A DNA stretch of 64,000 nt, from positions 3,181,304 through 3,245,303 of the forward strand of contig KB906767.1 in NCBI GenBank assembly GCA_000381625.1, given 5' to 3'. The translations under genes were made by a program, and so were the position numbers. Positions 1 through 64,000 of this stretch are shown here, piece after piece (position 1 is the stretch's first letter; each line of letters begins with the position of its first letter). The DNA comes from Bryobacterales bacterium KBS 96 (GTDB lineage Bacteria; Acidobacteriota; Terriglobia; Bryobacterales; Bryobacteraceae). The notes under the pieces are model-generated. The model saw nothing but the letters and a program-made list of their open reading frames with translations. It searched no databases and was not told the origin of the DNA.

Positions 1-1875
1 CGCGATCTTGGGCTCAGCCGGCGCGCCTCGCTGTTTGGGGCTGCGGCTTTCGGACTCAGCGGTTACATGGCGGCGGTCGTCTGGCCGCAGATGTTGAACG
101 GAGCGTGCTGGGCGCCTCTGGTATTCCTATTCTTCTTTCGGATTCTGCGGCATCAAAATGCCTTTCGTAATGCAGTTTACTGCGGCGCCGCTTTTGGCTT
201 TTCTTTTTTAAGCGGACACCATCAGGCGCCTATATTCATCGGTCTCGCGCTAGCGGCAAGCTGGTGTTACTACCTGTTCATCTGCCGGCGTGAGGATCGC
301 TTTACTTTTGGCGTGAAGGCGGCGCTGCTTACCGGACTATTCACCGTACTGGTGAGCGCCGCACAAATGCTGCCGGCAATTGAGTACGGCAGACGCGCGC
401 TGCGCTGGGTGGGCGACAACCAGCCCGTCGGGTGGAAGCAGTTGGTTCCTTACTCAGTCCATAGCCAACTGGCGCTCGCGCCTTCTCACCTGGTAAACAT
501 TCTCGTGCCGCTGGATGGACGGCCGGAGTGCTTCGTGGGCTGGGCCGTATTCACCATGGCGATTTTCGGCATCGCCCTATGTTGGAACGGCAAGCGCCGC
601 CGGGAAGTGCGGCTGCTCACTGCAATCGCGCTAGGCGCCTTTCTATACTCGCTCGGACCGTTCCTGCTATTCCATGGGATTCTCTATTCCCTGTTGCCGA
701 TGCTGGACAAGGCGAGGACCGCACAACTCGACACCGTGGTGTCCAGTTTCGCCTGCGCGGCGCTCGCGGCTTTTGGCATCGACGCATTGATCGAGCAATG
801 CGGCGAAAACGACTGGACACCGAAGCTGATACGAGCAACTCTCTGGGCCGGAGGCCTCTTGGCCGCCTGCGTCTTCGTAGCCGAGGCATTTTCGCTGCGA
901 AACGTTCGAAATATCGATTTCATGACGATATCCTCTATCGCGGCTTTGCTGACAGCCGCTTTATTGTGGAGTTTCCGGCGCTCGCACATCTCGGCAAACG
1001 CCTTCGTGACGCTACTGCTTTGCCTGGGCCTGATCGAATGGAACAACGTCGGGACCTACGGCTTCCGGTTGAAGCAGCAACCTGCCCTCATTCAGAATCT
1101 CAGCCAGTTTAGAGATATCGCCGACTTCCTCCACCAGCAAAAGGGGCCGGTTCGCGTAGATATGTTGGACTCAGCGATTCCGTATAATTTTGGCGATTGG
1201 GACGGCGTAGATCAGTTGCGGGGATATCTCGCCTCCATCAGTACAGACGTCTTCAATTTGTTCTACCGGTACGGGCGCGGCTCCGCTCCGCTGCTGAGTG
1301 CAAATTATGTCATCAGCCGCACGCCGCCGGTAGCCGGCGACCAACCGGTGTTTACAGGTAAAAGCGGAGTCAAGGTGTACGAGAATCCGTCTGCGTTCCC
1401 GCGAGTGTGGCCGGTTCACCGCCTTTCGGTTGCATCGGATACCCCATCGATTACACAAGAACTGAACGCCGGGCCAGACGCCTTGAGGCGGAAGGCATTC
1501 CTTTCTCAGCCGGGTCCGGCGCTCGAAACGTGTACGGCTCCGGACGACCTCACACTGTCCTATCTCGGCCTTCAGAGCCTGGACATCGACGCCAACATGA
1601 GCTGCAAAGGAATGGCGATTGTGAGCGAAGCGTTTTTCCCCGGATGGGCTGCAACTATCGATGGGCACGCCGCTCGGGTTTACCAGGTCGATGTCGCTCT
1701 TCGCGGCGTCGTCGTGCCGCGGGGGCGCCACCACATTCAAATGGTTTACCGTCCGGTTTCGGTCTACCTCGGCGTGGCGCTTACGCTGCTTGGACTTCTG
1801 GCGACCGGCAGCCTTTGGTGGCGTAAGGCAAGATCGCCGGGCTCCGAATCAGTCCGCGGGCTGCAAGCGGAATAG
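1..1875 (+). CDS. YfhO-family integral membrane protein (5' end outside window)
   Basis: The frame is open from base 1, and the first ATG inside it (67) falls in the middle of a hydrophobic stretch, so the true start lies upstream of the window. About 625 codons are visible. The first two thirds is a series of hydrophobic segments typical of a polytopic inner-membrane protein. The last 130 residues form a soluble domain carrying a FFPGWAATIDG motif followed by VVVPRGRHHI, then a final membrane span, which is the arrangement of the YfhO family. YfhO-like proteins are linked to lipid-linked sugar transfer onto cell-envelope polymers; that role is family knowledge. The 3' end overlaps the convergent glycosyltransferase gene by 27 bases. 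Confidence 0.8.
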   Translation, partial: RDLGLSRRASLFGAAAFGLSGYMAAVVWPQMLNGACWAPLVFLFFFRILRHQNAFRNAVYCGAAFGFSFLSGHHQAPIFIGLALAASWCYYLFICRREDRFTFGVKAALLTGLFTVLVSAAQMLPAIEYGRRALRWVGDNQPVGWKQLVPYSVHSQLALAPSHLVNILVPLDGRPECFVGWAVFTMAIFGIALCWNGKRRREVRLLTAIALGAFLYSLGPFLLFHGILYSLLPMLDKARTAQLDTVVSSFACAALAAFGIDALIEQCGENDWTPKLIRATLWAGGLLAACVFVAEAFSLRNVRNIDFMTISSIAALLTAALLWSFRRSHISANAFVTLLLCLGLIEWNNVGTYGFRLKQQPALIQNLSQFRDIADFLHQQKGPVRVDMLDSAIPYNFGDWDGVDQLRGYLASISTDVFNLFYRYGRGSAPLLSANYVISRTPPVAGDQPVFTGKSGVKVYENPSAFPRVWPVHRLSVASDTPSITQELNAGPDALRRKAFLSQPGPALETCTAPDDLTLSYLGLQSLDIDANMSCKGMAIVSEAFFPGWAATIDGHAARVYQVDVALRGVVVPRGRHHIQMVYRPVSVYLGVALTLLGLLATGSLWWRKARSPGSESVRGLQAE

Positions 1876-3516
1876 CCGGAACGTGGGCGTGCCGTGACTA
1901 TCATTGATCTCGGCGACAGGCGCGATTTCAAAGCCGTTGGCCCGAACCAGTCGCGCGAGCTTTTGCGACTGGTTCGGGAACACATCGCGCGCGGTCACAT
2001 GGCCGGCAATTATGCACTCCGGCACAACGCATTGAAACAACAGGCGATCTTCCAATCGGCCGCCGCGAATGGGAAAGCTCTCGTCTTGTACCGATATGGC
2101 GGCGCGGCTGCGCGCTTCGATTACCCGATCGATTCCCCAGTCCGTCGTAATCACTCGTTTGACGCCGTGCGAACGGAGATAGTTCACCAACGGAACATCG
2201 GCGTCTGTCCATGGCGTGTTAGCGCTGTAGCGCACCAGATCGGCAGCGCAGCGGTTTACGAGTAAGAATCCAAGCACGGAAAAGACAGTCAGGCCGGAGA
2301 CAAGCACGGGCATTCGCGCACGGCCGAGACGTTGCAACAGGCAGTTCGCCGAAACCGCCGCCCCGAGATAGAGCAACGGCCAGATGAGAACCGAATGATG
2401 GATGGATTCGCCGGCGCCGATTGTCAGCGCAGATTGAATCCATGCAAGGGAGGCGGAAACGAGAAAGAACAGTATCCAGCGCAGTGCCGCTCCTTTTGCG
2501 ACTGATATTCCCGCCACAAATAGGAACACGAACAACCAGCTCCGATAATCGCCTGCGACGGACTTTGTGGCGCCGGCCAAACCAAGGCTCGCTCGCTGCG
2601 CTCGGGATTGAACCGGAACCGCGGCGCCTGGAACTCCGATGTCGGCAATGGCCCCCGAAGCCGTGTCACTATTCAGGGTTGCGATCAGGTAATGAAATTT
2701 TTTGGGAACGTCAATCAGGCTCAGATGAGTATTTGCCCCGAGTGTCTCGTTCTTATGCCGGATGTTGAACAAGATCAACGGCATCGTGCCAAGCAGTAAT
2801 CCGAGTATCGCCAGCGAAGCATTCTGAATCGTGATCCGGCGGCGTACGGCGCCGAATCCGAAGAGGAGCAGCGGCACAATCATTCCACTCAGGTTCCAAA
2901 CGAAGAGAGCCTTGTCCCAAAGCGCAAGGCCGATAGCAAACGTGCCCCAGAAAAGGAGTTGCTTCCGCTTCGTCCGGCCCCAGTGATAGAACAAGAGCAG
3001 AGCGGTGGCGAGGAGCAGGTTCTGCAGCACCACCGGCCCCCAATCGAAAACGGCGGTAAGCAGAAAAACGGCATCCGTCGCAAGCAGCCAGCCGATAATG
3101 ATCGTGGCGGTCCAACCGGCGATCTCCCACGCAAGCCATGCCAGCAAGAGAATCGTGACGGCCGCCAGGATCAGGGCTGGAAGACGGATGCTCCAAACGT
3201 TCAGCCACCCGGCGGCAAACAACGGAGCATAAAGCCAGCTTTTAAGAGCCCCCAGATACGAGAGCAACATCAGCGGCTCGCGGTGGTGGAACCAGAAGCG
3301 CGAATACGCAACGCGGTCCGGATGCTGCAGCGCGGAAATGAACAGCACCTCGTCCACTTCCAATCCTGGCCGGGGCAGCATGTAAATCCCGCACAGAAGA
3401 AAGAACAGGATTGCAGGACCAACCGCAAGAATCCTCCGCCAATCAAGAAATCGGCAGGGGCCTGTCGAGGGCTTGCGGTCTGGCGTTCTCGCGAGCGAAG
3501 GTTCCAGTTGGCGCAT
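1849..3516 (-). CDS. GT39/ArnT-like membrane glycosyltransferase
   Basis: 555 residues with about ten hydrophobic segments and a C-terminal soluble domain, the layout of PMT/ArnT-type GT-C glycosyltransferases that move a sugar from a polyprenyl carrier on the outer face of the inner membrane. The first periplasmic loop carries a Val-Asp-Glu-Val motif near residue 54, where the family has its catalytic acidic residues, followed by an HHREP motif. The C-terminal part contains a Rossmann-like stretch and conserved Trp/Asp residues. It is convergent with, and overlaps, the YfhO-like gene, and both may serve envelope glycosylation. The acceptor cannot be read from the sequence. Confidence 0.72.
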   Translation of the reverse strand: MRQLEPSLARTPDRKPSTGPCRFLDWRRILAVGPAILFFLLCGIYMLPRPGLEVDEVLFISALQHPDRVAYSRFWFHHREPLMLLSYLGALKSWLYAPLFAAGWLNVWSIRLPALILAAVTILLLAWLAWEIAGWTATIIIGWLLATDAVFLLTAVFDWGPVVLQNLLLATALLLFYHWGRTKRKQLLFWGTFAIGLALWDKALFVWNLSGMIVPLLLFGFGAVRRRITIQNASLAILGLLLGTMPLILFNIRHKNETLGANTHLSLIDVPKKFHYLIATLNSDTASGAIADIGVPGAAVPVQSRAQRASLGLAGATKSVAGDYRSWLFVFLFVAGISVAKGAALRWILFFLVSASLAWIQSALTIGAGESIHHSVLIWPLLYLGAAVSANCLLQRLGRARMPVLVSGLTVFSVLGFLLVNRCAADLVRYSANTPWTDADVPLVNYLRSHGVKRVITTDWGIDRVIEARSRAAISVQDESFPIRGGRLEDRLLFQCVVPECIIAGHVTARDVFPNQSQKLARLVRANGFEIAPVAEINDSHGTPTFRLFRLQPAD

Positions 3517-3647
3517 GAATCGCTTAAGCGGCGAGAGAATCTACTGTCTCTCGAAGAGGAGAATCATGCTCCATTGTGCCAGTCCAGAATGCGACGTCGC
3601 CTTCCGGTGGGAAGACACCGATTCAGCTTCGCCGTAGAATGGTCGCC

Positions 3648-4097
3648 ATGGCGTTACTGGAACAGATTCAGAAGGACCTGGTGGCGGCGATGAAGGCCAA
3701 AGACGAGGCTCGCCTCGGCACGGTACGCATGATCAAGACCGCGCTGAAGAAGCACGAGATCGATTCGATGAAGCCGCTGGACGAAGCAACCGAGATGCAG
3801 GTGATGAGCACGCTGATCAAGCAGCGGCGCGAGGCCGCCGACTTGTATCGCAAAGGCGGCCGCGAGGATTTGGCGGAGAAGGAGGAAGCGGAGCTGAAGC
3901 TGATTGAATCGTACATGCCCGCCGAACCCACCGAAAACGAGATGGATGCGGCTATCGAAGCGGCGGTTGGCGAAACGGGCGCGAGCGACATGAAACAGAT
4001 GGGAGCGGTAATGAAAGCGGCCCAGGCGAAGCTGGCCGGGAAACGCGTCGACGGCAGGACGCTGAGCGCAAAGGTGAAAGCCCGGCTCGGGTCGTGA
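3648..4097 (+). CDS. GatB/YqeY domain protein
   Basis: 149 residues from the ATG at 3648. A longer frame reaches back to 3576, but the extra residues are low in complexity and the family is normally about 147-150 residues starting MALLEQIQKDL or similar. The ATG at 3639 is an equally close alternative. The sequence has the YqeY pattern: KDEARLGTVRMIKTALK near the N-terminus, KQRREAADLYRKGGREDLAEKE in the middle, and the C-terminal helical YqeY domain ending in VKARL. YqeY shares its tail domain with GatB, the tRNA-dependent amidotransferase subunit, and is thought to bind tRNA; its exact role is not settled. It stands alone, 53 bases upstream of htpX. Confidence 0.88.
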   Translation: MALLEQIQKDLVAAMKAKDEARLGTVRMIKTALKKHEIDSMKPLDEATEMQVMSTLIKQRREAADLYRKGGREDLAEKEEAELKLIESYMPAEPTENEMDAAIEAAVGETGASDMKQMGAVMKAAQAKLAGKRVDGRTLSAKVKARLGS

Positions 4098-4150
4098 GGA
4101 CTGGACAAAGAACCCCGAAGGCCTCAGAATGCGTCTAATCGGGTGAAGCC

Positions 4151-4999
4151 ATGAATGCCGTCAAGACAGTTTTGTTGCTGGGAATACTGAGCGGAATACT
4201 GCTCTGGGGCGGGGAGTTGATTGGCGGCCGGAACGGGTTGACGATCGGGCTTTTGCTCGCAATCGGCATGAATTTCTTCAGCTATTTTTTTTCCGACCGC
4301 ATCGCGCTGATGACCTATTCCGCTCAGCCGGTAACACCGGAGCAGAATGCGCACGTTTACGCCCGAGTGGAACCTATCGTCGGACGGCTGGCGGACCGGA
4401 TGAAGATCCCGATGCCAAAGCTCTGGTTGATTGCCGAGGATTCTCCCAACGCCTTTGCGACGGGTCGCAATCCGAAGCACGCATCCGTGGCCTTCACAAC
4501 GGGCATTCTGTCGCTGATGGAGAACAGCGAAATCGAGGGCGTGGTGGCGCACGAACTCGGGCACGTGCTCCATCGCGACATCCTGATCAGTTCGGTTGCC
4601 GCGACCATCGCGAGCGCAATTACATTTCTGTCACGAATGGTTTTTTTCTTCGGACCTCGCGAGCGGGACGACGAAGACGGCGGCAGCGCATGGGGCGGCA
4701 TGTTGATGATGATTCTGGCTCCGATCGCCGCGCTTCTGATCCAGATGGCGATCTCGCGGACACGCGAATACGATGCCGACGAGGCCTCGGCGAAATACAC
4801 AGGAAATCCGGAGCAGCTCGTTTCGGCGTTGCAGAAGCTGGAGTTGTATTCGCACCGTATCCCCATGGACGCAACGCCTTCCACCGCACACTTGTTTATC
4901 GTTCAACCATTCACGGGCGAAGCTCTGCAGCGGCTGTTCTCAACCCACCCATCGACACAGGACCGCATCGCCCGACTGAAGCAGATGATGGGCCGCTAA
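4151..4999 (+). CDS. htpX: HtpX membrane zinc metalloprotease
   Basis: 282 residues. Two N-terminal membrane spans (about 5-22 and 30-50) precede the peptidase M48 domain. The zinc site is the HELGH motif at residues 134-138, with the downstream glutamate ligand in the EYDADEASAKYTG segment, and a second pair of hydrophobic segments lies between them (about 150-200). HtpX cleaves misfolded inner-membrane proteins and acts alongside FtsH. The ATG follows a weak ribosome site (GGGTGAAGCC). It follows the YqeY-like gene on the same strand and may be co-transcribed. Family length and motifs fit without gaps. Confidence 0.95.
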   Translation: MNAVKTVLLLGILSGILLWGGELIGGRNGLTIGLLLAIGMNFFSYFFSDRIALMTYSAQPVTPEQNAHVYARVEPIVGRLADRMKIPMPKLWLIAEDSPNAFATGRNPKHASVAFTTGILSLMENSEIEGVVAHELGHVLHRDILISSVAATIASAITFLSRMVFFFGPRERDDEDGGSAWGGMLMMILAPIAALLIQMAISRTREYDADEASAKYTGNPEQLVSALQKLELYSHRIPMDATPSTAHLFIVQPFTGEALQRLFSTHPSTQDRIARLKQMMGR

Positions 5000-5038
5000 T
5001 CGCAGGTGGATCACAGAATCGGATGAAGACGCCTTTCG

Positions 5039-5112
5039 ACCCGCGCACTCACGTGCGGCGGCTCTGTTTCCGGGTAACTCGACACGGAGCCGCCTTGCGT
5101 CAGCAAGCGGGT
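5039..5112 (+). repeat. Cloverleaf-forming dispersed repeat, copy A
   Basis: A closing stem ACCCGC (5039-5044)/GCGGGT (5107-5112) encloses three hairpins: CGCAC-tcac-GTGCG (5044-5057), a long arm opened by GGCGGCTCTGT and closed by ACGGAGCCGCC, and CTTGC-gtca-GCAAG. The same architecture occurs at 43919-43993 (inverted) and 45305-45379. It lies between htpX and the Oar-like receptor gene. Confidence 0.7.
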
Positions 5113-5130
5113 TTCCGAAGGCCGGGTAAC

Positions 5131-5160
5131 GCCGGTTGCCTGCACCGAACCGCGAAGCGG
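5131..5160 (-). repeat. Short dispersed repeat (TCGCGGTTCGGTGCAGG type), copy 1
   Basis: Read on the minus strand this is CGCTTCGCGGTTCGGTGCAG followed by GCAACCGGCG. It matches the units at 45171-45204, 45243-45264 and 63466-63500. As at 45171-45264, it sits next to a cloverleaf repeat copy, which suggests the two families travel or accumulate together. Confidence 0.5.
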
Positions 5161-5189
5161 AGGTCTTCCATCGAGCTACCGGCAACCAC

Positions 5190-8100
5190 TCAGAACGTAA
5201 ATCTCGCCTGCAGTTCGACGATGCGCCCGGCTAACGCGGACTGGGGCTGCCCAAACAGTGGGTTGCTGCTGGTTCCGTCGAAGCTGATCATCTGGTCCGA
5301 GCTATTGACGGTCAGCGGACTGAGATTCAGCTTGTTGAAAATGTTGAACAAGTCGGCGCGAATATCGAGCCTGGCGCCCTCGCCCAGAAATTTGATCTTC
5401 GGCAAACCGAACGATTTTTGCACCGTCATATCGACGTCGAAATAATTCGGTCCGCGAAGAATATTCCGCCCAACTGCCGGAGCGGGAGGTATGCCCGACG
5501 CCGGAAAAGTCGGCACGGTGAAATAGGAAAGCGACCCATTGGTGAAATTCGCGTTCGGTCCTTGCATGAAGGTCGAGTTACTGTAGTCGGTTCCGGCTCC
5601 TCCCAAATAGTTCGCCGGCCGAAGATTACAGTAGCCGCTGTTCGGGTAAACGACATTGCAGCCCGTATTCGAATAGAGCGGCGTCCACGGGAACCCCGAG
5701 TGCCAGTTCATAATGCCGGTGATTTGCCATCCACCTAGCACTTTCTCTTTCCAACCGCCGCTCTTGAATACTGTGGGGCTCCATATCCCATAAACCTTCA
5801 CGAGATGAGTTACATCAAAGTCCGCCGGACCGCGAGCGTAGGATCGCGCATACGGGTACTGATCGATGTAATAGCTATTGGATCCTTCGTCGATAACTTT
5901 ACTCCAGCGGTATTGCACATCGAACTGAAAGGATGTCGCAAGACGATGTTCGATCTCCGCCAGCATGGCATTGTAATTCGAATTTGCGCTGTTGTAATAC
6001 CAATAGAGATTTTGTACATCGGGATTAAGCGGGGCATACAGGAAATTTAGATTGTTTTGTATGGTCAGATGACGGCTCAAGCTGCCCTGGTAACCGAGTT
6101 TCGCGACCCAATTCCCAGCGACGTTGTATTGCGTCCCGAATGAGTAACGATACGTCCGCGGCGTAACGAGATTTTGAGGAAACGCGTTCAGCGTTACGGG
6201 CGCTCCTCCGACCGGAAGACCCGTTGCCGGGTTGAACGTAGAAACCGCGGCGGGATTAACGGGCCAGCCGCTAAATTGACGCGCATCGCCGGGAGTTGAA
6301 TATAAAACATCCGGACCATTCAACGTTAAGCCGGTCACCAGCGGAGGGTTTGCCCGCCCGTTGAGAGTGATCGCCTCCTCCATGCGGTTATAGCCGACGC
6401 CGATGCCGCCGCGCACCACAAGCCGGCTGCTGGATGGATTGGGCTGCCAGGCAAAGCCCAACTCGGGCCCCCAATCTTTGTAGTCCGGATTGTACAGATC
6501 GCCTCCTACCCTAAGGCTCAGGTCCGTAAGTGGATTCGGAGGACGCCCAAGAATGGCATTGCTGATGTTGCCATACTTTTCACTAACAGGCGTAAAATAT
6601 TCCCAGCGCAAACCCAGATTCAAAGTAAGATTCGGCTTTATCTTGTAATCATCCTGAATGAAAAAAGCCCAGATGCTGGAGCGAACGTATTTTATAGCGC
6701 TTGTGGGGCGTCCGGTTGCAGGATCGAAATTACCGGTCTCCTGATAAGGAGCGTCATTAGCGAGGTCCCAAATATTCCGGAAGCTGTAGGACGGCCGCGC
6801 GGAAGATGCAAGGTTGTCGTTATTCTGCTCTTTGTATATATCCGTGCCGAACTTAATGGAATGATTACCGACGACGGTGCTGATCGTATCGCGGATATTG
6901 TATGTGGTCTGGTTGAATATGCTGGGTCCCGGCGCGCCGATGTACTGAAGATTGACTGAGCCGAAACTCTGGACGTTATCCTGCGGAAGCCCGAACGGCG
7001 CCTGGGGATTGCTGGACACTTCGTTCCACGACCAGCGCGTCACATTGAATCGCGCTTCGTTCAGCCATGTCGGCGAGAACGTATGGTTCCACAAAATGGC
7101 TGCGTCTTCGTTGGTTCTATCGTTGTGCCATAAATTGGCCGCGCGCACGGGGCCGTTATAGTTGATGGTTGAAACAGGAACAACGTAGGTGCTGAAGCTG
7201 ATCAGATCGCTGTTCGTCGCCTGGTAATCGAGGCGTCCGTTGTACTGCTGAGGATTGCTGTTAGTGGGGTTTGTCGTCTGGACATACATGATGTCGGGAA
7301 TGCCGTCTAAACCTCCGCCCGTGCCGAAATTTCCATTGCTGACGTAACCTGGGTCCGGCGTGCCGAGCGCAGCCTTTAACGGCGACCCAACATCGAGGCC
7401 CAAATATTGTCCCGATCCATTTAATACGGGTTGGCAGAGCGCGGCGCTCGTAATACCAGCCTGAGCGCAGGTCTTCGGAACAATGAGGTTGTAGGATGCG
7501 CCCTCGCCGGGGTAACCGAGTATCTTCGATCCAATGCCGTTCGGCGCCGCGCCGGTAACGGTGGAAATGAACTGTGGCGTCTCATACCAGCCTTGGCCCG
7601 TAGCAACCGAGTCGTTCCGTAGCGTCTCGTATGAAAAGAAAAAGAACAAGTGATTGCGAACGACGGGGCCGCCCAGGCTGCCGGCGAACTGGTTGAACCG
7701 ATCCTCATCGCGCTGCACCGGATTATTTGGTCCGTTCCACCGCTGATAGGCGTTTAGCCCCGGCCGGTCGGCTTTCATCATAGCGCTTCCATGAAATTCG
7801 TTCGTGCCGTTTTTCGAAACCACCAGCACTTGCGCGCCACTGTTACGCCCATACGCCGCATCATACGGATTAGACATGACCGTCACTTCCTTCACCGACT
7901 CCTCGTTCGGCGTGATGACGGCCGCGCCGCCCCAGGCAAGGCTGTTCACCTCGACGCCATCGATTTGAAAGCTGTTCGAGGTGTTCCGCGTACCGTTGGC
8001 GCTCACCTGCACCTGGTTCTCGGTTTGAAAGATACTGCTCGTTCCGCTGGTGCCGCCGGGACCGGCATTGCCTGGCAAATTCTGCGCCCCGCTGCCGTTT

Positions 8101-8741
8101 GCCGATCGAGCGTTGTCGCCGAACGTTCCCGGGGCGAGTTGCACGGCCTGGAATGGATCCCGGCCAAATGTAGGAAGCGATTGAATCTGCTGACCCGATA
8201 GCGTTCCGGCGATATTAGCAGTCTCCGTTTCGATCAGCGGCGCCGCATTGGCGCTAACGGTCACCGTTTGGGTGGTCTGCGTGGCCAGTTGCAGTTGCAC
8301 ATCCTGCGCCTGCGCTTGTTCCGACGTCACCGAAATACTGCTCAAAACCTGCTTTGCGAATCCCGTCTTTTCAACGGTGAGGCTATATCGCCCAGGCGCA
8401 AGAGAAGTGATCGCATACACGCCGGAACCGTTGGTCGTGACCTTGCGGGAAATATTGGTTTCTAGACTCTGGAGCGTGACGGTCGCGCCAGGCACGACAT
8501 TGCCCTGCGGATCTTTCACAACGCCTTGGAGCGTCGCACGGTACTGCGCCCACATCGGCGCGGCCATTGCGAGAATCAGCCACAGCACGGCAACGATGAA
8601 TGACGGCTTCGCCGCGGTCCATTTGGTGAATGAAATCCTAATGACGAACCCCGCTTCCGTGTCCGCGCAACGCCCTTGCAAACTGCGGCCGCGAGCGTCG
8701 GCGAAGCAACTAAGCGCAGAATAAGCGATGATGGAATGCAC
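5190..8741 (-). CDS. Oar-like TonB-dependent outer-membrane receptor
   Basis: 1183 residues from the ATG at 8741. A strong signal peptide lies at about residues 47-66 (FIVAVLWLILAMAAPMWAQ), so the true start is probably a non-ATG codon nearer the signal, for example the TTG at 8681; no clear ribosome site decides this. After the signal come a carboxypeptidase-regulatory (transthyretin-like) domain at about 67-150 (GVVKDPQGNVVPGATVTL), a TonB plug at about 160-300 (QSLPTFGRDPFQAVQLAPG) and a long beta-barrel rich in Tyr/Asn/Trp, ending in an aromatic-terminated strand (ARFTF). Such receptors are numerous in acidobacteria and are assumed to import large substrates such as oligosaccharides. It is divergent from a GH144-type glycosidase gene. 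Confidence 0.9.
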   Translation of the reverse strand: MHSIIAYSALSCFADARGRSLQGRCADTEAGFVIRISFTKWTAAKPSFIVAVLWLILAMAAPMWAQYRATLQGVVKDPQGNVVPGATVTLQSLETNISRKVTTNGSGVYAITSLAPGRYSLTVEKTGFAKQVLSSISVTSEQAQAQDVQLQLATQTTQTVTVSANAAPLIETETANIAGTLSGQQIQSLPTFGRDPFQAVQLAPGTFGDNARSANGSGAQNLPGNAGPGGTSGTSSIFQTENQVQVSANGTRNTSNSFQIDGVEVNSLAWGGAAVITPNEESVKEVTVMSNPYDAAYGRNSGAQVLVVSKNGTNEFHGSAMMKADRPGLNAYQRWNGPNNPVQRDEDRFNQFAGSLGGPVVRNHLFFFFSYETLRNDSVATGQGWYETPQFISTVTGAAPNGIGSKILGYPGEGASYNLIVPKTCAQAGITSAALCQPVLNGSGQYLGLDVGSPLKAALGTPDPGYVSNGNFGTGGGLDGIPDIMYVQTTNPTNSNPQQYNGRLDYQATNSDLISFSTYVVPVSTINYNGPVRAANLWHNDRTNEDAAILWNHTFSPTWLNEARFNVTRWSWNEVSSNPQAPFGLPQDNVQSFGSVNLQYIGAPGPSIFNQTTYNIRDTISTVVGNHSIKFGTDIYKEQNNDNLASSARPSYSFRNIWDLANDAPYQETGNFDPATGRPTSAIKYVRSSIWAFFIQDDYKIKPNLTLNLGLRWEYFTPVSEKYGNISNAILGRPPNPLTDLSLRVGGDLYNPDYKDWGPELGFAWQPNPSSSRLVVRGGIGVGYNRMEEAITLNGRANPPLVTGLTLNGPDVLYSTPGDARQFSGWPVNPAAVSTFNPATGLPVGGAPVTLNAFPQNLVTPRTYRYSFGTQYNVAGNWVAKLGYQGSLSRHLTIQNNLNFLYAPLNPDVQNLYWYYNSANSNYNAMLAEIEHRLATSFQFDVQYRWSKVIDEGSNSYYIDQYPYARSYARGPADFDVTHLVKVYGIWSPTVFKSGGWKEKVLGGWQITGIMNWHSGFPWTPLYSNTGCNVVYPNSGYCNLRPANYLGGAGTDYSNSTFMQGPNANFTNGSLSYFTVPTFPASGIPPAPAVGRNILRGPNYFDVDMTVQKSFGLPKIKFLGEGARLDIRADLFNIFNKLNLSPLTVNSSDQMISFDGTSSNPLFGQPQSALAGRIVELQARFTF

Positions 8742-8877
8742 TGTCGACTCGCAAAGTCCCTATCGAATAATGCGTGAAACCGAGTTAACGGCCGTGTTAT
8801 TAAATCGATTTATCCAAAAAATAATCGACACATTTCTACCGCCGGGTGGTTCTATATGAGAGTTGCGCAGCCCAGAG

Positions 8878-11073
8878 ATGGCGATCGTCAGCGGTCCCGG
8901 CGCCATGGTTCGCCATCGCCTGCGTCCGCGCAATTGTATACGTTTCCTGGCTGGCATGGCATTTCTCTCGACGGGACTGCTGAATGCCGATACCGCTTAT
9001 TTTCAGCGCATTCTTTTCGACAACAGCATCACGCCGGATCGCTACTATCACAGCGCGGGCAAGGCGTCGGAGCCGAGCACATTACGTCTGGCCGGCGGCA
9101 AGTTACCAGTCGAAACAAATACGTTCTTCACTGGGCCGAACGCGTTAAGGCTGGATTGGACATCGAACCCGCAGGGCGGATGGGAGGCGGAGATCCGCGT
9201 CTACGAATGGAGAAACCGCACCATCTATTTTCCCGGCGATACGCTCTACTTCTGGTGTTACGCTCCCACCGCGATCCGGTCCGTGGATCTGCCGCGCATG
9301 GTCTTGAAAGACGAAGATAAGAACTTCACGCGACCGCTCGACCTGGCGCATTTCACGAAGGACATCCCCGCCGGCAAATGGACACAGATCCAAGTGCCGC
9401 TCGATCGGTTCTCCACAGCATCGGTTCATTCTTTCGACCCGCATCGCACCAATACCGTATTTTTCATTCAGGGCGCTGCGGACAATGTGAAGCACACGCT
9501 GATTGTGGATGAAGTGAAGATCGATTCGGCGGCAACGGTCGCGGAACAATCCACACCGCGGCCGCCGGAGCGAGTTGAGGCAAAAGGTTATGAGCGGCAC
9601 GTCGACGTAAGCTGGGCTCCTGTAGAAGACAAGCATCTAGCCCGCTACGTCATTTACCGTTCGCTTGATGGCGGACCGTTCCACCCGATCGGCATTCAGG
9701 TCCCCGGCGTCGAACGCTATGAAGATATCTTAGACAAGCCGGACGAGAAGGCCGCCTACAAAATTAAAGCGAGCAATCGCGCCTATGGCGAATCCGAGTT
9801 TTCGGCGGAAGCGAGCGCGTCCACGCACGCCATGACCGACGATGAACTGCTCACGATGGTTCAGGAAGCGTGTTTTCGTTACTACTGGGATGGCGCTCAT
9901 CCCGTCTCGGGCATGACTCGCGAGAACACTCCGGGGAACGACGACATCGTGGCAACGGGAGCCAGCGGTTTCGGCATCATGGCGTTAGTTGTGGGCGCCG
10001 ACCGTGGATTTATCACGCGAGCCCAAGCCGTGGAGCGCCTGGTGAAAATCACAAGCTTCCTCGCGAAGGCAGACCGCTTCCACGGCGCATTGCCACACTT
10101 TCTAAACGGCGCTACCGGGAAGCGAATGCCGGTCTTCGGCATGTACGACAACGGGGCCGACCTTGTCGAAACGTCGTTTCTGATGGAAGGACTACTTGCC
10201 GCCCGGCAATATTTTCGGGGAAACAGCGAAGCTGAGAAGACGTTGTACCGGCAAATCACGGATCTGTGGAAGACCGTCGATTGGAGTTGGTTTCGCAGAG
10301 CCGAAAATAGCGGTTTCCTGTACTGGCACTGGTCACCAGAGTATTCATGGCACATCAATCATCGCCTTACTGGATGGAACGAGGTGATGATTACATATCT
10401 ACTGGCGATCGCCTCTCCTACCCACGGCGTTCCGGCAAGTCTTTATTACACCGGATGGGCCGGCGTTCCCAACGAATATATTAATGGCCACACTTACTTC
10501 GGAATCAAGCTCGACGTCGGCATGGGAACGGGTGGTCCGTTGTTCTTCACGGATTATTCGTACATGGGGTTCGATCCGCGCGGCCTACGCGACCGGTTTA
10601 CCAATTATTTCGACAACAACCGCAACATGGCTCGGATCAATCGCGCTTACTGCATCAAGAATCCCGGACATTTCAAAGGCTACGGCGAAAACTGCTGGGG
10701 CGTTACCGCAGTGGATGGCCCCGAGGGCTATGTGCCCTATGAACCGACTCCTCGCCTGGATGACGGGACAATCGCGCCTACCGGAGCGCTTGCCGCATTT
10801 CCATATACGCCTAAAGCATCGATGCAGGCGCTGAAGTATTTTTATCGCGAACTGGGCGATCGACTGTGGGGCGAGTATGGATTTCGCGATGCGTTCAACC
10901 AGCAGGAAGACTGGTTTTCTCGAATCTATATGGGTCTGAACCAGGCTCCGATTGTCGTGATGATCGAGAACTATCGCACGGGATTGGTATGGAAGAATTT
11001 CATGGCCAACCCGGAGATCCGACCGATGCTGGACCGGATCGGATTCAAGCCCGATGCGATGCAGACGCGGTAA
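8878..11073 (+). CDS. Secreted GH144-type glycosidase (glycoamylase-like domain)
   Basis: About 731 residues from the ATG at 8878. A TTG at 8863 and an ATG at 8905 are alternatives; 8905 gives the neatest signal peptide (MVRHRLRPRNCIRFLAGMAF), and none has a good ribosome site. Order of parts: signal peptide, a beta-sandwich carbohydrate-binding-like domain (about 40-220), a fibronectin type III domain (about 229-317, starting PPERVEAKGYERHVDVSW), and a C-terminal alpha/alpha-barrel of the putative-glucoamylase family (about 320-725) with FRYYWDGAHPVSGM, MYDNGADLVETSFLMEGLLA and YSWHINHRLTGWNE. That family includes the GH144 endo-beta-1,2-glucanases, so a periplasmic or outer-membrane beta-glucan-degrading enzyme is likely; the exact substrate is inferred. 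It is divergent from the Oar-like receptor. Confidence 0.85.
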   Translation: MAIVSGPGAMVRHRLRPRNCIRFLAGMAFLSTGLLNADTAYFQRILFDNSITPDRYYHSAGKASEPSTLRLAGGKLPVETNTFFTGPNALRLDWTSNPQGGWEAEIRVYEWRNRTIYFPGDTLYFWCYAPTAIRSVDLPRMVLKDEDKNFTRPLDLAHFTKDIPAGKWTQIQVPLDRFSTASVHSFDPHRTNTVFFIQGAADNVKHTLIVDEVKIDSAATVAEQSTPRPPERVEAKGYERHVDVSWAPVEDKHLARYVIYRSLDGGPFHPIGIQVPGVERYEDILDKPDEKAAYKIKASNRAYGESEFSAEASASTHAMTDDELLTMVQEACFRYYWDGAHPVSGMTRENTPGNDDIVATGASGFGIMALVVGADRGFITRAQAVERLVKITSFLAKADRFHGALPHFLNGATGKRMPVFGMYDNGADLVETSFLMEGLLAARQYFRGNSEAEKTLYRQITDLWKTVDWSWFRRAENSGFLYWHWSPEYSWHINHRLTGWNEVMITYLLAIASPTHGVPASLYYTGWAGVPNEYINGHTYFGIKLDVGMGTGGPLFFTDYSYMGFDPRGLRDRFTNYFDNNRNMARINRAYCIKNPGHFKGYGENCWGVTAVDGPEGYVPYEPTPRLDDGTIAPTGALAAFPYTPKASMQALKYFYRELGDRLWGEYGFRDAFNQQEDWFSRIYMGLNQAPIVVMIENYRTGLVWKNFMANPEIRPMLDRIGFKPDAMQTR

Positions 11074-11115
11074 GCGTAGCACCGGCACTCGCGCCTCCTG
11101 AAGCTGATGAACACG

Positions 11116-11844
11116 CTACTCCGCCGGGGACGGACCCAAGGCGGGGAACTCGATGCCTCGAACTTCGTTCGCCTGGCGTGATGCTGAAATATCGATCTGC
11201 GCGATCGGAATCCTCTGCACCGGATGCGCCGAGAAATTCCAGAAGGTTGCGCCCATAATGGCGTAGTTGTCTGTTTCGACCTTCTTGCCATCGCGAAGGA
11301 CCAGAATCGTCGAGGGCTCCGGCGGCGCGGTTTCCACTGGCGGTATTGAACTTTCCGGCTGAAACGCCGGCGGTTGCGCAGCTTTTGCCTGTCGCTCTTC
11401 AGTGAGTTGTTGCACCTGCTGCGTCAGCTTGTCGACCTCATTCGCCAAAATCTGCGTGGTGGAATCGACTGGAGGAGGCGGCGGGTTAGTAGCTTCCATG
11501 TCGTCCCATCCGTAGTACGGCAAACCGATTGCCCCATAAAGCGGCACTGCGCCGTAGCCGCGGCCGTGTCCATGACCCCGACCATGACCGGGTCCGGGCC
11601 TCGTATACACGGGCGCCCGAGGCGCTGTCAGGGCCGGCAAGCCGTAGAGCGCGGTTCCCGGAGGAACCGTTGTTCCGGGTAGGCCGTAAAGGGCCGTCCC
11701 AGGCACCGCCGATGTTGGGATGCCCGCAGGCCCGACGGTGGCGGGCGTAAATGGAGAACCGAAGTGGTACGCCCCGCCGTGGCGCTGGGCGAACGCTGTC
11801 AAAGGCAGCAGACCAAGGAGCGCCGAGATGAGTAACGTCCGCAT
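11116..11844 (-). CDS. Secreted hypothetical protein with GTALYGLP repeats and coiled coil
   Basis: 242 residues; not recognised as a named family. The ATG at 11844 is preceded by GGCAGGAGTC, a good ribosome site. A clear signal peptide (MRTLLISALLGLLPLTAFAQ) is followed by a Gly/Pro-rich segment in which GTALYGLP occurs twice (about residues 49-70), then a GRGHGHGRGYG stretch, a short coiled coil at about 130-158 (VDKLTQQVQQLTEERQ), and a C-terminal domain of about 65 residues beginning ILVLRDGKKVETDNYAIMG. The C-terminal part looks like a compact beta domain of the kind seen in acidobacterial exported proteins. It is convergent with the glycosidase and precedes the ribosomal cluster terminator. 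Confidence 0.7.
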   Translation of the reverse strand: MRTLLISALLGLLPLTAFAQRHGGAYHFGSPFTPATVGPAGIPTSAVPGTALYGLPGTTVPPGTALYGLPALTAPRAPVYTRPGPGHGRGHGHGRGYGAVPLYGAIGLPYYGWDDMEATNPPPPPVDSTTQILANEVDKLTQQVQQLTEERQAKAAQPPAFQPESSIPPVETAPPEPSTILVLRDGKKVETDNYAIMGATFWNFSAHPVQRIPIAQIDISASRQANEVRGIEFPALGPSPAE

Positions 11845-11992
11845 TTACTTGACTCCTGCCGTCAGCGTACCGCTGTTGCCTGGCGCTGGCAAGAAACTCC
11901 GGCGAAACAGGCCCAGCGAAACGACCTGTTTATGAGATGCCGGCGATTGCCGCGTCGTTGCTGATCCTCCAAGTCCTTGAGGCAAAGGCAAC

Positions 11993-12021
11993 ACGGCCCT
12001 GGGGAAAATCTCCAGGGCCGT
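11993..12021 (-). terminator. Hairpin terminator downstream of rplQ
   Basis: A perfect 10-base-pair inverted repeat, ACGGCCCTGG at 11993-12002 and CCAGGGCCGT at 12012-12021, with a 9-base loop. It lies 75 bases beyond the rplQ stop codon, at the end of the ribosomal supercluster. On the minus strand the following bases (GTTGCCTTTGCC) are only weakly T-rich, so it may be an inefficient intrinsic terminator or a 3'-end-stabilising stem. Confidence 0.6.
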
Positions 12022-12096
12022 GATTTCGCGATTTCAAGTTACTTCGAGCGAGGCCTGCCCCACCCCCACAACAGATACGAATGCGTGTAGCCTGGC

Positions 12097-12540
12097 TTAG
12101 GCTGGTTCTTCGCCGCCGGTCTCGCGAGCTTCCTTAAGACGCTCCTCACGGCGTTTTGCCCGTTCGGCGGCTCGCTTCACGAGTTCGCTGCCCACCAGCT
12201 CGAGCATGGCCGTTTCGGCGCCGTCGCCTTTACGCCATCCGAGTTTGACAACGCGGGTGTAGCCGCCCGTACGTTGCGTGAACCGTGGACCGAGCTTTTC
12301 AAACAGCTTCTGCACGGCCGCCGGCTTCAACAGGAATGCAGCCGCCTGCCGGCGTGCATGCAAAGTGTCTTGCTTGGCGAGAGTGATCATTTTTTCCACC
12401 AGGGGCTTCGCGGCCTTCGCCTTTGGCACAGTGGTGGTTATGCGCTCTTCTTCAATTACGTTGGTCACCAGGCCGCGCAGCAGCGCGCGGCGAGCGCTGA
12501 CGTTGCGCTTTAGCTTTTTTCCACTCTTCAGGTGTCTCAT
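12097..12540 (-). CDS. rplQ: Ribosomal protein L17 (bL17)
   Basis: 147 residues. The N-terminus MRHLKSGKKLKRNVSARRAL, the RITTTVPKAKAAKPLVEKMI segment and GGYTRVVKLGWRKGD are the standard bL17 landmarks. The protein is a component of the large subunit near the polypeptide exit tunnel. A charged tail of about 20 residues after the family core (RAKRREERLKEARETGGEE) makes it longer than the usual 120-130. It is the last gene of the supercluster, 30 bases after rpoA, and is followed by a hairpin at 11993-12021. Confidence 0.97.
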   Translation of the reverse strand: MRHLKSGKKLKRNVSARRALLRGLVTNVIEEERITTTVPKAKAAKPLVEKMITLAKQDTLHARRQAAAFLLKPAAVQKLFEKLGPRFTQRTGGYTRVVKLGWRKGDGAETAMLELVGSELVKRAAERAKRREERLKEARETGGEEPA

Positions 12541-12570
12541 CGTTGCTGCTCCGCCGCGGACCTTGCGGCG

Positions 12571-13620
12571 TTATTCTTCCACTCCCGCGTAGTTGTCTTC
12601 GCCTTCGATCTCGTAGTCGGAGGGTAGCGGAGCGGAGGATGCTCCGCCGGATACCAGCCGTCCCTGCGCATCGAATTTCATGCCGAACGACAGCCCCAGT
12701 CCACTCAGGATTTCCTTGATTTCGTTCAGCGACTTGCGACCGAAATTTTTGGTCCGGAGCATCTCGGCTTCGCTCTTCTGAACGAGGTCGCCGATGGTCT
12801 GGATATTGGCATTTTTCAGGCAGTTGTACGAGCGAACGCTGAGCTCGAGTTCCTCGACTGAGCGATTCAGCACTTCGTTCATCTGATTGAGCGCGCGCTC
12901 CGCCGGTTCCTCGACCACTTCGGGCATCTCTTCAAAGTTGATGAAGATTGCCATATGATCTTTCAGCAACTTAGCCGCCTGGCCAACAGCATCCTGCGGC
13001 GAGATGGCGCCGTTCGTCCAGACTTCCAGGGTCAGCTTGTCGAATTCGGTGTTCTGGCCAAGACGCGCGCCTTCAACGGCATAGTTCACTTTGCGGACAG
13101 GCGAATGGACGGAGTCGATTGGAATGTACCCGATCGGAAGGTCTTCTTCGTAGTTGCGGTCGGCGGAGACATAGCCGCGGCCCTGCTTGATCCGCATTTC
13201 GATATTCAGCCGGCCACCCTCGCCAACGGTCGCGATGTGCAGGTTGCGGTCGAGCACTTCCACGTCGGCGTCGGTTTCAATCTGGCCGGACATGACCTCG
13301 CCTTGTCCGTCGATGCGCAAACGGGCGATACGGGTGCCTTCGCCGATCATTTTGAACGGCACTTGCTTCAGGTTCAGGATGATATCGGTGGCATCCTCGA
13401 CCACGCCCGGAATGGGACTGAACTCGTGAGCGACTCCTTCGATGCGCACCGCAGTGATGGCGGCGCCTTCAATCGAGCTGAGCAGCACCCGGCGAAGGCC
13501 GGTGCCGATGGTGGATCCGAATCCACGTTCGAATGGCTGCGCCGTGAACTGGCCGAAGCGCTCGGTTAGCGTTTCCGTGTTCGCGACTAATCGCTTAGGC
13601 TTCTGGAATCCTTTGAACAT
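12571..13620 (-). CDS. rpoA: RNA polymerase alpha subunit
   Basis: 349 residues. The N-terminal assembly domain (about 1-235) holds [20 protein letters not shown] and FTLEWTNG-type dimer residues ([17 protein letters not shown]). A linker leads to the C-terminal domain (about 250-325) with the two helix-hairpin-helix elements [20 protein letters not shown] and [13 protein letters not shown], which contact UP elements and activators. A tail of about 25 residues beyond the CTD is acidic. It sits between rpsD (42 bases) and rplQ (30 bases), as in most bacterial alpha operons. Confidence 0.98.
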
Positions 13621-13662
13621 AAACTGTGCGATCCTGTTCTTCGTCGATTTACCCGGAGCGGA

Positions 13663-14295
13663 TTACTTCGAGTACAGCTCGACGATCAGCTGTTCATTCA
13701 ATTGAATCTGGACCAGCTCTTCACGCTTGGGCTGCGTGAGAACTTTTGCCCGCAAGGCGTCGCGGTCGACATCGAGCCAGGAGGGGCTCGGAGTATGCGC
13801 CGTGGCGTCGCGCGAGGCCAGGATGGTGACGTTGTTCCGGCTATTTTCGCGGACTTCAACGACATCCCCCGGCTTTACGGTAAACGATGGGATATTGACT
13901 TTGGCGCCATTAACTTGAATATGGCCATGGCGAACTAACTGGCGGCCCTGCGCGCGGCTGGTGGAGAGTCCCATGCGATAGATGACGTTATCCAAACGGC
14001 GCTCGAGAGCGCCCAGCATATTCTCGCCGGTGATGCCCTTTTGCTTTACGGCCTTTTCGAAGAGATTGCGGAACTGGCCCTCAAGGACGCCGTAGTAGCG
14101 GCGCGCCTTCTGTTTCTCACGAAGCTGGATGCCGTAACCGACGACCTTCGGCTTCTTATCTTTACCGTGCTGGCCGGGAGGGAAATTGCGCTTCTCGATG
14201 GCGCATTTCTCGCTATGGCAGCGCTCGCCCTTCAAAAACAACTTCATGCCCTCGCGGCGGCAGAGCCGGCATACGGGCCCACTGTATCGTGCCAA
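13663..14295 (-). CDS. rpsD: Ribosomal protein S4 (uS4), zinc-binding form
   Basis: 210 residues. S4 nucleates assembly of the 30S 5' domain and in many bacteria represses its own operon. The N-terminus keeps four cysteines (C9, C12, C26, C31) in a CxxC...CxxxxC arrangement, the zinc-binding C+ type, unlike the cysteine-free paralogues induced by zinc starvation. The S4 RNA-binding domain is at about 98-160 (RRLDNVIYRMGLSTSRAQGR, VRHGHIQVNG). A 115-base gap separates it from rpsK and could hold a regulatory leader. Confidence 0.98.
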   Translation of the reverse strand: MARYSGPVCRLCRREGMKLFLKGERCHSEKCAIEKRNFPPGQHGKDKKPKVVGYGIQLREKQKARRYYGVLEGQFRNLFEKAVKQKGITGENMLGALERRLDNVIYRMGLSTSRAQGRQLVRHGHIQVNGAKVNIPSFTVKPGDVVEVRENSRNNVTILASRDATAHTPSPSWLDVDRDALRAKVLTQPKREELVQIQLNEQLIVELYSK

Positions 14296-14410
14296 ATGAA
14301 AACCTCCAAAATTACTTTGTCAGGTGCGGTTTACGGTCGGGCATGACCTTCTTCCCGCTTGCCTTCAGTCGCGAGCACCTAAAAAAGAGTGCCGCAAAAA
14401 CGAACCCAAA

Positions 14411-14818
14411 TCAGACCCGGCGCTTCTTCGGCGGACGGCAGCCGTTGTGTGGAATCGGCGTCATGTCCTTGATGGAGCGGACGTCGATACCGGCAGTGGA
14501 CAGGGCGCGGACGGCGGATTCGCGGCCACTACCAGGACCAGCAACGCGAACTTCCACCGTGCGTACGCCCGATTCCTTCGCCTTGTTGGCCGCGGTGAGC
14601 GATGCCTGCTGCGCGGCGAACGGCGTCCCTTTACGGGAACCGCGGAAGCCAAGCGAGCCCGAACTGGACCAGGCGAGCACGTTCCCGATGGGGTCAGTGA
14701 ACGTGATAATCGTGTTATTGAACGATGCCTGCACGTGTACGATCCCGAACGGAATGTTCTTCTTTTCCTTCTTTTTAAAACTCTTCTTTTTCGTCGATTT
14801 AGCGGGTGCTTTTGCCAT
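14411..14818 (-). CDS. rpsK: Ribosomal protein S11 (uS11)
   Basis: 135 residues. After a Lys-rich N-terminal extension of about 18 residues, the core begins [20 protein letters not shown] and contains [20 protein letters not shown] and the C-terminal [18 protein letters not shown] signature. S11 forms part of the 30S platform and contacts the mRNA at the E site. It follows rpsM by 25 bases. An ASTA-like unstructured basic start is common in the family, and the ATG at 14818 gives the usual length. Confidence 0.97.
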
Positions 14819-14843
14819 CTGTTTCAGCCTTTACGCGTGCCGG

Positions 14844-15230
14844 CTAGGTCTTCGCGCTTGCCTTCTTCTTGTTTGCCACAGTGCCGCGGCGCGGTCCTTT
14901 ACGGGTGCGCGCGTTCGTATGGGTGCGCTGTCCCCGGGCCGGTAGCCCTCTGCGGTGGCGCAATCCCCGGTAGGCTCCCATCTCCATGAGGCGCTTAACG
15001 TTCATGGAGACTTCCTTGCGGAGATCGCCTTCAATGGCGCCTTCGCCTTCAATCAAATTGCGGAGATGGTTCACTTCCTCATCGGTGAGGTCGGAAACCC
15101 TCTTTTCGGGATCGACGCTCGCCCGGTGGAGCAGCGATAAGGCACGGGTCCGCCCGATACCGTAGATGTACGTCAGCCCAATAGCTGCCCGCTTCTTCGC
15201 TGGTAAATCAATGCCTGCAATACGCGCCAT
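14844..15230 (-). CDS. rpsM: Ribosomal protein S13 (uS13)
   Basis: 128 residues. It starts [20 protein letters not shown] and includes [14 protein letters not shown] (helix-two-turn-helix) and the C-terminal [20 protein letters not shown] tail that reaches the P-site tRNA. S13 sits in the 30S head and makes intersubunit bridges with L5. It lies 27 bases after rpmJ and 25 bases before rpsK, the standard order infA-rpmJ-rpsM-rpsK-rpsD-rpoA-rplQ. Confidence 0.97.
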
Positions 15231-15257
15231 AACTCATTCCCTCTTGTCGCCGCGGCC

Positions 15258-15371
15258 TTAACCCTGCCGCTGCTTATGTTTAGGGTTAGTGCAGATCACC
15301 CGGACCACCCCTTGGCGGTGGATCACCTTGCACTTGTCACACAATTTCTTTACCGATGCCCGAACCTTCAT
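15258..15371 (-). CDS. rpmJ: Ribosomal protein L36 (bL36)
   Basis: A 37-codon gene from ATG at 15371 to TAA at 15258-15260. It reads [20 protein letters not shown] and then [17 protein letters not shown]. The zinc ligands C11, C14, C27 and H32 are all present, so this is the zinc-containing C+ form. It lies 5 bases after infA and 27 bases before rpsM, exactly where bL36 is expected. Confidence 0.96.
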
Positions 15372-15376
15372 GGCAT

Positions 15377-15610
15377 TTACCCTTTCGTCAACAGCTCCAA
15401 AACTCGTCCGCGCGTCCGGTCCATGTTCGAAAGCGCCACGCGCACGCGGTCACCGACTCTCAAACGCACAAAATTCGCCCGTTGCGAACTGGCCGGATGG
15501 GCAATAACTTCATGCTCACCTTCCAACCTGATACGAACAAGCGCTCTGGGAAGAAGCTCCATCACCACGCCCTCCGCACTTCGTTCAGCACGTCCGGCTG
15601 CTTCTTCCAT
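15377..15610 (-). CDS. infA: Translation initiation factor IF-1 (divergent)
   Basis: 77 residues covering one S1-like OB fold. Family landmarks are present but altered: [43 protein letters not shown] and TRGRVLELL. The usual LAHISGKMRKN loop reads [11 protein letters not shown], losing the typical Ser-Gly-Lys-Met. The N-terminus carries a short Glu/Ala-rich extension in place of the common MAKE start. IF-1 blocks the A site during initiation. Position between map (61 bases) and rpmJ (5 bases) supports the call strongly. Another, more typical infA elsewhere in the genome is possible. Confidence 0.85.
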
Positions 15611-15671
15611 GTTTCCATCTTCCGGAGCGGCACTCTAGCCGGCTCCAAAACTCCGTCAAGGCCTAGATCCT

Positions 15672-16442
15672 TTACGGTCTGGATAGAACCCAGGGACCGT
15701 TATCGGTCACCGCAACCATATGCTCAAAATGGGCTGAGTAGGACCCATCTTTGGCTACGGCCGTCCATTTATCGGATAACACCTCGGTATCCGGCTTTCC
15801 CGCGTTCACCATCGGCTCGATCGCCAGAACCATGCCCGGCTTCAACCGGGGATTCTCGCTGTTGCGGTCGATATAGTTTGGAATTTGCGGCTCCTCGTGA
15901 AGAGAAGTGCCGATCCCATGCCCCACAAACTCGCGAACAATCGAAAAGCCATTCGAAACAATATACTTTTCAACAGTCCCGCAAACGTCAAATAACCTGT
16001 TGCCGGCGTGAACCTTGTCAATTGCCAGCTCCAGGCTCTCTTCGGTCACCTTCAACAGGCGCTTCACCGAGTCGTTCACTTCGCCCACTGCAACCGTAAC
16101 GGCCGAATCGCCATAGTAACCGTTCAATTGGACGCCTGTGTCGATCGAAATAATGTCGCCCGGCTTCAACTTCCGCTTCGCGGAGGGCATGCCGTGGACA
16201 ACTTCTTCATTCACCGATGTACACAGCACATAAGGATACTTCGTCTTACTCGCGTGCGACGCATACCCCTTGAAAGCCGGCTTGGCGCCCGCATCCGCAA
16301 TCATCTTGACAGCAGCGGCTTCCAGATCCTGCGTGGTGACGCCCTCGGCCACCATGTCCTTCAGCTTGTGAAGGATCTCATAAACCAGCAGTCCACTCCG
16401 GCGCAGTTTTTCGAGTTCGGCGGGGCTTCTTCTCACAATCAT
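15672..16442 (-). CDS. map: Methionine aminopeptidase type I
   Basis: 256 residues from the ATG at 16442. A longer frame to 16484 exists, but the start at 16442 overlaps the adk stop as ATGA, and MIVRRSPAELEKLRRSG is the usual N-terminus. The metal-binding residues of the pita-bread fold can be read in order: the first Asp in ISIDTGVQLNGYYGDSA, the second Asp in the same segment, His in FVGHGIGTSLHEEP, Glu in LAIEPMVN and the last Glu in AHFEHMVAV. It removes the N-terminal methionine from new proteins. The adk-map-infA order is conserved in many bacteria. Confidence 0.97.
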   Translation of the reverse strand: MIVRRSPAELEKLRRSGLLVYEILHKLKDMVAEGVTTQDLEAAAVKMIADAGAKPAFKGYASHASKTKYPYVLCTSVNEEVVHGMPSAKRKLKPGDIISIDTGVQLNGYYGDSAVTVAVGEVNDSVKRLLKVTEESLELAIDKVHAGNRLFDVCGTVEKYIVSNGFSIVREFVGHGIGTSLHEEPQIPNYIDRNSENPRLKPGMVLAIEPMVNAGKPDTEVLSDKWTAVAKDGSYSAHFEHMVAVTDNGPWVLSRP

Positions 16443-17137
16443 CTTACCGTCCGGCCAGACACCGCCAGCTTGCCACAGATGCACTTTGCAATCGCGTCCG
16501 GCGTCGCCCCCGCCCCCTGAATTTCAAACATCGCCACACCCACACGCTGGAAATACTCCAACAAGGGACGGGTTTGCAACTCGTATTGTTCAAGCCGTTC
16601 CCGGATAACCGGCTCACGGTCGTCCTCACGTGTCACCAGCGCGGTCCCATCCAGGTCGCAAACACCCGGAACTTTGGGCGGATTCGTCGAAAGGCTGTAA
16701 AGGGTTCCGCAAACAGGACACTGCCGACGGCCACTCAGGCGGGCTACGAGTTTATCGTAGTCAACGATCAAGTGTACCACATACGGGTCAACCCCTCGCG
16801 CCGCCGCAAAATCCCGCAGAACCGCGGCCTGATTCAGGGTTCGCGGATATCCGTCGAGGATGAAACCGTCGCGGCAATCCGGCTGCTGAATGCGTTCTTC
16901 CACCAGTCGATTCACCAACTCGTCGGAGACAAGCCGTCCGGCCCGCATCCGGCCTTCGATATCAAGGCCGATCAAATCCCGCGCCTCAATATGCTGCCGG
17001 AGCATATCGCCGGTCGAAATATGCGGCCCATTCAGGCACTGCTGCCGTAGCAGCCGCGCCTGCGTTCCCTTTCCGGAACCTGGCGCGCCGAACAATATGA
17101 GGGCCGGAGTGAGCCGGCCAGGTTCTTGTGCGTCCAA
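16439..17137 (-). CDS. adk: Adenylate kinase
   Basis: 232 residues, slightly long because of a 10-residue N-terminal extension and a C-terminal tail. The P-loop is GAPGSGKGTQ, followed by ISTGDMLR, the AMP-binding GFILDGYPRT and the LID domain. The LID carries CPVC and a later CDLD pair, a zinc-binding Cys-Cys-Cys-Asp arrangement. The enzyme interconverts ATP+AMP and 2 ADP in the cytoplasm. It starts 5 bases after the secY stop and overlaps map by 4 bases (ATGA), so secY-adk-map are translationally coupled. Confidence 0.97.
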   Translation of the reverse strand: MDAQEPGRLTPALILFGAPGSGKGTQARLLRQQCLNGPHISTGDMLRQHIEARDLIGLDIEGRMRAGRLVSDELVNRLVEERIQQPDCRDGFILDGYPRTLNQAAVLRDFAAARGVDPYVVHLIVDYDKLVARLSGRRQCPVCGTLYSLSTNPPKVPGVCDLDGTALVTREDDREPVIRERLEQYELQTRPLLEYFQRVGVAMFEIQGAGATPDAIAKCICGKLAVSGRTVR

Positions 17138-17142
17138 GCCGG

Positions 17143-18546
17143 TTAGAAACTGCTCCTTCGGCCGCGGATCCGGCCCGCACGCGGAGTAAATCCTTCGTAA
17201 TGGCGCATGATCAACTGCGCTTCAATCTGGTTGATAGTGTCCATCGCCACACCTACCACGATCAACAGCGAAGTGCCGCCGAAATAGAAGCGTACGCCCA
17301 GACCGTCGAGCAGCCAGCGTGGGAAATGAGCGTCGATGAAGTTGCCCATCAGCGGCAAGGTCTGGAGCTTAATTCCCGAAATCATGATCTGCGGAATCAG
17401 CGCCAAAATCGATAGGTAAAGGCCGCCCACCAGCGTGATCTTCGACAGAATCTTGTCGATGTAATCCGCCGTATTCTTCCCAGGGCGAATCCCGGGAATA
17501 AATCCGCCGTACTTTCGCATGTTGTCGGCGGCTTCATTCGGATTGAAGATGATGGAGACGTAGAAGAACCCGAAAAACACGATCAGTACGATGAACAGCA
17601 GGTAATAGAGCGGCGCATTGCCGGCAAGCGCCCCAAACATGTTGCTGAGCCAGACGCTGTTTTTCACCACCGGGAACTGCAGCGCCGTTTGCGGCAATGC
17701 AAGCAATGAAGAAGCGAAGATGATCGGCATGACGCCGCCCGCGTTGACTTTGAGGGGCATGTGCGTCGATTGGCCGCCCATCATTTTGCGTCCCATGATC
17801 CGCTTGGCGTATTGCACCGGGATGCGGCGCTCGCCGCGCTCGACCAGCACGATGAACCCAACCACGGCGAACATGATTGCCAGAATAATGATCAACTGCA
17901 GCGCAGCCCAGTCATGGATCACGAAAACGTGATTGTAAATTTCCCGAATCGCCGTCGGCAAACCGACGATGATGCCGACAAAAATCAGCAGCGACATACC
18001 GTTTCCGATGCCGCGCTCGCTGATCTGTTCACCGAGCCACATGATGAAGGCGGAACCCGTCGTCAGCGTCAGGATCGTCATCAGAATGAACGGAATGCCC
18101 GGATTCAACACGAAGTTGCCATCGGAACCTTGCAGCGCGGCTGCGATGCCGAACGACTGCGCGATGGCCAGGGCAATTGTCAAATAACGCGTCCACTGCG
18201 TGATCTTCCGCCGCCCCATCTCCCCTTCCTTTTGAAGCTTCTCGAGAGTCGGGATGACGACGGCGAGCAACTGCAGAATGATGGAGGCCGTGATATACGG
18301 TGTGATGCCCAGCGCGAAAATCGTCATGCGCCGGAGCATGCCTCCGCTGAACAGGTCGAAGTAGCCGAGGAATCCGCCGGCAGCCGTGCGGTTAAAGAAA
18401 TCTTCAAAGCGGTTGGTCGCAATGCCGGGCGTCGGAATGAACGCTCCGATGCGGTAGACCGCCAGCATGAAAAGCGTGAACAGAACCCGCCTGCGCAGAT
18501 CCGGGATTTTGAAGATGTTGGCGAATGCGTCGAAGAACTTTTGCAT
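17143..18546 (-). CDS. secY: Preprotein translocase subunit SecY
   Basis: 467 residues with ten membrane segments. Landmarks: N-terminal IPDLRRRVLFTLFMLAVYRI, the plug region after GGFLGYFDLFSGGML, LGITPYITASIILQLL, the cytoplasmic loop GERRIPVQYAKRIMGRKMMG that contacts the ribosome and SecA, and FFYVSIIFNPNEAADNMRKY. SecY forms the channel of the SecYEG translocon in the inner membrane. It lies 36 bases after rplO and 5 bases before adk, the usual spc operon order. Confidence 0.98.
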   Translation of the reverse strand: MQKFFDAFANIFKIPDLRRRVLFTLFMLAVYRIGAFIPTPGIATNRFEDFFNRTAAGGFLGYFDLFSGGMLRRMTIFALGITPYITASIILQLLAVVIPTLEKLQKEGEMGRRKITQWTRYLTIALAIAQSFGIAAALQGSDGNFVLNPGIPFILMTILTLTTGSAFIMWLGEQISERGIGNGMSLLIFVGIIVGLPTAIREIYNHVFVIHDWAALQLIIILAIMFAVVGFIVLVERGERRIPVQYAKRIMGRKMMGGQSTHMPLKVNAGGVMPIIFASSLLALPQTALQFPVVKNSVWLSNMFGALAGNAPLYYLLFIVLIVFFGFFYVSIIFNPNEAADNMRKYGGFIPGIRPGKNTADYIDKILSKITLVGGLYLSILALIPQIMISGIKLQTLPLMGNFIDAHFPRWLLDGLGVRFYFGGTSLLIVVGVAMDTINQIEAQLIMRHYEGFTPRAGRIRGRRSSF

Positions 18547-18582
18547 GTACGCTGACCTGGCCGGAGACCGGCCGAAGCGAAA

Positions 18583-19041
18583 CTACTCCGCCGGCGCCGC
18601 GGTCTGAATCACTTCAGCGCCGCCGCCGGCTTTCTGAATCTTGTCCAAAGCCGATTTTGAGAACAGGTTTGCCCGCACGCTGATCTTGCGGGTGAGTTCG
18701 CCATTGCCGAGAATCTTGAGACCCGACTTCAAGCTTTTCACCACTCCGGATTCAACCAGCGACTCGGGGGTAAACGTGTCCCCTTCGAGCTTTTCGAGCT
18801 GACCGACGTTCAGGATAGCGTATTCTTTGCGGAAAATGTTGGTGAAGCCGCGTTTCGGAAGGCGCCGGTGCAGCGGCATCTGGCCGCCCTCGAATCCGCG
18901 CATGCGACTGTAACCGGAAACCGACTTCTGACCTTTGGCGCCGCGGCCTGAATATTTGCCGCGCCCGGATCCCATGCCCTGGCCGATCCGCTGTTTTTTG
19001 TGCTTCTGGCCCTTGGGAGGCCGCAAATTGCTAAGATTCAT
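18583..19041 (-). CDS. rplO: Ribosomal protein L15 (uL15)
   Basis: 152 residues. The Gly/Lys-rich N-terminus (LRPPKGQKHKKQRIGQGMGS, then GRGKYSGRGAKGQKS) and FEGGQMPLHRRLPKRGF are the uL15 landmarks; the C-terminal half is the L18e/L15-type globular fold. It binds 23S rRNA late in 50S assembly. An 87-base gap separates it from rpmD, longer than most gaps in this cluster. Confidence 0.97.
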   Translation of the reverse strand: MNLSNLRPPKGQKHKKQRIGQGMGSGRGKYSGRGAKGQKSVSGYSRMRGFEGGQMPLHRRLPKRGFTNIFRKEYAILNVGQLEKLEGDTFTPESLVESGVVKSLKSGLKILGNGELTRKISVRANLFSKSALDKIQKAGGGAEVIQTAAPAE

Positions 19042-19128
19042 TTCCCAATCCTCTTCTTACGCACTGCGCGGCCGCGAGGCCCGCCACCTGCCACTCGGAG
19101 CGCTCCGTTGAAAACGTCCGCGTTCTCG

Positions 19129-19314
19129 TTATTCCTCGACAATTTCCAGCAGATGTGGCACTTTCAAGACCATCCCGCGAAACCCCGGCGTGTCCGGCTT
19201 CTCGACGATGCGGTTCAGCTTCTTCAAGCCCAGCGACTTCACGATATTTTTGTGCTTCTGCGGCGTGCAGATGGTGCTGCGCACCAGTTTAATTTTGATC
19301 GTTCCTTCGGCCAT
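19129..19314 (-). CDS. rpmD: Ribosomal protein L30 (uL30)
   Basis: 61 residues from the ATG at 19314, giving MAEGTIKIKLVRSTICTPQK, the usual bacterial L30 length. The upstream frame to 19368 only adds residues that overlap rpsE. The core contains HKNIVKSLGLKKLNRIVEK and the terminal VPHLLEIVEE. It lies 16 bases after rpsE and 87 bases before rplO. Confidence 0.95.
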   Translation of the reverse strand: MAEGTIKIKLVRSTICTPQKHKNIVKSLGLKKLNRIVEKPDTPGFRGMVLKVPHLLEIVEE

Positions 19315-19330
19315 GGTTCGTCTCCTCACG

Positions 19331-19846
19331 CTATAGCTTGTCCACCGCGAGGCCGCGCATGTCGGCAATCGCCGTCCGGTCTCGAAGCTGCTCGAGCGCG
19401 TCGATAGTCGCTTTCACGACATTATGAGCATTATGCGAGCCGATCGACTTCGTGAGCACGTTCGGAATTCCGACCGCCTGAATGACGGCGCGCACGGGAC
19501 CGCCCGCAATGACGCCCGTTCCCGCCGGAGCCGGCTTCAACAAGACAAGCCCGCTACCGAAACGGCCCAGCACCGGATGCAAAATCGTAGTCTCGAGCAC
19601 GTTAACTTTGCGCAGGTTCTTCTTGGCCGACTCGATGCCCTTCTTAATGGCAGATGGCACTTCTTTTGCCTTGCCCGTGCCGTATCCGACGACTTTGGCC
19701 GACGGATCGCCCACGACGACCAGCGCCGAGAAGCTCATGTTCTTTCCGCCCTTGACGACCTTGGTCACGCGGTTAATGCTAACCACCTGTTCCTTCAGGT
19801 TCAGGGTTTGCGGGTCGATGCGCTTCACTATTGCATTCGCAGCCAT
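19331..19846 (-). CDS. rpsE: Ribosomal protein S5 (uS5)
   Basis: 171 residues. The N-terminal double-stranded-RNA-binding-like domain has [20 protein letters not shown], followed by [20 protein letters not shown] and [20 protein letters not shown]. The C-terminal domain includes [21 protein letters not shown]5 lies at the mRNA entry channel and affects decoding fidelity and helicase activity. It starts 3 bases after the rplR stop, so the two are probably coupled. Confidence 0.98.
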
Positions 19847-19849
19847 TCG

Positions 19850-20206
19850 TTAAAACTCCAGTCCTGCCTGGCGCGCCGCCTCGGCGAGCGCCTTTACACG
19901 GCCGTGATACAGATAGCCGCCACGGTCAAATACCACTTTGACAATGCCTTTTTCTTTCGCCCGCTCGGCAACCGTTTTGCCGATCAGTTTAGCGCCTTCG
20001 AGATTGCCGCCCTTGCCGCGCAGATCCTTCTCGGTGGTGGCGGCGGCGACCACAGTGCGCCCCTGTTGATCGTCGATCAACTGCGCATAAATGTGATTCA
20101 GACTTCGAAAGACAGCCAGACGCGGACGCTCGCCAGTGCCAGCCAGCTTGCTCCGGATGCGCTTGTGGATGCGCAATCGAATCTCGTTCTTTGAATCGCG
20201 AGCCAT
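19850..20206 (-). CDS. rplR: Ribosomal protein L18 (uL18)
   Basis: 118 residues. [20 protein letters not shown] at the N-terminus and [18 protein letters not shown] in the core are typical, as is the end [12 protein letters not shown]18 carries 5S rRNA into the 50S subunit with L5. Its ATG shares one base with the rplF stop (TAATG), a clear sign of translational coupling. Confidence 0.97.
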
Positions 20207-20742
20207 TACTTACTCCCCGCTCCGGTCTTGCCGGCCTTCTTACGCAGCGCTTCACCCGTATAACGGACGCCCTTGTTCTTGTACGGATCGGGCGGCCGCA
20301 GAGCGCGAATTTGCGCGGCGACGTGCCCCACCATCTCGCGGTCGTAGCCGCTCAGCACCAAATGCGTCTGCTTGTCAATTTTGAGGTCGACGCCTTTGGG
20401 CAGAACCACTTCGATCGGGTGCGAATAGCCCAGCGTAAAGGTCGCTACGTTACCCTTCACATCGGCGCGGTAACCGGTGCCGACAATGTCGAGCTCCCTC
20501 GTAAACCCCGTCGAAACGCCCTGAACCGCATTGGCGGCAAGAGCGCGCGTCAGGCCATGTAACGCAGCGAGTTTGTCGCTTTCACGCGAGATTTCGAGAA
20601 TCCCGTCTTTCTGTTCGATCTTGATGCCGCCCGGAATCGGCACTGTGAGCTTACCCTTGGGACCTTCGACCCGCAGGGCATCCGCGATGTTGATTGTTAC
20701 GCCTTTTGGTAGCGGAATCGGCTTTTTTCCTACTCTTGACAT
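20206..20742 (-). CDS. rplF: Ribosomal protein L6 (uL6)
   Basis: 178 residues made of the two duplicated L6 domains. It begins [15 protein letters not shown]; the second domain carries [19 protein letters not shown] and the C-terminal signature [16 protein letters not shown]6 lies at the base of the L7/L12 stalk near the sarcin-ricin loop. It follows rpsH by 18 bases and overlaps rplR by one base. Confidence 0.98.
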
Positions 20743-20760
20743 CTCGTTTCCGTCCTCCGC

Positions 20761-21156
20761 TTACCAGATCTGGCACAGCACTTCGCCGCCAACGCCTTCT
20801 TTGCGGGCAGCCGTGCCGGTCATGACGCCTTTCGGCGTAGTCAGGATATTGATGCCGAGTCCGCCCAGCACGCGTTTGATCTCTTTGCTGCCGGCGTAGA
20901 CGCGGCAACCGGGACGGGAGACCCGTTCAATTTTCGAAATCACCGGCTGATTCGTGGGCGTGTACTTCAGGTAGATGCGGATGTATTTCTTCGCGCCCTC
21001 TTCAGTCAGTTTGTAGTTAAGGATGTAGCCCTCTTCTTTGAGAATCCGCGCGATCTCGGTCTTCAACCGGGATGCCGGCACGTCCGCCTTTGCGTGGCGC
21101 GCCTGGATCGCATTGCGAACGCGCGTCAGCATATCGGCAATGGGGTCTGCTGTCAT
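20761..21156 (-). CDS. rpsH: Ribosomal protein S8 (uS8)
   Basis: 131 residues. It starts MTADPIADMLTRVRNAIQAR and ends with KGVMTGTAARKEGVGGEVLC and a terminal IW, the standard S8 C-terminus. S8 binds helix 21 of 16S rRNA and in enterobacteria represses the spc operon by binding near rplE; whether that applies here is unknown. Gaps are 57 bases from rpsN and 18 bases to rplF. Confidence 0.98.
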   Translation of the reverse strand: MTADPIADMLTRVRNAIQARHAKADVPASRLKTEIARILKEEGYILNYKLTEEGAKKYIRIYLKYTPTNQPVISKIERVSRPGCRVYAGSKEIKRVLGGLGINILTTPKGVMTGTAARKEGVGGEVLCQIW

Positions 21157-21213
21157 TTAGAACTTCCTCTCAGCACCTTTCATTCCGTGTGTGTTCAATC
21201 GTCCGGCGAGCGT

Positions 21214-21399
21214 TTACCAGCTTGCCTTCGTAACGCCGGGAACTTCGCCCGCGAGCGCCAGTTTGCGGAAGCAAATCCGGCACAAGGAGAACTTGCGCAG
21301 ATATCCGCGAGGCCGGCCGCAACGCTTGCAACGGTTCCGCAGGCGAACCTTGAATTTCGGCGTCTTCTGTTCCTTAGCGATTTTCGCTGTGGTTGCCAT
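21214..21399 (-). CDS. rpsZ: Ribosomal protein S14 type Z (uS14, zinc form)
   Basis: 61 residues, the short zinc-binding form. [20 protein letters not shown] supplies two CxxC pairs that bind zinc, and the end GVTKASW is the family C-terminus. The longer cysteine-free form (about 100 residues) usually replaces this one under zinc starvation; only the zinc form is in this cluster. It lies 15 bases after rplE. Confidence 0.97.
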
Positions 21400-21414
21400 G
21401 AATGGTCACTTTCT

Positions 21415-21963
21415 CTACTGCCGGAATGGCATTCCCATGTGCTTCAGCAGGGCCAAACCCTCTGCGTCCGTTTTGGCCGTCGTCGTAATGCACACATTCA
21501 TGCCTTTCAGCTTTTCCACTTTGTTGTAGTCGATCTCGGGGAAGATCAATTGATCTTTTAACCCAAGCGTATAATTTCCGCGGCCGTCGAACGACTTCGG
21601 GGAAACGCCGCGAAAGTCGCGGACGCGAGGCAGCGCCACATTCATCAGCCGGTCGAGGAACTCGTACATCCGGTCGCCGCGCAGCGTAACCATACAACCG
21701 ATCGGCATGCCTTCGCGCAGCTTAAACGCCGCGATGGACTTCTTCGCTTTGGTGACAACCGCTCTCTGGCCGCTGATGGTTCCCAGTTCATTCACTGCGC
21801 CATCCATCAGCTTGCTGTTGCCGGTCGCCTCTCCCAAACCGATGTTCAGCGAGACCTTTTCGATCTTCGGCACCGCCATGGGATTCTTATATCCGAAATC
21901 CTTCGTCAGCGCCGGGACCACGTTCGCCGCGTAATGTTCCTTGAGTCGTGCTTTCGTTGCCAT
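21415..21963 (-). CDS. rplE: Ribosomal protein L5 (uL5)
   Basis: 182 residues from the ATG at 21963 ([20 protein letters not shown]). An upstream ATG at 21990 would add nine atypical residues. Core landmarks are [32 protein letters not shown] and [21 protein letters not shown]5 binds 5S rRNA and contacts the P-site tRNA. A 169-base gap separates it from rplX, the longest gap inside the cluster and a possible place for an internal leader. Confidence 0.97.
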
Positions 21964-22132
21964 TCGTATTCTCAGTCCGGCCGATTCCAAACGGCCTCTT
22001 TCGGAAATTGAGGAGAGGAAACGGAATACTCGGCTCGGTTTAGGACGTCCGCGCCCTCATGGTCGCGCTTCCGTGCAGCCAACCGGGCGTCGTCATCAAC
22101 CTTACCGTCTCCTGCCTCTCGTCATTAATCTT

Positions 22133-22519
22133 CTATCCCTTATCCAGCGTTTCTCCACCCTTACGTGCAATGCGGACGCGCTGGGGCTTACCGCCCGCCA
22201 CGGATTCCAGCTTGTAACCAATACGCGTCGGCTCTCCGTGCGAGTTCAATACCATTACGTTTGAGACGGCAACCGGCATCGGTTTGTCCGCGATGCCACC
22301 CTTGATCTGCCGCGAGGGATTCGGCCGGGTGTGGCGCTTCACGATCATAACGCCTTCCACCGTCACCTTGCCCGACAGGCGGTCCACATCGAGGACCCGT
22401 CCCGTTTTCCCCTTATCGCGGCCCGCAATCACCTTCACCATGTCGTCCTTGCGGATCTTTATGCGCTGCGGGTGGCGCTCGCCCTTTTCCTGGCGGCGCC
22501 GATAAGCGACCTTAGCCAT
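22133..22519 (-). CDS. rplX: Ribosomal protein L24 (uL24)
   Basis: 128 residues, with an N-terminal extension of about 20 basic residues (MAKVAYRRRQEKGERHPQRI) before the KOW motif MVKVIAGRDKGKTGRVLDVD. The rest includes VEGVMIVKRHTRPN and the C-terminal KPQRVRIARKGGETLD. L24 is an early 50S assembly initiator. It starts 1 base after the rplN stop. Confidence 0.97.
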   Translation of the reverse strand: MAKVAYRRRQEKGERHPQRIKIRKDDMVKVIAGRDKGKTGRVLDVDRLSGKVTVEGVMIVKRHTRPNPSRQIKGGIADKPMPVAVSNVMVLNSHGEPTRIGYKLESVAGGKPQRVRIARKGGETLDKG

Positions 22520-22520
22520 A

Positions 22521-22889
22521 TTAAAGTACCTCCGGCGCGAGTGAAACGATCTTCATAAACCGCTTGTCGCGCAACTCACGCGCCACCGGCCCGAACACGC
22601 GAGTGCCGACCGGTTCGCCCACTTCGTTGATCAGCACGGCCGCATTCGAATCGAAGCGGATATAGCTTCCATCCTTGCGGCGCGTTTCCTTGCGCATACG
22701 AACAACCACGCAGCGGACCACTTTGCCCTTCTTGATGCTGGAATCCGGCGCGGCTTCCTTAACGCTGGCGGTAATCACATCGCCGAGGCCGGCGCGCAAT
22801 CCGAGGTCGCCGCCGCGCGGCAAAATGCACTGCAATTTGCGTGCGCCGCTATTGTCGGCCACCTCCAGAATGGTTCGCATTCCGATCAT
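22521..22889 (-). CDS. rplN: Ribosomal protein L14 (uL14)
   Basis: 122 residues with an exact family fit: [57 protein letters not shown] and the C-terminal [18 protein letters not shown]14 lies at the subunit interface and binds the RsfS silencing factor. It follows rpsQ by 32 bases and precedes rplX by 1 base. Confidence 0.98.
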
Positions 22890-22921
22890 GTCAGTTCTCC
22901 TAAATCCTGTTCTGGCGCTGC

Positions 22922-23266
22922 CTACTTCGCCTTAATGGTTTTTCGCTGAGACGTGTCCGCCGATTCCCGCACGGCCGGATGATCCACTCCGACCTGTACG
23001 GCACGGCGCAGAATAGTCCCAAGCGTCCAGCGTTTCAGCTTGCTCAAAGGACGGCACTCGATGATGCGGACGGAATCGCCCGGCTTCGCAGTCTCCTGCT
23101 CATCGTGCACGTAAAACTTCTTGCGCTTGGTGACGATTCGCTTATAGAGCGGATGCGGCACCCTGCGCGTCACTTCCACGACGATCGTCTTGCTCATCTT
23201 CGTCGAAACAACTTCGCCAACCTTCTCGTTTTTGTGCCCGACCGGCTCGGTAATCTGCTCCGCCAT
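22922..23266 (-). CDS. rpsQ: Ribosomal protein S17 (uS17), extended
   Basis: 114 residues against a usual 80-90. The OB-fold core holds [39 protein letters not shown] and [18 protein letters not shown]. There are about 15 extra residues at the N-terminus and a Lys/Arg/Thr-rich tail of about 25 residues after [11 protein letters not shown]17 is a primary 16S rRNA binder. It lies 12 bases after rpmC and 32 bases before rplN. Confidence 0.95.
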
Positions 23267-23278
23267 CGCTCTTTGTCC

Positions 23279-23539
23279 TTACTTACTCTTCTTCGATTTT
23301 TTCTTGTCGTCCGCGGTTTTCACGGCGGCTACCTGTACAGCGGTCTCGCCTTGCGATTTCTTCTCACTGAGAATTGTGAGCAACCGCGCGCGATCCTTGC
23401 GCAATCCACGATACTTTTTCAGTCCTTCCGCCTGCCCCATTCCGATCTGGAACCGCAAGCGGAATAACTGATCCTGCGTATCCTGCTGCTGCCGCTCGAG
23501 TTCCGCGACGTCGAGTTCACGGTATTTCAATGCTTTCAT
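23279..23539 (-). CDS. rpmC: Ribosomal protein L29 (uL29)
   Basis: 86 residues from the ATG at 23539 (MKALKYRELDVAELERQQQD). The frame stays open to 23701, but that part overlaps rplP and is not L29-like. The helical hairpin core includes LFRLRFQIGMGQAEGLKKYR and KDRARLLTILSEKK, followed by a Lys-rich tail of about 20 residues (KTADDKKKSKKSK). L29 sits at the exit tunnel and helps dock SRP and trigger factor. It lies 20 bases after rplP. Confidence 0.95.
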   Translation of the reverse strand: MKALKYRELDVAELERQQQDTQDQLFRLRFQIGMGQAEGLKKYRGLRKDRARLLTILSEKKSQGETAVQVAAVKTADDKKKSKKSK

Positions 23540-23559
23540 CGTCGTTTCTCCTGGGCGTC

Positions 23560-23976
23560 CTAATCGGCGTGCGTGCGCGTAACGAATTTCGTCGGGACCG
23601 ACAGCTTCATGGCCGCCAGACGCATCGCTTCCGCCGCCACAGCCGGCGTCACACCTTCCATCTCGAATAGCACGCGGCCCGGACGAATGACGGCTACCCA
23701 TGCTTCGGGCGCGCCCTTGCCCTTACCCATACGAGTCTCAGGCGGCTTCTTCGTGATCGGCTTGTCCGGGAAGATCCGTATCCAGACCTTTCCACCGCGC
23801 TTGATGAAACGCGTCATGGCGATACGGGCGGCTTCAATCTGGCGATTGGTGATCCAGCCACACTCCATCGCTTTCAAGCCATAGTCGCCGAACGAGAGCG
23901 CCGATCCACGCCAGGCCTTGCCCGTCATGCGGCCGCGCTGCTGCTTGCGAAATTTCACTTTCTTCGGCATCAACAT
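23560..23976 (-). CDS. rplP: Ribosomal protein L16 (uL16)
   Basis: 138 residues beginning [17 protein letters not shown], the standard start; an ATG two codons later is less likely. [37 protein letters not shown] and [20 protein letters not shown] are the family signatures. L16 contacts A-site tRNA and completes the peptidyl-transferase region. It follows rpsC by 31 bases. Confidence 0.98.
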
Positions 23977-24007
23977 AGCGACAATCTCCTAAACCGAGCA
24001 GGCGCGC

Positions 24008-24931
24008 CTACTCGTTTGAATCCTTTTTCTCTTCGCTTGGGGCCGGAGCGGCCGGCTCGGTCTCGCCGCGCGCTTCCTGCTTCCAGCTCGGCGCGCTAAC
24101 TGGAGCAAGCGGCGGAATGATGGGCGAGGCGGCCGGCTTCGGCAGTTCACCCGGCTGCGCCTGCACAACAGGGCCGGCTACCGGAACAGGCGCGGTCGCC
24201 GGAGCGCGGCGTTCACGATCGCCACGGTCGCCACGTTCCCCGCGCTCTTCGCGGCGGCGCCGGCGCGGCTCGCCTTCATTCCGCAGCGAACCGCGGCGGC
24301 TGGAGCCCTCAAGCACTTCACCCTTGTAGATCCACACTTTGACGCCGATCACGCCGTAGGTGGTATAAGCCTGACTGAACCCGAAATCGATGTCCGCGCG
24401 GAGCGTGTGCAAAGGAAGCTGCCCCTGCAGATACCACTCGCTACGCGCGATTTCAGCGCCATTCAAACGGCCCGATACACGAACCTTGATTCCCTTGCAG
24501 CCGAAACGAAGCGCCGAATCGACGGACTTGCGCATCGCGCGGCGAAACGCCACGCGCTTTTCAAGCTGGAGCGCAATCGACTCGCTGACGAGCTGGGCGT
24601 CCATTTCCGGACGGTGTACTTCCTGGATATCGATGTACACTTCCCGCTTAGTCTTTTTCGCAAGATCGCTCTTCAACTTCTCGATCTCGGCGCCCTTTCG
24701 ACCGATGATGATACCCGGCCGTGACGTTCTGATCGTGATGCGCAGTTTGTTGCCGGGCCGGTCAACCTCGATTGAGCTCACGCCCGCCGCCTTCAGCCGC
24801 GATTGGAGCGATTCCTTCAAGTCCAGATCTTCGTGCAGAAGCTTTGAGTAGTCCTGCTTGGCGAACCAGCGCGAGCGCCAGTTCTTCGTGATTCCCAGGC
24901 GAAACCCGTACGGATGTACTTTCTGACCCAT
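24008..24931 (-). CDS. rpsC: Ribosomal protein S3 (uS3) with long C-terminal extension
   Basis: 307 residues against a usual 210-230. The N-terminal part begins [20 protein letters not shown], followed by the KH domain ([18 protein letters not shown]) and the C-terminal S3 domain ([37 protein letters not shown]). From about residue 218 there is an extension of some 90 residues: first Arg/Glu-rich ([16 protein letters not shown]), then Pro/Ala-rich, ending acidic (EEKKDSNE). S3 lines the mRNA entry tunnel. Its ATG follows the rplV stop with no spacing. Confidence 0.96.
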
Positions 24932-25303
24932 CTATTCCTCTCCCGCTTCGGCGCGTTCGCCGACTTTCACGACGATGTGCGCCATGCGGCGCTGATACCG
25001 GTACGCGCGGCCCATCGGGGCAGGCCGGATCCGCTTCATGCGAGGTCCTTCGTTCACGTAGGCTTCGGTCACAAAAAGCTTGTCCACATCCACGTCTTCC
25101 GACTTGTTTTCGGCGTTGGCGATCGCCGAGCGCAGCACCTTCTCGACCGATGGCGCGACTCGCTTGTTGACGCCTCTCAGAATAGTGATCGCGTCGCCGG
25201 CTTGCCGGCCGCGAATCATATCGACGACCAGGCGCGCCTTCTGGGCCGACACGCGCATGTAGCGCGCTTCCGACTTCGCCAGAGTGTTAGTTTGGTTCGC
25301 CAT
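24932..25303 (-). CDS. rplV: Ribosomal protein L22 (uL22)
   Basis: 123 residues. EARYMRVSAQKARLVVDMIR, the loop region before VDKLFVTEAYVNEGPRMKRI, and PAPMGRAYRYQRRMAHIVVK are the uL22 landmarks; the hairpin of this protein lines the exit tunnel and is the site of macrolide-resistance mutations. It follows rpsS by 10 bases, and its stop codon directly abuts the rpsC start. Confidence 0.97.
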   Translation of the reverse strand: MANQTNTLAKSEARYMRVSAQKARLVVDMIRGRQAGDAITILRGVNKRVAPSVEKVLRSAIANAENKSEDVDVDKLFVTEAYVNEGPRMKRIRPAPMGRAYRYQRRMAHIVVKVGERAEAGEE

Positions 25304-25313
25304 AGTTTCCTAC

Positions 25314-25595
25314 CTACTTCGCGCCCTTTTCGCTCGACTTCGCCGCGTGGCCTTTGAAGGTTCGCGTCGGAGAGAACTCGCCCAACTTGTGGCCTACCAT
25401 GTTCTCGGTGATGTATACCGGGATAAACTTCCGGCCGTTATGCACGGCCAGGGTGTGGCTGATGAAGTCGGGGATGATCGTCGAGCGGCGCGACCACGTC
25501 CGGATCACTGTCTTCTGATTCTTCGCGTTCAGCGCCTCCACCTTTTTGGCAAGGTGGTCGTCGGTGAATGGTCCTTTTTTTAGCGAACGGCTCAT
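25314..25595 (-). CDS. rpsS: Ribosomal protein S19 (uS19)
   Basis: 93 residues: [60 protein letters not shown] and [14 protein letters not shown] are canonical. S19 is in the 30S head and contacts bridge B1a. A 76-base gap separates it from rplB, longer than usual in S10 operons. Confidence 0.98.
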
Positions 25596-25671
25596 TTTCG
25601 ATTCCTCTTACGCCCTATTGAATCGCGCACGACGGGCAGCAAACACCCTGCGCGCTCCTGTGTATCCAGCC

Positions 25672-26502
25672 TTAGCGTTTCTTCGCCTTTCTCGTGACAA
25701 TCCATCGGTCCGTGCGCTTGTTGTTCCGCGTCTTGAATCCGCGTGTCGGCTGGCCCCACGGCGTAACCGGGTGGCGGCCGCCAGAGGTCTTGCCTTCACC
25801 CCCGCCATGGGGATGGTCAACCGGATTCATCGAAACTCCGCGGTTGTGCGGGCGCTTGCCAAGCCACCGGGAGCGCCCGGCTTTGCCAAGCGATACGTTT
25901 TCGTGTTCCAGATTTCCGACCTGACCCACCGTCGCCAGGCATTCAACCGGCACTCTGCGCACTTCACCGGAGGGCAGTTTCAGAAGAGCGATGCCGCCTT
26001 CCTTTGAAACCAGTTGCGCCTGTGCTCCCGCCGAGCGCGCCATCTGTCCGCCTTTGCCGGGGCGCAGCTCAATGTTGTGCACTACCGTACCGGCAGGAAT
26101 GTTCTTCAATGGAAGCGCATTGCCAACCAGAATGTCGGCGTCCGGACCGGACGTGACGGTGCGCCCGACTTCAAGACCCACTGGGGCGATGATGTAGCGC
26201 TTCTCGCCATCCGCGTAATGCAGCAACGCAATACGCGCGGTGCGGTTGGGATCGTATTCAATTGCCGCGACTTTGGCGGTGACGCCGTGTTTGTCGCGTT
26301 TAAAATCGATTTCGCGGAACGACTTCTTGTGGCCGCCGCCACGGAAGCGCGACGAGATCAGGCCACGCGCATCGCGGCCGCCCGTGCGTCTTTTGCCCGA
26401 GGTCAACGACTTTTCAGGCGTTTGCTTCGTGATGTCCTCGCGCGTGAGGTAAGTCTGGAAGCGCCGCGTGGGTGTGACTGGCTTAAATGATTTCACTGGC
26501 AT
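25672..26502 (-). CDS. rplB: Ribosomal protein L2 (uL2)
   Basis: 276 residues. The N-terminal OB fold (from [20 protein letters not shown]) and SH3-like barrel are followed by the highly conserved C-terminal [20 protein letters not shown], containing the histidine near the peptidyl-transferase centre, and [21 protein letters not shown]2 is required for subunit joining and peptidyl transfer. It lies 18 bases after rplW. Confidence 0.98.
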
Positions 26503-26520
26503 CGCTTGTTCGCTCCGTTC

Positions 26521-26808
26521 TTACAGTTCCGCGTACTCGGGAATTTTCTGCCCGGGCCGCAGGCGCACATAGGCCTTCTTCCAATCGGACGCATAGCCCG
26601 AGAACCGGCCGCGGCGCCTCAGTTTGCCCGTGTTGTTCACCGTGCGGACATCGGCGACCTTTATCTTGAACACGGTCTCGACGGCTGTCCTGATCTGAAT
26701 CTTGTTCGCTTCCGGATGCACTTCGAAACAGAGCGTGCGCTCCTGTTCGCGCTTGTCGTGCCCTTTCTCGGTGATGATCGGCCGCCGGATTACGTCGTAG
26801 ATATTCAT
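26521..26808 (-). CDS. rplW: Ribosomal protein L23 (uL23)
   Basis: 95 residues: MNIYDVIRRPIITEKGHDKR, FEVHPEANKIQIRTAVETVF and VRTVNNTGKLRRRGRFSGYA. L23 is at the exit tunnel and is the docking site for trigger factor and SRP. Its start overlaps the rplD stop by one base, so translation is coupled. Confidence 0.97.
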   Translation of the reverse strand: MNIYDVIRRPIITEKGHDKREQERTLCFEVHPEANKIQIRTAVETVFKIKVADVRTVNNTGKLRRRGRFSGYASDWKKAYVRLRPGQKIPEYAEL

Positions 26809-27431
26809 TATGCGAGCGCCTCCGAAAGCTTCTTCGCCGCCGGTTCGGTCAGCAGCACCTGCTTGTGAGCCAGCAGATCGTAAACGTTCACTTCTCTTGT
26901 CGGCACCAGCTTGACGCCCGGCAGATTGCGCGAAGCGAGCGTCAGGTTCCGGTTCTCGTCCACTTCGACAAGCAACACCGACCGTGTGACTTCGAGCTTT
27001 CCGAGCACCTCGCGCATGCCCTTCGTCTTGTGATTGGAGAGGCTGAACGCTTGCACTACTTTAAGCTCGCCGTCCCGCAATTTCGCCGAGAGCGCCGAAC
27101 GCAGCGCGCCCAGTTGCATTTTGCGAGGCAGTTTGTAGTCGTAGCTGCGCGGCTGCGGTCCATGCACGGTTCCGCCATGACGCCACAACGGCGAGCGGAT
27201 GGAGCCCATGCGCGCGCGGCCCGTGCCCTTCTGCTTCCACAATTTCTTTCCAGAGCCCGCCACTTCATGCCGCGTTTTCGTCGCGGCCGTTCCCGACCGC
27301 CGCGCAGCGGTATGGTGACGCACCGCTTCATATATAAGCGCTTCGTTCACTTCGGCGCCGAACACCGCATCGGCGAGCTCAACCGAGCCCACCACGGCGC
27401 CATTCAGATCCACAATGTCTACACTCGGCAT
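26808..27431 (-). CDS. rplD: Ribosomal protein L4 (uL4)
   Basis: 207 residues. The central loop AAATKTRHEVAGSGKKLWKQ-like region (TKTRHEVAGSGKKLWKQKGT) and RARMGSIRSPLWRHGGTVHG form the tunnel-reaching extension; the rest is the globular L4 fold ending in LLTEPAAKKLSEAL. In enterobacteria L4 also regulates the S10 operon; no evidence for that can be read here. It lies 32 bases after rplC. Confidence 0.97.
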   Translation of the reverse strand: MPSVDIVDLNGAVVGSVELADAVFGAEVNEALIYEAVRHHTAARRSGTAATKTRHEVAGSGKKLWKQKGTGRARMGSIRSPLWRHGGTVHGPQPRSYDYKLPRKMQLGALRSALSAKLRDGELKVVQAFSLSNHKTKGMREVLGKLEVTRSVLLVEVDENRNLTLASRNLPGVKLVPTREVNVYDLLAHKQVLLTEPAAKKLSEALA

Positions 27432-27463
27432 CGTTCTTGGTCCTTCGTTTTCCCGCGAGCGCC

Positions 27464-28090
27464 CTACCGCTTCGCCCGCCGCACCATGACATAACCGCCA
27501 TTGGGCCCGGGGATCGCTCCCTTCACCGCAATGACGTTGTCTTCGGCGTCCACACTCACCACTTCCAGATTGCGCACCGTGACTTGCGCCGTTCCCATAC
27601 GCCCGGCCATTTTCATGCCCGGAAACACTCGCGATGGAAAGCTCGAGGCGCCGATCGAACCGGCCGCCCGATGAAACATCGAGCCATGGCTCGCCGGACC
27701 GCCGCGGAAGTGATGACGCTTCACCAGACCGGCAAAGCCCCGTCCCTTGCTGACGCCAACCACGTCTACCAGTTCCCTTGGCTTGAATTCGTCGGCAAGA
27801 ATCCGGTCGCCCGGTTTCAGATCTCCATTGCCGCCCTCAAGCGCAAACTCGCGCATAAACTTCACGCCGTCGGCACTGGACTTCTTCAAGTGGCCGGCAG
27901 CCGGTTTGTTCGCCTTCTTGGCATATTCAATCAGCCCAAGCTGCACGGCGTCGTAGCCGTCTGTCGATGGCGTTTTGCGCTGTGTCACGATACACGGGCC
28001 CGCTTTGACAAGGGTCACCGGAACAACTTGCCCATCCGCGTTGAACACCTGCGTCATGCCGATCTTTTTGCCGAGAATTCCTGGACTCAT
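27464..28090 (-). CDS. rplC: Ribosomal protein L3 (uL3)
   Basis: 208 residues: [20 protein letters not shown], the conserved [20 protein letters not shown] and [20 protein letters not shown], and the C-terminal [19 protein letters not shown]3 is an assembly initiator of the 50S subunit, with a loop that reaches the peptidyl-transferase centre. It lies 54 bases after rpsJ. Confidence 0.98.
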
Positions 28091-28144
28091 ATCTGCTTTA
28101 CCCTTCGCGCTTCACCTGGCGTTTTCGTCTACCCGCCCGCGCCC

Positions 28145-28462
28145 TTACTTCTTGCCAAACGCCTTGATCTCCACATCCACGCCGGCTGGGAGATCCAATT
28201 TCATCAATGCATCCACGGTTTCCTGCGTCGGCTCGAGAATGTCGAGCAGGCGCTTGTGCGTGCGGATCTCGAACTGCTCTCGCGATTTCTTGTCCACATG
28301 CGGCGAGCGCAGCACGGTATAGCGATTCTTCAAGGTCGGCAGCGGAATGGGACCCGCCACGGCAGCGCCGGTGCGCTTCGCGGTATCGACAATTTCACCT
28401 GTCGATTGATCCAGGATGCGGTGATCGTACGCCTTCAGTCGGATGCGGATGCGTTCTTTCAT
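28145..28462 (-). CDS. rpsJ: Ribosomal protein S10 (uS10)
   Basis: 105 residues: [40 protein letters not shown] and [20 protein letters not shown] are canonical. S10 is also NusE, part of the transcription antitermination complex. It follows tuf by 51 bases, joining the str and S10 blocks. Confidence 0.98.
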
Positions 28463-28513
28463 TTCGTTCTTTCTATCGATTCAAGGAGCGGGCGAGGCTG
28501 TCTCGCCCCCACA

Positions 28514-29701
28514 CTATTCGACGATGTCGGTCACCGTTCCGGCGCCCACCGTCCGGCCGCCTTCGCGGATCGCGAAGCGCAGTCCCTTGTCCATGGCCAC
28601 CGGCGTGATCAGCTCCACTTCGAGCGTCACGTTATCGCCCGGCATCACCATCTCCATGCCTTCCGGCAGCGTCGCCACTCCCGTCACGTCCGTCGTCCGG
28701 AAGTAGAACTGCGGACGATAGCCCTTGAAAAACGGTGTGTGCCGCCCGCCTTCATCCTTCGACAGCACGTAGACTTCGCCCTTGAACTTCCGGTGCGGCT
28801 TGATCGAGCCCGGCTTCGCAATCACCTGCCCGCGCTCCACGTCGGTCTTTTCAATGCCGCGCAGCAGCAAGCCCACGTTGTCGCCCGCGCGCCCTTCGTC
28901 CAGCAGCTTCTTGAACATCTCGACGCCCGTGATCACCGTCTTCCGCGTGTCGCGGAACCCGACAATCTCCATGTCGTCGCCCACCTTCGCAATGCCCCGC
29001 TCGATGCGCCCCGTCACCACCGTGCCGCGCCCCTGGATCGAGAATATGTCTTCAATCGGCATGATGAACGGCTTGTCGATCGCACGCTCCGGCACCGGAA
29101 TGTACTCGTCGACCTTCTCCATCAGCTCGTCGATCGCCTTTTCCCACTTCTCGTCGCCGTTCAACGCCCCCAGCGCGCTCACTCGCACCACCGGCAGATC
29201 GTCGCCCGGAAACTGGTAGCTCTTCAGCAGCTCCCGCACTTCCAGCTCCACCAGCTCAAGCAACTCGGCGTCGTCCACCATGTCCACTTTGTTCAGCGCC
29301 ACCACGATGTACGGCACGCCCACCTGCCGCGCCAGCAGAATGTGCTCGCGCGTCTGCGGCATCGGTCCGTCCGTCGCCGCCACCACCAGAATCGCGCCGT
29401 CCATCTGCGCTGCGCCCGTGATCATGTTCTTGATATAGTCGGCGTGCCCCGGACAATCCACGTGCGCATAGTGCCGGTTCGCCGTCTCGTACTCCACGTG
29501 CGACACCGCGATCGTGATTCCACGCGCCTTCTCTTCCGGCGCGTTGTCGATCGAGGCGAAGTCCCGGAACTTCACCTTCGGGTTGTGCTTCGCCAGCGTC
29601 TTCGTAATCGCCGCCGTTAAAGTCGTCTTCCCGTGGTCGATGTGCCCGATCGTCCCGATATTGACGTGCGGCTTGCTCCGATCAAATTTTTCTTTCGCCA
29701 T
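28514..29701 (-). CDS. tuf: Elongation factor Tu
   Basis: 395 residues, full length. GTPase motifs: P-loop GHIDHGKTT (about 19-27), switch [14 protein letters not shown] and the SAL motif. Domains II and III follow ([54 protein letters not shown]). EF-Tu delivers aminoacyl-tRNA to the ribosome. The plus strand opposite is free of stops over most of the gene because of extreme codon bias. Many bacteria have a second tuf; only one is in this window. Confidence 0.99.
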
Positions 29702-29775
29702 GCTCTCTCAATCTCCTATAGAAAATCGACGATTCGCCTAGTTTCTTAACGGCTTGTGGTCTTCGCCCGTTCCGC

Positions 29776-31866
29776 CTACCTGGTTACCTTGCCTTGAACG
29801 CGGGTGATGATCTCCTCCGCGATATTCTTGGGAACTTCTTCGTACTGTCCGAAGTGCATCGTGAAACTGCCGCGTCCCTGCGTGCGCGAACGGAGCTCCG
29901 TCGCGTAGCCGAACATTTCCGACAGCGGCACCATGGACTTGACGATGAGCGTGCCGCCGTGAGTTTCCGTGCCTTCGAGACGCCCACGCCGCGAAATCAG
30001 GTCGCCATTCACGGAGCCCATGTACTCTTCAGGTACCGTAACCTCCACGCGCATCACCGGCTCAAGTAGAACCGGCTTCGCCTTGCGGCATGCTTCCTTC
30101 ACGCAGATGGAGCCGCAGATCTTGAAGGCCATTTCCGAAGAATCGACTTCGTGATAGGCGCCATCGAACACCGCCACTTTCACATTATTCAGCGGATAGC
30201 CGGCAAGCACGCCGCCCTCGAGCGCCTCAACAACGCCCTTCTCGACGGCCGGAATGAACTCCTTCGGAATATTTCCGCCGGTCACTTCGTTGACGAACTC
30301 GAAATCTTTTTCCTTGTCCGGCTCCACTCGCAATTTAACGCGCGCGTATTGACCGCTGCCACCGGTCTGCTTCTTATGCGTGTAATCGAACTCCGCGACC
30401 TGGCGAATGGTTTCGCGATATGCCACCTGAGGCTTGCCGACATTCGCCGCGACGTTGAATTCGCGCTGCATGCGATCGACGATGATCTCCAGGTGAAGTT
30501 CGCCCATTCCGGCGAGAATGGTTTGGCCCGTTTCCGCATCGGTCGAGACACGCAGCGTCGGATCTTCCTGCACCAGCTTGTTGATCGCGACACCCAGCTT
30601 TTCCTGATCGGCTTTCGTTTTCGGCTCGATGGCAAGCTGGATCACCGGCTCCGGGAAATCGATGGATTCGAGCACGATAGGCTCTTTCGGATCGCATATC
30701 GTATCGCCCGTGATCACGTGCTTCAGACCCACAACCGCACAGATGTCGCCCGCGAAAATCTCCTGGATTTCCTCGCGCTTGTTCGCGTGCATTTTAACCA
30801 GACGGCCGACGCGTTCGTTCTTGGCTTTGGCGACGTTGAACACCGAATCGCCTGAATTCAACTTGCCCGAGTAGACCCGGACAAAGCACAGCTGGCCGAC
30901 AAACGGATCGGTCATGATCTTGAAGACCAGGGCCGAAAACGGTTCGTCGTCGCTCGCCTTGCGCTCCATCCTCTCGTCGAAGTCGTCGATTGCCGTGCCT
31001 TGCACCGGAGGAATGTCCAGCGGGGAAGGCAGGAAATCGCAAATTGCATCGAGCAGATTCTGTACGCCTTTGTTCTTGAAGGAGGAACCACAAAGGACCG
31101 GAAAAATCTTACGGGCAATCGTGGCCTTACGGATGCCGGCCATTAGCTCGGCTTCCGTAACAGGCTGCCCCTCAACGAACTTTTCAAACAGAGCGTCGTC
31201 GCTCTCCGCCACGGCTTCAATCAACTGCTCGCGATACTGTTTGGCCTTCTCCGCCAGGTCCGCCGGGATGTCTACATCGTCGAATTTCGCGCCGAGCGTT
31301 TCATCGCGCCAGATCCGCGCTTTCATGCGCACCAAGTCGATAACGCCCTTGAACTGGTCTTCCGCGCCAACCGGAATTTGCACGGGCACCGGGCGGCAAT
31401 TCAGACGGTCAACAATGGTTTGGACCGAGTGATAGAAATCGGCGCCCACGCGGTCCATTTTGTTGATGAAGCAGATACGGGGCACCGCATACTTATCCGC
31501 CTGGCGCCACACTGTTTCCGATTGTGGCTGTACACCGGCAACGGCGTCGAACAAGGCACAAGCGCCGTCCAGTACGCGCAAACTACGCTCCACCTCCGCG
31601 GTGAAATCGACGTGGCCGGGGGTGTCGATGATGTTGATGATAATGTCGCGCCACTGGCAGGTCGTGGCGGCCGAAGTGATCGTGATTCCGCGTTCTTGCT
31701 CCTGCGCCATCCAGTCCATGGTCGCGGTGCCTTCATGCACTTCGCCGATTTTATGAGTGCGGCCAGTGTAATAGAGCACACGCTCAGTGGTGGTCGTTTT
31801 ACCGGCATCGATGTGGGCCATGATGCCGATATTTCTCATCTTTTGGAGGGGTGCGATGCGGGGCAT
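29776..31866 (-). CDS. fusA: Elongation factor G
   Basis: 696 residues, normal length. P-loop [19 protein letters not shown], switch [26 protein letters not shown], the domain II beta-barrel, domain IV ([17 protein letters not shown]) and domain V ([20 protein letters not shown]-like, with [13 protein letters not shown]). EF-G drives translocation and, with RRF, ribosome recycling. The gene lies 27 bases after rpsG and 74 bases before tuf in the str order. Confidence 0.99.
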
Positions 31867-31893
31867 ACTTCAGCTCTGCTTTACTGTCGACAG

Positions 31894-32364
31894 TTACCAG
31901 CGATAGTGCGCGAAAGCCTTGTTGGCTTCGGCCATCCGGTGGACATCATCCTTTTTCTTTACCGAGCCGCCACGCATATTGGCGGCGTCGTTCAATTCAT
32001 TGGCCAGCTTCTCAGCCATGCTCTTTTCGGGGCGATGCCGCGCATTGCCGATAAGCCAGCGAAGCGCGAGACTCGTCCTGCGGTTTTGGGTCACTTCGAC
32101 CGGCACCTGATAGTTTGCGCCGCCAACACGGCGGGTTTTCACTTCGAGCACCGGCTTTACATTCTCGACGGCCTTTTTGAACAACTTCAGCGGTTCATCG
32201 CCCGATCGTTCGCGGATTTTGTCCATGGCGTCATAAAAAATGTTCTGGGCAACAGTCTTCTTGCCGTCCCACATCATCGAGTTGACGAACTTTTCGACGA
32301 GCGTGGAGTTGTAGATCGGATCGGCTATGATGTCGCGGGGTTCTGGTCTTCTGCGGCGAGGCAT
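31894..32364 (-). CDS. rpsG: Ribosomal protein S7 (uS7)
   Basis: 156 residues: [60 protein letters not shown] and the C-terminal [12 protein letters not shown]7 organises the 30S head and contacts E-site tRNA. In E. coli it binds the rpsL-rpsG spacer to repress the str operon; here that spacer is only 9 bases, so the E. coli-type site is absent. Confidence 0.98.
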
Positions 32365-32373
32365 GCTGTCTCC

Positions 32374-32769
32374 TTACTTCTTGGCCGGCGTTGCGCCGCC
32401 CTTGGGCCGTTTCGCTCCGTACTTCGAGCGGCTCTGCTTGCGGTTCGCGACGCCAGCGGTATCAAGGGTGCCGCGCACAATGTGATACCGGACGCCGGGA
32501 AGGTCTTTCACGCGGCCGCCGCGGATCAGCACAATTGAGTGTTCCTGCAGATTGTGGCCGACACCGGGAATATAGGTTGTGACCTCGATTCCATTCGTCA
32601 GGCGAACGCGGGCGACCTTGCGGAGCGCCGAATTCGGCTTCTTTGGAGTGGTTGTGTACACGCGGGTACAGACGCCGCGGCGCTGCGGACAAGCCTGCAG
32701 GGCGGGGCTGGCCGTCTTGTACCGGGTCGGTCGGCGGCCCTTACGCACAAGTTGATTGAACGTCGGCAC
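32374..32769 (-). CDS. rpsL: Ribosomal protein S12 (uS12)
   Basis: 131 residues. [40 protein letters not shown] and [20 protein letters not shown] are the family landmarks. The lysines at 43, 44 and 88, where streptomycin-resistance changes are known, are the wild-type residues. The C-terminal tail is Lys-rich. It is the first gene of the supercluster and follows a leader of about 350 bases with a promoter at 33125-33154. Confidence 0.98.
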
Positions 32770-33463
32770 GAATATCCTCTCTCGAAAACCTTACTAACTG
32801 TCGGCAATGCCTTACGGCACAACCACATCGAGCTATTCGCAAGGAACAGCTCAAATTAAAATTCTTTTAGGCCCTTTGGGGCATTCAATAAGCAGGCACG
32901 GCGAAACACCGGCTGCATCAGAGTTACTGCCAAGAAGACCGATATAGTTTATTCACCGATCTAGAAACGCGAGGGTATCTGCTTCAGATCAGGCCCATGC
33001 CGAACAACGTCACCGCCGTATTTCAGGCAGCTTGCCGCTCCAACAGCGGGGCCCGGCTCCCTTGCTTGCGCCCATACGAGCACATTACGCCGGAGCAGAA
33101 GGTTCTAACTCGCCAAACTCTCTAAATTTAACCGAAACGTACCAGCACTGTCAACGGCTGAAACTCCGCAGCCACCCCAGGTACGTGGGGACAAGCCACG
33201 AGACAGCCATCGCAGCGGGTACAGGCGTCATTATAGCGAACCCGTACGGAGACGTTTCCCGGCTACCCAGTTCGATGAATTTAGCCCGACCGTCAGTTGC
33301 GCCACTATCACCAGCTATGATAGTTTCTGGGAAATACGGACATTTCCACCCGCAGATGGGGACGGACCCCAACGCTGAGAGCCGCCAAGTTGAGGCGACT
33401 ACGCGGATGCGAAGGGACGCTTGCAGGGAGTAGTCTCTAGGGTCACACGCGATAATCGGGTTC
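32770..33463. other. Long non-coding region between rpsL and the nuclease gene
   Basis: 694 bases without a convincing gene. It holds a sigma70-like promoter directed at rpsL (33125-33154), a small GC hairpin GCCC-tttg-GGGC at 32871-32882 within the rpsL leader, and two palindromes, CGTGG/CCACG at 33184-33200 and TGGGG/CCCCA at 33357-33371. Open frames of about 100-130 codons on both strands (33032-33433 plus, 33151-33465 minus) overlap each other and the promoter, lack ribosome sites and resemble no family. Confidence 0.6.
33125..33154 (-). promoter_or_regulatory. Sigma70-like promoter for the rpsL-rplQ supercluster
   Basis: On the minus strand TTGACA (33149-33154) is followed after 18 bases by TAAATT (33125-33130); a 17-base spacing gives TTAAAT. 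The -35 box is a perfect consensus and both -10 choices match four of six. Transcription from here would give an rpsL leader of about 350 bases. No promoter as good was seen closer to rpsL. Confidence 0.55.
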
Positions 33464-34375
33464 ATGCGGCCTTGCTTGACGGTAGCGGCGGCTGTCCTGA
33501 TGGGAGCGGTTTCGGCGCATCCGGCCGGTTCTCCGCAGAATCAGAACGCGATTTCGAATCAAACAATTACCGGCTCTTTTGCGACGACCATCACGCCGGA
33601 GCCGTCCGTTCGCGTGATTTCCTGGAACATCGACCGGGGCTATCACCTCGATCGAGTCATCGACACTCTTCGCAAAGAGCGCCCTTCGATCTGTCTGTTG
33701 CAGGAAGTCGATCTGCACGACCGGCGAACCGGTAACCGTGACATCGCCCGGCAGGTTGCCCAAACGCTCCACTACAACTACGCCTACGGCATCGCGTTCG
33801 AAGAACTAAGCCAGCGAGTGAAGGGGCAACCCGCGTTTCAAGGTCAGGCTACGCTGGCGACGACGCCTATTATCGAGAGCCGGGTTCTCCGCTTCGCTCA
33901 TCAGTCGAATTTCTGGCGGCCTCACGCGATTATCCCGGACATTCCGCTTTTTCAGCGGCGGCTTGGCGGCCGGATCGCGCTGATCACCAAACTGTCGATC
34001 GCCGGCTCGCCCGTAGTCGTTTATAACTTGCATCTCGAGAGCCGCAGCGGCGGGAGGATTCAATCCGCTCAACTTCAGGAAGTATTCGAAGACTTGAAGA
34101 GATATTCGAACGGGACACCCGCCATTATTGGTGGCGATTTTAACTCTAAATATTTTCCGGCACGATTGCTGCACACGCTCGAACAAGCGGGATTTCACAG
34201 CGTTCTTGGCCAGAAGGTAGAGCGCACACACGTGATCCTTGGTTCGCTTGACTGGATCTTTATTCGAGGCCCGTGGCCGGCGCCAGACGGCAAAATCGTG
34301 CGGGGCACTCACGCTTCGGACCATGATGAAGTGATAGCAGATCTCCTACGGAATACAAAACGTAAAAAACCATGA
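33464..34375 (+). CDS. Secreted endonuclease/exonuclease/phosphatase-family protein
   Basis: 303 residues. The N-terminus MRPCLTVAAAVLMGAVSA is a signal peptide, so the enzyme probably acts in the periplasm or outside. The EEP fold motifs occur in order: SWNIDRG (Asn), LLQEVD (metal-binding Glu), the strand VVYNLHLESRSGGR, IIGGDFNSKY (Asp/Asn), SLDWIFIRG and the C-terminal HASDHDEV with the catalytic His. Members hydrolyse phosphodiesters in DNA, RNA or phosphoinositides; the substrate here is not readable. Its stop codon lies inside the hairpin at 34371-34406. Confidence 0.85.
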   Translation: MRPCLTVAAAVLMGAVSAHPAGSPQNQNAISNQTITGSFATTITPEPSVRVISWNIDRGYHLDRVIDTLRKERPSICLLQEVDLHDRRTGNRDIARQVAQTLHYNYAYGIAFEELSQRVKGQPAFQGQATLATTPIIESRVLRFAHQSNFWRPHAIIPDIPLFQRRLGGRIALITKLSIAGSPVVVYNLHLESRSGGRIQSAQLQEVFEDLKRYSNGTPAIIGGDFNSKYFPARLLHTLEQAGFHSVLGQKVERTHVILGSLDWIFIRGPWPAPDGKIVRGTHASDHDEVIADLLRNTKRKKP

Positions 34376-34406
34376 GCGCGGCGCTGGTGAGAGCGCCGCA
34401 CTCATG
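34364..34406 (-). terminator. Rho-independent terminator between convergent genes
   Basis: An inverted repeat of 15 bases (34371-34385 and 34392-34406, one mismatch) with a 6-base loop. On the minus strand it is followed directly by GTTTTTT (34364-34370), making a strong intrinsic terminator for the minus-strand gene ending at 34419. The plus-strand nuclease gene ends inside the stem. Confidence 0.8.
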
Positions 34407-34418
34407 GCGAATCAACGT

Positions 34419-35009
34419 TTAGGAGCGAGCATCTGAGATCCTGCTTCGGATCTCAACGGCCCTATTCTCCGTTTGAGCCAGATCCAAATGGTCGCTTACC
34501 GAGGCCTTGAGTTCTGTCGCCCGATCGGAAATAGCGCGGAGATGATCGGCGTACTCCAGAACGAACCGGCGATTGCGGTATTCATTCAGGTGTTCGATAG
34601 CGGCTTCGGTCCTGTCCGCAAGATGGGCAGCTACCGGAACGATCGATTCAATCGCCTGCTGTTGCCAGGCCGTGGCGTCAGGCTGAATGGCCCGCAGCCT
34701 CTCGATTCGCTCACTAATGGCGTTAATGTGCTCCCTTGCCAGCATAAGTTGGCTGGCGTGGGTCTCGGGGCTGACGCGATTCCAGTTAAAGCTTTCGAGT
34801 ATCCTGGCCTCGCGCTTGAGATCGTGCGCCATCAATCGGACCTCATCGAGGAGTTTTGAAGCTTCCGATGCCGACCTCATATCCTCGGCTTGAATAGGGA
34901 TGGGTGGCCCGATGGCCGAGACTACCGGGGCGGCTGCAAATGACGCGCCCGAAAACAGCAGGGCAGCAATTGGCAGATACGACATTTTCAAAATTGTGTT
35001 GAAACGCAT
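34419..35009 (-). CDS. Secreted helical protein of unknown function
   Basis: 196 residues from the ATG at 35009, chosen because AAGGAG lies 8 bases upstream; the frame extends to 35051 without a ribosome site. A signal peptide (MSYLPIAALLFSGASFAAAP) is followed by a protein that looks almost entirely alpha-helical, with heptad-like stretches at about 45-75 and 85-115 (LMLAREHINAISERIERLRA). I do not recognise a family. It lies next to the LysR/DksA/USP/HPF group, and a periplasmic stress role is possible but inferred only from position. Confidence 0.75.
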   Translation of the reverse strand: MRFNTILKMSYLPIAALLFSGASFAAAPVVSAIGPPIPIQAEDMRSASEASKLLDEVRLMAHDLKREARILESFNWNRVSPETHASQLMLAREHINAISERIERLRAIQPDATAWQQQAIESIVPVAAHLADRTEAAIEHLNEYRNRRFVLEYADHLRAISDRATELKASVSDHLDLAQTENRAVEIRSRISDARS

Positions 35010-35153
35010 GAGTTTTCTCCTTGAGATATCGTTGAGGCTTACACGCCCCACAATCTACAAATAGCGTGCGGAACACTCATTTGAAAAATAGAAAGTTTGA
35101 CGACGATAGTTCGGTTTTTCCTAAGTATTGGCTTTCGGCTGAAATCTGAAAAA

Positions 35154-36068
35154 TCACCGGCTCGCTTCTTTCGTGAACAGACTCTGCCGGGCGGATTGAG
35201 AGATGGCCGCCACGGCCGGATGCTTGATCCTGCGCTCCGCCGAGATTGCATAAAATTCCTCTTTGGCCGTTTCCAGTCTGCCCACGAGGGAGACCTGATG
35301 GTATTTGCGCACCTGGTCCTCAACCACCGTCGGCGACGCGAAAATCCCCAGGCCCGCCTGACCAAATACATTTAGTAGCGCAAGGTCCTGAAACTCTCCG
35401 ACAACCCTCGGCCGGATGTCGTGCTCATCGAACCACCGGTCAAGTGTGCGGCGCGACATGGAGTTCTGCATGGGCATCAGGAATGGCGCGCCATCCAGGC
35501 GGGCGGGAAAGTGCTTGCGATATTGGGCAGCAACGGCGGGCGCTGCAAATAATGCAATACTGCTCGATCCAAGAAGATGGCTAAAGACAGGCGCTTGGAC
35601 CGATGGATAAGCGGGAGCGTCGGTCAAGACAAGATCCAGTTCGTGCGCCGCCAAACTCAGAAGCAATCGGTCTGGTTGATCTTCATAACAGACAAGATGA
35701 ATCGCCGCCCCCAAGTTCAGAGCAGGCTGTAAGATCTGGTAGGCAACCAGTTTGGGCATAATGTCGGAGATTCCGACAATCAACCGCGCGGGCCGGCCCT
35801 GTGGTTTGCCTTTCAGCACGTCCGTTAATTCACGGCCGAGGGAAAAGATTTCATCCGCATAGCGGTAGACAAGCTTGCCGACTTCGGTAAGCTCCAGCCG
35901 CCGGCCCACTCGGGTAAACAGCTTTTCGCCGAGTTGTTCTTCGAGCGAACGCAATTGGCCGCTGATAGTCGGCTGCGCGAGCCGCAGTTCTTTGCAGGCT
36001 TCGGTGATGCTGCCTTTCTTCGCGACCGTCCAGAAGTATAAAAGATGGTGATAATTTAGCCAGTCCAT
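35154..36068 (-). CDS. LysR-family regulator, NhaR-like
   Basis: 304 residues from the ATG at 36068 (MDWLNYHHLLYFWTVAKKGS). The N-terminal winged helix-turn-helix (about 1-62) is followed by a periplasmic-binding-protein-like effector domain (about 90-295). The start NYHHLLYFWTVAKKGSI, the LVYRYADEIFSLGRELTDVL linker and GEFQDLALLNVFGQAGLGIF closely match the pattern of NhaR, the sodium/alkaline response activator, rather than the general LysR family. No Na+/H+ antiporter gene is nearby; it is divergent from the DksA-like gene, which is the more likely target. A dyad at 36084-36100 between them fits a LysR box. Confidence 0.88.
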   Translation of the reverse strand: MDWLNYHHLLYFWTVAKKGSITEACKELRLAQPTISGQLRSLEEQLGEKLFTRVGRRLELTEVGKLVYRYADEIFSLGRELTDVLKGKPQGRPARLIVGISDIMPKLVAYQILQPALNLGAAIHLVCYEDQPDRLLLSLAAHELDLVLTDAPAYPSVQAPVFSHLLGSSSIALFAAPAVAAQYRKHFPARLDGAPFLMPMQNSMSRRTLDRWFDEHDIRPRVVGEFQDLALLNVFGQAGLGIFASPTVVEDQVRKYHQVSLVGRLETAKEEFYAISAERRIKHPAVAAISQSARQSLFTKEASR

Positions 36069-36083
36069 GGAGATCAATCCATA

Positions 36084-36100
36084 CATCGATAAAAGCGATG
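36084..36100. promoter_or_regulatory. Candidate LysR-type operator
   Basis: CATCG at 36084-36088 and CGATG at 36096-36100 form an inverted repeat around a T-N11-A core (T36086, A36098), the usual LysR-box form. It lies 16-32 bases upstream of the regulator start and about 85 bases upstream of the DksA-like gene, so it could serve autorepression and divergent activation. Confidence 0.4.
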
Positions 36101-36184
36101 AATCAGATCCAGTTTATCTACATATCGAATGGGTTGGCTCGTACGTCTATAAAGAAAACAATCCCTCAAGGAGATTTGTAGACG

Positions 36185-36562
36185 ATGAGCACACGTAATT
36201 TGAATGTGGACTTGTACAAGGCGGCTTTGCTGGCGAAAGCGGCGGAGTGCAAGAACGACCTGGAGGGCGCCCGCAAAGACATATCAATTGAAACTACGGC
36301 GGAAACGATGGAGCACGGCGTTCGCGCCGCTGAACGTGAAGTCGCCGTCGAGAGAATGGAAACCGCCTATCGCCAGTTGCGGCAGGTGGAGTCGGCGTTG
36401 TCGCGCATCTCGCGAGGCAAATATGGCATATGCCTGAAGTGCGAAGACGATGTTGGACAAAAGCGGCTTGACGCTCTGCCATGGGCAATATTTTGCGTGC
36501 AGTGCCAGGAACATGCTGAGCGTCTTCGTGAAGGCGCCAGAGTGCTTCGGCGAGCCGCCTAG
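36185..36562 (+). CDS. DksA/TraR-type zinc-finger protein
   Basis: 125 residues. The ATG follows AAGGAG by about 9 bases. An N-terminal helical region (about 10-80, a probable coiled coil) leads to a C4 zinc finger: two cysteines in GKYGICLKCED and two in IFCVQCQEH (about residues 83-110). DksA/TraR proteins enter the secondary channel of RNA polymerase and adjust transcription, often with ppGpp. The coiled-coil tip is not obviously the Asp-x-x-Asp-Ala of E. coli DksA, so activity may differ. It heads a plus-strand group with a universal stress protein, a small membrane protein and an HPF homologue. Confidence 0.88.
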   Translation: MSTRNLNVDLYKAALLAKAAECKNDLEGARKDISIETTAETMEHGVRAAEREVAVERMETAYRQLRQVESALSRISRGKYGICLKCEDDVGQKRLDALPWAIFCVQCQEHAERLREGARVLRRAA

Positions 36563-36615
36563 CAGATCAACACATAGTGCTTGCTGTATTGAGATCAGAT
36601 TTGAGGAGCCGTTCC

Positions 36616-37551
36616 ATGCTTTCTGTCAATAAAATCCTGTTTCCGGTAGACTTCTCCGAGCGATGTCAGTCTGCGGCGCCTTATATTGCAGAACTGGCGA
36701 ATCAGCTTCGGGCGAGGCTCGATCTGCTTCATGTCATTGAGGGCGGCAGCCATATCGCAGAGCTTCGACGGCAGTCTGCGGCGGCGCTGGCCGCTTTTGC
36801 GCGCCACATACCGCACGGCATGTATTGTCCACAGACCGTCGCGCTTGGAGATCCGGCGGAAGCCATCGTGCGTTACGCGAAAACGCATCGTATCGACGCC
36901 ATCGCCATGCCGCACGGAAGCAACAGCAGTTTGTCGCACCCGGCGTCCGTGACCGGAAAAGTTCTGCGCGATACGGCGTGCGCCGTGTGGACCGGGCCGT
37001 TCACAGGGCGTCCGCGAGCGGACCGGGGTCCGGTTCTTTGCGCGGTGGATTTGGAAGGCGCGGACGAGCAGGTTCTGTCGTATGCATCCGCTCTCGCCCG
37101 GGACTTGCGGTCGGCGCTGATGGTAGTCAGCGCCGTTCCTGCCCGTGCCGTTGCCGCCCACGCCGCCGCGGCAAATGGCGGTCCTTGGCATGACCACTCG
37201 CACTTATCCTTTGAGTTATCGAGGATCGAGGCGCAATACAAACTGGACGAATTGCTGCAAAGCATGAATGTTTCCGCCGAAGCGACGATCGAAACGGGGA
37301 CCCCGGAGGAATCGATCGGTCGCGCGGCGGAGCGCACCGGCGCGGCGCTGCTGGTCCTTGGACGCGGAAGCCGCGCCGGAGAGTCGGGAGGCATGGATAC
37401 GTATGAACTCGTGAGAACAGCCCCCTGCCCTGTCGTGTTTTGCCCGCCGCGGCCCGCTGCGCCCGTATGCTTTTGGACCGAATGGCAGCAGGAAGAGCAT
37501 AGTCAACAGGCGGATTCTTCTCTGGATCTCGTTTCGGGATTGAGCCGCTAG
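36616..37551 (+). CDS. Tandem universal stress protein
   Basis: 311 residues from the ATG at 36616, which follows GAGGAG by 7 bases; an upstream ATG at 36577 has no ribosome site. Two UspA domains lie in tandem: about 1-127 (NKILFPVDFSERCQSAAPYI) and about 137-284 (GPVLCAVDLEGADEQVLSYA, then ALLVLGRGSRAGESGGMDTY and APCPVVFCPP). The second keeps a Gly-rich loop resembling the ATP-binding type; the first has a shortened equivalent. USPs help survival under starvation and oxidative stress. A hydrophilic tail of about 25 residues follows. It sits 53 bases after the DksA-like gene. Confidence 0.88.
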   Translation: MLSVNKILFPVDFSERCQSAAPYIAELANQLRARLDLLHVIEGGSHIAELRRQSAAALAAFARHIPHGMYCPQTVALGDPAEAIVRYAKTHRIDAIAMPHGSNSSLSHPASVTGKVLRDTACAVWTGPFTGRPRADRGPVLCAVDLEGADEQVLSYASALARDLRSALMVVSAVPARAVAAHAAAANGGPWHDHSHLSFELSRIEAQYKLDELLQSMNVSAEATIETGTPEESIGRAAERTGAALLVLGRGSRAGESGGMDTYELVRTAPCPVVFCPPRPAAPVCFWTEWQQEEHSQQADSSLDLVSGLSR

Positions 37552-37577
37552 TAAGAAACGGAAAGGAGCCAGACGAC

Positions 37578-37742
37578 ATGACTTCATTTGAAGAAAAACT
37601 CGAGGAACAAACGATCGCGCCGGAAAGAGCCGATAGTCCCAAACACTCGAAGTGGGAAACGTTTACGCTCGCTCTGAAGGTTGCGGGTATCGCCGCGCTA
37701 GTTCTCGGCGCCATCTGGGCAATTGAGTTTTTGAAGGGTTGA
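37578..37742 (+). CDS. 54-residue single-span membrane protein
   Basis: A short gene from ATG at 37578 to TGA at 37740-37742. The ATG is preceded by GAAAGGAGCC with good spacing. It reads MTSFEEKLEEQTIAPERADS, then a basic stretch, then a hydrophobic span at about residues 31-52 (LKVAGIAALVLGAIWAIEFL) and ends KG. It is probably a tail-anchored or bitopic inner-membrane peptide. No family is recognised. It lies 26 bases after the USP gene and 40 bases before the HPF-like gene, all on the same strand, so co-transcription is likely. Confidence 0.7.
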   Translation: MTSFEEKLEEQTIAPERADSPKHSKWETFTLALKVAGIAALVLGAIWAIEFLKG

Positions 37743-37782
37743 GAGAGTTCCCGACAGTTACTTACTTATAGGAGGGCTACAC

Positions 37783-38130
37783 ATGAAACTGGAATTCAGG
37801 GTTAGAGGATTTGCACCCAAGCCAGGCGCCGCCGAATATGCAACGCGCCGTATTCGGTTCGCGCTCGACAGGTTTGAGCATCATCTCAAACGAATCAGGG
37901 TGCATGTGACTGATGTAAACGGCCCGCGCGGGGGCAAGGATAAGCGCTGCCAGATCGTGGCAGAGTTTCACCGAGGCGGCGAAGCGACTGTGACCGAGAC
38001 GCGCGGAACCGTGACCATGGCTATCTACTTCGCCGTGGTCAGGCTTCGCCGGCAAGTGGCGAACCGGTTGCGAGGCATGAGGGAGAAGGCTCGCGCCAGT
38101 ATCCGGCATGCTTCGATAGAGCCGGCGTAG
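37783..38130 (+). CDS. HPF/RaiA-like ribosome hibernation protein
   Basis: 115 residues. The beta-alpha-beta-beta-beta-alpha fold of the S30AE family is suggested by MKLEFRVRGFAPKPGAAEYA, the helix FALDRFEHHLKRIRVHVTDV and NGPRGGKDKRCQIVAEFHRG. The protein has the short form, without the C-terminal dimerisation domain of long HPF. Such proteins bind in the 30S decoding channel and store ribosomes in inactive form during stress or stationary phase. A ribosome site (AGGAGGGC) lies just upstream. It ends the DksA-like/USP/membrane peptide group. Confidence 0.8.
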   Translation: MKLEFRVRGFAPKPGAAEYATRRIRFALDRFEHHLKRIRVHVTDVNGPRGGKDKRCQIVAEFHRGGEATVTETRGTVTMAIYFAVVRLRRQVANRLRGMREKARASIRHASIEPA

Positions 38131-38232
38131 CCGGCAACGTGAGCAGGCCGTTTCCGGAACATGGATTCGGTGGACATGATCCGGGGCGGCCTGCTCCGCT
38201 ATCACAGATAGTGAATTACACTACGGCGGCTA

Positions 38233-39417
38233 TTATCTTTGCGAGTGTTCCTGAAACTTCGTATTCACCAGACCCGCCGCTTCCAGTACTGCACGTTCCG
38301 CGGCATCTTCTCCAAACATCGCGCTTAACTCCTGGCCGCGAATGGCAAACTTCTGTTGCCAGCCGGAATAATCGGATCGCAGAAGATCGAGGCCGTCCGC
38401 CAATGCCTGCGGCTCATCCTGTGGAGTGAGAAATCGCTCCAGCGGCGGTTCGAAATACCGGAATGCATCGCCCGTGTTCGTCGCGACCGCGGGCACACCC
38501 ATCGCCATGGGTTCCAGCAAAGCAGCTTGGGTAGTATCCATGACGCTTGCGGAAATGACCGAGTGGGCGTAGCCCTGAGCGGCGACCGCCAATTCCCAAG
38601 GCACTGCCCCATGCACGGTGACCCAGGGCCGCGTTGCCGCCATGGCCCGCACTTCCTGTTCGAGTGGTCCAGTCCCGTAGATATCCAATTGAACAGGGCC
38701 GCCCTTCACAAGATCGCAGGCGGCGATCACGTCGAGCGGACGTTTCACGTCCGACAATCGGCCGGCGGACACAACGCGCAAAGGCTCACCTGGATTCGGC
38801 GCGGGTACGTGTGGACGCGTTGGCAACGGGCGCATCGGAAAAGGCGCGCGGACCGGCGGTATCCGGAAACGGGATTCAATAAAATCGGCGGCAACGGCCG
38901 AGACGGCAACGGGATGCGCAAAGCGGAGCGTCACACGAGCGGCGATCCGATCGTAGGCCCAGGCTATTGCGCGGTAAAGTTTCGAGCGGAACGAGGGCGG
39001 CGCAACCATGTGAATGAAGGTCCATGCCGGTTTCCTCCTGCTAAACGCCGCCAAAGCAGCCCACAAGGAGAGCGGGTAAGCGTGATATTGAATGAAAACG
39101 ATGTCCGCCCACGCAACTTCCCGGCGCAGAACGTTGATTACGCGGGGACTTGGCGCCACGAATGGCCACGCGCGCGGTCCAAGTGGCCTGTATGGCAATT
39201 TGGCGTCGGCAATCGCATTTTTGTGATCGCAGGACACAACGCGGCATTCAAATCCGCGAGCAACTAATCGCAGGCGAAGCCATTCGTTGTATTGCTCCAC
39301 GCCGCCCAATTGGGAAACGACGTAGCTTGATACGAGGAGGATTTTTCGAGGTTCGCCAGGCACGCCGGTAATGGGGCGCCGCTCCAGTAAGCTCCGCCGC
39401 TGCCTCGATTTTAGCAT
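38233..39417 (-). CDS. Glycosyltransferase family 4 protein
   Basis: 394 residues with the GT-B fold. The N-terminal domain includes ILLVSSYVVSQLGGVEQYNE, the usual start of a GT4 enzyme; the C-terminal nucleotide-sugar domain includes LRVVSAGRLSDVKRPLDVIA and an EX7E-like region in LLEPMAMGVPAVATNTGD. Only the first Glu of that motif is clear. It is probably a cytoplasmic enzyme that builds polysaccharide or glycolipid. The first ATG at 39417 is taken as start; the family-like sequence begins about 23 residues in, so a later start is possible. Flanking genes do not form a polysaccharide cluster. Confidence 0.87.
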   Translation of the reverse strand: MLKSRQRRSLLERRPITGVPGEPRKILLVSSYVVSQLGGVEQYNEWLRLRLVARGFECRVVSCDHKNAIADAKLPYRPLGPRAWPFVAPSPRVINVLRREVAWADIVFIQYHAYPLSLWAALAAFSRRKPAWTFIHMVAPPSFRSKLYRAIAWAYDRIAARVTLRFAHPVAVSAVAADFIESRFRIPPVRAPFPMRPLPTRPHVPAPNPGEPLRVVSAGRLSDVKRPLDVIAACDLVKGGPVQLDIYGTGPLEQEVRAMAATRPWVTVHGAVPWELAVAAQGYAHSVISASVMDTTQAALLEPMAMGVPAVATNTGDAFRYFEPPLERFLTPQDEPQALADGLDLLRSDYSGWQQKFAIRGQELSAMFGEDAAERAVLEAAGLVNTKFQEHSQR

Positions 39418-39476
39418 CGCAATCCCAATGATCCCGGCGTTAAAGGTCAGGCCCTAAACAGCCGATGATCTCAGGT

Positions 39477-40307
39477 ATGAGAACGTGCAACCCGGTTTGG
39501 TCCTTGCTTCTGCTAATGGCCCTAGGAGTGGGTTTTGCGGATTGCGCGGCCCCGGAGAATCACACGGCTGCACAGACCGCGGCGGCTGTTCAGCAGGAAT
39601 CCATTGCACGGCAGATGATATCCATCGCCAACTCGGCGGCGGGCATTCAGACAACCTCGTTCCAGGAACAGCTCAAAACGGTTCAGCAGCAATACGGCGC
39701 AACTCGCAACAGCGAAGCGCCGCCGGAGATTGCGCCGTTGCCCGAACCGGATCAGATCACAAACTCCGCATTGCCGGCCAATAAACCCACTGCCACCCCA
39801 AGCGTGACGGAGCCAGATCCGCCAAGTGTCGATCTGGCGTTTTATTCTGTTCCCTGGCCCCGGCCGGCCGATTTTGTCATGCCCAACATTCAGGTCGGCA
39901 CGGATGCATGCGATCCGCTCGCTTCTTCCGAGGTCGATCGCCTGATCAAGACTGCCGCGGGAAAACACAATATCAAGCCGGAATTGCTGCGCGCCGTCAT
40001 GCGTCAGGAATCCGGATTTCGGCCCTGTGCGATTTCGACAGCCGGAGCCATGGGGCTGATGCAGATCATGCCGCAAACTGCGGACGATCTGAGTCTTGAT
40101 GATCCGTTCGATCCGGATGCAAACGTCGACGCGGGAGCGCGTTACCTGAAACAGCTTCTGACTCGCTATAACGGCGATCGTGCGCTGGCGCTCGGAGCTT
40201 ACAACGCAGGGCCGGCGGCAGTGGAGAAATCGGGCGGCATCCCGCCGATCTCGGAAACCATCGATTACGTATCGCGAATTCTCGCAGGGGTTTCAGGCAC
40301 GTACTGA
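39477..40307 (+). CDS. Secreted lytic transglycosylase (SLT domain)
   Basis: 276 residues from the ATG at 39477 (MRTCNPVWSLLLLMALGVGF); an ATG at 39465 is also possible. The signal peptide ends near FADC, which is not a standard lipobox because of the Asp. A linker of about 110 residues rich in Gln/Pro precedes the C-terminal SLT domain (about 145-275): catalytic Glu in MRQESGF (about residue 178), AISTAGAMGLMQIMPQTADD, and LGAYNAGPAAVEKSGGIPPI. It cleaves peptidoglycan glycan strands to 1,6-anhydromuramyl products in the periplasm. It is convergent with the hydrolase gene; paired hairpins lie between them. Confidence 0.9.
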   Translation: MRTCNPVWSLLLLMALGVGFADCAAPENHTAAQTAAAVQQESIARQMISIANSAAGIQTTSFQEQLKTVQQQYGATRNSEAPPEIAPLPEPDQITNSALPANKPTATPSVTEPDPPSVDLAFYSVPWPRPADFVMPNIQVGTDACDPLASSEVDRLIKTAAGKHNIKPELLRAVMRQESGFRPCAISTAGAMGLMQIMPQTADDLSLDDPFDPDANVDAGARYLKQLLTRYNGDRALALGAYNAGPAAVEKSGGIPPISETIDYVSRILAGVSGTY

Positions 40308-40365
40308 CCCGAATTGCGAAACACCCGCAACGGGTCAGCCGTGGCGCACGATTTATGGTGCCGGT

Positions 40366-40406
40366 GGGCAGTTCACTGCCCGCTCCTCGGTGAACTGAAG
40401 TTCACC
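40366..40406. repeat. Two adjacent hairpins with alternative pairing
   Basis: GGGCAGT/ACTGCCC (40366-40381) and GGTGAACT/AGTTCACC (40389-40406) form perfect hairpins of 7 and 8 base pairs. In addition CAGTTCAC of the first can pair with GTGAACTG of the second, giving a mutually exclusive third stem. The site lies between the convergent transglycosylase and hydrolase genes, has no T-tract, and may act as a bidirectional transcript end. Confidence 0.5.
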
Positions 40407-40439
40407 GCAGTACGCTGAAGCGCGCGCCACAAAAGTGCG

Positions 40440-42593
40440 CTATCGGCTCAGCCACTCTCCGTACACTTTTGCGAACGCCCATCCTTCCGGCCGTATCGTA
40501 ATCCGAAAATCTTTTTGCGCACGCAGGCCGGCATAAGCACGTTCGGCCGATTGATATTCCGGCGTGACCTTTCCAAGCAATTCCGGCTCACCGCTCGGCA
40601 TCGCCGGATCAACCAGCCAGAGTTTGCGTGGCGCAATTGCGGCAGCGACATCGGGCAGATCAAACTGCGCAAGCACTCCGGGTATTGCGATATCGGCGAT
40701 TTCGCCATGAAAGCGCGCCCGAACAATATCCAGGTAGGACACCGGGCCTCCTTCGCACGCGATCTGATGAACCCGCGGTTCCAGCGCGGCGGCAAGAAGC
40801 GCGACCACTTCGGCATTTCCCTTCGAAAATATGCCGATGCGTTTCGAATCCACATCAGGACGCGCGGCTAGATAATCGAACGCCGCAAGCAGGTCAGTCG
40901 CCTGCATACCGACAACTGTTCGCCCCACGAGCATGGCGCGCATCGACAAATGATAACGGCCATCATGCGGAAACGAACCGCCGAGCGCAGCGGTTTCTCC
41001 CCAGCCGCGCAGGTCGGGCGCTAGCACGAGATAACCGGCGCGCGCCAGGCTCTCGACGTCTCCATCCGGAGCGGCGTCCGCGGATTTCCCCTCGGGATTC
41101 AGGTAGAGCACCGCGGATTTTCGACCGGCGGCAGAGGATGGCTCGAAAACGAGCGCCGGAATCTGTACTCCGGGCTCCGTCTCAAGCGCAATTTTGACTA
41201 TGCGGTATCCGTCACGTCCAATTTCCCCGAAATTTGCGATTTTAGGGACCTGCGGCTTATGGTCGACCGGAATGCCTATCCGGCTCGCAATGGCGCGCTT
41301 CAGAGCATCTCCCGCCAGCGTAGGCCTTTCTTTCGCAAGCCGCTCACCGAGAGCGGCGTTAAGAGATTGGACCGTTTCACCGCCAAGCGAAGTCGCCACC
41401 TGGCCTGTCGAAGTTGCATTCAAACGAGAAGCCGGTTCGACATCGAAGTTCGTCTCAACGCCTTCATCGTCCGGGCGATTGTTCAACCATTTTTGAAACC
41501 ACCGGTACGTTGCTTCGCGGCGCGGCACAGACCACCCGTGCGTATCGTTATATTCAAAAAAATTGACGTGTTCCGGATGGCCCATGACCTGATAAATTCT
41601 GCGAGCTTCCGCGTAGGCCGCGCGGGAACCAGAAATCGGGAAGAAGTCGCGGGTTGCGGTAAGAAAATCGAACGGACGCGGCGCGAACGCCAACGCAAAA
41701 TCTTTGATGTCTAGCCCATTCGCAAGAAAGCCGATAATATTTTGCTCGGCATCTTGCGGAACGAAATCCGTCCACAGCTTTTCCGAGGAAGTCAGAAAGC
41801 AGGAAGGCGCCGCGGCCGCGAGGCGTGGGTCCAGTGCCGCGAGATAGGCCGATTGCATGCCGCCGCCGGAATTACCCGCGACAGCGATTCGCTTCGGATC
41901 GACATCGCTGCGCGTCAGCAAATAATCGATCGCACGCATGCCGTCCCAGACGATGTAATTAGCAATATTGCCTCCGGTGAGGATACATTGCAGGCCCACA
42001 GCGGTGTGTTCCGAAGTCGCGGTCCCCACGCGCGAGCGGCCCAACTCGGGATCGTAGTATTGGATTCGTTCGCCCTGCCCGGGCGGATCGAAGGCGATCA
42101 CAACAAAGCCCCGCTTTGCCAGGGAAATCCATCCATGCTGGTAAAACGCGGCTGCCTTGCTGGTCTGCGTATGGCCGGCCACTCCCACGACAGCCGGAAA
42201 CGGCGGCTTTGCCGAGGTGGGCACATAGACATCCGCCGTCACATAAAATTTCGGCCGGCTCTCAAACACCAGCGTCTCCACGCGATAGCCGTCACGCGAA
42301 AAGCCGCCCGTGATCTTGGCGTTCAGCGGCGTGCGCGCGGGGAATCCACCCAGCAGTTCAGTAATTTTGGATCGAATGAATGTCTGCCGTTGCTCCACTT
42401 CCGCCGAAGTGTGAATGGCGGCGATTCGCGCGTCCCGCTGGCTCCAGTCCGCGCGCGCGATCGCGGTCAGATAATCGTAGACTTCGGTGTGCAGTCCGGA
42501 GGTAACTTGCAGCGGCGGCTCTTGGGCGCCGGCAAGCAGAGAGATCCAGAAGATCACCAGAGATACGGCACACGCCGAGCGTAATTTAGGCAC
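40440..42593 (-). CDS. Secreted tandem alpha/beta-hydrolase with degenerate second domain
   Basis: 717 residues after a signal peptide (LVIFWISLLAGAQ). Two acetyl-xylan-esterase-like alpha/beta-hydrolase domains are in tandem. The first (about 35-370) has a full triad set: nucleophile Ser about 242 in AVAGNSGGGM, and His about 352 in NDTHGWSVPRRE. The second (about 455-717) repeats the same landmarks but is altered: the nucleophile elbow reads IGIFSKGN, losing the first Gly, and the His position reads RPEGWAFAKV with Glu instead. It is probably a periplasmic carbohydrate or peptide esterase with one active and one inactive half. It stands alone, convergent with the transglycosylase. Confidence 0.85.
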   Translation of the reverse strand: MPKLRSACAVSLVIFWISLLAGAQEPPLQVTSGLHTEVYDYLTAIARADWSQRDARIAAIHTSAEVEQRQTFIRSKITELLGGFPARTPLNAKITGGFSRDGYRVETLVFESRPKFYVTADVYVPTSAKPPFPAVVGVAGHTQTSKAAAFYQHGWISLAKRGFVVIAFDPPGQGERIQYYDPELGRSRVGTATSEHTAVGLQCILTGGNIANYIVWDGMRAIDYLLTRSDVDPKRIAVAGNSGGGMQSAYLAALDPRLAAAAPSCFLTSSEKLWTDFVPQDAEQNIIGFLANGLDIKDFALAFAPRPFDFLTATRDFFPISGSRAAYAEARRIYQVMGHPEHVNFFEYNDTHGWSVPRREATYRWFQKWLNNRPDDEGVETNFDVEPASRLNATSTGQVATSLGGETVQSLNAALGERLAKERPTLAGDALKRAIASRIGIPVDHKPQVPKIANFGEIGRDGYRIVKIALETEPGVQIPALVFEPSSAAGRKSAVLYLNPEGKSADAAPDGDVESLARAGYLVLAPDLRGWGETAALGGSFPHDGRYHLSMRAMLVGRTVVGMQATDLLAAFDYLAARPDVDSKRIGIFSKGNAEVVALLAAALEPRVHQIACEGGPVSYLDIVRARFHGEIADIAIPGVLAQFDLPDVAAAIAPRKLWLVDPAMPSGEPELLGKVTPEYQSAERAYAGLRAQKDFRITIRPEGWAFAKVYGEWLSR

Positions 42594-42732
42594 GAACGCA
42601 ACTCCTCTAACTCATAGCGGCAACTCGAAGACGCCGCCATCAAATTCTATCCATCGGAAGTGCTGAAGTATCCTGCTGCTGATCAGCGTGCCCCTCCGTC
42701 AACATCGAACACAAGACACGATCCGCCGAGTC

Positions 42733-43848
42733 ATGCGAAAACAGAGTATGCCTGCTATGACACGCCGCAACCTGATTGCCGGCGCCTCGCTATCCGGAAT
42801 TGCACTGGCGGCAGAAGCGCCGCAACGCATCGCGAAGCTACCCAAGAAGGTGAGTCTGGCGATTCTTGGCTTGAGCGGTCATATTTCGGAAATCCTGGAT
42901 GCGCTGAAGGTGCTGCCGGATGTGAAGTTGCAAGCCGTCTCGGACGGCAACGCGAAGTTATTGAATGCCGTCGGAGAACGCGCGGGCGTTGCCGCCGAAC
43001 ACCGGTATGGATCGCACCAGGAACTTCTAAAGCGCGAACAATTTGAGATCGCCGGAATTTGCGGCTCCGATGGCGAGCGCGCGGGATTGATTCTCGATTG
43101 CGCAGCCAGGGGGCAGCACATTATTGCTGAAAAGCCGCTGGCAATGGAGTGGGCCGATCTTCAAAAGATACAGACGGCATTACGTACGGCGAAGGTGAAA
43201 TTGACGATGCTCCTTCCTATGCGTTTTTGGGGATCTTTCATCGCCATGAAGCAGATCGTCGAATCGGGTGAACTTGGCGAGATCGCGCAGATGGACGCGC
43301 AGAAATCGTATGTGCTGGGCGACGACAGGCCCGAGTGGATGCTTCACCGATCGAGCTTCAGCGGAACCATTCCTTACATCGGCATCCATCTGGTCGATTT
43401 AATGCGCTTCACCAGCCTCCGGGAGTTCGCGCAAGTATCGGCATTTCAGGCGCATATCGGCCAGTCGGCCGCCGGCGATATGGAGAACACCGCAGTCACG
43501 ATATTTCAATTGGACAACGGCGGTACGGCGCAAATGCACTTGGATTATCTGCGCCCGGCGACGGCCGCCACTCACGGCGACGACCGGCTTCGATTAGCCG
43601 GAACGGAAGGCGTCCTTGAATATCGCGAAGCAGACGGGCTCACGCTGGTGACGAACCGGCGAAAGTCACGTGCGATTACGGAGTTGCCTCGCAACCGCTC
43701 GCTGGTGGTGAATTTTATCGAGAACCTCTATGGCTCCGAGCCTCTGGCGCTGACTCTTGACGATATCTTTCGCGCGAATGAAATCGTCTTCACGGCGAGA
43801 GATGCCGCGAAGAGCAAGCGCGTTCTCGCAATTCGCAAAATCGCATGA
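42733..43848 (+). CDS. Gfo/Idh/MocA-family oxidoreductase with Tat-like signal
   Basis: About 371 residues from the ATG at 42733; ATGs at 42748 and 42757 are close alternatives. An N-terminal MTRRNLIAGASLSGIALAAE segment is a Tat-type twin-arginine signal, as in many acidobacterial and planctomycetal members. The Rossmann domain starts VSLAILGLSGHISEILDALK (the Gly-rich loop is degenerate: GLSGH) and contains the conserved EKP motif in HIIAEKPLAMEW. The C-terminal alpha/beta domain includes GIHLVDLMRFTSLREFAQVS, with His at the usual catalytic place. These enzymes oxidise or reduce sugars or other polyols using NAD(P); the substrate is unknown. Confidence 0.85.
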   Translation: MRKQSMPAMTRRNLIAGASLSGIALAAEAPQRIAKLPKKVSLAILGLSGHISEILDALKVLPDVKLQAVSDGNAKLLNAVGERAGVAAEHRYGSHQELLKREQFEIAGICGSDGERAGLILDCAARGQHIIAEKPLAMEWADLQKIQTALRTAKVKLTMLLPMRFWGSFIAMKQIVESGELGEIAQMDAQKSYVLGDDRPEWMLHRSSFSGTIPYIGIHLVDLMRFTSLREFAQVSAFQAHIGQSAAGDMENTAVTIFQLDNGGTAQMHLDYLRPATAATHGDDRLRLAGTEGVLEYREADGLTLVTNRRKSRAITELPRNRSLVVNFIENLYGSEPLALTLDDIFRANEIVFTARDAAKSKRVLAIRKIA

Positions 43849-43918
43849 CTCAACCCTTCAGGAGCTTGCCGAAAAAGGCCAAAACCGCTCGGCTGGAAGC
43901 GGCTGCGGGGTGATCCGG

Positions 43919-43993
43919 ACCCGCTCGCTGACGCGATGCGGCTCTGAGTGGAGGCAACTTGCAATCGGAGCCGCCGCACACAGGTGCGCGGGT
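43919..43993 (-). repeat. Cloverleaf-forming dispersed repeat, copy B
   Basis: Inverted relative to copies A and C. Read on the minus strand: closing stem ACCCGC/GCGGGT, hairpin CGCAC-ctgt-GTGCG, a long arm GGCGGCTC...GAGCCGC, and hairpin TCGC-gtca-GCGA where copies A and C have TTGC-gtca-GCAA, a compensatory T-A to C-G change. It lies between the convergent oxidoreductase and isocitrate dehydrogenase genes. Confidence 0.68.
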
Positions 43994-44051
43994 TGCTCGA
44001 CTGCCCGGCCCCGCTTGCGCCCAAAGGGAACCGTTCGGTTTCAATTGTTTT

Positions 44052-45065
44052 TCAAGAAGCTTTTAGAGCGCGCAAAACGGCATCGGTGAAATCGGCTGTC
44101 GAAGAATCGCCGCCGACATCGCCCGTGAGATGCTTGCCTTCGCGATACACGGCCTCTACCGCGCTCTGGAGTTTGTGGGCTGCATCGTTCTCTCCCAGGT
44201 GCGTCAGCATCATCGCGGCGGAAAGCATCAACGCCGTTGGATTCGCTTTGCCCTGCCCCGCGATATCGGGCGCACTGCCATGCACGGCCTCAAACACGGC
44301 ATGCGTCTCGCCCATATTGGCCCCCGGCACAATGCCGAGTCCTCCCACTAGTCCCGCCGCCAGATCCGAAACGATGTCGCCGTATAAGTTAGGCAGCAGC
44401 AGGATGTCGAACGTTTCCGGACGGATCACTAGTTGCATCGATGCGTTATCGACAATCAATTCTTTGTACTCGATAGCCGGATACTCGCTTGCGACTTCCC
44501 GGCAGCAGCGCAAAAACAAGCCGTCGGCGAGCTTCATAATGTTCGCCTTGTGTATGGCGACGACCTTCTTGCGGTTGTTCCTGCGCGCAAACTCGAACGC
44601 ATAGCGGGCGATGCGAATAGACGCGGTTCGGGTAATTACCTTCAGGCTGGTCACGACATCTTTCACGATTTCGTGCTCCAGGCCCGAGTAGAGATCTTCC
44701 GTGTTCTCACGAAAGATCACCATGTCGATGCGAACGTCCTCAAAGCGATTCTTGATGCCCGGCAGAGTCCGGACAGGACGCACGTTCGCGAAAAGATCGA
44801 GGGCTTTGCGCAGAGCGACGTTGACGCTCTGAAAGCCGCTTGCCACCGGTGTGGTCACCGGGCCTTTCAAACCGACTTTAGTCTCGTTCAACGAGTCGAG
44901 AAGATACTGCGGGAGAGTCTTTCCGGCTTCGAGAATAATCGCTTCATTCAATTCAGCGCGCCGCCAGCAGATGTCCGCTCCCGTGGCTTCCACGGCGCGC
45001 ACCGTGGCTTCCGCGACTTCCGGGCCAATGCCGTCTCCGGGAATCAAAGTGCAGTAGTGAGGCAC
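44052..45065 (-). CDS. icd: NAD-type isocitrate dehydrogenase (isocitrate/isopropylmalate family)
   Basis: 337 residues from a GTG at 45065 (VPHYCTLIPGDGIGPEVAEA). A longer ATG-initiated frame to 45245 runs through dispersed repeats and is not homologous, so it is rejected. Substrate-loop residues QSVNVALRKALDLFANVRPV fit isocitrate rather than isopropylmalate. KANIMK, the Asp-rich metal site DNASMQLV and NLYGDIVSDLAAGLVGGLG, and the cofactor region HGSAPDIAGQGKANPTALML follow. It oxidatively decarboxylates isocitrate to 2-oxoglutarate in the TCA cycle. NAD rather than NADP specificity is inferred from the short family type. No leuCD genes are nearby. Confidence 0.87.
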   Translation of the reverse strand: MPHYCTLIPGDGIGPEVAEATVRAVEATGADICWRRAELNEAIILEAGKTLPQYLLDSLNETKVGLKGPVTTPVASGFQSVNVALRKALDLFANVRPVRTLPGIKNRFEDVRIDMVIFRENTEDLYSGLEHEIVKDVVTSLKVITRTASIRIARYAFEFARRNNRKKVVAIHKANIMKLADGLFLRCCREVASEYPAIEYKELIVDNASMQLVIRPETFDILLLPNLYGDIVSDLAAGLVGGLGIVPGANMGETHAVFEAVHGSAPDIAGQGKANPTALMLSAAMMLTHLGENDAAHKLQSAVEAVYREGKHLTGDVGGDSSTADFTDAVLRALKAS

Positions 45066-45170
45066 ATCCCGATTGTAAGGGGCGCATGGCCCCGAATCGG
45101 CCCAGAGGCAGTCCGCCCGGTGAGGACATCCGCTCCGTTGAAGACGCCGGTAAAGACGTCCGCTCCTTGA

Positions 45171-45264
45171 CAGTCGCGGTTCGGTGCAGGTAATCGGGCG
45201 TCTTCTCAATTTGGGTGGCCCGCAGGGCCATGAGTACTCCCTCACGGTCGCGGTTCGGTGCGGG
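45171..45264 (+). repeat. Short dispersed repeat (TCGCGGTTCGGTGC type), two units
   Basis: Units begin at 45171 (CAGTCGCGGTTCGGTGCAGG) and 45243 (CACGGTCGCGGTTCGGTGCG). The first unit, through TGAGTACTCC at 45240, aligns over about 65 bases with 63466-63530. A single inverted copy is at 5131-5160. The unit is G-rich and contains no coding signal. Confidence 0.55.
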
Positions 45265-45304
45265 AGAGAGGGAGCACCTTATCAATTAGGGTTGACAACC
45301 GAAC

Positions 45305-45379
45305 AACCCGCACTCACGTGCGGCGGCTCCGTTTGGAGTTTGCCTCCACTCAGAGCCGCCTTGCGTCAGCAAGCGGGTT
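45305..45379 (+). repeat. Cloverleaf-forming dispersed repeat, copy C
   Basis: Closing stem AACCCGC (45305-45311)/GCGGGTT (45373-45379); hairpin CGCAC-tcac-GTGCG; a long arm GGCGGCTC/GAGCCGCC whose tip has an inner TGGAG-tttgc-CTCCA stem; hairpin CTTGC-gtca-GCAAG. The best preserved of the three copies. Direct repeats CCGAACAAC flank it. It lies about 75 bases upstream of purH. Confidence 0.7.
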
Positions 45380-45452
45380 CGGATAGCCGAACAACTTACG
45401 CGCTGACGGCGCGACGTACGCCGCGCTTTTGCGCTTTGCCAAAATGGAACTA

Positions 45453-47006
45453 ATGGCTCGTATTCAACGCGCGTTGCTGAGTGTCACTGAAAAATCGGGA
45501 TTGCTGCCGTTTGCGCAGAAGCTGCACGAACTGGGAGTGGAGCTGGTTTCAACCGGCGGCACGGCCAAACTTCTGCGCGATAACGGCCTTCCCGTGCGGG
45601 AAGTCGCCGAGATTACCGGCTTTCCGGAAATGCTTGACGGCCGCGTGAAGACGATTCACCCCCGAATTGCCGGCGGCATCCTGGCGATCCGCGCAAATCG
45701 GGAACATATGCAGTCTCTTGCCACCCATGAGATCCCCGCGTTCGACATGGTGGTGGTGAATCTCTACGCGTTTGAAAAATATGCTTCGAGAAGCGATGTC
45801 ACTCGTGAAGAGCTGATCGAGAATATCGATATCGGCGGTCCCACCATGATTCGAGCCGCGGCCAAGAACTTTCAGGATGTCGCCGTTGTGGTGTCGCCCG
45901 AGCAGTACGCTCCGCTGAGTCGCGAACTCACCGACAACCAGGGCTCGCTCTCGCCATCCACACATTGGCGTCTCGCGCAGAAGGCCTTTGCCCATACCGC
46001 CGCGTACGATGCCGCCGTGGCGGCGCGGCTGGCGCGAATCAATGTGGATGGGCAGACAGCGGATGAGTCGGACTTACTTCCGGAGACGCTGCACATCAAC
46101 GCCGACCGCACGGCCGTTCTCCGGTATGGAGAAAATCCGCATCAGCAGGCTGCGCTGTATAGCTTCCATAACGGCGGCATCGCCGGAGCGAAGCAGCTTC
46201 ACGGCAAGGAACTGTCTTACAACAATCTAGTGGATCTGGACGCCGCGTGGCAATTGGTCCTCGAGTTCAATGCCCCCGCGGCCGCCATCATCAAGCACAC
46301 GAATCCATGCGGCTGCGCCGAACGGGAGACGCTTGCCGAGGCTTACCTCAAAGCGCTCGAAGCCGATCCGGTGTCCGCGTTCGGCGGAGTGCTCGCTTTC
46401 AACCAGGAACTGGATGAAAATACCGCGCAAGAGGTCGGCAAGCTCTTCGTGGAAGCCATTGCGGCGCCTGCGTTCTCGCCGGGCGCGCTGGCCGTTTTGC
46501 AATCTAAAAAGAATTTACGGCTTGTTCTCGTGGACGCCCTGGTTCGCGCGGAAGCAGTCGTAAGGTCGATCGGCGGCGGACTGTTGGCGCAGACACCCGA
46601 TCGGATACCGTTCGATTTTTCAAAAGTTCAGGTGAAAACCGAGCGCGCTCCCACTCCGGAAGAGCAGAGGGCACTCGCATTCGGCTGGAAGATCGCCAAG
46701 CACGTGAAATCCAACGCGATCGTCTACGCGCGGCCGGGCCAGACCATCAGCGTGGGCGCCGGCCAAATGAGCCGCGTCGACAGCGTGAAGGTCGGGGCGA
46801 TGAAAGCGGTGCTTCCGTTGAACGGTACGGTGATTGCATCCGATGCATTCTTTCCATTTCCCGATGGCATCGAAGAAGCCGCCAAGCACGGCATCACGGC
46901 AGTTATTCAGCCGGGCGGCTCCGTAAGAGACGAAGAAGTGATCGCGGCGGCAAACCGGCTCGGGCTGGCTATGGTGTTTACCGGCGTGCGTCACTTCCGG
47001 CATTGA
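45453..47006 (+). CDS. purH: Bifunctional AICAR formyltransferase/IMP cyclohydrolase
   Basis: 517 residues from the ATG at 45453 (MARIQRALLSVTEKSGLLPF); an ATG at 45444 is possible. The N-terminal IMP cyclohydrolase domain (MGS-like, about 1-195) has STGGTAKLLRDNGLPVREVA, GFPEMLDGRVKTIHPRIAGG and NIDIGGPTMIRAAAKNF. The C-terminal AICAR transformylase domain has RYGENPHQQAAL, IKHTNPCGCA (catalytic His/Asn region), DPVSAFGGVLAFNQ and the end VMVFTGVRHFRH-like (LAMVFTGVRHFRH). It carries out the last two steps of purine biosynthesis to IMP. It stands alone here, with no other pur genes. Confidence 0.97.
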   Translation: MARIQRALLSVTEKSGLLPFAQKLHELGVELVSTGGTAKLLRDNGLPVREVAEITGFPEMLDGRVKTIHPRIAGGILAIRANREHMQSLATHEIPAFDMVVVNLYAFEKYASRSDVTREELIENIDIGGPTMIRAAAKNFQDVAVVVSPEQYAPLSRELTDNQGSLSPSTHWRLAQKAFAHTAAYDAAVAARLARINVDGQTADESDLLPETLHINADRTAVLRYGENPHQQAALYSFHNGGIAGAKQLHGKELSYNNLVDLDAAWQLVLEFNAPAAAIIKHTNPCGCAERETLAEAYLKALEADPVSAFGGVLAFNQELDENTAQEVGKLFVEAIAAPAFSPGALAVLQSKKNLRLVLVDALVRAEAVVRSIGGGLLAQTPDRIPFDFSKVQVKTERAPTPEEQRALAFGWKIAKHVKSNAIVYARPGQTISVGAGQMSRVDSVKVGAMKAVLPLNGTVIASDAFFPFPDGIEEAAKHGITAVIQPGGSVRDEEVIAAANRLGLAMVFTGVRHFRH

Positions 47007-47032
47007 TTGTCACAAACCAGGCCGTGCCCGGC

Positions 47033-48013
47033 TTAATTACTCGCCGGCGTCTTCACCGTATCGCCTACTTTCGCTTGGCCGCTCCCTGAAAACGCGCCAA
47101 CTGCGCTACCTTCGTCGACGCTGGTTATCGTGATGGCGCCGACGGGATCTTCCACCGTACGCAACGGCTTCCCGGTCGCGGGATCTTTGATCACGCGAGC
47201 CACGCGAGTCACGGCGAGTTTGTCGCCCACGTGTAATCCGGCGCGGCTCCCGACGTTGATCGTAATATTGTTGCCTGTTGCATCGGCGACCAGACCCTGC
47301 ACGTGAACGGTTTGCTTCGGCAACCGGCCGGCATTCTGGTCGAGTTGCCCGGCCACCTGGGTGACCGCTTCCGTTACTGCCTCGCCGATGATGGTCTGCG
47401 AAAAGTTGGAGCTGCCCATGTCAAGCTGCCCCCCACCGGCGCCGCCCCATCCGCCGCCGCCTCCGAGCAAATTCGTACCGGACCGCTTCGATTCTCCTTT
47501 GCCGCTGACGGACGCCAGAATCTCTCCGGTGTTCACGTCGATCATGCGAGCGGTAATCGCTACCGCGGCCTTTGCTTTCTTCACACCGACGTTGCCGATC
47601 CCATAATGATCCCAGCGGCTCACAACAGAACCGACGTTGGTATTGTGGTCGTCGCGCCCGAACTGAGTGATGTCGCCGACGATGATCGTGTCGACTCCGA
47701 GCACGCGTCCGATCTTAGCGGCGCTGGAGGAATCGGCCCGGTCGCTATTCGAAAAGTTCTGTTCCTGCATGATCTTATTGAGTTCACGCCGCTCGATCAC
47801 GCGATATGTTCCGTCGTTGATCAACCGGTCGATCAGCAGATCGGAAATGCCCTTCCCGATATCCTGGTTGGTTCCAAACAGCGATTGCACGCTGGTCATA
47901 ACCGTTCCATAGCCGAAATCGAGAACGGCAACGCGGCGTTTCTCCGGCTGCTGCGCGAACAATGGCGCGGCGATGAGCGCGCTGAAAAGCACCCCAAAAT
48001 AGAACTTACGCAT
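47033..48013 (-). CDS. CsgG/HfaB-family lipoprotein-like secreted protein
   Basis: 326 residues. The signal peptide (FYFGVLFSALIAAPLFAQ) lacks a lipobox cysteine. The CsgG-type domain (about 25-245) holds RVAVLDFGYGTV, DIGKGISDLLIDRLINDGTY, RVIERRELNKIMQEQ and GVDTIIVGDITQFGRDD, then AVAITARMIDVNTGEILASV and a Gly-rich loop (GGGGGWGGAGGG). A C-terminal part of about 80 residues (NNITINVGSRAGLHVGDKLA) resembles the FlgT/CsgG-associated C-terminal domain. True CsgG forms the curli export pore; here no csgA/B/E/F is present, so the cargo is unknown. It lies 12 bases downstream of a Ser/Thr kinase gene. Confidence 0.82.
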   Translation of the reverse strand: MRKFYFGVLFSALIAAPLFAQQPEKRRVAVLDFGYGTVMTSVQSLFGTNQDIGKGISDLLIDRLINDGTYRVIERRELNKIMQEQNFSNSDRADSSSAAKIGRVLGVDTIIVGDITQFGRDDHNTNVGSVVSRWDHYGIGNVGVKKAKAAVAITARMIDVNTGEILASVSGKGESKRSGTNLLGGGGGWGGAGGGQLDMGSSNFSQTIIGEAVTEAVTQVAGQLDQNAGRLPKQTVHVQGLVADATGNNITINVGSRAGLHVGDKLAVTRVARVIKDPATGKPLRTVEDPVGAITITSVDEGSAVGAFSGSGQAKVGDTVKTPASN

Positions 48014-48025
48014 CGAAATTTGCTC

Positions 48026-49618
48026 CTATCTCCCCAAAAATGCTTCTAAGTTATCGATTTCTTTCTCTGCCTGATCCATGCTTTTCCGGGCCGCCTGAGC
48101 GTTCTCTCCCTGGATCGCGCGCTCGGCTGCGTCCATGTAGGCTTCCATCCGGCTGAGCGACGACGCCACGTCCTGCCGCAAGCCGAAGCCGCCGGCTGCC
48201 TGCTCCTGGCGGAGCTGGTCAATGCTGGCTTTCGCCGCGTTCGCGCGCGCTCCCAGTTGGATCACCCGGTTATTCAGCGCTTCCAGTTCTTCGCCCGACA
48301 CTTTCGACGAAGCGGGCGGAGTCTGAGCCGGCGATACCTGAGCCGGTGTATTCGCCGCCTCCGGCGTCTGAACCGGCGAAGTCTGCACGGGCGGCGGCTC
48401 TACGGCGTGCGTGATCCGTGGTTGCCTGGCGACGGGCGCGGCTTGGGACTCTTGCATGCGCACTGTCTGCGATGGTTCCGGCCGATTATCCGAACGGTTC
48501 CGCGGGATATCCGCGTGTACTGAGGCTGGCGGCGCCGAAGCGGAGGGCGCCGTTGCGACCGGCGCGGCGCTTGTCGTAACGGCAGGCTTATCCGGTTGAA
48601 CCTGAGACTCAACATCCGCGCGCGTTCGCGACCAGCGCGGCACAACAATCGCGGCGGCGACAAGCACAGCCACTACGGCCAGCGCCCCCAGAGTCATCCA
48701 GAGAGCGCGGTGACTTTTGGCCGGCCGCAAATTGGGCTGAACGTCGCGCACGGGATTCCGGGCGGGCGCCGTCTCGGTCCGCGCCTGGTCCGGAGCGAGG
48801 CTCGAACGCACGCTCTGCAGAGCATTGCGAAATGCATCCGCTGTTTGAAAGCGCTGCATGGGCTCTTTGGCCAAGGCGGCAAGAATGATTTCGTTCAGCG
48901 CCGGCGGCAAGGATGGAGTCAACTCCTTCGGCGGCTGAGGCACGGAATTCAATTGATGGTTCAAAATGCCAAACGTGCTGTCGGCCTCGAACGGGCGCTT
49001 CCCAGCGCTCAATTCGTAAAGCGAAATGCCAACCGAATAGATATCGGACCGCGCATCGACCGTCGTCCCGCGCACTTGCTCCGGCGACATGTAGTACAGC
49101 GATCCCATCGTGGTCCCGGGCCTCGTCAGGTGGGGATCTGCGGTCGATTTGGCGATTCCGAAATCCATCAGTTTCAAGACGCCATGCGGCGTCACCATCA
49201 TGTTTCCGGGCTTTATGTCGCGGTGAATCACGCCGCGGCCGTGCGCGTAGCTGAGCGCCGAAAGAACCTGAGTAATGTAATCGAGCACCTCATTCAGAGG
49301 CATGGCGGATTGCTTGGCGCGCTGGTCGAGAGTAAATCCCTCGATGTACTCCATAATCATCACTAGCCGGTTATCCACCTGGAACGCAGTGTGTAACTGG
49401 GCGATATTCGGATGATCGAAGCTGGCGAGAGTGCGAATTTCGCCAATGAACCGGTTCGCCAATTCGGGCTCAGCCGAGAGATCGGGCAACAGCACTTTCA
49501 TGGCTTCCACCCGATCGGAAATCAGGTTCCGGACGCGGTAAACCTGGCCCATGCCGCCGGCGCCGAGCACGCCCAGAACTTCGTAATCGCCGACACGCTG
49601 GCCTGTTTCGAATGTCAT
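48026..49618 (-). CDS. Membrane-anchored Ser/Thr protein kinase (Pkn-type)
   Basis: 530 residues from the ATG at 49618 (MTFETGQRVGDYEVLGVLGA); the frame runs to 49648 without family similarity. The N-terminal Hanks-type kinase domain (about 12-270) keeps the Gly-rich loop GAGGMGQVYRVR, Lys 41, the catalytic HRDIKPGNM (Asp 134), DFG (about 152-154), and the activation segment through MSPEQVRGTTVDARSDIYSV. A single membrane span lies at about 320-343. The outer part is Pro/Ala/Gln-rich and ends in a coiled coil (LRQEQAAGGFGLRQDVASSL). It lies 12 bases upstream of the CsgG-like gene, forming a two-gene operon. Confidence 0.92.
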   Translation of the reverse strand: MTFETGQRVGDYEVLGVLGAGGMGQVYRVRNLISDRVEAMKVLLPDLSAEPELANRFIGEIRTLASFDHPNIAQLHTAFQVDNRLVMIMEYIEGFTLDQRAKQSAMPLNEVLDYITQVLSALSYAHGRGVIHRDIKPGNMMVTPHGVLKLMDFGIAKSTADPHLTRPGTTMGSLYYMSPEQVRGTTVDARSDIYSVGISLYELSAGKRPFEADSTFGILNHQLNSVPQPPKELTPSLPPALNEIILAALAKEPMQRFQTADAFRNALQSVRSSLAPDQARTETAPARNPVRDVQPNLRPAKSHRALWMTLGALAVVAVLVAAAIVVPRWSRTRADVESQVQPDKPAVTTSAAPVATAPSASAPPASVHADIPRNRSDNRPEPSQTVRMQESQAAPVARQPRITHAVEPPPVQTSPVQTPEAANTPAQVSPAQTPPASSKVSGEELEALNNRVIQLGARANAAKASIDQLRQEQAAGGFGLRQDVASSLSRMEAYMDAAERAIQGENAQAARKSMDQAEKEIDNLEAFLGR

Positions 49619-49868
49619 CTTTCCCCCTACGCCTTGGGCAAGGCGCACTCCGATCCGCTGAAGAACATCCTACTTCAAATTCGACCGGTTCTGGACGATC
49701 TAAAGATAGGGCAACTAAATTTTGATCGGAGTTCTGGAATCGGCATTGCACGTCGCCTGCCAATAAGCAATCGGCGAGCAGCGGTTGATCTCGCAATGGT
49801 TTCGATGACCGATACCGCGCTCGTTTATCTTCAAAGTTCAAAACTGTAAACTTGTCTGTTACGTTCCG

Positions 49869-51257
49869 ATGAGACTTCTACTTGTCCTCTTTTTTCTTCT
49901 GGCCCCGTGCCTTCTTGCGAAAGATCCCGTTTATGTCGTCCTTTGGTTCGACACTGAAGATTACGTCGATCCGATCTCCGACGATTCGGCACTCCGCATT
50001 GCTAACGATCTGACGAAACTCAACGTTCGCGCGACGTTCAAGGTGGTCGGCGAAAAGGCGCGCGTTCTCGAAGAGCGCCACCGCACGGACGTTATCCGCG
50101 CGTTATCGCGTCACAACATCGGCTATCACTCGAACTGGCATAGCATTCAGCCCGTGCCGGCTCTCTACCTGAGGCAGCTGGGAATGCTCGAAGGCGAACA
50201 AGAATTTGAGCGCCGCGAGTTATCGGGGGCCCTCGACCTGAGACGCATCTTCGGGGTGATGCCCATCTGCTACGGCCAGCCGGGATCTTCGTGGGCTCCG
50301 CAGACGTATCCGGCTCTCCGGCATATGGGAATTCCGGTCTACCTGGATGATGGCTCACAGATCGGCCTCGACGATCAGCCGTTCTGGTACGACGGCATTC
50401 TTACGATCTATAACTTGGGCCAGTATGCCATCCGTCCCGACCTCGACCACGAACAGAAAAACCCGGAAATCTACCGCAAATTTACAGCCGATGCGAGCCG
50501 CCTTGCGAACAGTGGCGGTGGCGTCATCAGCACCTATTTTCATCCGACGGAGTTCGTGCACGCGGAGTTCTGGGATGCCGCTAACTTCAAAGACGGGGAA
50601 GTTCGGGAGCGGAGCGCCTGGGTTCTTCCGCGCCGCCGTACGCAAGCGGACGCGGAACGCTGCTTCCGCATTCTTAAGGAATACGTCGAACAGGCGCAGC
50701 ACACGCCCGGAGTTCAATTTGTAACGGCGCAAGACCTGCTTCAGCTCTATCGCAGCCCCATTCCGCCGCCACTGGCCAAACAGGAAGCAGCCGGCTACCT
50801 GGAACAGCAGATCACGTTTGTCCGAACCGACGCAGGCGATTGGTCGGCGGCGGATCTCCTCCTGGCGGTGCTTGGTCTTCCGCCGCAGGTCGTCGACGGG
50901 CCGACATCGCGAGGCGCGACAACTTATACCTCCGCAACCATCCCGGAGTGGCTGTTCGAGCGTTCCAGCAAAGACGTCATTTCATTTATCAACGCTCACC
51001 ACAGACTTCCGTCGCGGGTGTTTGTCGGCGCGGAAACGTTGTCGCTGGCCGATTTCGCCGCGACAGCCGCCGGGCAGGTTCTGTCTTCGGGTCCTGTGCA
51101 TGTCGCGCATGGCAATATCGGGTTCGAGAAATACATCTCAACCGATCCGAAAGGCTCGTTCCGTTGGCCCATCCACCCTAAGGGGTTCGCCGCTCCGGAG
51201 TTGCTGAATTTAGCCCGGCTGCAAGCGTGGACGCTGAAACCGGCGCGCTTTAAATAA
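49869..51257 (+). CDS. Secreted NodB-fold (polysaccharide-deacetylase-like) protein
   Basis: 462 residues after a signal peptide (MRLLLVLFFLLAPCLLAK). The NodB-type motif 1 appears in VVLWFDTEDYVDP (Asp/Glu-Asp) and the metal His pair as HSNWHS, with the usual barrel strands following (GVMPICYGQPGSSWAPQTYP). The His-x3-His form HSNWH is close to the H-x3-H zinc site of deacetylases. The C-terminal third (about 330-462) is a separate domain without known motifs. It is probably a zinc-dependent hydrolase of exported polysaccharide or a related sugar, but the substrate is unknown. The ATG at 49869 has no strong ribosome site. Confidence 0.75.
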   Translation: MRLLLVLFFLLAPCLLAKDPVYVVLWFDTEDYVDPISDDSALRIANDLTKLNVRATFKVVGEKARVLEERHRTDVIRALSRHNIGYHSNWHSIQPVPALYLRQLGMLEGEQEFERRELSGALDLRRIFGVMPICYGQPGSSWAPQTYPALRHMGIPVYLDDGSQIGLDDQPFWYDGILTIYNLGQYAIRPDLDHEQKNPEIYRKFTADASRLANSGGGVISTYFHPTEFVHAEFWDAANFKDGEVRERSAWVLPRRRTQADAERCFRILKEYVEQAQHTPGVQFVTAQDLLQLYRSPIPPPLAKQEAAGYLEQQITFVRTDAGDWSAADLLLAVLGLPPQVVDGPTSRGATTYTSATIPEWLFERSSKDVISFINAHHRLPSRVFVGAETLSLADFAATAAGQVLSSGPVHVAHGNIGFEKYISTDPKGSFRWPIHPKGFAAPELLNLARLQAWTLKPARFK

Positions 51258-51300
51258 AGGCCGCTTACGCGTCCCGGCTCAGTTACCGCCGGTTGACGCC

Positions 51301-52095
51301 TCAAAGAATCGATCGCACCACTCCGCCCTCGACGCGGAGTGCGGCGCCAGTGGTGGCCGATGCCAGCGGGCTGCACACATACACGACCATTGAGGCGATC
51401 TCTTCGGGCGCGGCGAACCGCCGAATGACAGAGGTCGGCCGCATCTTCTCAATGAAATTCTTCTCTACGTCTTGAAGACTGACACCCTGCTTCTTCGCGA
51501 GACTTCCCAGGAATGTGCCGACGCCTTCCGAGCGAGTGGGGCCCGCCAGCACTGAATTCACCGTGACCCCGGAGCCGGCGGCTGTTTCCGCTAGTCCTCT
51601 CGCCAGAGCGATCTGCGCCGTCTTGGTTACCCCGTAGTGAATCATCTCGGTGGGAATATTTACGGCCGATTCACTTGAAATGAAAACGATGCGGCCCCAG
51701 TTCCTCTTCAGCATGGCCGGCAGATATTGGCGGCTCAGCCGTACGCCGCTCAGAACGTTGACTTCGAAGATGTGCTGCCAGTCTTCGTCAGTAATATCCA
51801 CAAAGGCTTTCGGTTCGAAAATGCCCAGATTGTTCACAAGAATATCGACATCCGGCAGTCTCCGAACGAGTTGGACAGCGCCTTCGTGAGTTCCCAGGTC
51901 GGCGGCAATTCCACTCACTTTTGCGCTTTTGTACCTTGCCTGAATGCTTTTGATCGCCTCATCGACGCGTGCTTGTATGCGGCCATTCACAACGACGGTC
52001 GCGCCCTCGGCCGCAAGCGCATCCGCGATCGCATACCCGATACCCGCGGTAGAACCGGTGACAAGCGCCGTCTTTTCGTTCAGTTGGAGATCCAT
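51301..52095 (-). CDS. Short-chain dehydrogenase/reductase
   Basis: 264 residues from the ATG at 52095 (MDLQLNEKTALVTGSTAGIG). The frame runs back to 52152 but would cross the groEL terminator. The classical SDR landmarks are in place: TGSTAGIG cofactor loop, VNNLG, ISSESA with the catalytic Ser and the YGVTK active site (Tyr/Lys). The C-terminal end carries RVEGGVVRSIL. It reduces or oxidises an unknown small carbonyl/alcohol with NAD(P)H. No neighbours suggest the substrate. Confidence 0.88.
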   Translation of the reverse strand: MDLQLNEKTALVTGSTAGIGYAIADALAAEGATVVVNGRIQARVDEAIKSIQARYKSAKVSGIAADLGTHEGAVQLVRRLPDVDILVNNLGIFEPKAFVDITDEDWQHIFEVNVLSGVRLSRQYLPAMLKRNWGRIVFISSESAVNIPTEMIHYGVTKTAQIALARGLAETAAGSGVTVNSVLAGPTRSEGVGTFLGSLAKKQGVSLQDVEKNFIEKMRPTSVIRRFAAPEEIASMVVYVCSPLASATTGAALRVEGGVVRSIL

Positions 52096-52152
52096 ACGAG
52101 GGTTGGATGCAGCCGCGCGAGTTCCGGCGTCAGCCGTGGAGCGGCAGCGCAC

Positions 52153-52184
52153 AAAAAAGCCCGCGAGACCGAGATCCCGCGGGC
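52153..52184 (-). terminator. Rho-independent terminator after groL
   Basis: On the minus strand GCCCGCG (52178-52184) and CGCGGGC (52159-52165) close a 12-base loop, and the stem is followed immediately by TTTTTT (52153-52158). It lies 25 bases beyond the groL stop and separates groESL from the SDR gene. Confidence 0.85.
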
Positions 52185-52209
52185 ACGAGCTGTACGTAAT
52201 CAGCTTTCT

Positions 52210-53856
<1,647 letters not shown>

Positions 53857-53860
53857 CTAT

Positions 53861-54172
53861 CTATGCTTTTGCTTTCTTGGAAGCGTTGTCGAGAACCGCG
53901 AGAACTTCGTCCTCACGCATGATGAGGTATTCCTCACCTTCCAACTTGATGTCGCTTCCCGAGTATTTCCCGAACAAAATGCGGTCGCCCACTTTAACGT
54001 CGAGCGGAAGCACTTTGCCCTCCTCGGTCTTCTTTCCATTGCCGACGGCCATCACTTGGCCTTCCTGCGGCTTTTCCTTAGCAGAATCGGGGATGTAGAG
54101 CCCGCCCTGCATCGATTCCTTCTCCTCGAGCCGTTTGACCACAATTCGGTCGTGGAGCGGTCGAATATCCAT
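53861..54172 (-). CDS. groS: 10 kDa co-chaperonin GroES
   Basis: 103 residues: [20 protein letters not shown], the mobile loop around [19 protein letters not shown], and the base domain [20 protein letters not shown]. The mobile loop binds GroEL. A ribosome site (GGAGGTTCTGGT on the minus strand) precedes the ATG at 54172. It is first in the operon, about 75 bases downstream of a promoter overlapped by a CIRCE operator. Confidence 0.98.
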
Positions 54173-54254
54173 ACCAGAACCTCCAATGAACTGAACGTTT
54201 TAGCTTGCTACTGAGAATTTGCGGAGCCGGCACGCGGCCGATACTCCCTCTGTA

Positions 54255-54284
54255 CTTTTAGCACACTTGGTCCAAGAGTGACAA
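54255..54284 (-). promoter_or_regulatory. groESL promoter
   Basis: On the minus strand TTGTCA (54279-54284) and TAAAAG (54255-54260) are spaced by 18 bases, with TGC directly upstream of the -10 box (extended form). The start would lie about 75 bases upstream of groS. The CIRCE operator covers both boxes. Confidence 0.5.
54258..54284. promoter_or_regulatory. CIRCE operator (HrcA site)
   Basis: TTAGCACAC (54258-54266), a 9-base spacer TTGGTCCAA and GAGTGACAA (54276-54284) match the consensus TTAGCACTC-N9-GAGTGCTAA at 8/9 and 7/9 positions. The site spans the groESL promoter, so HrcA, encoded elsewhere, would repress groESL until heat or misfolded proteins release it. Confidence 0.85.
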
Positions 54285-54466
54285 GATTCTTATTCAACTC
54301 TATGAAAACAAAGGCTATTTATAATTAGCACCTACTGGTATGATATTAATACACTCATATTTTATAGTGCTCGAGACAATATGCATCTGGGCTGTGTTTG
54401 CTAGCGCAAAGTTCTTTCCGTCCTTTGGTATCCTGAAGTTGCTCGCATCCCGTCCTAACCCTATAT

Positions 54467-56863
54467 ATGCGGCGATTCTCCGTCCTGTTTGCCTGCGCCG
54501 CGCTCGTCCTCGCAGGGCTTGTCACCTATACATATGTGCGGCGGGCCGAAAAGGAACGCGGGCACGAGTCGAAGGCGCCGGAGCGCCTCGACGATCGATA
54601 TGATGCAACCGCGAGCGCGTGGCACTGGGGGAAAGACGATCCGCGGACGAATTGCCCGATCGTGAGAGCGGAGGCCGGTTCCTTCGTTGCGCTGCACGAT
54701 CCTTCGCTTTTCCAGCTTGAAAACGTAAAACTACGGCTCTATAACAACGGGTGCTCTTCTTACACCTACGTCCAGAGCGGTAAGGCGGAGTTCAACACGG
54801 CTTCGGGCCTGATGACCTCCGCCGGCGATGTCTCCATCATCATGAAGATTCCGTCCGGACGGAGCCCCGATGCCAAGGAGAATTCAGATCTCATTCACAT
54901 CCGAAGCAAGGGCGTGAAATACGAGACCAAGACAGGGAAGGTTGATACGGACCAGCCGGCGGCTTTTCAGTTTGCGCATGGGAACGGCACGTCAATCGGC
55001 GCCGAATACGATCCGACGACGCACTTGCTGCACATGAAATCGCAGGTTGCGCTGAACTGGTTCGGCAAAGGACCGCCTGAAAACGCCATGCACATTTCAG
55101 CCGGAGATGTGGTTTACGACGAGATCAACGGGAAGGTCTATCTGACGCCCTGGTCGAAGCTGCAGCGGGGCTCCACCACGATTCTAGGAGCTAAATCGGA
55201 AGTCACGCTGATCGATGGCATTCTGCACGAGGTGGACACCGCGAACGCGTCCGGAACGGACGAGGAGGAGAGCCGCCACGTCACCTTCGGCGCTGATAAA
55301 CTGGTCGCGCTATTCAACGATGATGGCGACATGACGCAAATGACGGGTGAATCGAACGCCCGGCTTTCTTCAACGAACGACGCATCGAAGACCGTGGTCA
55401 CGTCGCACCAGGCAGAATTGCATTTCGATATCAGCAGCAAGACGGCCAACGGACAGGAGCGGCACGACAGCATTCTTCATGAGGCGTTCGCGAAAGGGAA
55501 TGCCGTTGTCGAGTCCATCCCACTGCCGCAGCCAGGCGTGCAACTGGCGGATACGCGTATCCTCCGAAGCCAGACAATTGAGCTAACGATGCGGCCGGGA
55601 GGCCGGGATATTGAATCGATGCGCACCGATACGGCAGGCCAGATCGAGTTCAAGCCGAACCGTGCCGGCGCCGTCCACCGCACGCTCGACGCGGACAATA
55701 TCCGGATCGTTTACGGAGAAGCGAATTCCCTGGAGAGTTTCCATGGAACTCACGCCCGGACACGAACCGACAAGCCCGCTACCGGAGAGAAGAAGGACGG
55801 CAAGCCGCTTCCGGCGCCTCCACCATCTTTCACGTGGAGTGATGAGTTGCTGGCGAAGTTCGCACCGAAGACAAACCAGATGGCGACGCTTGAGCAAAAC
55901 GGACATTTTCGTTACGAAGAAGGGCTGCGTCGCGCAACCGCCGATAAAGCTTTTCTTGAACAAACGATCAACAAGATTACATTGACGACCGGCGCGAAAG
56001 TTTGGGACAACACCGGCTCCACGTCGGCCGACATCATCGTTCTGAATCAACAAAGCGGCGATATGGATGCCTCTGGCCGCGTCGCCTCGACGCGGGAGCC
56101 CGACCAGCAGAACGATGCTCAGAACTCGTCGATGCTCGACAAGAGTAAACCGCTGCAAGCGCGAGCGGACAAGATGGAAACGCGCGACAATAATTTGAAG
56201 ATTCACTACGCAGGCCACGCCGTCCTCTGGCAGGGGGCCAACCGTCTTCAGGCCGCTGTCGTGGATATCGACCGCGATGCCGAGACACTGCATGCTACCG
56301 GAAACGTGGTGAGCGAACTCGTGGACAAGCAGGATGACCGGAATACGGATAACCCACCGGCGCTCGAAAAGGTCGCCAATACTCCGGACGCACCGTCGAA
56401 CAATAAGAAGAAGAACGCTCCCGCGATATTCACAATTGTCCATGCGCCGGAACTGCTCTATAACGATGACGATCGCTTGGCGCATTACACAGGCGGCGTG
56501 AAACTGGTCCGCGACAACATCACGATGACGTCGAAGGAACTGCGAGCCTATCTAACACCCGACGATAATGACAAGAGCGGCGCCAATAAAAACGACAGCG
56601 GCTCATCTTTGGACCATGCCATTGCGGATGGCGATGTCGTGCTGGTGGAGGCGGCGGATGGCCGCACCAAAACGGGCACGGCCCAACATTGCGAGTATTA
56701 CCCGAATCAGGACAAGGCCGTGCTCACCGGCGGCCAGCCGAAGGTAGTGGACAGCCGTAAGGGCGTGACCATAGGCGCTAAACTCACTTACTACTCGAAG
56801 GGCGACCGGCTGCTCGTTGAGGGCGGACCGAAATCCCCGGTGGTCAGCGATTTGTTGAAGTAA
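54467..56863 (+). CDS. Large LptC/LptA-type envelope protein
   Basis: 798 residues with one N-terminal membrane anchor (about 4-24, RRFSVLFACAALVLAGLVTY). The rest is predominantly beta-strand with repeats of the OstA/LptA kind: PRTNCPIVRAEAGSFVALHD (LptC-like N-part), then regions ending VQSGKAEFNTASGLMTSAGD and, at about 640-798, HAPELLYNDDDRLAHYTGGV and a final YYSKGDRLLVEGGPKSPVVS (LptA-like). Such proteins form the periplasmic bridge that carries lipopolysaccharide to the outer membrane; most bacteria use separate LptC and LptA of about 190 residues each. No lptB or other transport gene is adjacent. Start at 54467 is the first ATG with a good signal. Confidence 0.78.
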   Translation: MRRFSVLFACAALVLAGLVTYTYVRRAEKERGHESKAPERLDDRYDATASAWHWGKDDPRTNCPIVRAEAGSFVALHDPSLFQLENVKLRLYNNGCSSYTYVQSGKAEFNTASGLMTSAGDVSIIMKIPSGRSPDAKENSDLIHIRSKGVKYETKTGKVDTDQPAAFQFAHGNGTSIGAEYDPTTHLLHMKSQVALNWFGKGPPENAMHISAGDVVYDEINGKVYLTPWSKLQRGSTTILGAKSEVTLIDGILHEVDTANASGTDEEESRHVTFGADKLVALFNDDGDMTQMTGESNARLSSTNDASKTVVTSHQAELHFDISSKTANGQERHDSILHEAFAKGNAVVESIPLPQPGVQLADTRILRSQTIELTMRPGGRDIESMRTDTAGQIEFKPNRAGAVHRTLDADNIRIVYGEANSLESFHGTHARTRTDKPATGEKKDGKPLPAPPPSFTWSDELLAKFAPKTNQMATLEQNGHFRYEEGLRRATADKAFLEQTINKITLTTGAKVWDNTGSTSADIIVLNQQSGDMDASGRVASTREPDQQNDAQNSSMLDKSKPLQARADKMETRDNNLKIHYAGHAVLWQGANRLQAAVVDIDRDAETLHATGNVVSELVDKQDDRNTDNPPALEKVANTPDAPSNNKKKNAPAIFTIVHAPELLYNDDDRLAHYTGGVKLVRDNITMTSKELRAYLTPDDNDKSGANKNDSGSSLDHAIADGDVVLVEAADGRTKTGTAQHCEYYPNQDKAVLTGGQPKVVDSRKGVTIGAKLTYYSKGDRLLVEGGPKSPVVSDLLK

Positions 56864-57176
56864 GGGCCGATAGGTATTTCGGCGATGTCATCATCCACTA
56901 ACGTTGCGCCGGGTTTCGGCGTAACAGCGCCGCCTTATGGCGCGAGTCCAAAGATTCGGATGCGCGCTCCGAACCTGCTCTCGGGAATGAACGAAAATAA
57001 GTGGTCCGCTCCCTGATTTTCTTGATTTCCGAAATCCGGAAATACATCGAAGATAACCCGCTCATCGGGAGAATAGTAAAAAATCGGGGTGTGCGCCGGC
57101 GCGGCATACCGCCATAACGCATCCCCACAAAATATTTGGAGGAACCCTATAGGGCCGAGGCCGGCCCGCGCGCACG
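56864..57176. other. Intergenic region without identified gene
   Basis: 313 bases between the LptA-type gene and the orphan gene at 57177-57542. An open frame of 76 codons on the minus strand (56898-57128) is Arg/Ser-rich and has no family resemblance or ribosome site. No hairpin or promoter was recognised. Confidence 0.5.
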
Positions 57177-57542
57177 TTATCCGGCTGTTGCCGAAGTAGC
57201 GGCCGGCGCGAACGTGAGCGTGCCATCCGCGTTCACGGTGATTTGAAGCTCGCCGGCGGACATGTTGAATGCGATCCTGAGCCCCTTCTCTCCGATACCG
57301 TTGACAGCGCTATTTGTGTTATCCCAGAAACAGTAATTATCGCTATAGGTGTAGATGTTATTGGCGGCGCCAATAGCGTCGCTGTAATTGGGATTTCCCG
57401 ATATCTTGTTCACAAGTATCTTGCGCGTGGGAATGTAGGATTTATTGGGTCCAACGAGCATCGAATCGCCCTCATATGCCGGGTTTGTGATAGCGATGGA
57501 GCTAGCGGATTTATTCGCGATGAGCGTGATGTGGTAAGCCAT
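57177..57542 (-). CDS. Orphan 121-residue protein, predicted beta-rich
   Basis: 121 residues. The ATG at 57542 follows AAGGATCTCAA, a good ribosome site, and a TATAAT box lies 80 bases upstream. No signal peptide or membrane span. The sequence is rich in Asn, Ser, Tyr, Ile and Thr with alternating hydrophobic residues, suggesting a small beta-sandwich (MAYHITLIANKSASSIAITN, GLRIAFNMSAGELQITVNAD). It ends in a flexible Ala/Thr tail. I do not recognise the family; a lectin-like or secreted-by-another-route effector shape would fit but is only a guess. Base composition is more AT-rich than the neighbours, and it sits in a gene-poor stretch next to a pseudogene. Confidence 0.6.
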   Translation of the reverse strand: MAYHITLIANKSASSIAITNPAYEGDSMLVGPNKSYIPTRKILVNKISGNPNYSDAIGAANNIYTYSDNYCFWDNTNSAVNGIGEKGLRIAFNMSAGELQITVNADGTLTFAPAATSATAG

Positions 57543-57783
57543 TTGAGATCCTTGTCTAAATCAACTTTGCCGGGGATATTTCTGTCATAATTTCCATTAT
57601 TAGGATTTCCCGACACTCGGAATTATACATCCAATCGTCTCTGTTCGGAGCAATAAATCAACAATCTTCCCGTAAATCTGATTAATCCTACGTCGACAAG
57701 CTCAAACTTCTCCATCCTCGCGTAAATTTCTCCAGTTCCTCGATCAAAACGGCGCGCAACGCCCGCGCCGCTACCCGGCGCTA
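57543..57783. other. AT-rich upstream region of the orphan gene
   Basis: 241 bases, distinctly more AT-rich than the rest of the window. It contains a perfect TATAAT on the minus strand (57622-57627) and no gene. Nothing else was recognised. Confidence 0.45.
57622..57627 (-). promoter_or_regulatory. Candidate -10 box of the orphan gene
   Basis: A perfect TATAAT on the minus strand, 80 bases upstream of the ATG at 57542. No convincing -35 hexamer stands at 16-18 bases, so the promoter may depend on an activator or another sigma factor. Confidence 0.35.
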
Positions 57784-58200
57784 TCAATCCCGCGATGTTT
57801 GTGCCGGGTCTAAGCGCGCGAGCCGCGGCGCCGGAACGATACTCGACAATCCTGCAATGGCCATCAACACAAGCGCCACGACAACAAAGCTACAGGATCG
57901 GTCGCGCTAACGCCCCAGATGAGGTTCGTCAGAAGACGCGCGGCCAAAGGCCGCGAGAATCAAACCGGCGCCTATGCCGGCAACCGAAAGCAAAATGCCG
58001 GGAGCGGCCGCCGACGGCCAGGCGGGTCGCGATTTCGTGCGAACGCGTTGTGGAGCGAGCGACAAGGATGCCCGATGTTCACGCAGCCGATGAGCAGGAC
58101 CGCACCCCACATCAGGTCGATTCGCGATTGAATATCGGTGGTCAAGCCGACTTGCAGCGGCATCGCTTTTCACGCGCTCTTCGAGATCGAGAATGAACTG
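57784..58200 (-). pseudogene. Decayed ABC-type permease (MacB/ADOP-like) fragment
   Basis: Reading the three minus-strand frames in turn gives the end of a MacB/FtsX-type permease. At about 58090 one frame reads IDLMWGAVLLIGCVNIG, then another frame SAAAPGILLSVAGIGAGLIL (near 57955), then LTNLIWGVSATDPVALLS (near 57890), and after a further shift VALVLMAIAGLSSIVPAPRL and ARLDPAQTSRD with a stop at 57784-57786. Each piece fits the family's last two membrane segments and the typical RRAARxDPxxALR-type C-terminus. At least three frameshifts and the loss of the whole N-terminal part make it non-functional. Large permeases of this duplicated kind are common in acidobacteria. Confidence 0.7.
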
Positions 58201-58400
58201 TGAGATAGGCGCAGCAAATTAGTTGTGGCGGCCATTGATCGCGCGGGCTAAACTGAACCGATAGCGACATGGCGGCGCTCCCGCCTTAGTTTTGCAAAAA
58301 AGTAAAGTGCTGGCTCAAACACTTACCGCGATCCGATCCTGGCGGCTTCTTCGCTTCCGCGTCATCTAACATCTGCACTGAACGGTAAAAGAGGAGATCG

Positions 58401-58865
58401 ATGTCTTACTATGCTCTGGCATTTCTGATCGGAGTGGTGGCCGGGCTTCGTGCATTGACCCCGATTGCGGCTGTTAGTTGGGCCGCCCGGTTGGGACGGC
58501 TTCATCTGGAAAACACCTGGCTGGCCTTTTTAGGTTATTCGGCTACGCCATACATCATCAGCCTGCTTGCGATTTTGGAATTAGTCAACGACAAGCTACC
58601 GAAGACACCCAGCCGTAAGGCTCCCCCGCAGTTTATTACTCGCGTGGTTACCGGGGCTTTCAGTGGAGCGGCGCTTGGCGCGGCGGGGCAGGCTCTAATC
58701 GGGGGTCTTCTGCTGGGCGCCATAGGGGCGGTAGCGGGAACCCTGGCGGGCTCCGTAATGAGAGCCCGGCTGGCGAAGGCATTCGGAGGGAAAGACCTCC
58801 CTGCCGCTCTGATTGAAGACGCTATCGCGATCGTCGGAGCGATCTTACTGGTTTGCCGGTTCTGA
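58401..58865 (+). CDS. DUF4126-family membrane protein
   Basis: 154 residues with four hydrophobic segments. The start MSYYALAFLIGVVAGLRALT, the middle ATPYIISLLAILELVNDKLP and PSRKAPPQFITRVVTGAFSG, and the Gly/Ala-rich final helices match the DUF4126 pattern. Its function is unknown; the protein is a probable inner-membrane component. A strong ribosome site (AGAGGAGATCG) precedes the ATG. It stands between the pseudogene and the convergent methyltransferase. Confidence 0.82.
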   Translation: MSYYALAFLIGVVAGLRALTPIAAVSWAARLGRLHLENTWLAFLGYSATPYIISLLAILELVNDKLPKTPSRKAPPQFITRVVTGAFSGAALGAAGQALIGGLLLGAIGAVAGTLAGSVMRARLAKAFGGKDLPAALIEDAIAIVGAILLVCRF

Positions 58866-58923
58866 TCGCTTCGACGATTCCGTTCGACGCGCAAGCAGGG
58901 CTGCGCCTTGTAGTGACAACCGC

Positions 58924-59943
58924 CTACGGTTTAGTGGCCAGGATCAGCGGCGAAGGCCCCGGCGAATCAATAGTGCGGGCGTCGGTGAATCCCGCCTCCG
59001 CCAGCCAACTGGCGATTTCTTCGAAGGAATATGTATCGCCGTCATCCGTGTTCACCAGCATATTGACGGCGAAGAACAGACCGTTGACAGGTCCTGTTCT
59101 GTCCGCATTCACCAGGAATTCGGCAACGGCGATGGTTCCTCCGGAAGCAAGCGCGGCAAATGTTTTCGCGAGAAGCGCGCCGCTGCGCTCCCGCCCTTCG
59201 CTGTGAAGGATGTGCCCCAACGTCGCAACGTTGTAATCGCCGCCGAAGTTCGCCTGAAGCAGGTCGCCCTCAAGGAATGAGAAACGATCGGCAAGGCCAA
59301 AGCGGCCTACGGTTCCACGGGTGACGGGAATGACATCCGGCCAGTCGACAGCAGTGACGCGAACACGCCCCGAACTTTGCGCCAGCGCGATACCCCAAAC
59401 TCCCGAACCCGCGGCCAGGTCAAGGACGCGAACCGGCCCGTCCGCGCCATCGAGGTTCAGATGCCGCGCAAGCGCCTGCGCCGCCGGATAGCTCATCGGG
59501 AAGATGTCGTTGACGAACTGCGCGAAAAACTCACTGCCGGCCACTTGCTCATTCACCGAATTGGCTGGTTTGCCGGTCGCTACGATCTCATTGAGATGAA
59601 GCCACTTGGGAATCAACTGCTGGCTGCAATGGCGAATCAATCCGCCTTGAAAACCGGGCCTGGTGCTGACAAGGAAGGCGGCGCTTTCAGCAGTTAGGGA
59701 ATAGCGCCCCTGCTCATCTTTCGAAAGAAAATCCAGGCCCACCAGGGCGTTCATAATCGCGGCGAGTCCGCGTTCCGATGCTCCTGTTTCTTTATGAACC
59801 TCGTGAAGAGTTTTCGGGCTGTTGTCCAACACGTCGAAGACGCGGTGGCGAATCGCCGCCTCCAGAACGAGTGGCGGAACGTAGCCCCAGGCGAACTGCA
59901 TGATGCGCTCGGGCGTTATCTGGGCTGTGACAGGAACAGGCAT
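58924..59943 (-). CDS. SAM-dependent O-methyltransferase (class II type)
   Basis: 339 residues from the ATG at 59943, chosen because GAGGAAAAC directly precedes it; the frame extends to 59979. The N-terminal dimerisation/winged-helix domain (about 10-100: PLVLEAAIRHRVFDVLDNSP) is followed by the methyltransferase domain with SAM motif I LDLAAGSGVWGIALAQ, an acidic motif after VRVTAVDWPDV, and the LEGDLLQANFGGDYNVATLG stretch. The catalytic His of plant-type O-methyltransferases could be in LGHILHSEGRE. Similar bacterial enzymes methylate hydroxylated aromatic or polyketide compounds. No biosynthetic cluster is near, so the substrate is unknown. Confidence 0.85.
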   Translation of the reverse strand: MPVPVTAQITPERIMQFAWGYVPPLVLEAAIRHRVFDVLDNSPKTLHEVHKETGASERGLAAIMNALVGLDFLSKDEQGRYSLTAESAAFLVSTRPGFQGGLIRHCSQQLIPKWLHLNEIVATGKPANSVNEQVAGSEFFAQFVNDIFPMSYPAAQALARHLNLDGADGPVRVLDLAAGSGVWGIALAQSSGRVRVTAVDWPDVIPVTRGTVGRFGLADRFSFLEGDLLQANFGGDYNVATLGHILHSEGRERSGALLAKTFAALASGGTIAVAEFLVNADRTGPVNGLFFAVNMLVNTDDGDTYSFEEIASWLAEAGFTDARTIDSPGPSPLILATKP

Positions 59944-60243
59944 GTTTTCCTCGCTGACCAGGGACAGGGAATGGCGCAATTATATCCAAACGCCCCTAAA
60001 ATGCAAATCGACGCCGAATGCGGAGGTACACGCATCAAATCGCCGGCTGAGGTCTGGATTCTCGGCTTTGAAAATCCCAGAATCACGCTCGGGCCGGCCA
60101 TGCCCGTCCCCTACAAAGGATTCGTAGCCTGTTGATCGGGACCGGCAGCAGCGGCACGCTTGCAGCATGCGCCACTGTACACGTCGGGCGCGTGGAAATA
60201 GCATTTCTGGCGGAACGCCGGCCGGTCTGGACCTTGCCGGCGA
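59944..60243. other. Intergenic region without identified gene
   Basis: 300 bases between the methyltransferase start and the small gene at 60244-60456. Several short overlapping open frames occur on both strands, none with a ribosome site or family resemblance. No repeat or hairpin was recognised. Confidence 0.45.
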
Positions 60244-60456
60244 TTAGCGGCTAAAAATCCAGGCGCCCATCGCCATCTCGACGACACACAACGACCTTGT
60301 GAGCGTCGGCCGTTGCGCAAAGGCCTCCAGGACATCGTTCACGCATTCCGGACCGATTTTGAGCTTGCGGAGATACTCACTGGGCCACATAAGCCCCGCT
60401 AATCCATCTCCGATCATGATCAATCCGGTCCAACGCTCAACGCCACGGTTTTTCAT
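60244..60456 (-). CDS. Small conserved-looking hypothetical protein
   Basis: 70 residues. The ATG at 60456 is preceded by GGAAGCGTAAATCAT, a weak ribosome site. The protein is moderately hydrophobic (MKNRGVERWTGLIMIGDGLA, then GLMWPSEYLRKLKIGPECVN) with a second hydrophobic patch near its end (VVEMAMGAWIFSR), suggesting a short membrane-associated protein with two helices. The composition is balanced and codon use is like its neighbours, which argues for a real gene. No family is recognised. Confidence 0.5.
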   Translation of the reverse strand: MKNRGVERWTGLIMIGDGLAGLMWPSEYLRKLKIGPECVNDVLEAFAQRPTLTRSLCVVEMAMGAWIFSR

Positions 60457-60665
60457 ATGATTTACGCTTCCGTTTCATTACAACAAAGATTTTTCAGCGC
60501 GCCCAAGCGGAACCGATATCCCAGTCGCGTACAATGCGTAGTTCGAGCCTATATCCTGGCTCGACCGCGGATCGGGTTTCATAAAGGTTCCAGGAGATAC
60601 CGATCGAACGCTCCGTCCGAAGCCGGCGGAGAGTCGGCGCGGCTCAATTTTCTGACGTGAGGTGA

Positions 60666-61619
60666 ATGATGCGGCTCAAGAACGGTTTTGCGGCTGTTGC
60701 TCTGTTTGGACTGTCGATTATAGTGGCAAATCGTGCCCCGGCGCAGGAAACGCCGCAAGCCGCCAAACCGGCGGCCCAGACGCCTTCTCCGCAGAGCGCT
60801 CCGGCGGCGCCGGACGCACGAGAAGCAAGTGGGGCGCCCGGACATCGAGTCGGCGGGTTCGTTCCCGGGCAAAAGCGTCCGCCAGGCGACCCCGCGCAGA
60901 TCGCGCGCGGCAAGACGTTGTTCGGCGTCAATTGCAGAAGCTGTCACGGAGCGGACCTTCGAGGCGGCGACATGGGTGGACCGAACTTGCTGCGGTCGCA
61001 GGTTGCGTTGCGAGACCTGAACGGCGAACTGATTGTCCCGATTATCCAGGGCAGCCGCCAGCAGATGGGCATGCCGGCAATCCCGATCAGTCCCGACGAC
61101 GCAAAGGCGGTAGCGGCTTATGTTCGCAGTGTTATCGAAACCATCGGCTCACAAGGCAAGCCTCCCGACGAGGGGCGGCCGGCTCCCAGCATACTTGTGG
61201 GCAACGCGAGCGAAGGCAAATCCTATTTCGAAGTGAAATGCGCTAGCTGCCACTCGGCAACAGGAGATTTGCAGGGGATCGCATCAAAAATTCCGGATCC
61301 CAAGATGCTGCAAACCGCTTGGGTAGCCGGCGGTGAGCGCCGTGGACGCGGCGAAGACGACCCAAAGGATAGCGCTCGTATTCCCAAAGCCACCATTACC
61401 CTAGCTTCGGGAGAAAGTGTGGAAGGCAGCCTCGTACGCATTGACGATTTCCTTGTCACCGTGGAGCTGGTCGATGGAACTCAACGCACGTTCCGCCGGA
61501 ACGGCGATGTGCCGAAGGTTGTCATCCAGGACCCGATGAAGACCCACACAGACATGCTGTCGCAGTACACGGACAAAGACATTCACGACGTGACTGCCTA
61601 TCTGGTGACCTTAAAATGA
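60666..61619 (+). CDS. Periplasmic dihaem cytochrome c with inserted beta domain
   Basis: 317 residues; GAGGTGA lies just upstream of the ATG at 60666. A signal peptide (FAAVALFGLSIIVANRAPAQ) and a Pro/Ala-rich linker lead to the first haem domain, CxxCH at 90-94 and axial Met in QQMGMPAIP. The second haem domain has CxxCH at 192-196, but between that motif and its likely Met (DPMKTHTDMLSQYT) lies an insertion of about 75 residues that reads as a small beta-barrel (ATITLASGESVEGSLVRIDD, TVELVDGTQRTFRR). It probably takes electrons from the PQQ dehydrogenase encoded directly downstream (4-base overlap). Confidence 0.9.
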   Translation: MMRLKNGFAAVALFGLSIIVANRAPAQETPQAAKPAAQTPSPQSAPAAPDAREASGAPGHRVGGFVPGQKRPPGDPAQIARGKTLFGVNCRSCHGADLRGGDMGGPNLLRSQVALRDLNGELIVPIIQGSRQQMGMPAIPISPDDAKAVAAYVRSVIETIGSQGKPPDEGRPAPSILVGNASEGKSYFEVKCASCHSATGDLQGIASKIPDPKMLQTAWVAGGERRGRGEDDPKDSARIPKATITLASGESVEGSLVRIDDFLVTVELVDGTQRTFRRNGDVPKVVIQDPMKTHTDMLSQYTDKDIHDVTAYLVTLK

Positions 61620-63295
61620 CATTCACAAAACTGCTACTGGCTGCGCCGTTTCTATTGTCGCCCGGTCTCCTCATGGCGCAAGGCGCCGGAGTGGCCCCGG
61701 AGCAACTCCTCAAACCGTTGAAGGACTCATGGCCGACGTATAACGGCGATTATTCCGGCAAACGCTACAGCGCGCTTACGCAAGTAGATCGATCGACGGT
61801 CAAGAACCTCACGCTGGCGTGGATGATCAAGGTGACTCCCGGCGACCAACCGGAAGAGGGCGGCCGGCGGCGCGGCCATCAGGAAGTACCCCTGAGTATC
61901 GGCGGAGAGGGTCCGAGTGATCTGCACATGCGCGGGGGATCCATCAAGGCCTCCGTGCTGCAGGTTGACGGGACGTTGTACTTCACGACTCCGGATAATG
62001 CGTGGGCCGTGGATGCGCGCGACGGCCGCCAACTGTGGCACTACTTCTGGAAAACCAAAGGCGGCACGCACATCGGTAATCGGGGCCTTGGGATGTGGAA
62101 CGACTACCTCTACATGGAGACGCCCGACGATTATCTGGTCTCGCTTGAGGCCAAAACCGGCAAAGAACGCTGGCACAAGAAGATCGCCGAGCTGGACGAG
62201 GGCTATTTCTCGACTCCCGCGCCTATCATTGTCGGCAATCACGTGCTGGTAGGAACCGGCAACGATATCGACGCTCCGGGCTTTCTGCAGTCGTTCGATC
62301 CGGAAACCGGAGATCTGCAGTGGAAGCACTACACAGTGCCGATGGAGAAGGGCGATCCGGGGTTGGACACATGGGCCAGTCTGGATGCTGCCAGACATGG
62401 CGGTGGACCGACCTGGGTGCCGGGCGCCTACGATCCCGAAACGAAGCTCTACATCTTCAGCACCGGCAACCCGACGCCGGCTTATACGACAGGCACCAGA
62501 GGCGAAGGCGACAATTTATTCACGTGCTCGCTGATTGCGTTGAACGTGGATACCGGCAAGATGGCCTGGTATTTCCAGACATCGCCTCACGACATGCACG
62601 ACTACGACTCTGCCCAGACTCCGGTTCTGGTGGACGCGATGTTCAACGGCAAGATGCGGAAGCTGCTGGTGACCGCGACACGCAACGGGTACTATTTCAC
62701 TCTGGATCGGGTTACCGGCGAGCACCTTGTGACCGCCAAATACGGGATGTACACAAATTGGGCGGACGGCTTGAACCAGTTCGGCGGGCCAAAGCGAAAT
62801 CCGGAAAAGGACGCGACGGTCGGAGGCTCACTTGTTTCGCCGACCTCCGGCGGCACGGTAAATTGGGAGCCGCCCGCGTTCTCTCCCCAGACAGGCCTAC
62901 TGTATGTCGCGGAGCATAATTCCTATTCAATGTTCTATCTGACCGATGTGGACCCTCGTGGATCGATGGGTCTGGGCGGGAAGGAAGAAGACCACATCGG
63001 ATCGAGTGGCAGCTTCCTGACGGCGATCGATTACAAGACAGGGAAGATCGCCTGGAGGCATCGCTATTACGGTGAGGGCGGCGGTGGCGGCGGCGTGCTG
63101 GCGACAGCTGGAGGGCTCGTGTTTGCCGGAGACGCTTCAGGCAACCTGATCGCTCATGACGCGGCGACGGGAAAGCCGGTGTGGCATACACGTATCGGCG
63201 AGGTGACCAATCCCCCGCAAACGTACATGCTCGACGGCCACCAGTACGTGATTGCCGCGACCGGCGACATGCTCTGGTCGTTCATGCTGTATTAG
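61616..63295 (+). CDS. PQQ-dependent alcohol-type dehydrogenase (quinoprotein)
   Basis: 559 residues after a signal peptide (MTFTKLLLAAPFLLSPGLLM). The eight-bladed propeller is seen in the recurring W-motif segments, for example AVDARDGRQLWHYFWKTKGG, SLEAKTGKERWHKKIAELDE and LIAHDAATGKPVWHTRIGEV. The start WPTYNGDYSGKRYSALTQVD is the family N-terminus. It oxidises alcohols or other sugars in the periplasm using PQQ and a divalent or lanthanide ion; the adjacent-cysteine pair of many methanol dehydrogenases is not seen. It has no haem domain of its own; its ATG overlaps the stop of the dihaem cytochrome gene (ATGA), which supports an electron-transfer pair. Confidence 0.92.
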   Translation: MTFTKLLLAAPFLLSPGLLMAQGAGVAPEQLLKPLKDSWPTYNGDYSGKRYSALTQVDRSTVKNLTLAWMIKVTPGDQPEEGGRRRGHQEVPLSIGGEGPSDLHMRGGSIKASVLQVDGTLYFTTPDNAWAVDARDGRQLWHYFWKTKGGTHIGNRGLGMWNDYLYMETPDDYLVSLEAKTGKERWHKKIAELDEGYFSTPAPIIVGNHVLVGTGNDIDAPGFLQSFDPETGDLQWKHYTVPMEKGDPGLDTWASLDAARHGGGPTWVPGAYDPETKLYIFSTGNPTPAYTTGTRGEGDNLFTCSLIALNVDTGKMAWYFQTSPHDMHDYDSAQTPVLVDAMFNGKMRKLLVTATRNGYYFTLDRVTGEHLVTAKYGMYTNWADGLNQFGGPKRNPEKDATVGGSLVSPTSGGTVNWEPPAFSPQTGLLYVAEHNSYSMFYLTDVDPRGSMGLGGKEEDHIGSSGSFLTAIDYKTGKIAWRHRYYGEGGGGGGVLATAGGLVFAGDASGNLIAHDAATGKPVWHTRIGEVTNPPQTYMLDGHQYVIAATGDMLWSFMLY

Positions 63296-63689
63296 CGGAT
63301 TGCGCTAAGCTTATTCGTCGCCAGGTCGTAGTTATTGACCGCCGCCACTATTCCGCCTTCAGCGGATGCCGTCGGTTTACGTGTTGGGTCGATTGGTTGA
63401 GAAATAATCAGGAAATTAGTGCCCCAGTTCTCTGATTCCGCGGCCCGCCGGGCGATGCTTACTCCCGGTCGCGGTTCGATGCTGGTAGCCGGACGGCTTC
63501 ATCCGCGGCGCGCAGGGCGATGGGCACTCCGTAGAAAGGCACTGGTATTTGTGCGGAGCACACTTGCGCCGCAGTGGCCTCCCAGGCCACCATTGGCAAA
63601 CAGAAATGGCGGCCTGCGAGGCCGAGCGGATTGAGAACCTGCACCAGACGGCGGAGCACCAGGTAAGCGGCAGAGCCCGTGGCACTCGT
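63296..63689. other. Repeat- and hairpin-rich intergenic region
   Basis: 394 bases between the convergent PQQ dehydrogenase and pspA genes. It holds a copy of the TCGCGGTTCGGTGC-type repeat (63466-63530) and, at 63573-63630, two GC-rich palindromes, GTGGCCTcccAGGCCAC and CGGCCTgcgAGGCCG. Open frames of 60-90 codons in this stretch overlap each other and the repeats and are not taken as genes. Confidence 0.5.
63466..63530 (+). repeat. Short dispersed repeat (TCGCGGTTCGGTGC type), copy 4
   Basis: Begins with GGTCGCGGTTCGATGCTGGT and ends GGGCACTCC. It aligns along about 65 bases with 45171-45240 (for example GCGGCGCGCAGGGCGATG against GTGGCCCGCAGGGCCATG), with several substitutions. No cloverleaf repeat stands beside this copy. 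Confidence 0.5.
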
Positions 63690-64000
63690 TTATTGGTGCT
63701 GAGCCTTTAGATTCGCAAGCAGCTTTTCCACCTTGTCCGCTTTTTCCAACTGCTCGAGTCTCTTCTCGGGGCTCTCCTCGGCAAGCGCCAAATGACCTTC
63801 GCCGACGGCTTCGGCCTCCTGCACTCTGTCGCGCATCCGCGCAAACGCCGCGTCTTGCCCGAACTCTTCCAGCACTGCGGTCCCAGCCCGCTCCGACAGC
63901 TTTGCCCGGCGGTGTTGGGCGATCAGCAGATCGGTCTTCGACCGCGTTTCCGCCATCTTCTGTTCCAGCCGGTACAGAGCCGTCTTGAGCATCTCGACCT
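63690..64000 (-). CDS. pspA: PspA/IM30-family protein (3' part; start outside window)
   Basis: The frame is open to base 64000; the first ATG inside the window at 63992 is only an internal Met. The visible 103 or so residues are alpha-helical with the PspA/IM30 pattern (LKTALYRLEQKMAETRSKTD, RRAKLSERAGTAVLEEFGQD) and an Arg/Glu/Lys-rich tail. The protein binds the inner face of the cytoplasmic membrane, forms large ring or rod assemblies and protects against envelope stress. A second coiled-coil stretch at the end (LEQLEKADKVEKLLANLKAQ) fits the C-terminal helices. Confidence 0.8.
   Translation of the reverse strand, partial: VEMLKTALYRLEQKMAETRSKTDLLIAQHRRAKLSERAGTAVLEEFGQDAAFARMRDRVQEAEAVGEGHLALAEESPEKRLEQLEKADKVEKLLANLKAQHQ

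Follow-up and report, generated by a model that had tools for sequence, protein, structure and literature searches.

The 75–77 nt inverted-repeat element that occurs as three intergenic copies, in both orientations, within the window (the whole 64-kb stretch of DNA analyzed here) belongs to a repeat family whose members are very probably REPINs, moved in trans, now or until recently, by the genome's single class 3 TnpA-Y1 (RAYT-like) transposase. Systems of this kind have already been described, and what is new is the sequence family, its doublet organization and the shared loop motif. An earlier note on this DNA had called the repeat previously unrecognized, which holds for the sequence family but not for the kind, since class 3 TnpA-Y1 structures are on record (PMC6006769).

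The three copies proposed in that note were all recovered with nhmmer and with a covariance model (Table 1). Used as the nhmmer seed, copy 1 retrieved copy 2 at E = 6e-11 and copy 3 at E = 7e-10, and copy 1 itself scored 86.8 bits with the covariance model. None of the copies lies inside the adjoining long ORFs. The AACCCGC heptamer on its own is not enriched (14 observed versus 12.9 expected), so the signal resides in the whole element.

Table 1. Features of the window and of the associated gene; positions are those of the window unless prefixed C1
Feature	Position	Strand	Details
REPIN copy 1 (the finding)	45305..45379	+	two inverted class 3 REP units with a central spacer between them; nhmmer and covariance model
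Copy 1, right REP unit	45351..45379	+	foot CAGA, GCCGCCTTGC, loop GTCA, GCAAGCGGGTT; motif scan, foot statistics
Copy 1, left REP unit	45305..45331	- (read on - strand)	foot CGGA, GCCGCCGCAC, loop GTGA, GTGCGGGTT; motif scan
REPIN copy 2	43918..43994	-	flanking ORFs convergent; covariance model 89.2 bits
REPIN copy 3	5038..5113	+	flanking ORFs convergent; covariance model 87.1 bits
Second-family REP beside copy 1	45230..45258	-	CCGAACCGCGACCGTGAGGGAG...; motif scan
Second-family REP beside copy 1	45156..45184	-	CCGAACCGCGACTGTCAAGGAGCGG; C1:3226463-3226487; motif scan
Second-family REP, degenerate, beside copy 3	5132..5160	+	CACCGAACCGCGA...GTCTTC
Segment absent from G001	5000..5181	.	~182 bp, intergenic; copy 3 and a piece of the second REP family
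P0001 gene	C1:5724446-5725036	-	197 aa / 197 codons; Y1/HUH transposase, single-copy

The anatomy of the element was read from a 36-copy alignment (A1), of which copy 1 is the first row and whose consensus is AACCCGCGCACTnACGTGCGGCGGCTCCGTTTCCAGGTTGCCTCCACTCAGAGCCGCCTTGCGTnAGCAAGCGGGTT. Read inward from the ends, each on its own strand, both halves show the same order of AACCCGC, a small hairpin with loop TnAC, and GGCGGCTC; read outward from the middle, both show a CnGA foot, GCCGC, a stem, the loop GTnA, a stem and GCGGGTT. The plan is thus that of two inverted, slightly unequal REP units separated by a spacer of ∼20 nt, with a CnGA foot in 34 of the 36 copies on each side and a unit loop of the GYNA type. 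The architecture described earlier, a closing AACCCGC/GCGGGTT stem, two small hairpins and a central arm, is indeed present: across the 36 copies, pairing is seen in 93% of cells at the closing ends, 94% and 100% in the two 4-bp hairpins and 98% in the 7-bp central arm, or 94% over all pairs together.

Whether this architecture should be drawn as a cloverleaf is another matter. The fold of copy 1 beats 200 of 200 shuffles on both strands (z = -5.2 and -6.5), but its minimum free energy structure is a long rod, and the closing stem is absent from the RNAalifold consensus. Since the element is an inverted repeat, both strands look alike, and the symmetry of the two inverted hairpins gives rise to the cloverleaf, which is only one of the possible drawings of the element. 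The description ‘tRNA-like’ gained no positive support, while the accompanying statement that the element is not a tRNA agrees with ARAGORN, which finds no tRNA in the window; no Rfam family matches there either, and a tRNA or tRNA-like gene was rejected. Covariation is modest and confined mainly to one pair (UA in 23 copies, CG in 12), and since only this pair shows many double changes, covariation alone is no proof of an RNA.

The host genome (6.69 Mb, Bryobacterales) holds at least 139 copies at E ≤ 0.0075 and at least 143 at E ≤ 0.1 by the covariance model, for which 150 candidates were scored and which gives a lower bound; BLAST returns at least 67 matches. The mean density is about one copy per 47 kb, though the distribution is uneven, with copies occurring singly or in tandem and 15 neighbor distances below 120 nt. 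At C1:280324-280906, about six near-identical doublets form a tandem array with a period of 92. Across 28 loci, 24 of 28 copies are extragenic (an overlap of ≤25 nt with a predicted ORF, the ORFs being chosen by a simple heuristic of our own), whereas 94% of random positions at the same loci fall inside ORFs. The copies show 10–25% divergence, and for that reason the family may be dormant.

Comparison with a genome of the same genus (G001) revealed a difference in presence at one site. There, the segment around copy 3 (Table 1) is missing and the two convergent genes flanking that copy abut, with flanks 86% and 82% identical; this presence/absence rests on a single site, is unpolarized as to insertion or deletion, and involves a segment larger than one element. 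For copy 1 an empty-site comparison is precluded, since G001 synteny ends at ORF 45429–47006, which we read from its sequence as purH, and the region upstream of purH is not syntenic. No relative of the transposase gene described below is detectable in the G001 draft (88% complete), though copies of the element are present, and its class 3 gene may have been lost or left unassembled.

The earlier note had offered, among its candidates, a REP/BIME-like element served by a RAYT-type transposase, and had pointed to a tyrosine (Y1-type) transposase gene as the thing to look for. Such a gene, P0001, was found in this genome with a copy of the element on either side, which strongly supports that proposal. 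It is one of seven Y1_Tnp (PF01797) genes in the genome and sits flush between the copies at C1:5724358-5724434 and C1:5725035-5725111, the upstream of which overlaps its nominal TTG start by two bases. Based on ∼143 copies in 6.69 Mb and seven Y1 genes, we roughly estimate the chance of such flush flanking to be of the order of 1e-5 for the seven genes together, which makes coincidence very unlikely. At the other six Y1_Tnp loci the covariance model finds no element, apart from a single marginal match of 13.8 bits in one of them. We therefore regard P0001, from its sequence and setting, as the probable mobilizing enzyme of the family. The six further Y1_Tnp genes (L031–L036) are unmatched by P0001, and some of them carry short inverted repeats in their flanks, such as CCGGGGACGGAGCACTCATT at L031.

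The P0001 protein carries the motifs NHVH, YWTRHGSTR and YVINGQ, and the class 3 signature (NHVH, W[TA] and Y----Q) is present in its Y1_Tnp domain. Class 3 TnpA-Y1 proteins have been defined by NHVH, W[TA] and YV[VI][AENY]EQ and occur mostly in Planctomycetes, Acidobacteria and Proteobacteria (Quentin et al. 2018, PMC6006769); P0001 agrees with the fuller MEME motif YV[VI][AENY]EQ except for G in place of E. Taken together, the motif signature, the CnGA foot and the taxonomic range all match an assignment of P0001 to class 3 as predicted from sequence. The protein scores 29.2 bits against Pfam Y1_Tnp (cut-off 23). A canonical GTAG REP with a class 2 RAYT is ruled out by the CnGA foot and by a score of 24 bits against NCBIfam REP_Tyr_transpos (cut-off 80), and the evidence also speaks against an IS200/IS605 insertion sequence: no second copy of the gene plus its flanks was found in the genome, the single-copy gene is not repeated along with its ends, and the NCBIfam IS200 score is 27 bits (cut-off 55). 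No solved structure matched profile A2 convincingly; the one putative transposase among the matches, 2f4f, stood at E = 0.53.

Of 257 genomes in the order, 79 encode a relative of P0001 at E ≤ 1e-10. A scan of named genomes with P0001 alone found none, but a scan with alignment A2 did, at roughly 280 loci, mainly in Acidobacteria, Planctomycetes and Proteobacteria, with a few in Chloroflexi and one in a verrucomicrobial bin; identity of P0001 to the relatives found is at most about 48%. At 64 of 78 named class 3 loci, which come from Acidobacteria, Planctomycetes, Proteobacteria and Chloroflexi, a repeat is common to both flanks of the gene (E ≤ 1e-3), compared to 0 of 60 and 0 of 200 control pairs, although a few of the 64 do not look REP-like by eye (e.g. 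L128 and L152). The exact element is far more restricted: among 61 genomes of the family, strong copies are found only in the host genome and in G001. Diverged doublets are seen in two others (G191 and G004), and the REP units on either side of the class 3 gene there are of the type found as doublets at other places in the same genome.

As REPINs, the repeats would be miniature non-autonomous mobile elements, each made of two inverted REP units. By analogy with the IS200/IS605 and TnpA-REP literature, the class 3 enzyme would bind the REP hairpins in single-stranded DNA, and its tyrosine would cut beside the CnGA-footed hairpin, with the foot as guide; the doublet, excised or copied, would then be joined to single-stranded DNA at a different site, in most cases between genes. 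This mechanism is carried over from other TnpA-REP groups, in which the tyrosine cleaves single-stranded REP hairpins and the foot tetranucleotide serves as guide (PMC8266576), and for the present family we infer both the chemistry and any present activity.

The strong folding of both strands and the intergenic placement could also be expected of a transcribed structural element, such as a bidirectional terminator or a stabilizer of mRNA 3′-ends, kept for its function in RNA. The 24 extragenic copies are divided on this point: convergent ORFs flank 5 of them and same-strand ORFs 13, in line with such a role, but 6 lie between divergent ORFs. Tandem arrays, the lack of an Rfam match, slight covariation at mostly one pair, and the presence/absence at an orthologous site also speak against it, and we consider this explanation improbable. 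The RNA processing element suggested earlier gained no positive support. A terminator or stabilizer role could instead come as a side effect of a REP, as is seen in other bacteria.

Slimmer still are the chances that the repeat is a MITE of an ordinary IS200/IS605 or other insertion sequence, moving as a whole element. The inverted-repeat shape and the IS200-like Y1 domain of P0001 would suit a MITE, as would the description of class 3 as a possible intermediate between IS and REPtron (PMC6006769), but the repeats number at least 139 for a single transposase gene, the same doublet is found both alone and in tandem, and no target-site duplication is evident by eye in the copy flanks listed. Dyad symmetry and an average of about one copy per 47 kb might likewise bring to mind a protein-binding cruciform or nucleoid site of non-mobile origin; given that the distribution is uneven and clustered in tandem, that copies flank one transposase gene flush, and that the element forms mosaics with a second REP family, we give this next to no credence. 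REPINs mobilized in trans by P0001 remain the reading that we prefer.

The closest known systems are the class 3 TnpA-Y1 genes, which are flanked by multi-copy structures with a 5′ CnGA foot (PMC6006769) and which resemble the present system in HUH motifs, CnGA-footed flanking structures, high copy number and taxonomic range. Solibacter usitatus Ellin6076 has about 600 class 3 structures and three class 3 genes (PMC6006769), while the gene is single-copy here. The repeat is genus-specific in its sequence, and to class 3 as published the present analysis adds, from sequence, the REPIN doublets and the shared GYNA loop. The REPINs of Pseudomonas fluorescens SBW25 (PMC3116915) are likewise extragenic inverted REP doublets with a spacer, form tandem arrays of nearly identical units, and have a single-copy RAYT beside each family; they differ in having a GTAG rather than a CnGA foot and a class 2 rather than a class 3 transposase. 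The E. coli BIME with its TnpA-REP (class 2.2) is similarly a unit of two inverted, unequal REPs with a REP-flanked Y1 HUH protein, but there the foot is GTAG, the stem is bulged and the protein is of a different class. The TIRYT/TIRtron genes of Acidobacteria (PMC3733652) are likewise Y1 genes with inverted repeats at their flanks, some of them multi-copy, though the repeats there were described as TIRs, part of them carrying GGGGWSAS, a motif that the consensus of our element does not contain.

A second REP family accompanies the first. Its motif is CCGAACCGCGACCGTNAGGGAGCGG, and the 25-base motif CCGAACCGCGACNGTNAGGGAGCGG (≤3 mismatches) occurs at 136 places in the host genome, compared to none for the reversed control. 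Among 100 places listed, 33 are within 200 nt of a first-family copy, where 0.7 would be expected at random. In another genome, a class 3 gene (L144) is flanked by sequence closely similar to the second-family motif, and owing to this likeness the second family was taken as a REP of class 3 type; from its sequence it looks like a class 3 REP family that forms a mosaic with the first. No class 3 gene cognate to it was found in the host genome. A composite array is seen at C1:2701386-2701816, where three doublets at 177-nt spacing have a second-family REP ∼130 nt away.

Class 3 Y1 systems have so far been treated in few genomes and in about one paragraph of the literature that we found. The host genome comes close to a complete example of them: it has a single gene and ∼140 doublets, and a genome of the same genus offers an empty site. 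Pooling of the loci yields a testable recognition motif, the CnGA foot plus the GYNA loop. At 110 loci, the DNA within 300 nt of the class 3 gene shows a 31-fold enrichment of CnGAGCC-N3-9-CGYNAG, compared to only 0.5 to 2.2-fold for three altered motifs; the 31-fold figure is descriptive, since the motif was picked after viewing flanks that are part of the same set. Loops at these loci are mostly GTAA, GTCA, GTGA and GCAA, and feet mostly CCGA, CAGA, CGGA and CTGA, with ACGA in 27. One REP code (CnGA foot, GAGCC, GYNA tetraloop) may be common to class 3 transposases of several phyla, with stems that diverge between genomes, an idea that we put forward tentatively and hold to be possible rather than probable. 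If true, class 3 would have a fixed code, either ancient or spread horizontally, with REPIN doublets as the unit of spread, and might stand between IS200/IS605 elements and the GTAG RAYTs. The system is a practical one in which to ask whether class 3 is a bridge from insertion sequences to domesticated REP transposases. For annotation, it accounts for these intergenic ‘cloverleaves’ by mobile DNA rather than by unknown RNAs.

Two further observations concern the spread of class 3 genes. One relative in the order (G239) has nine class 3 protein matches in a 4.5 Mb draft, while RAYTs are usually single-copy, and its class 3 genes may behave as insertion sequences. Class 3 genes with flanking REPs are also found in named Legionella species (L119, L138 and L150), which suggests that class 3 either has spread horizontally or has a wide range.
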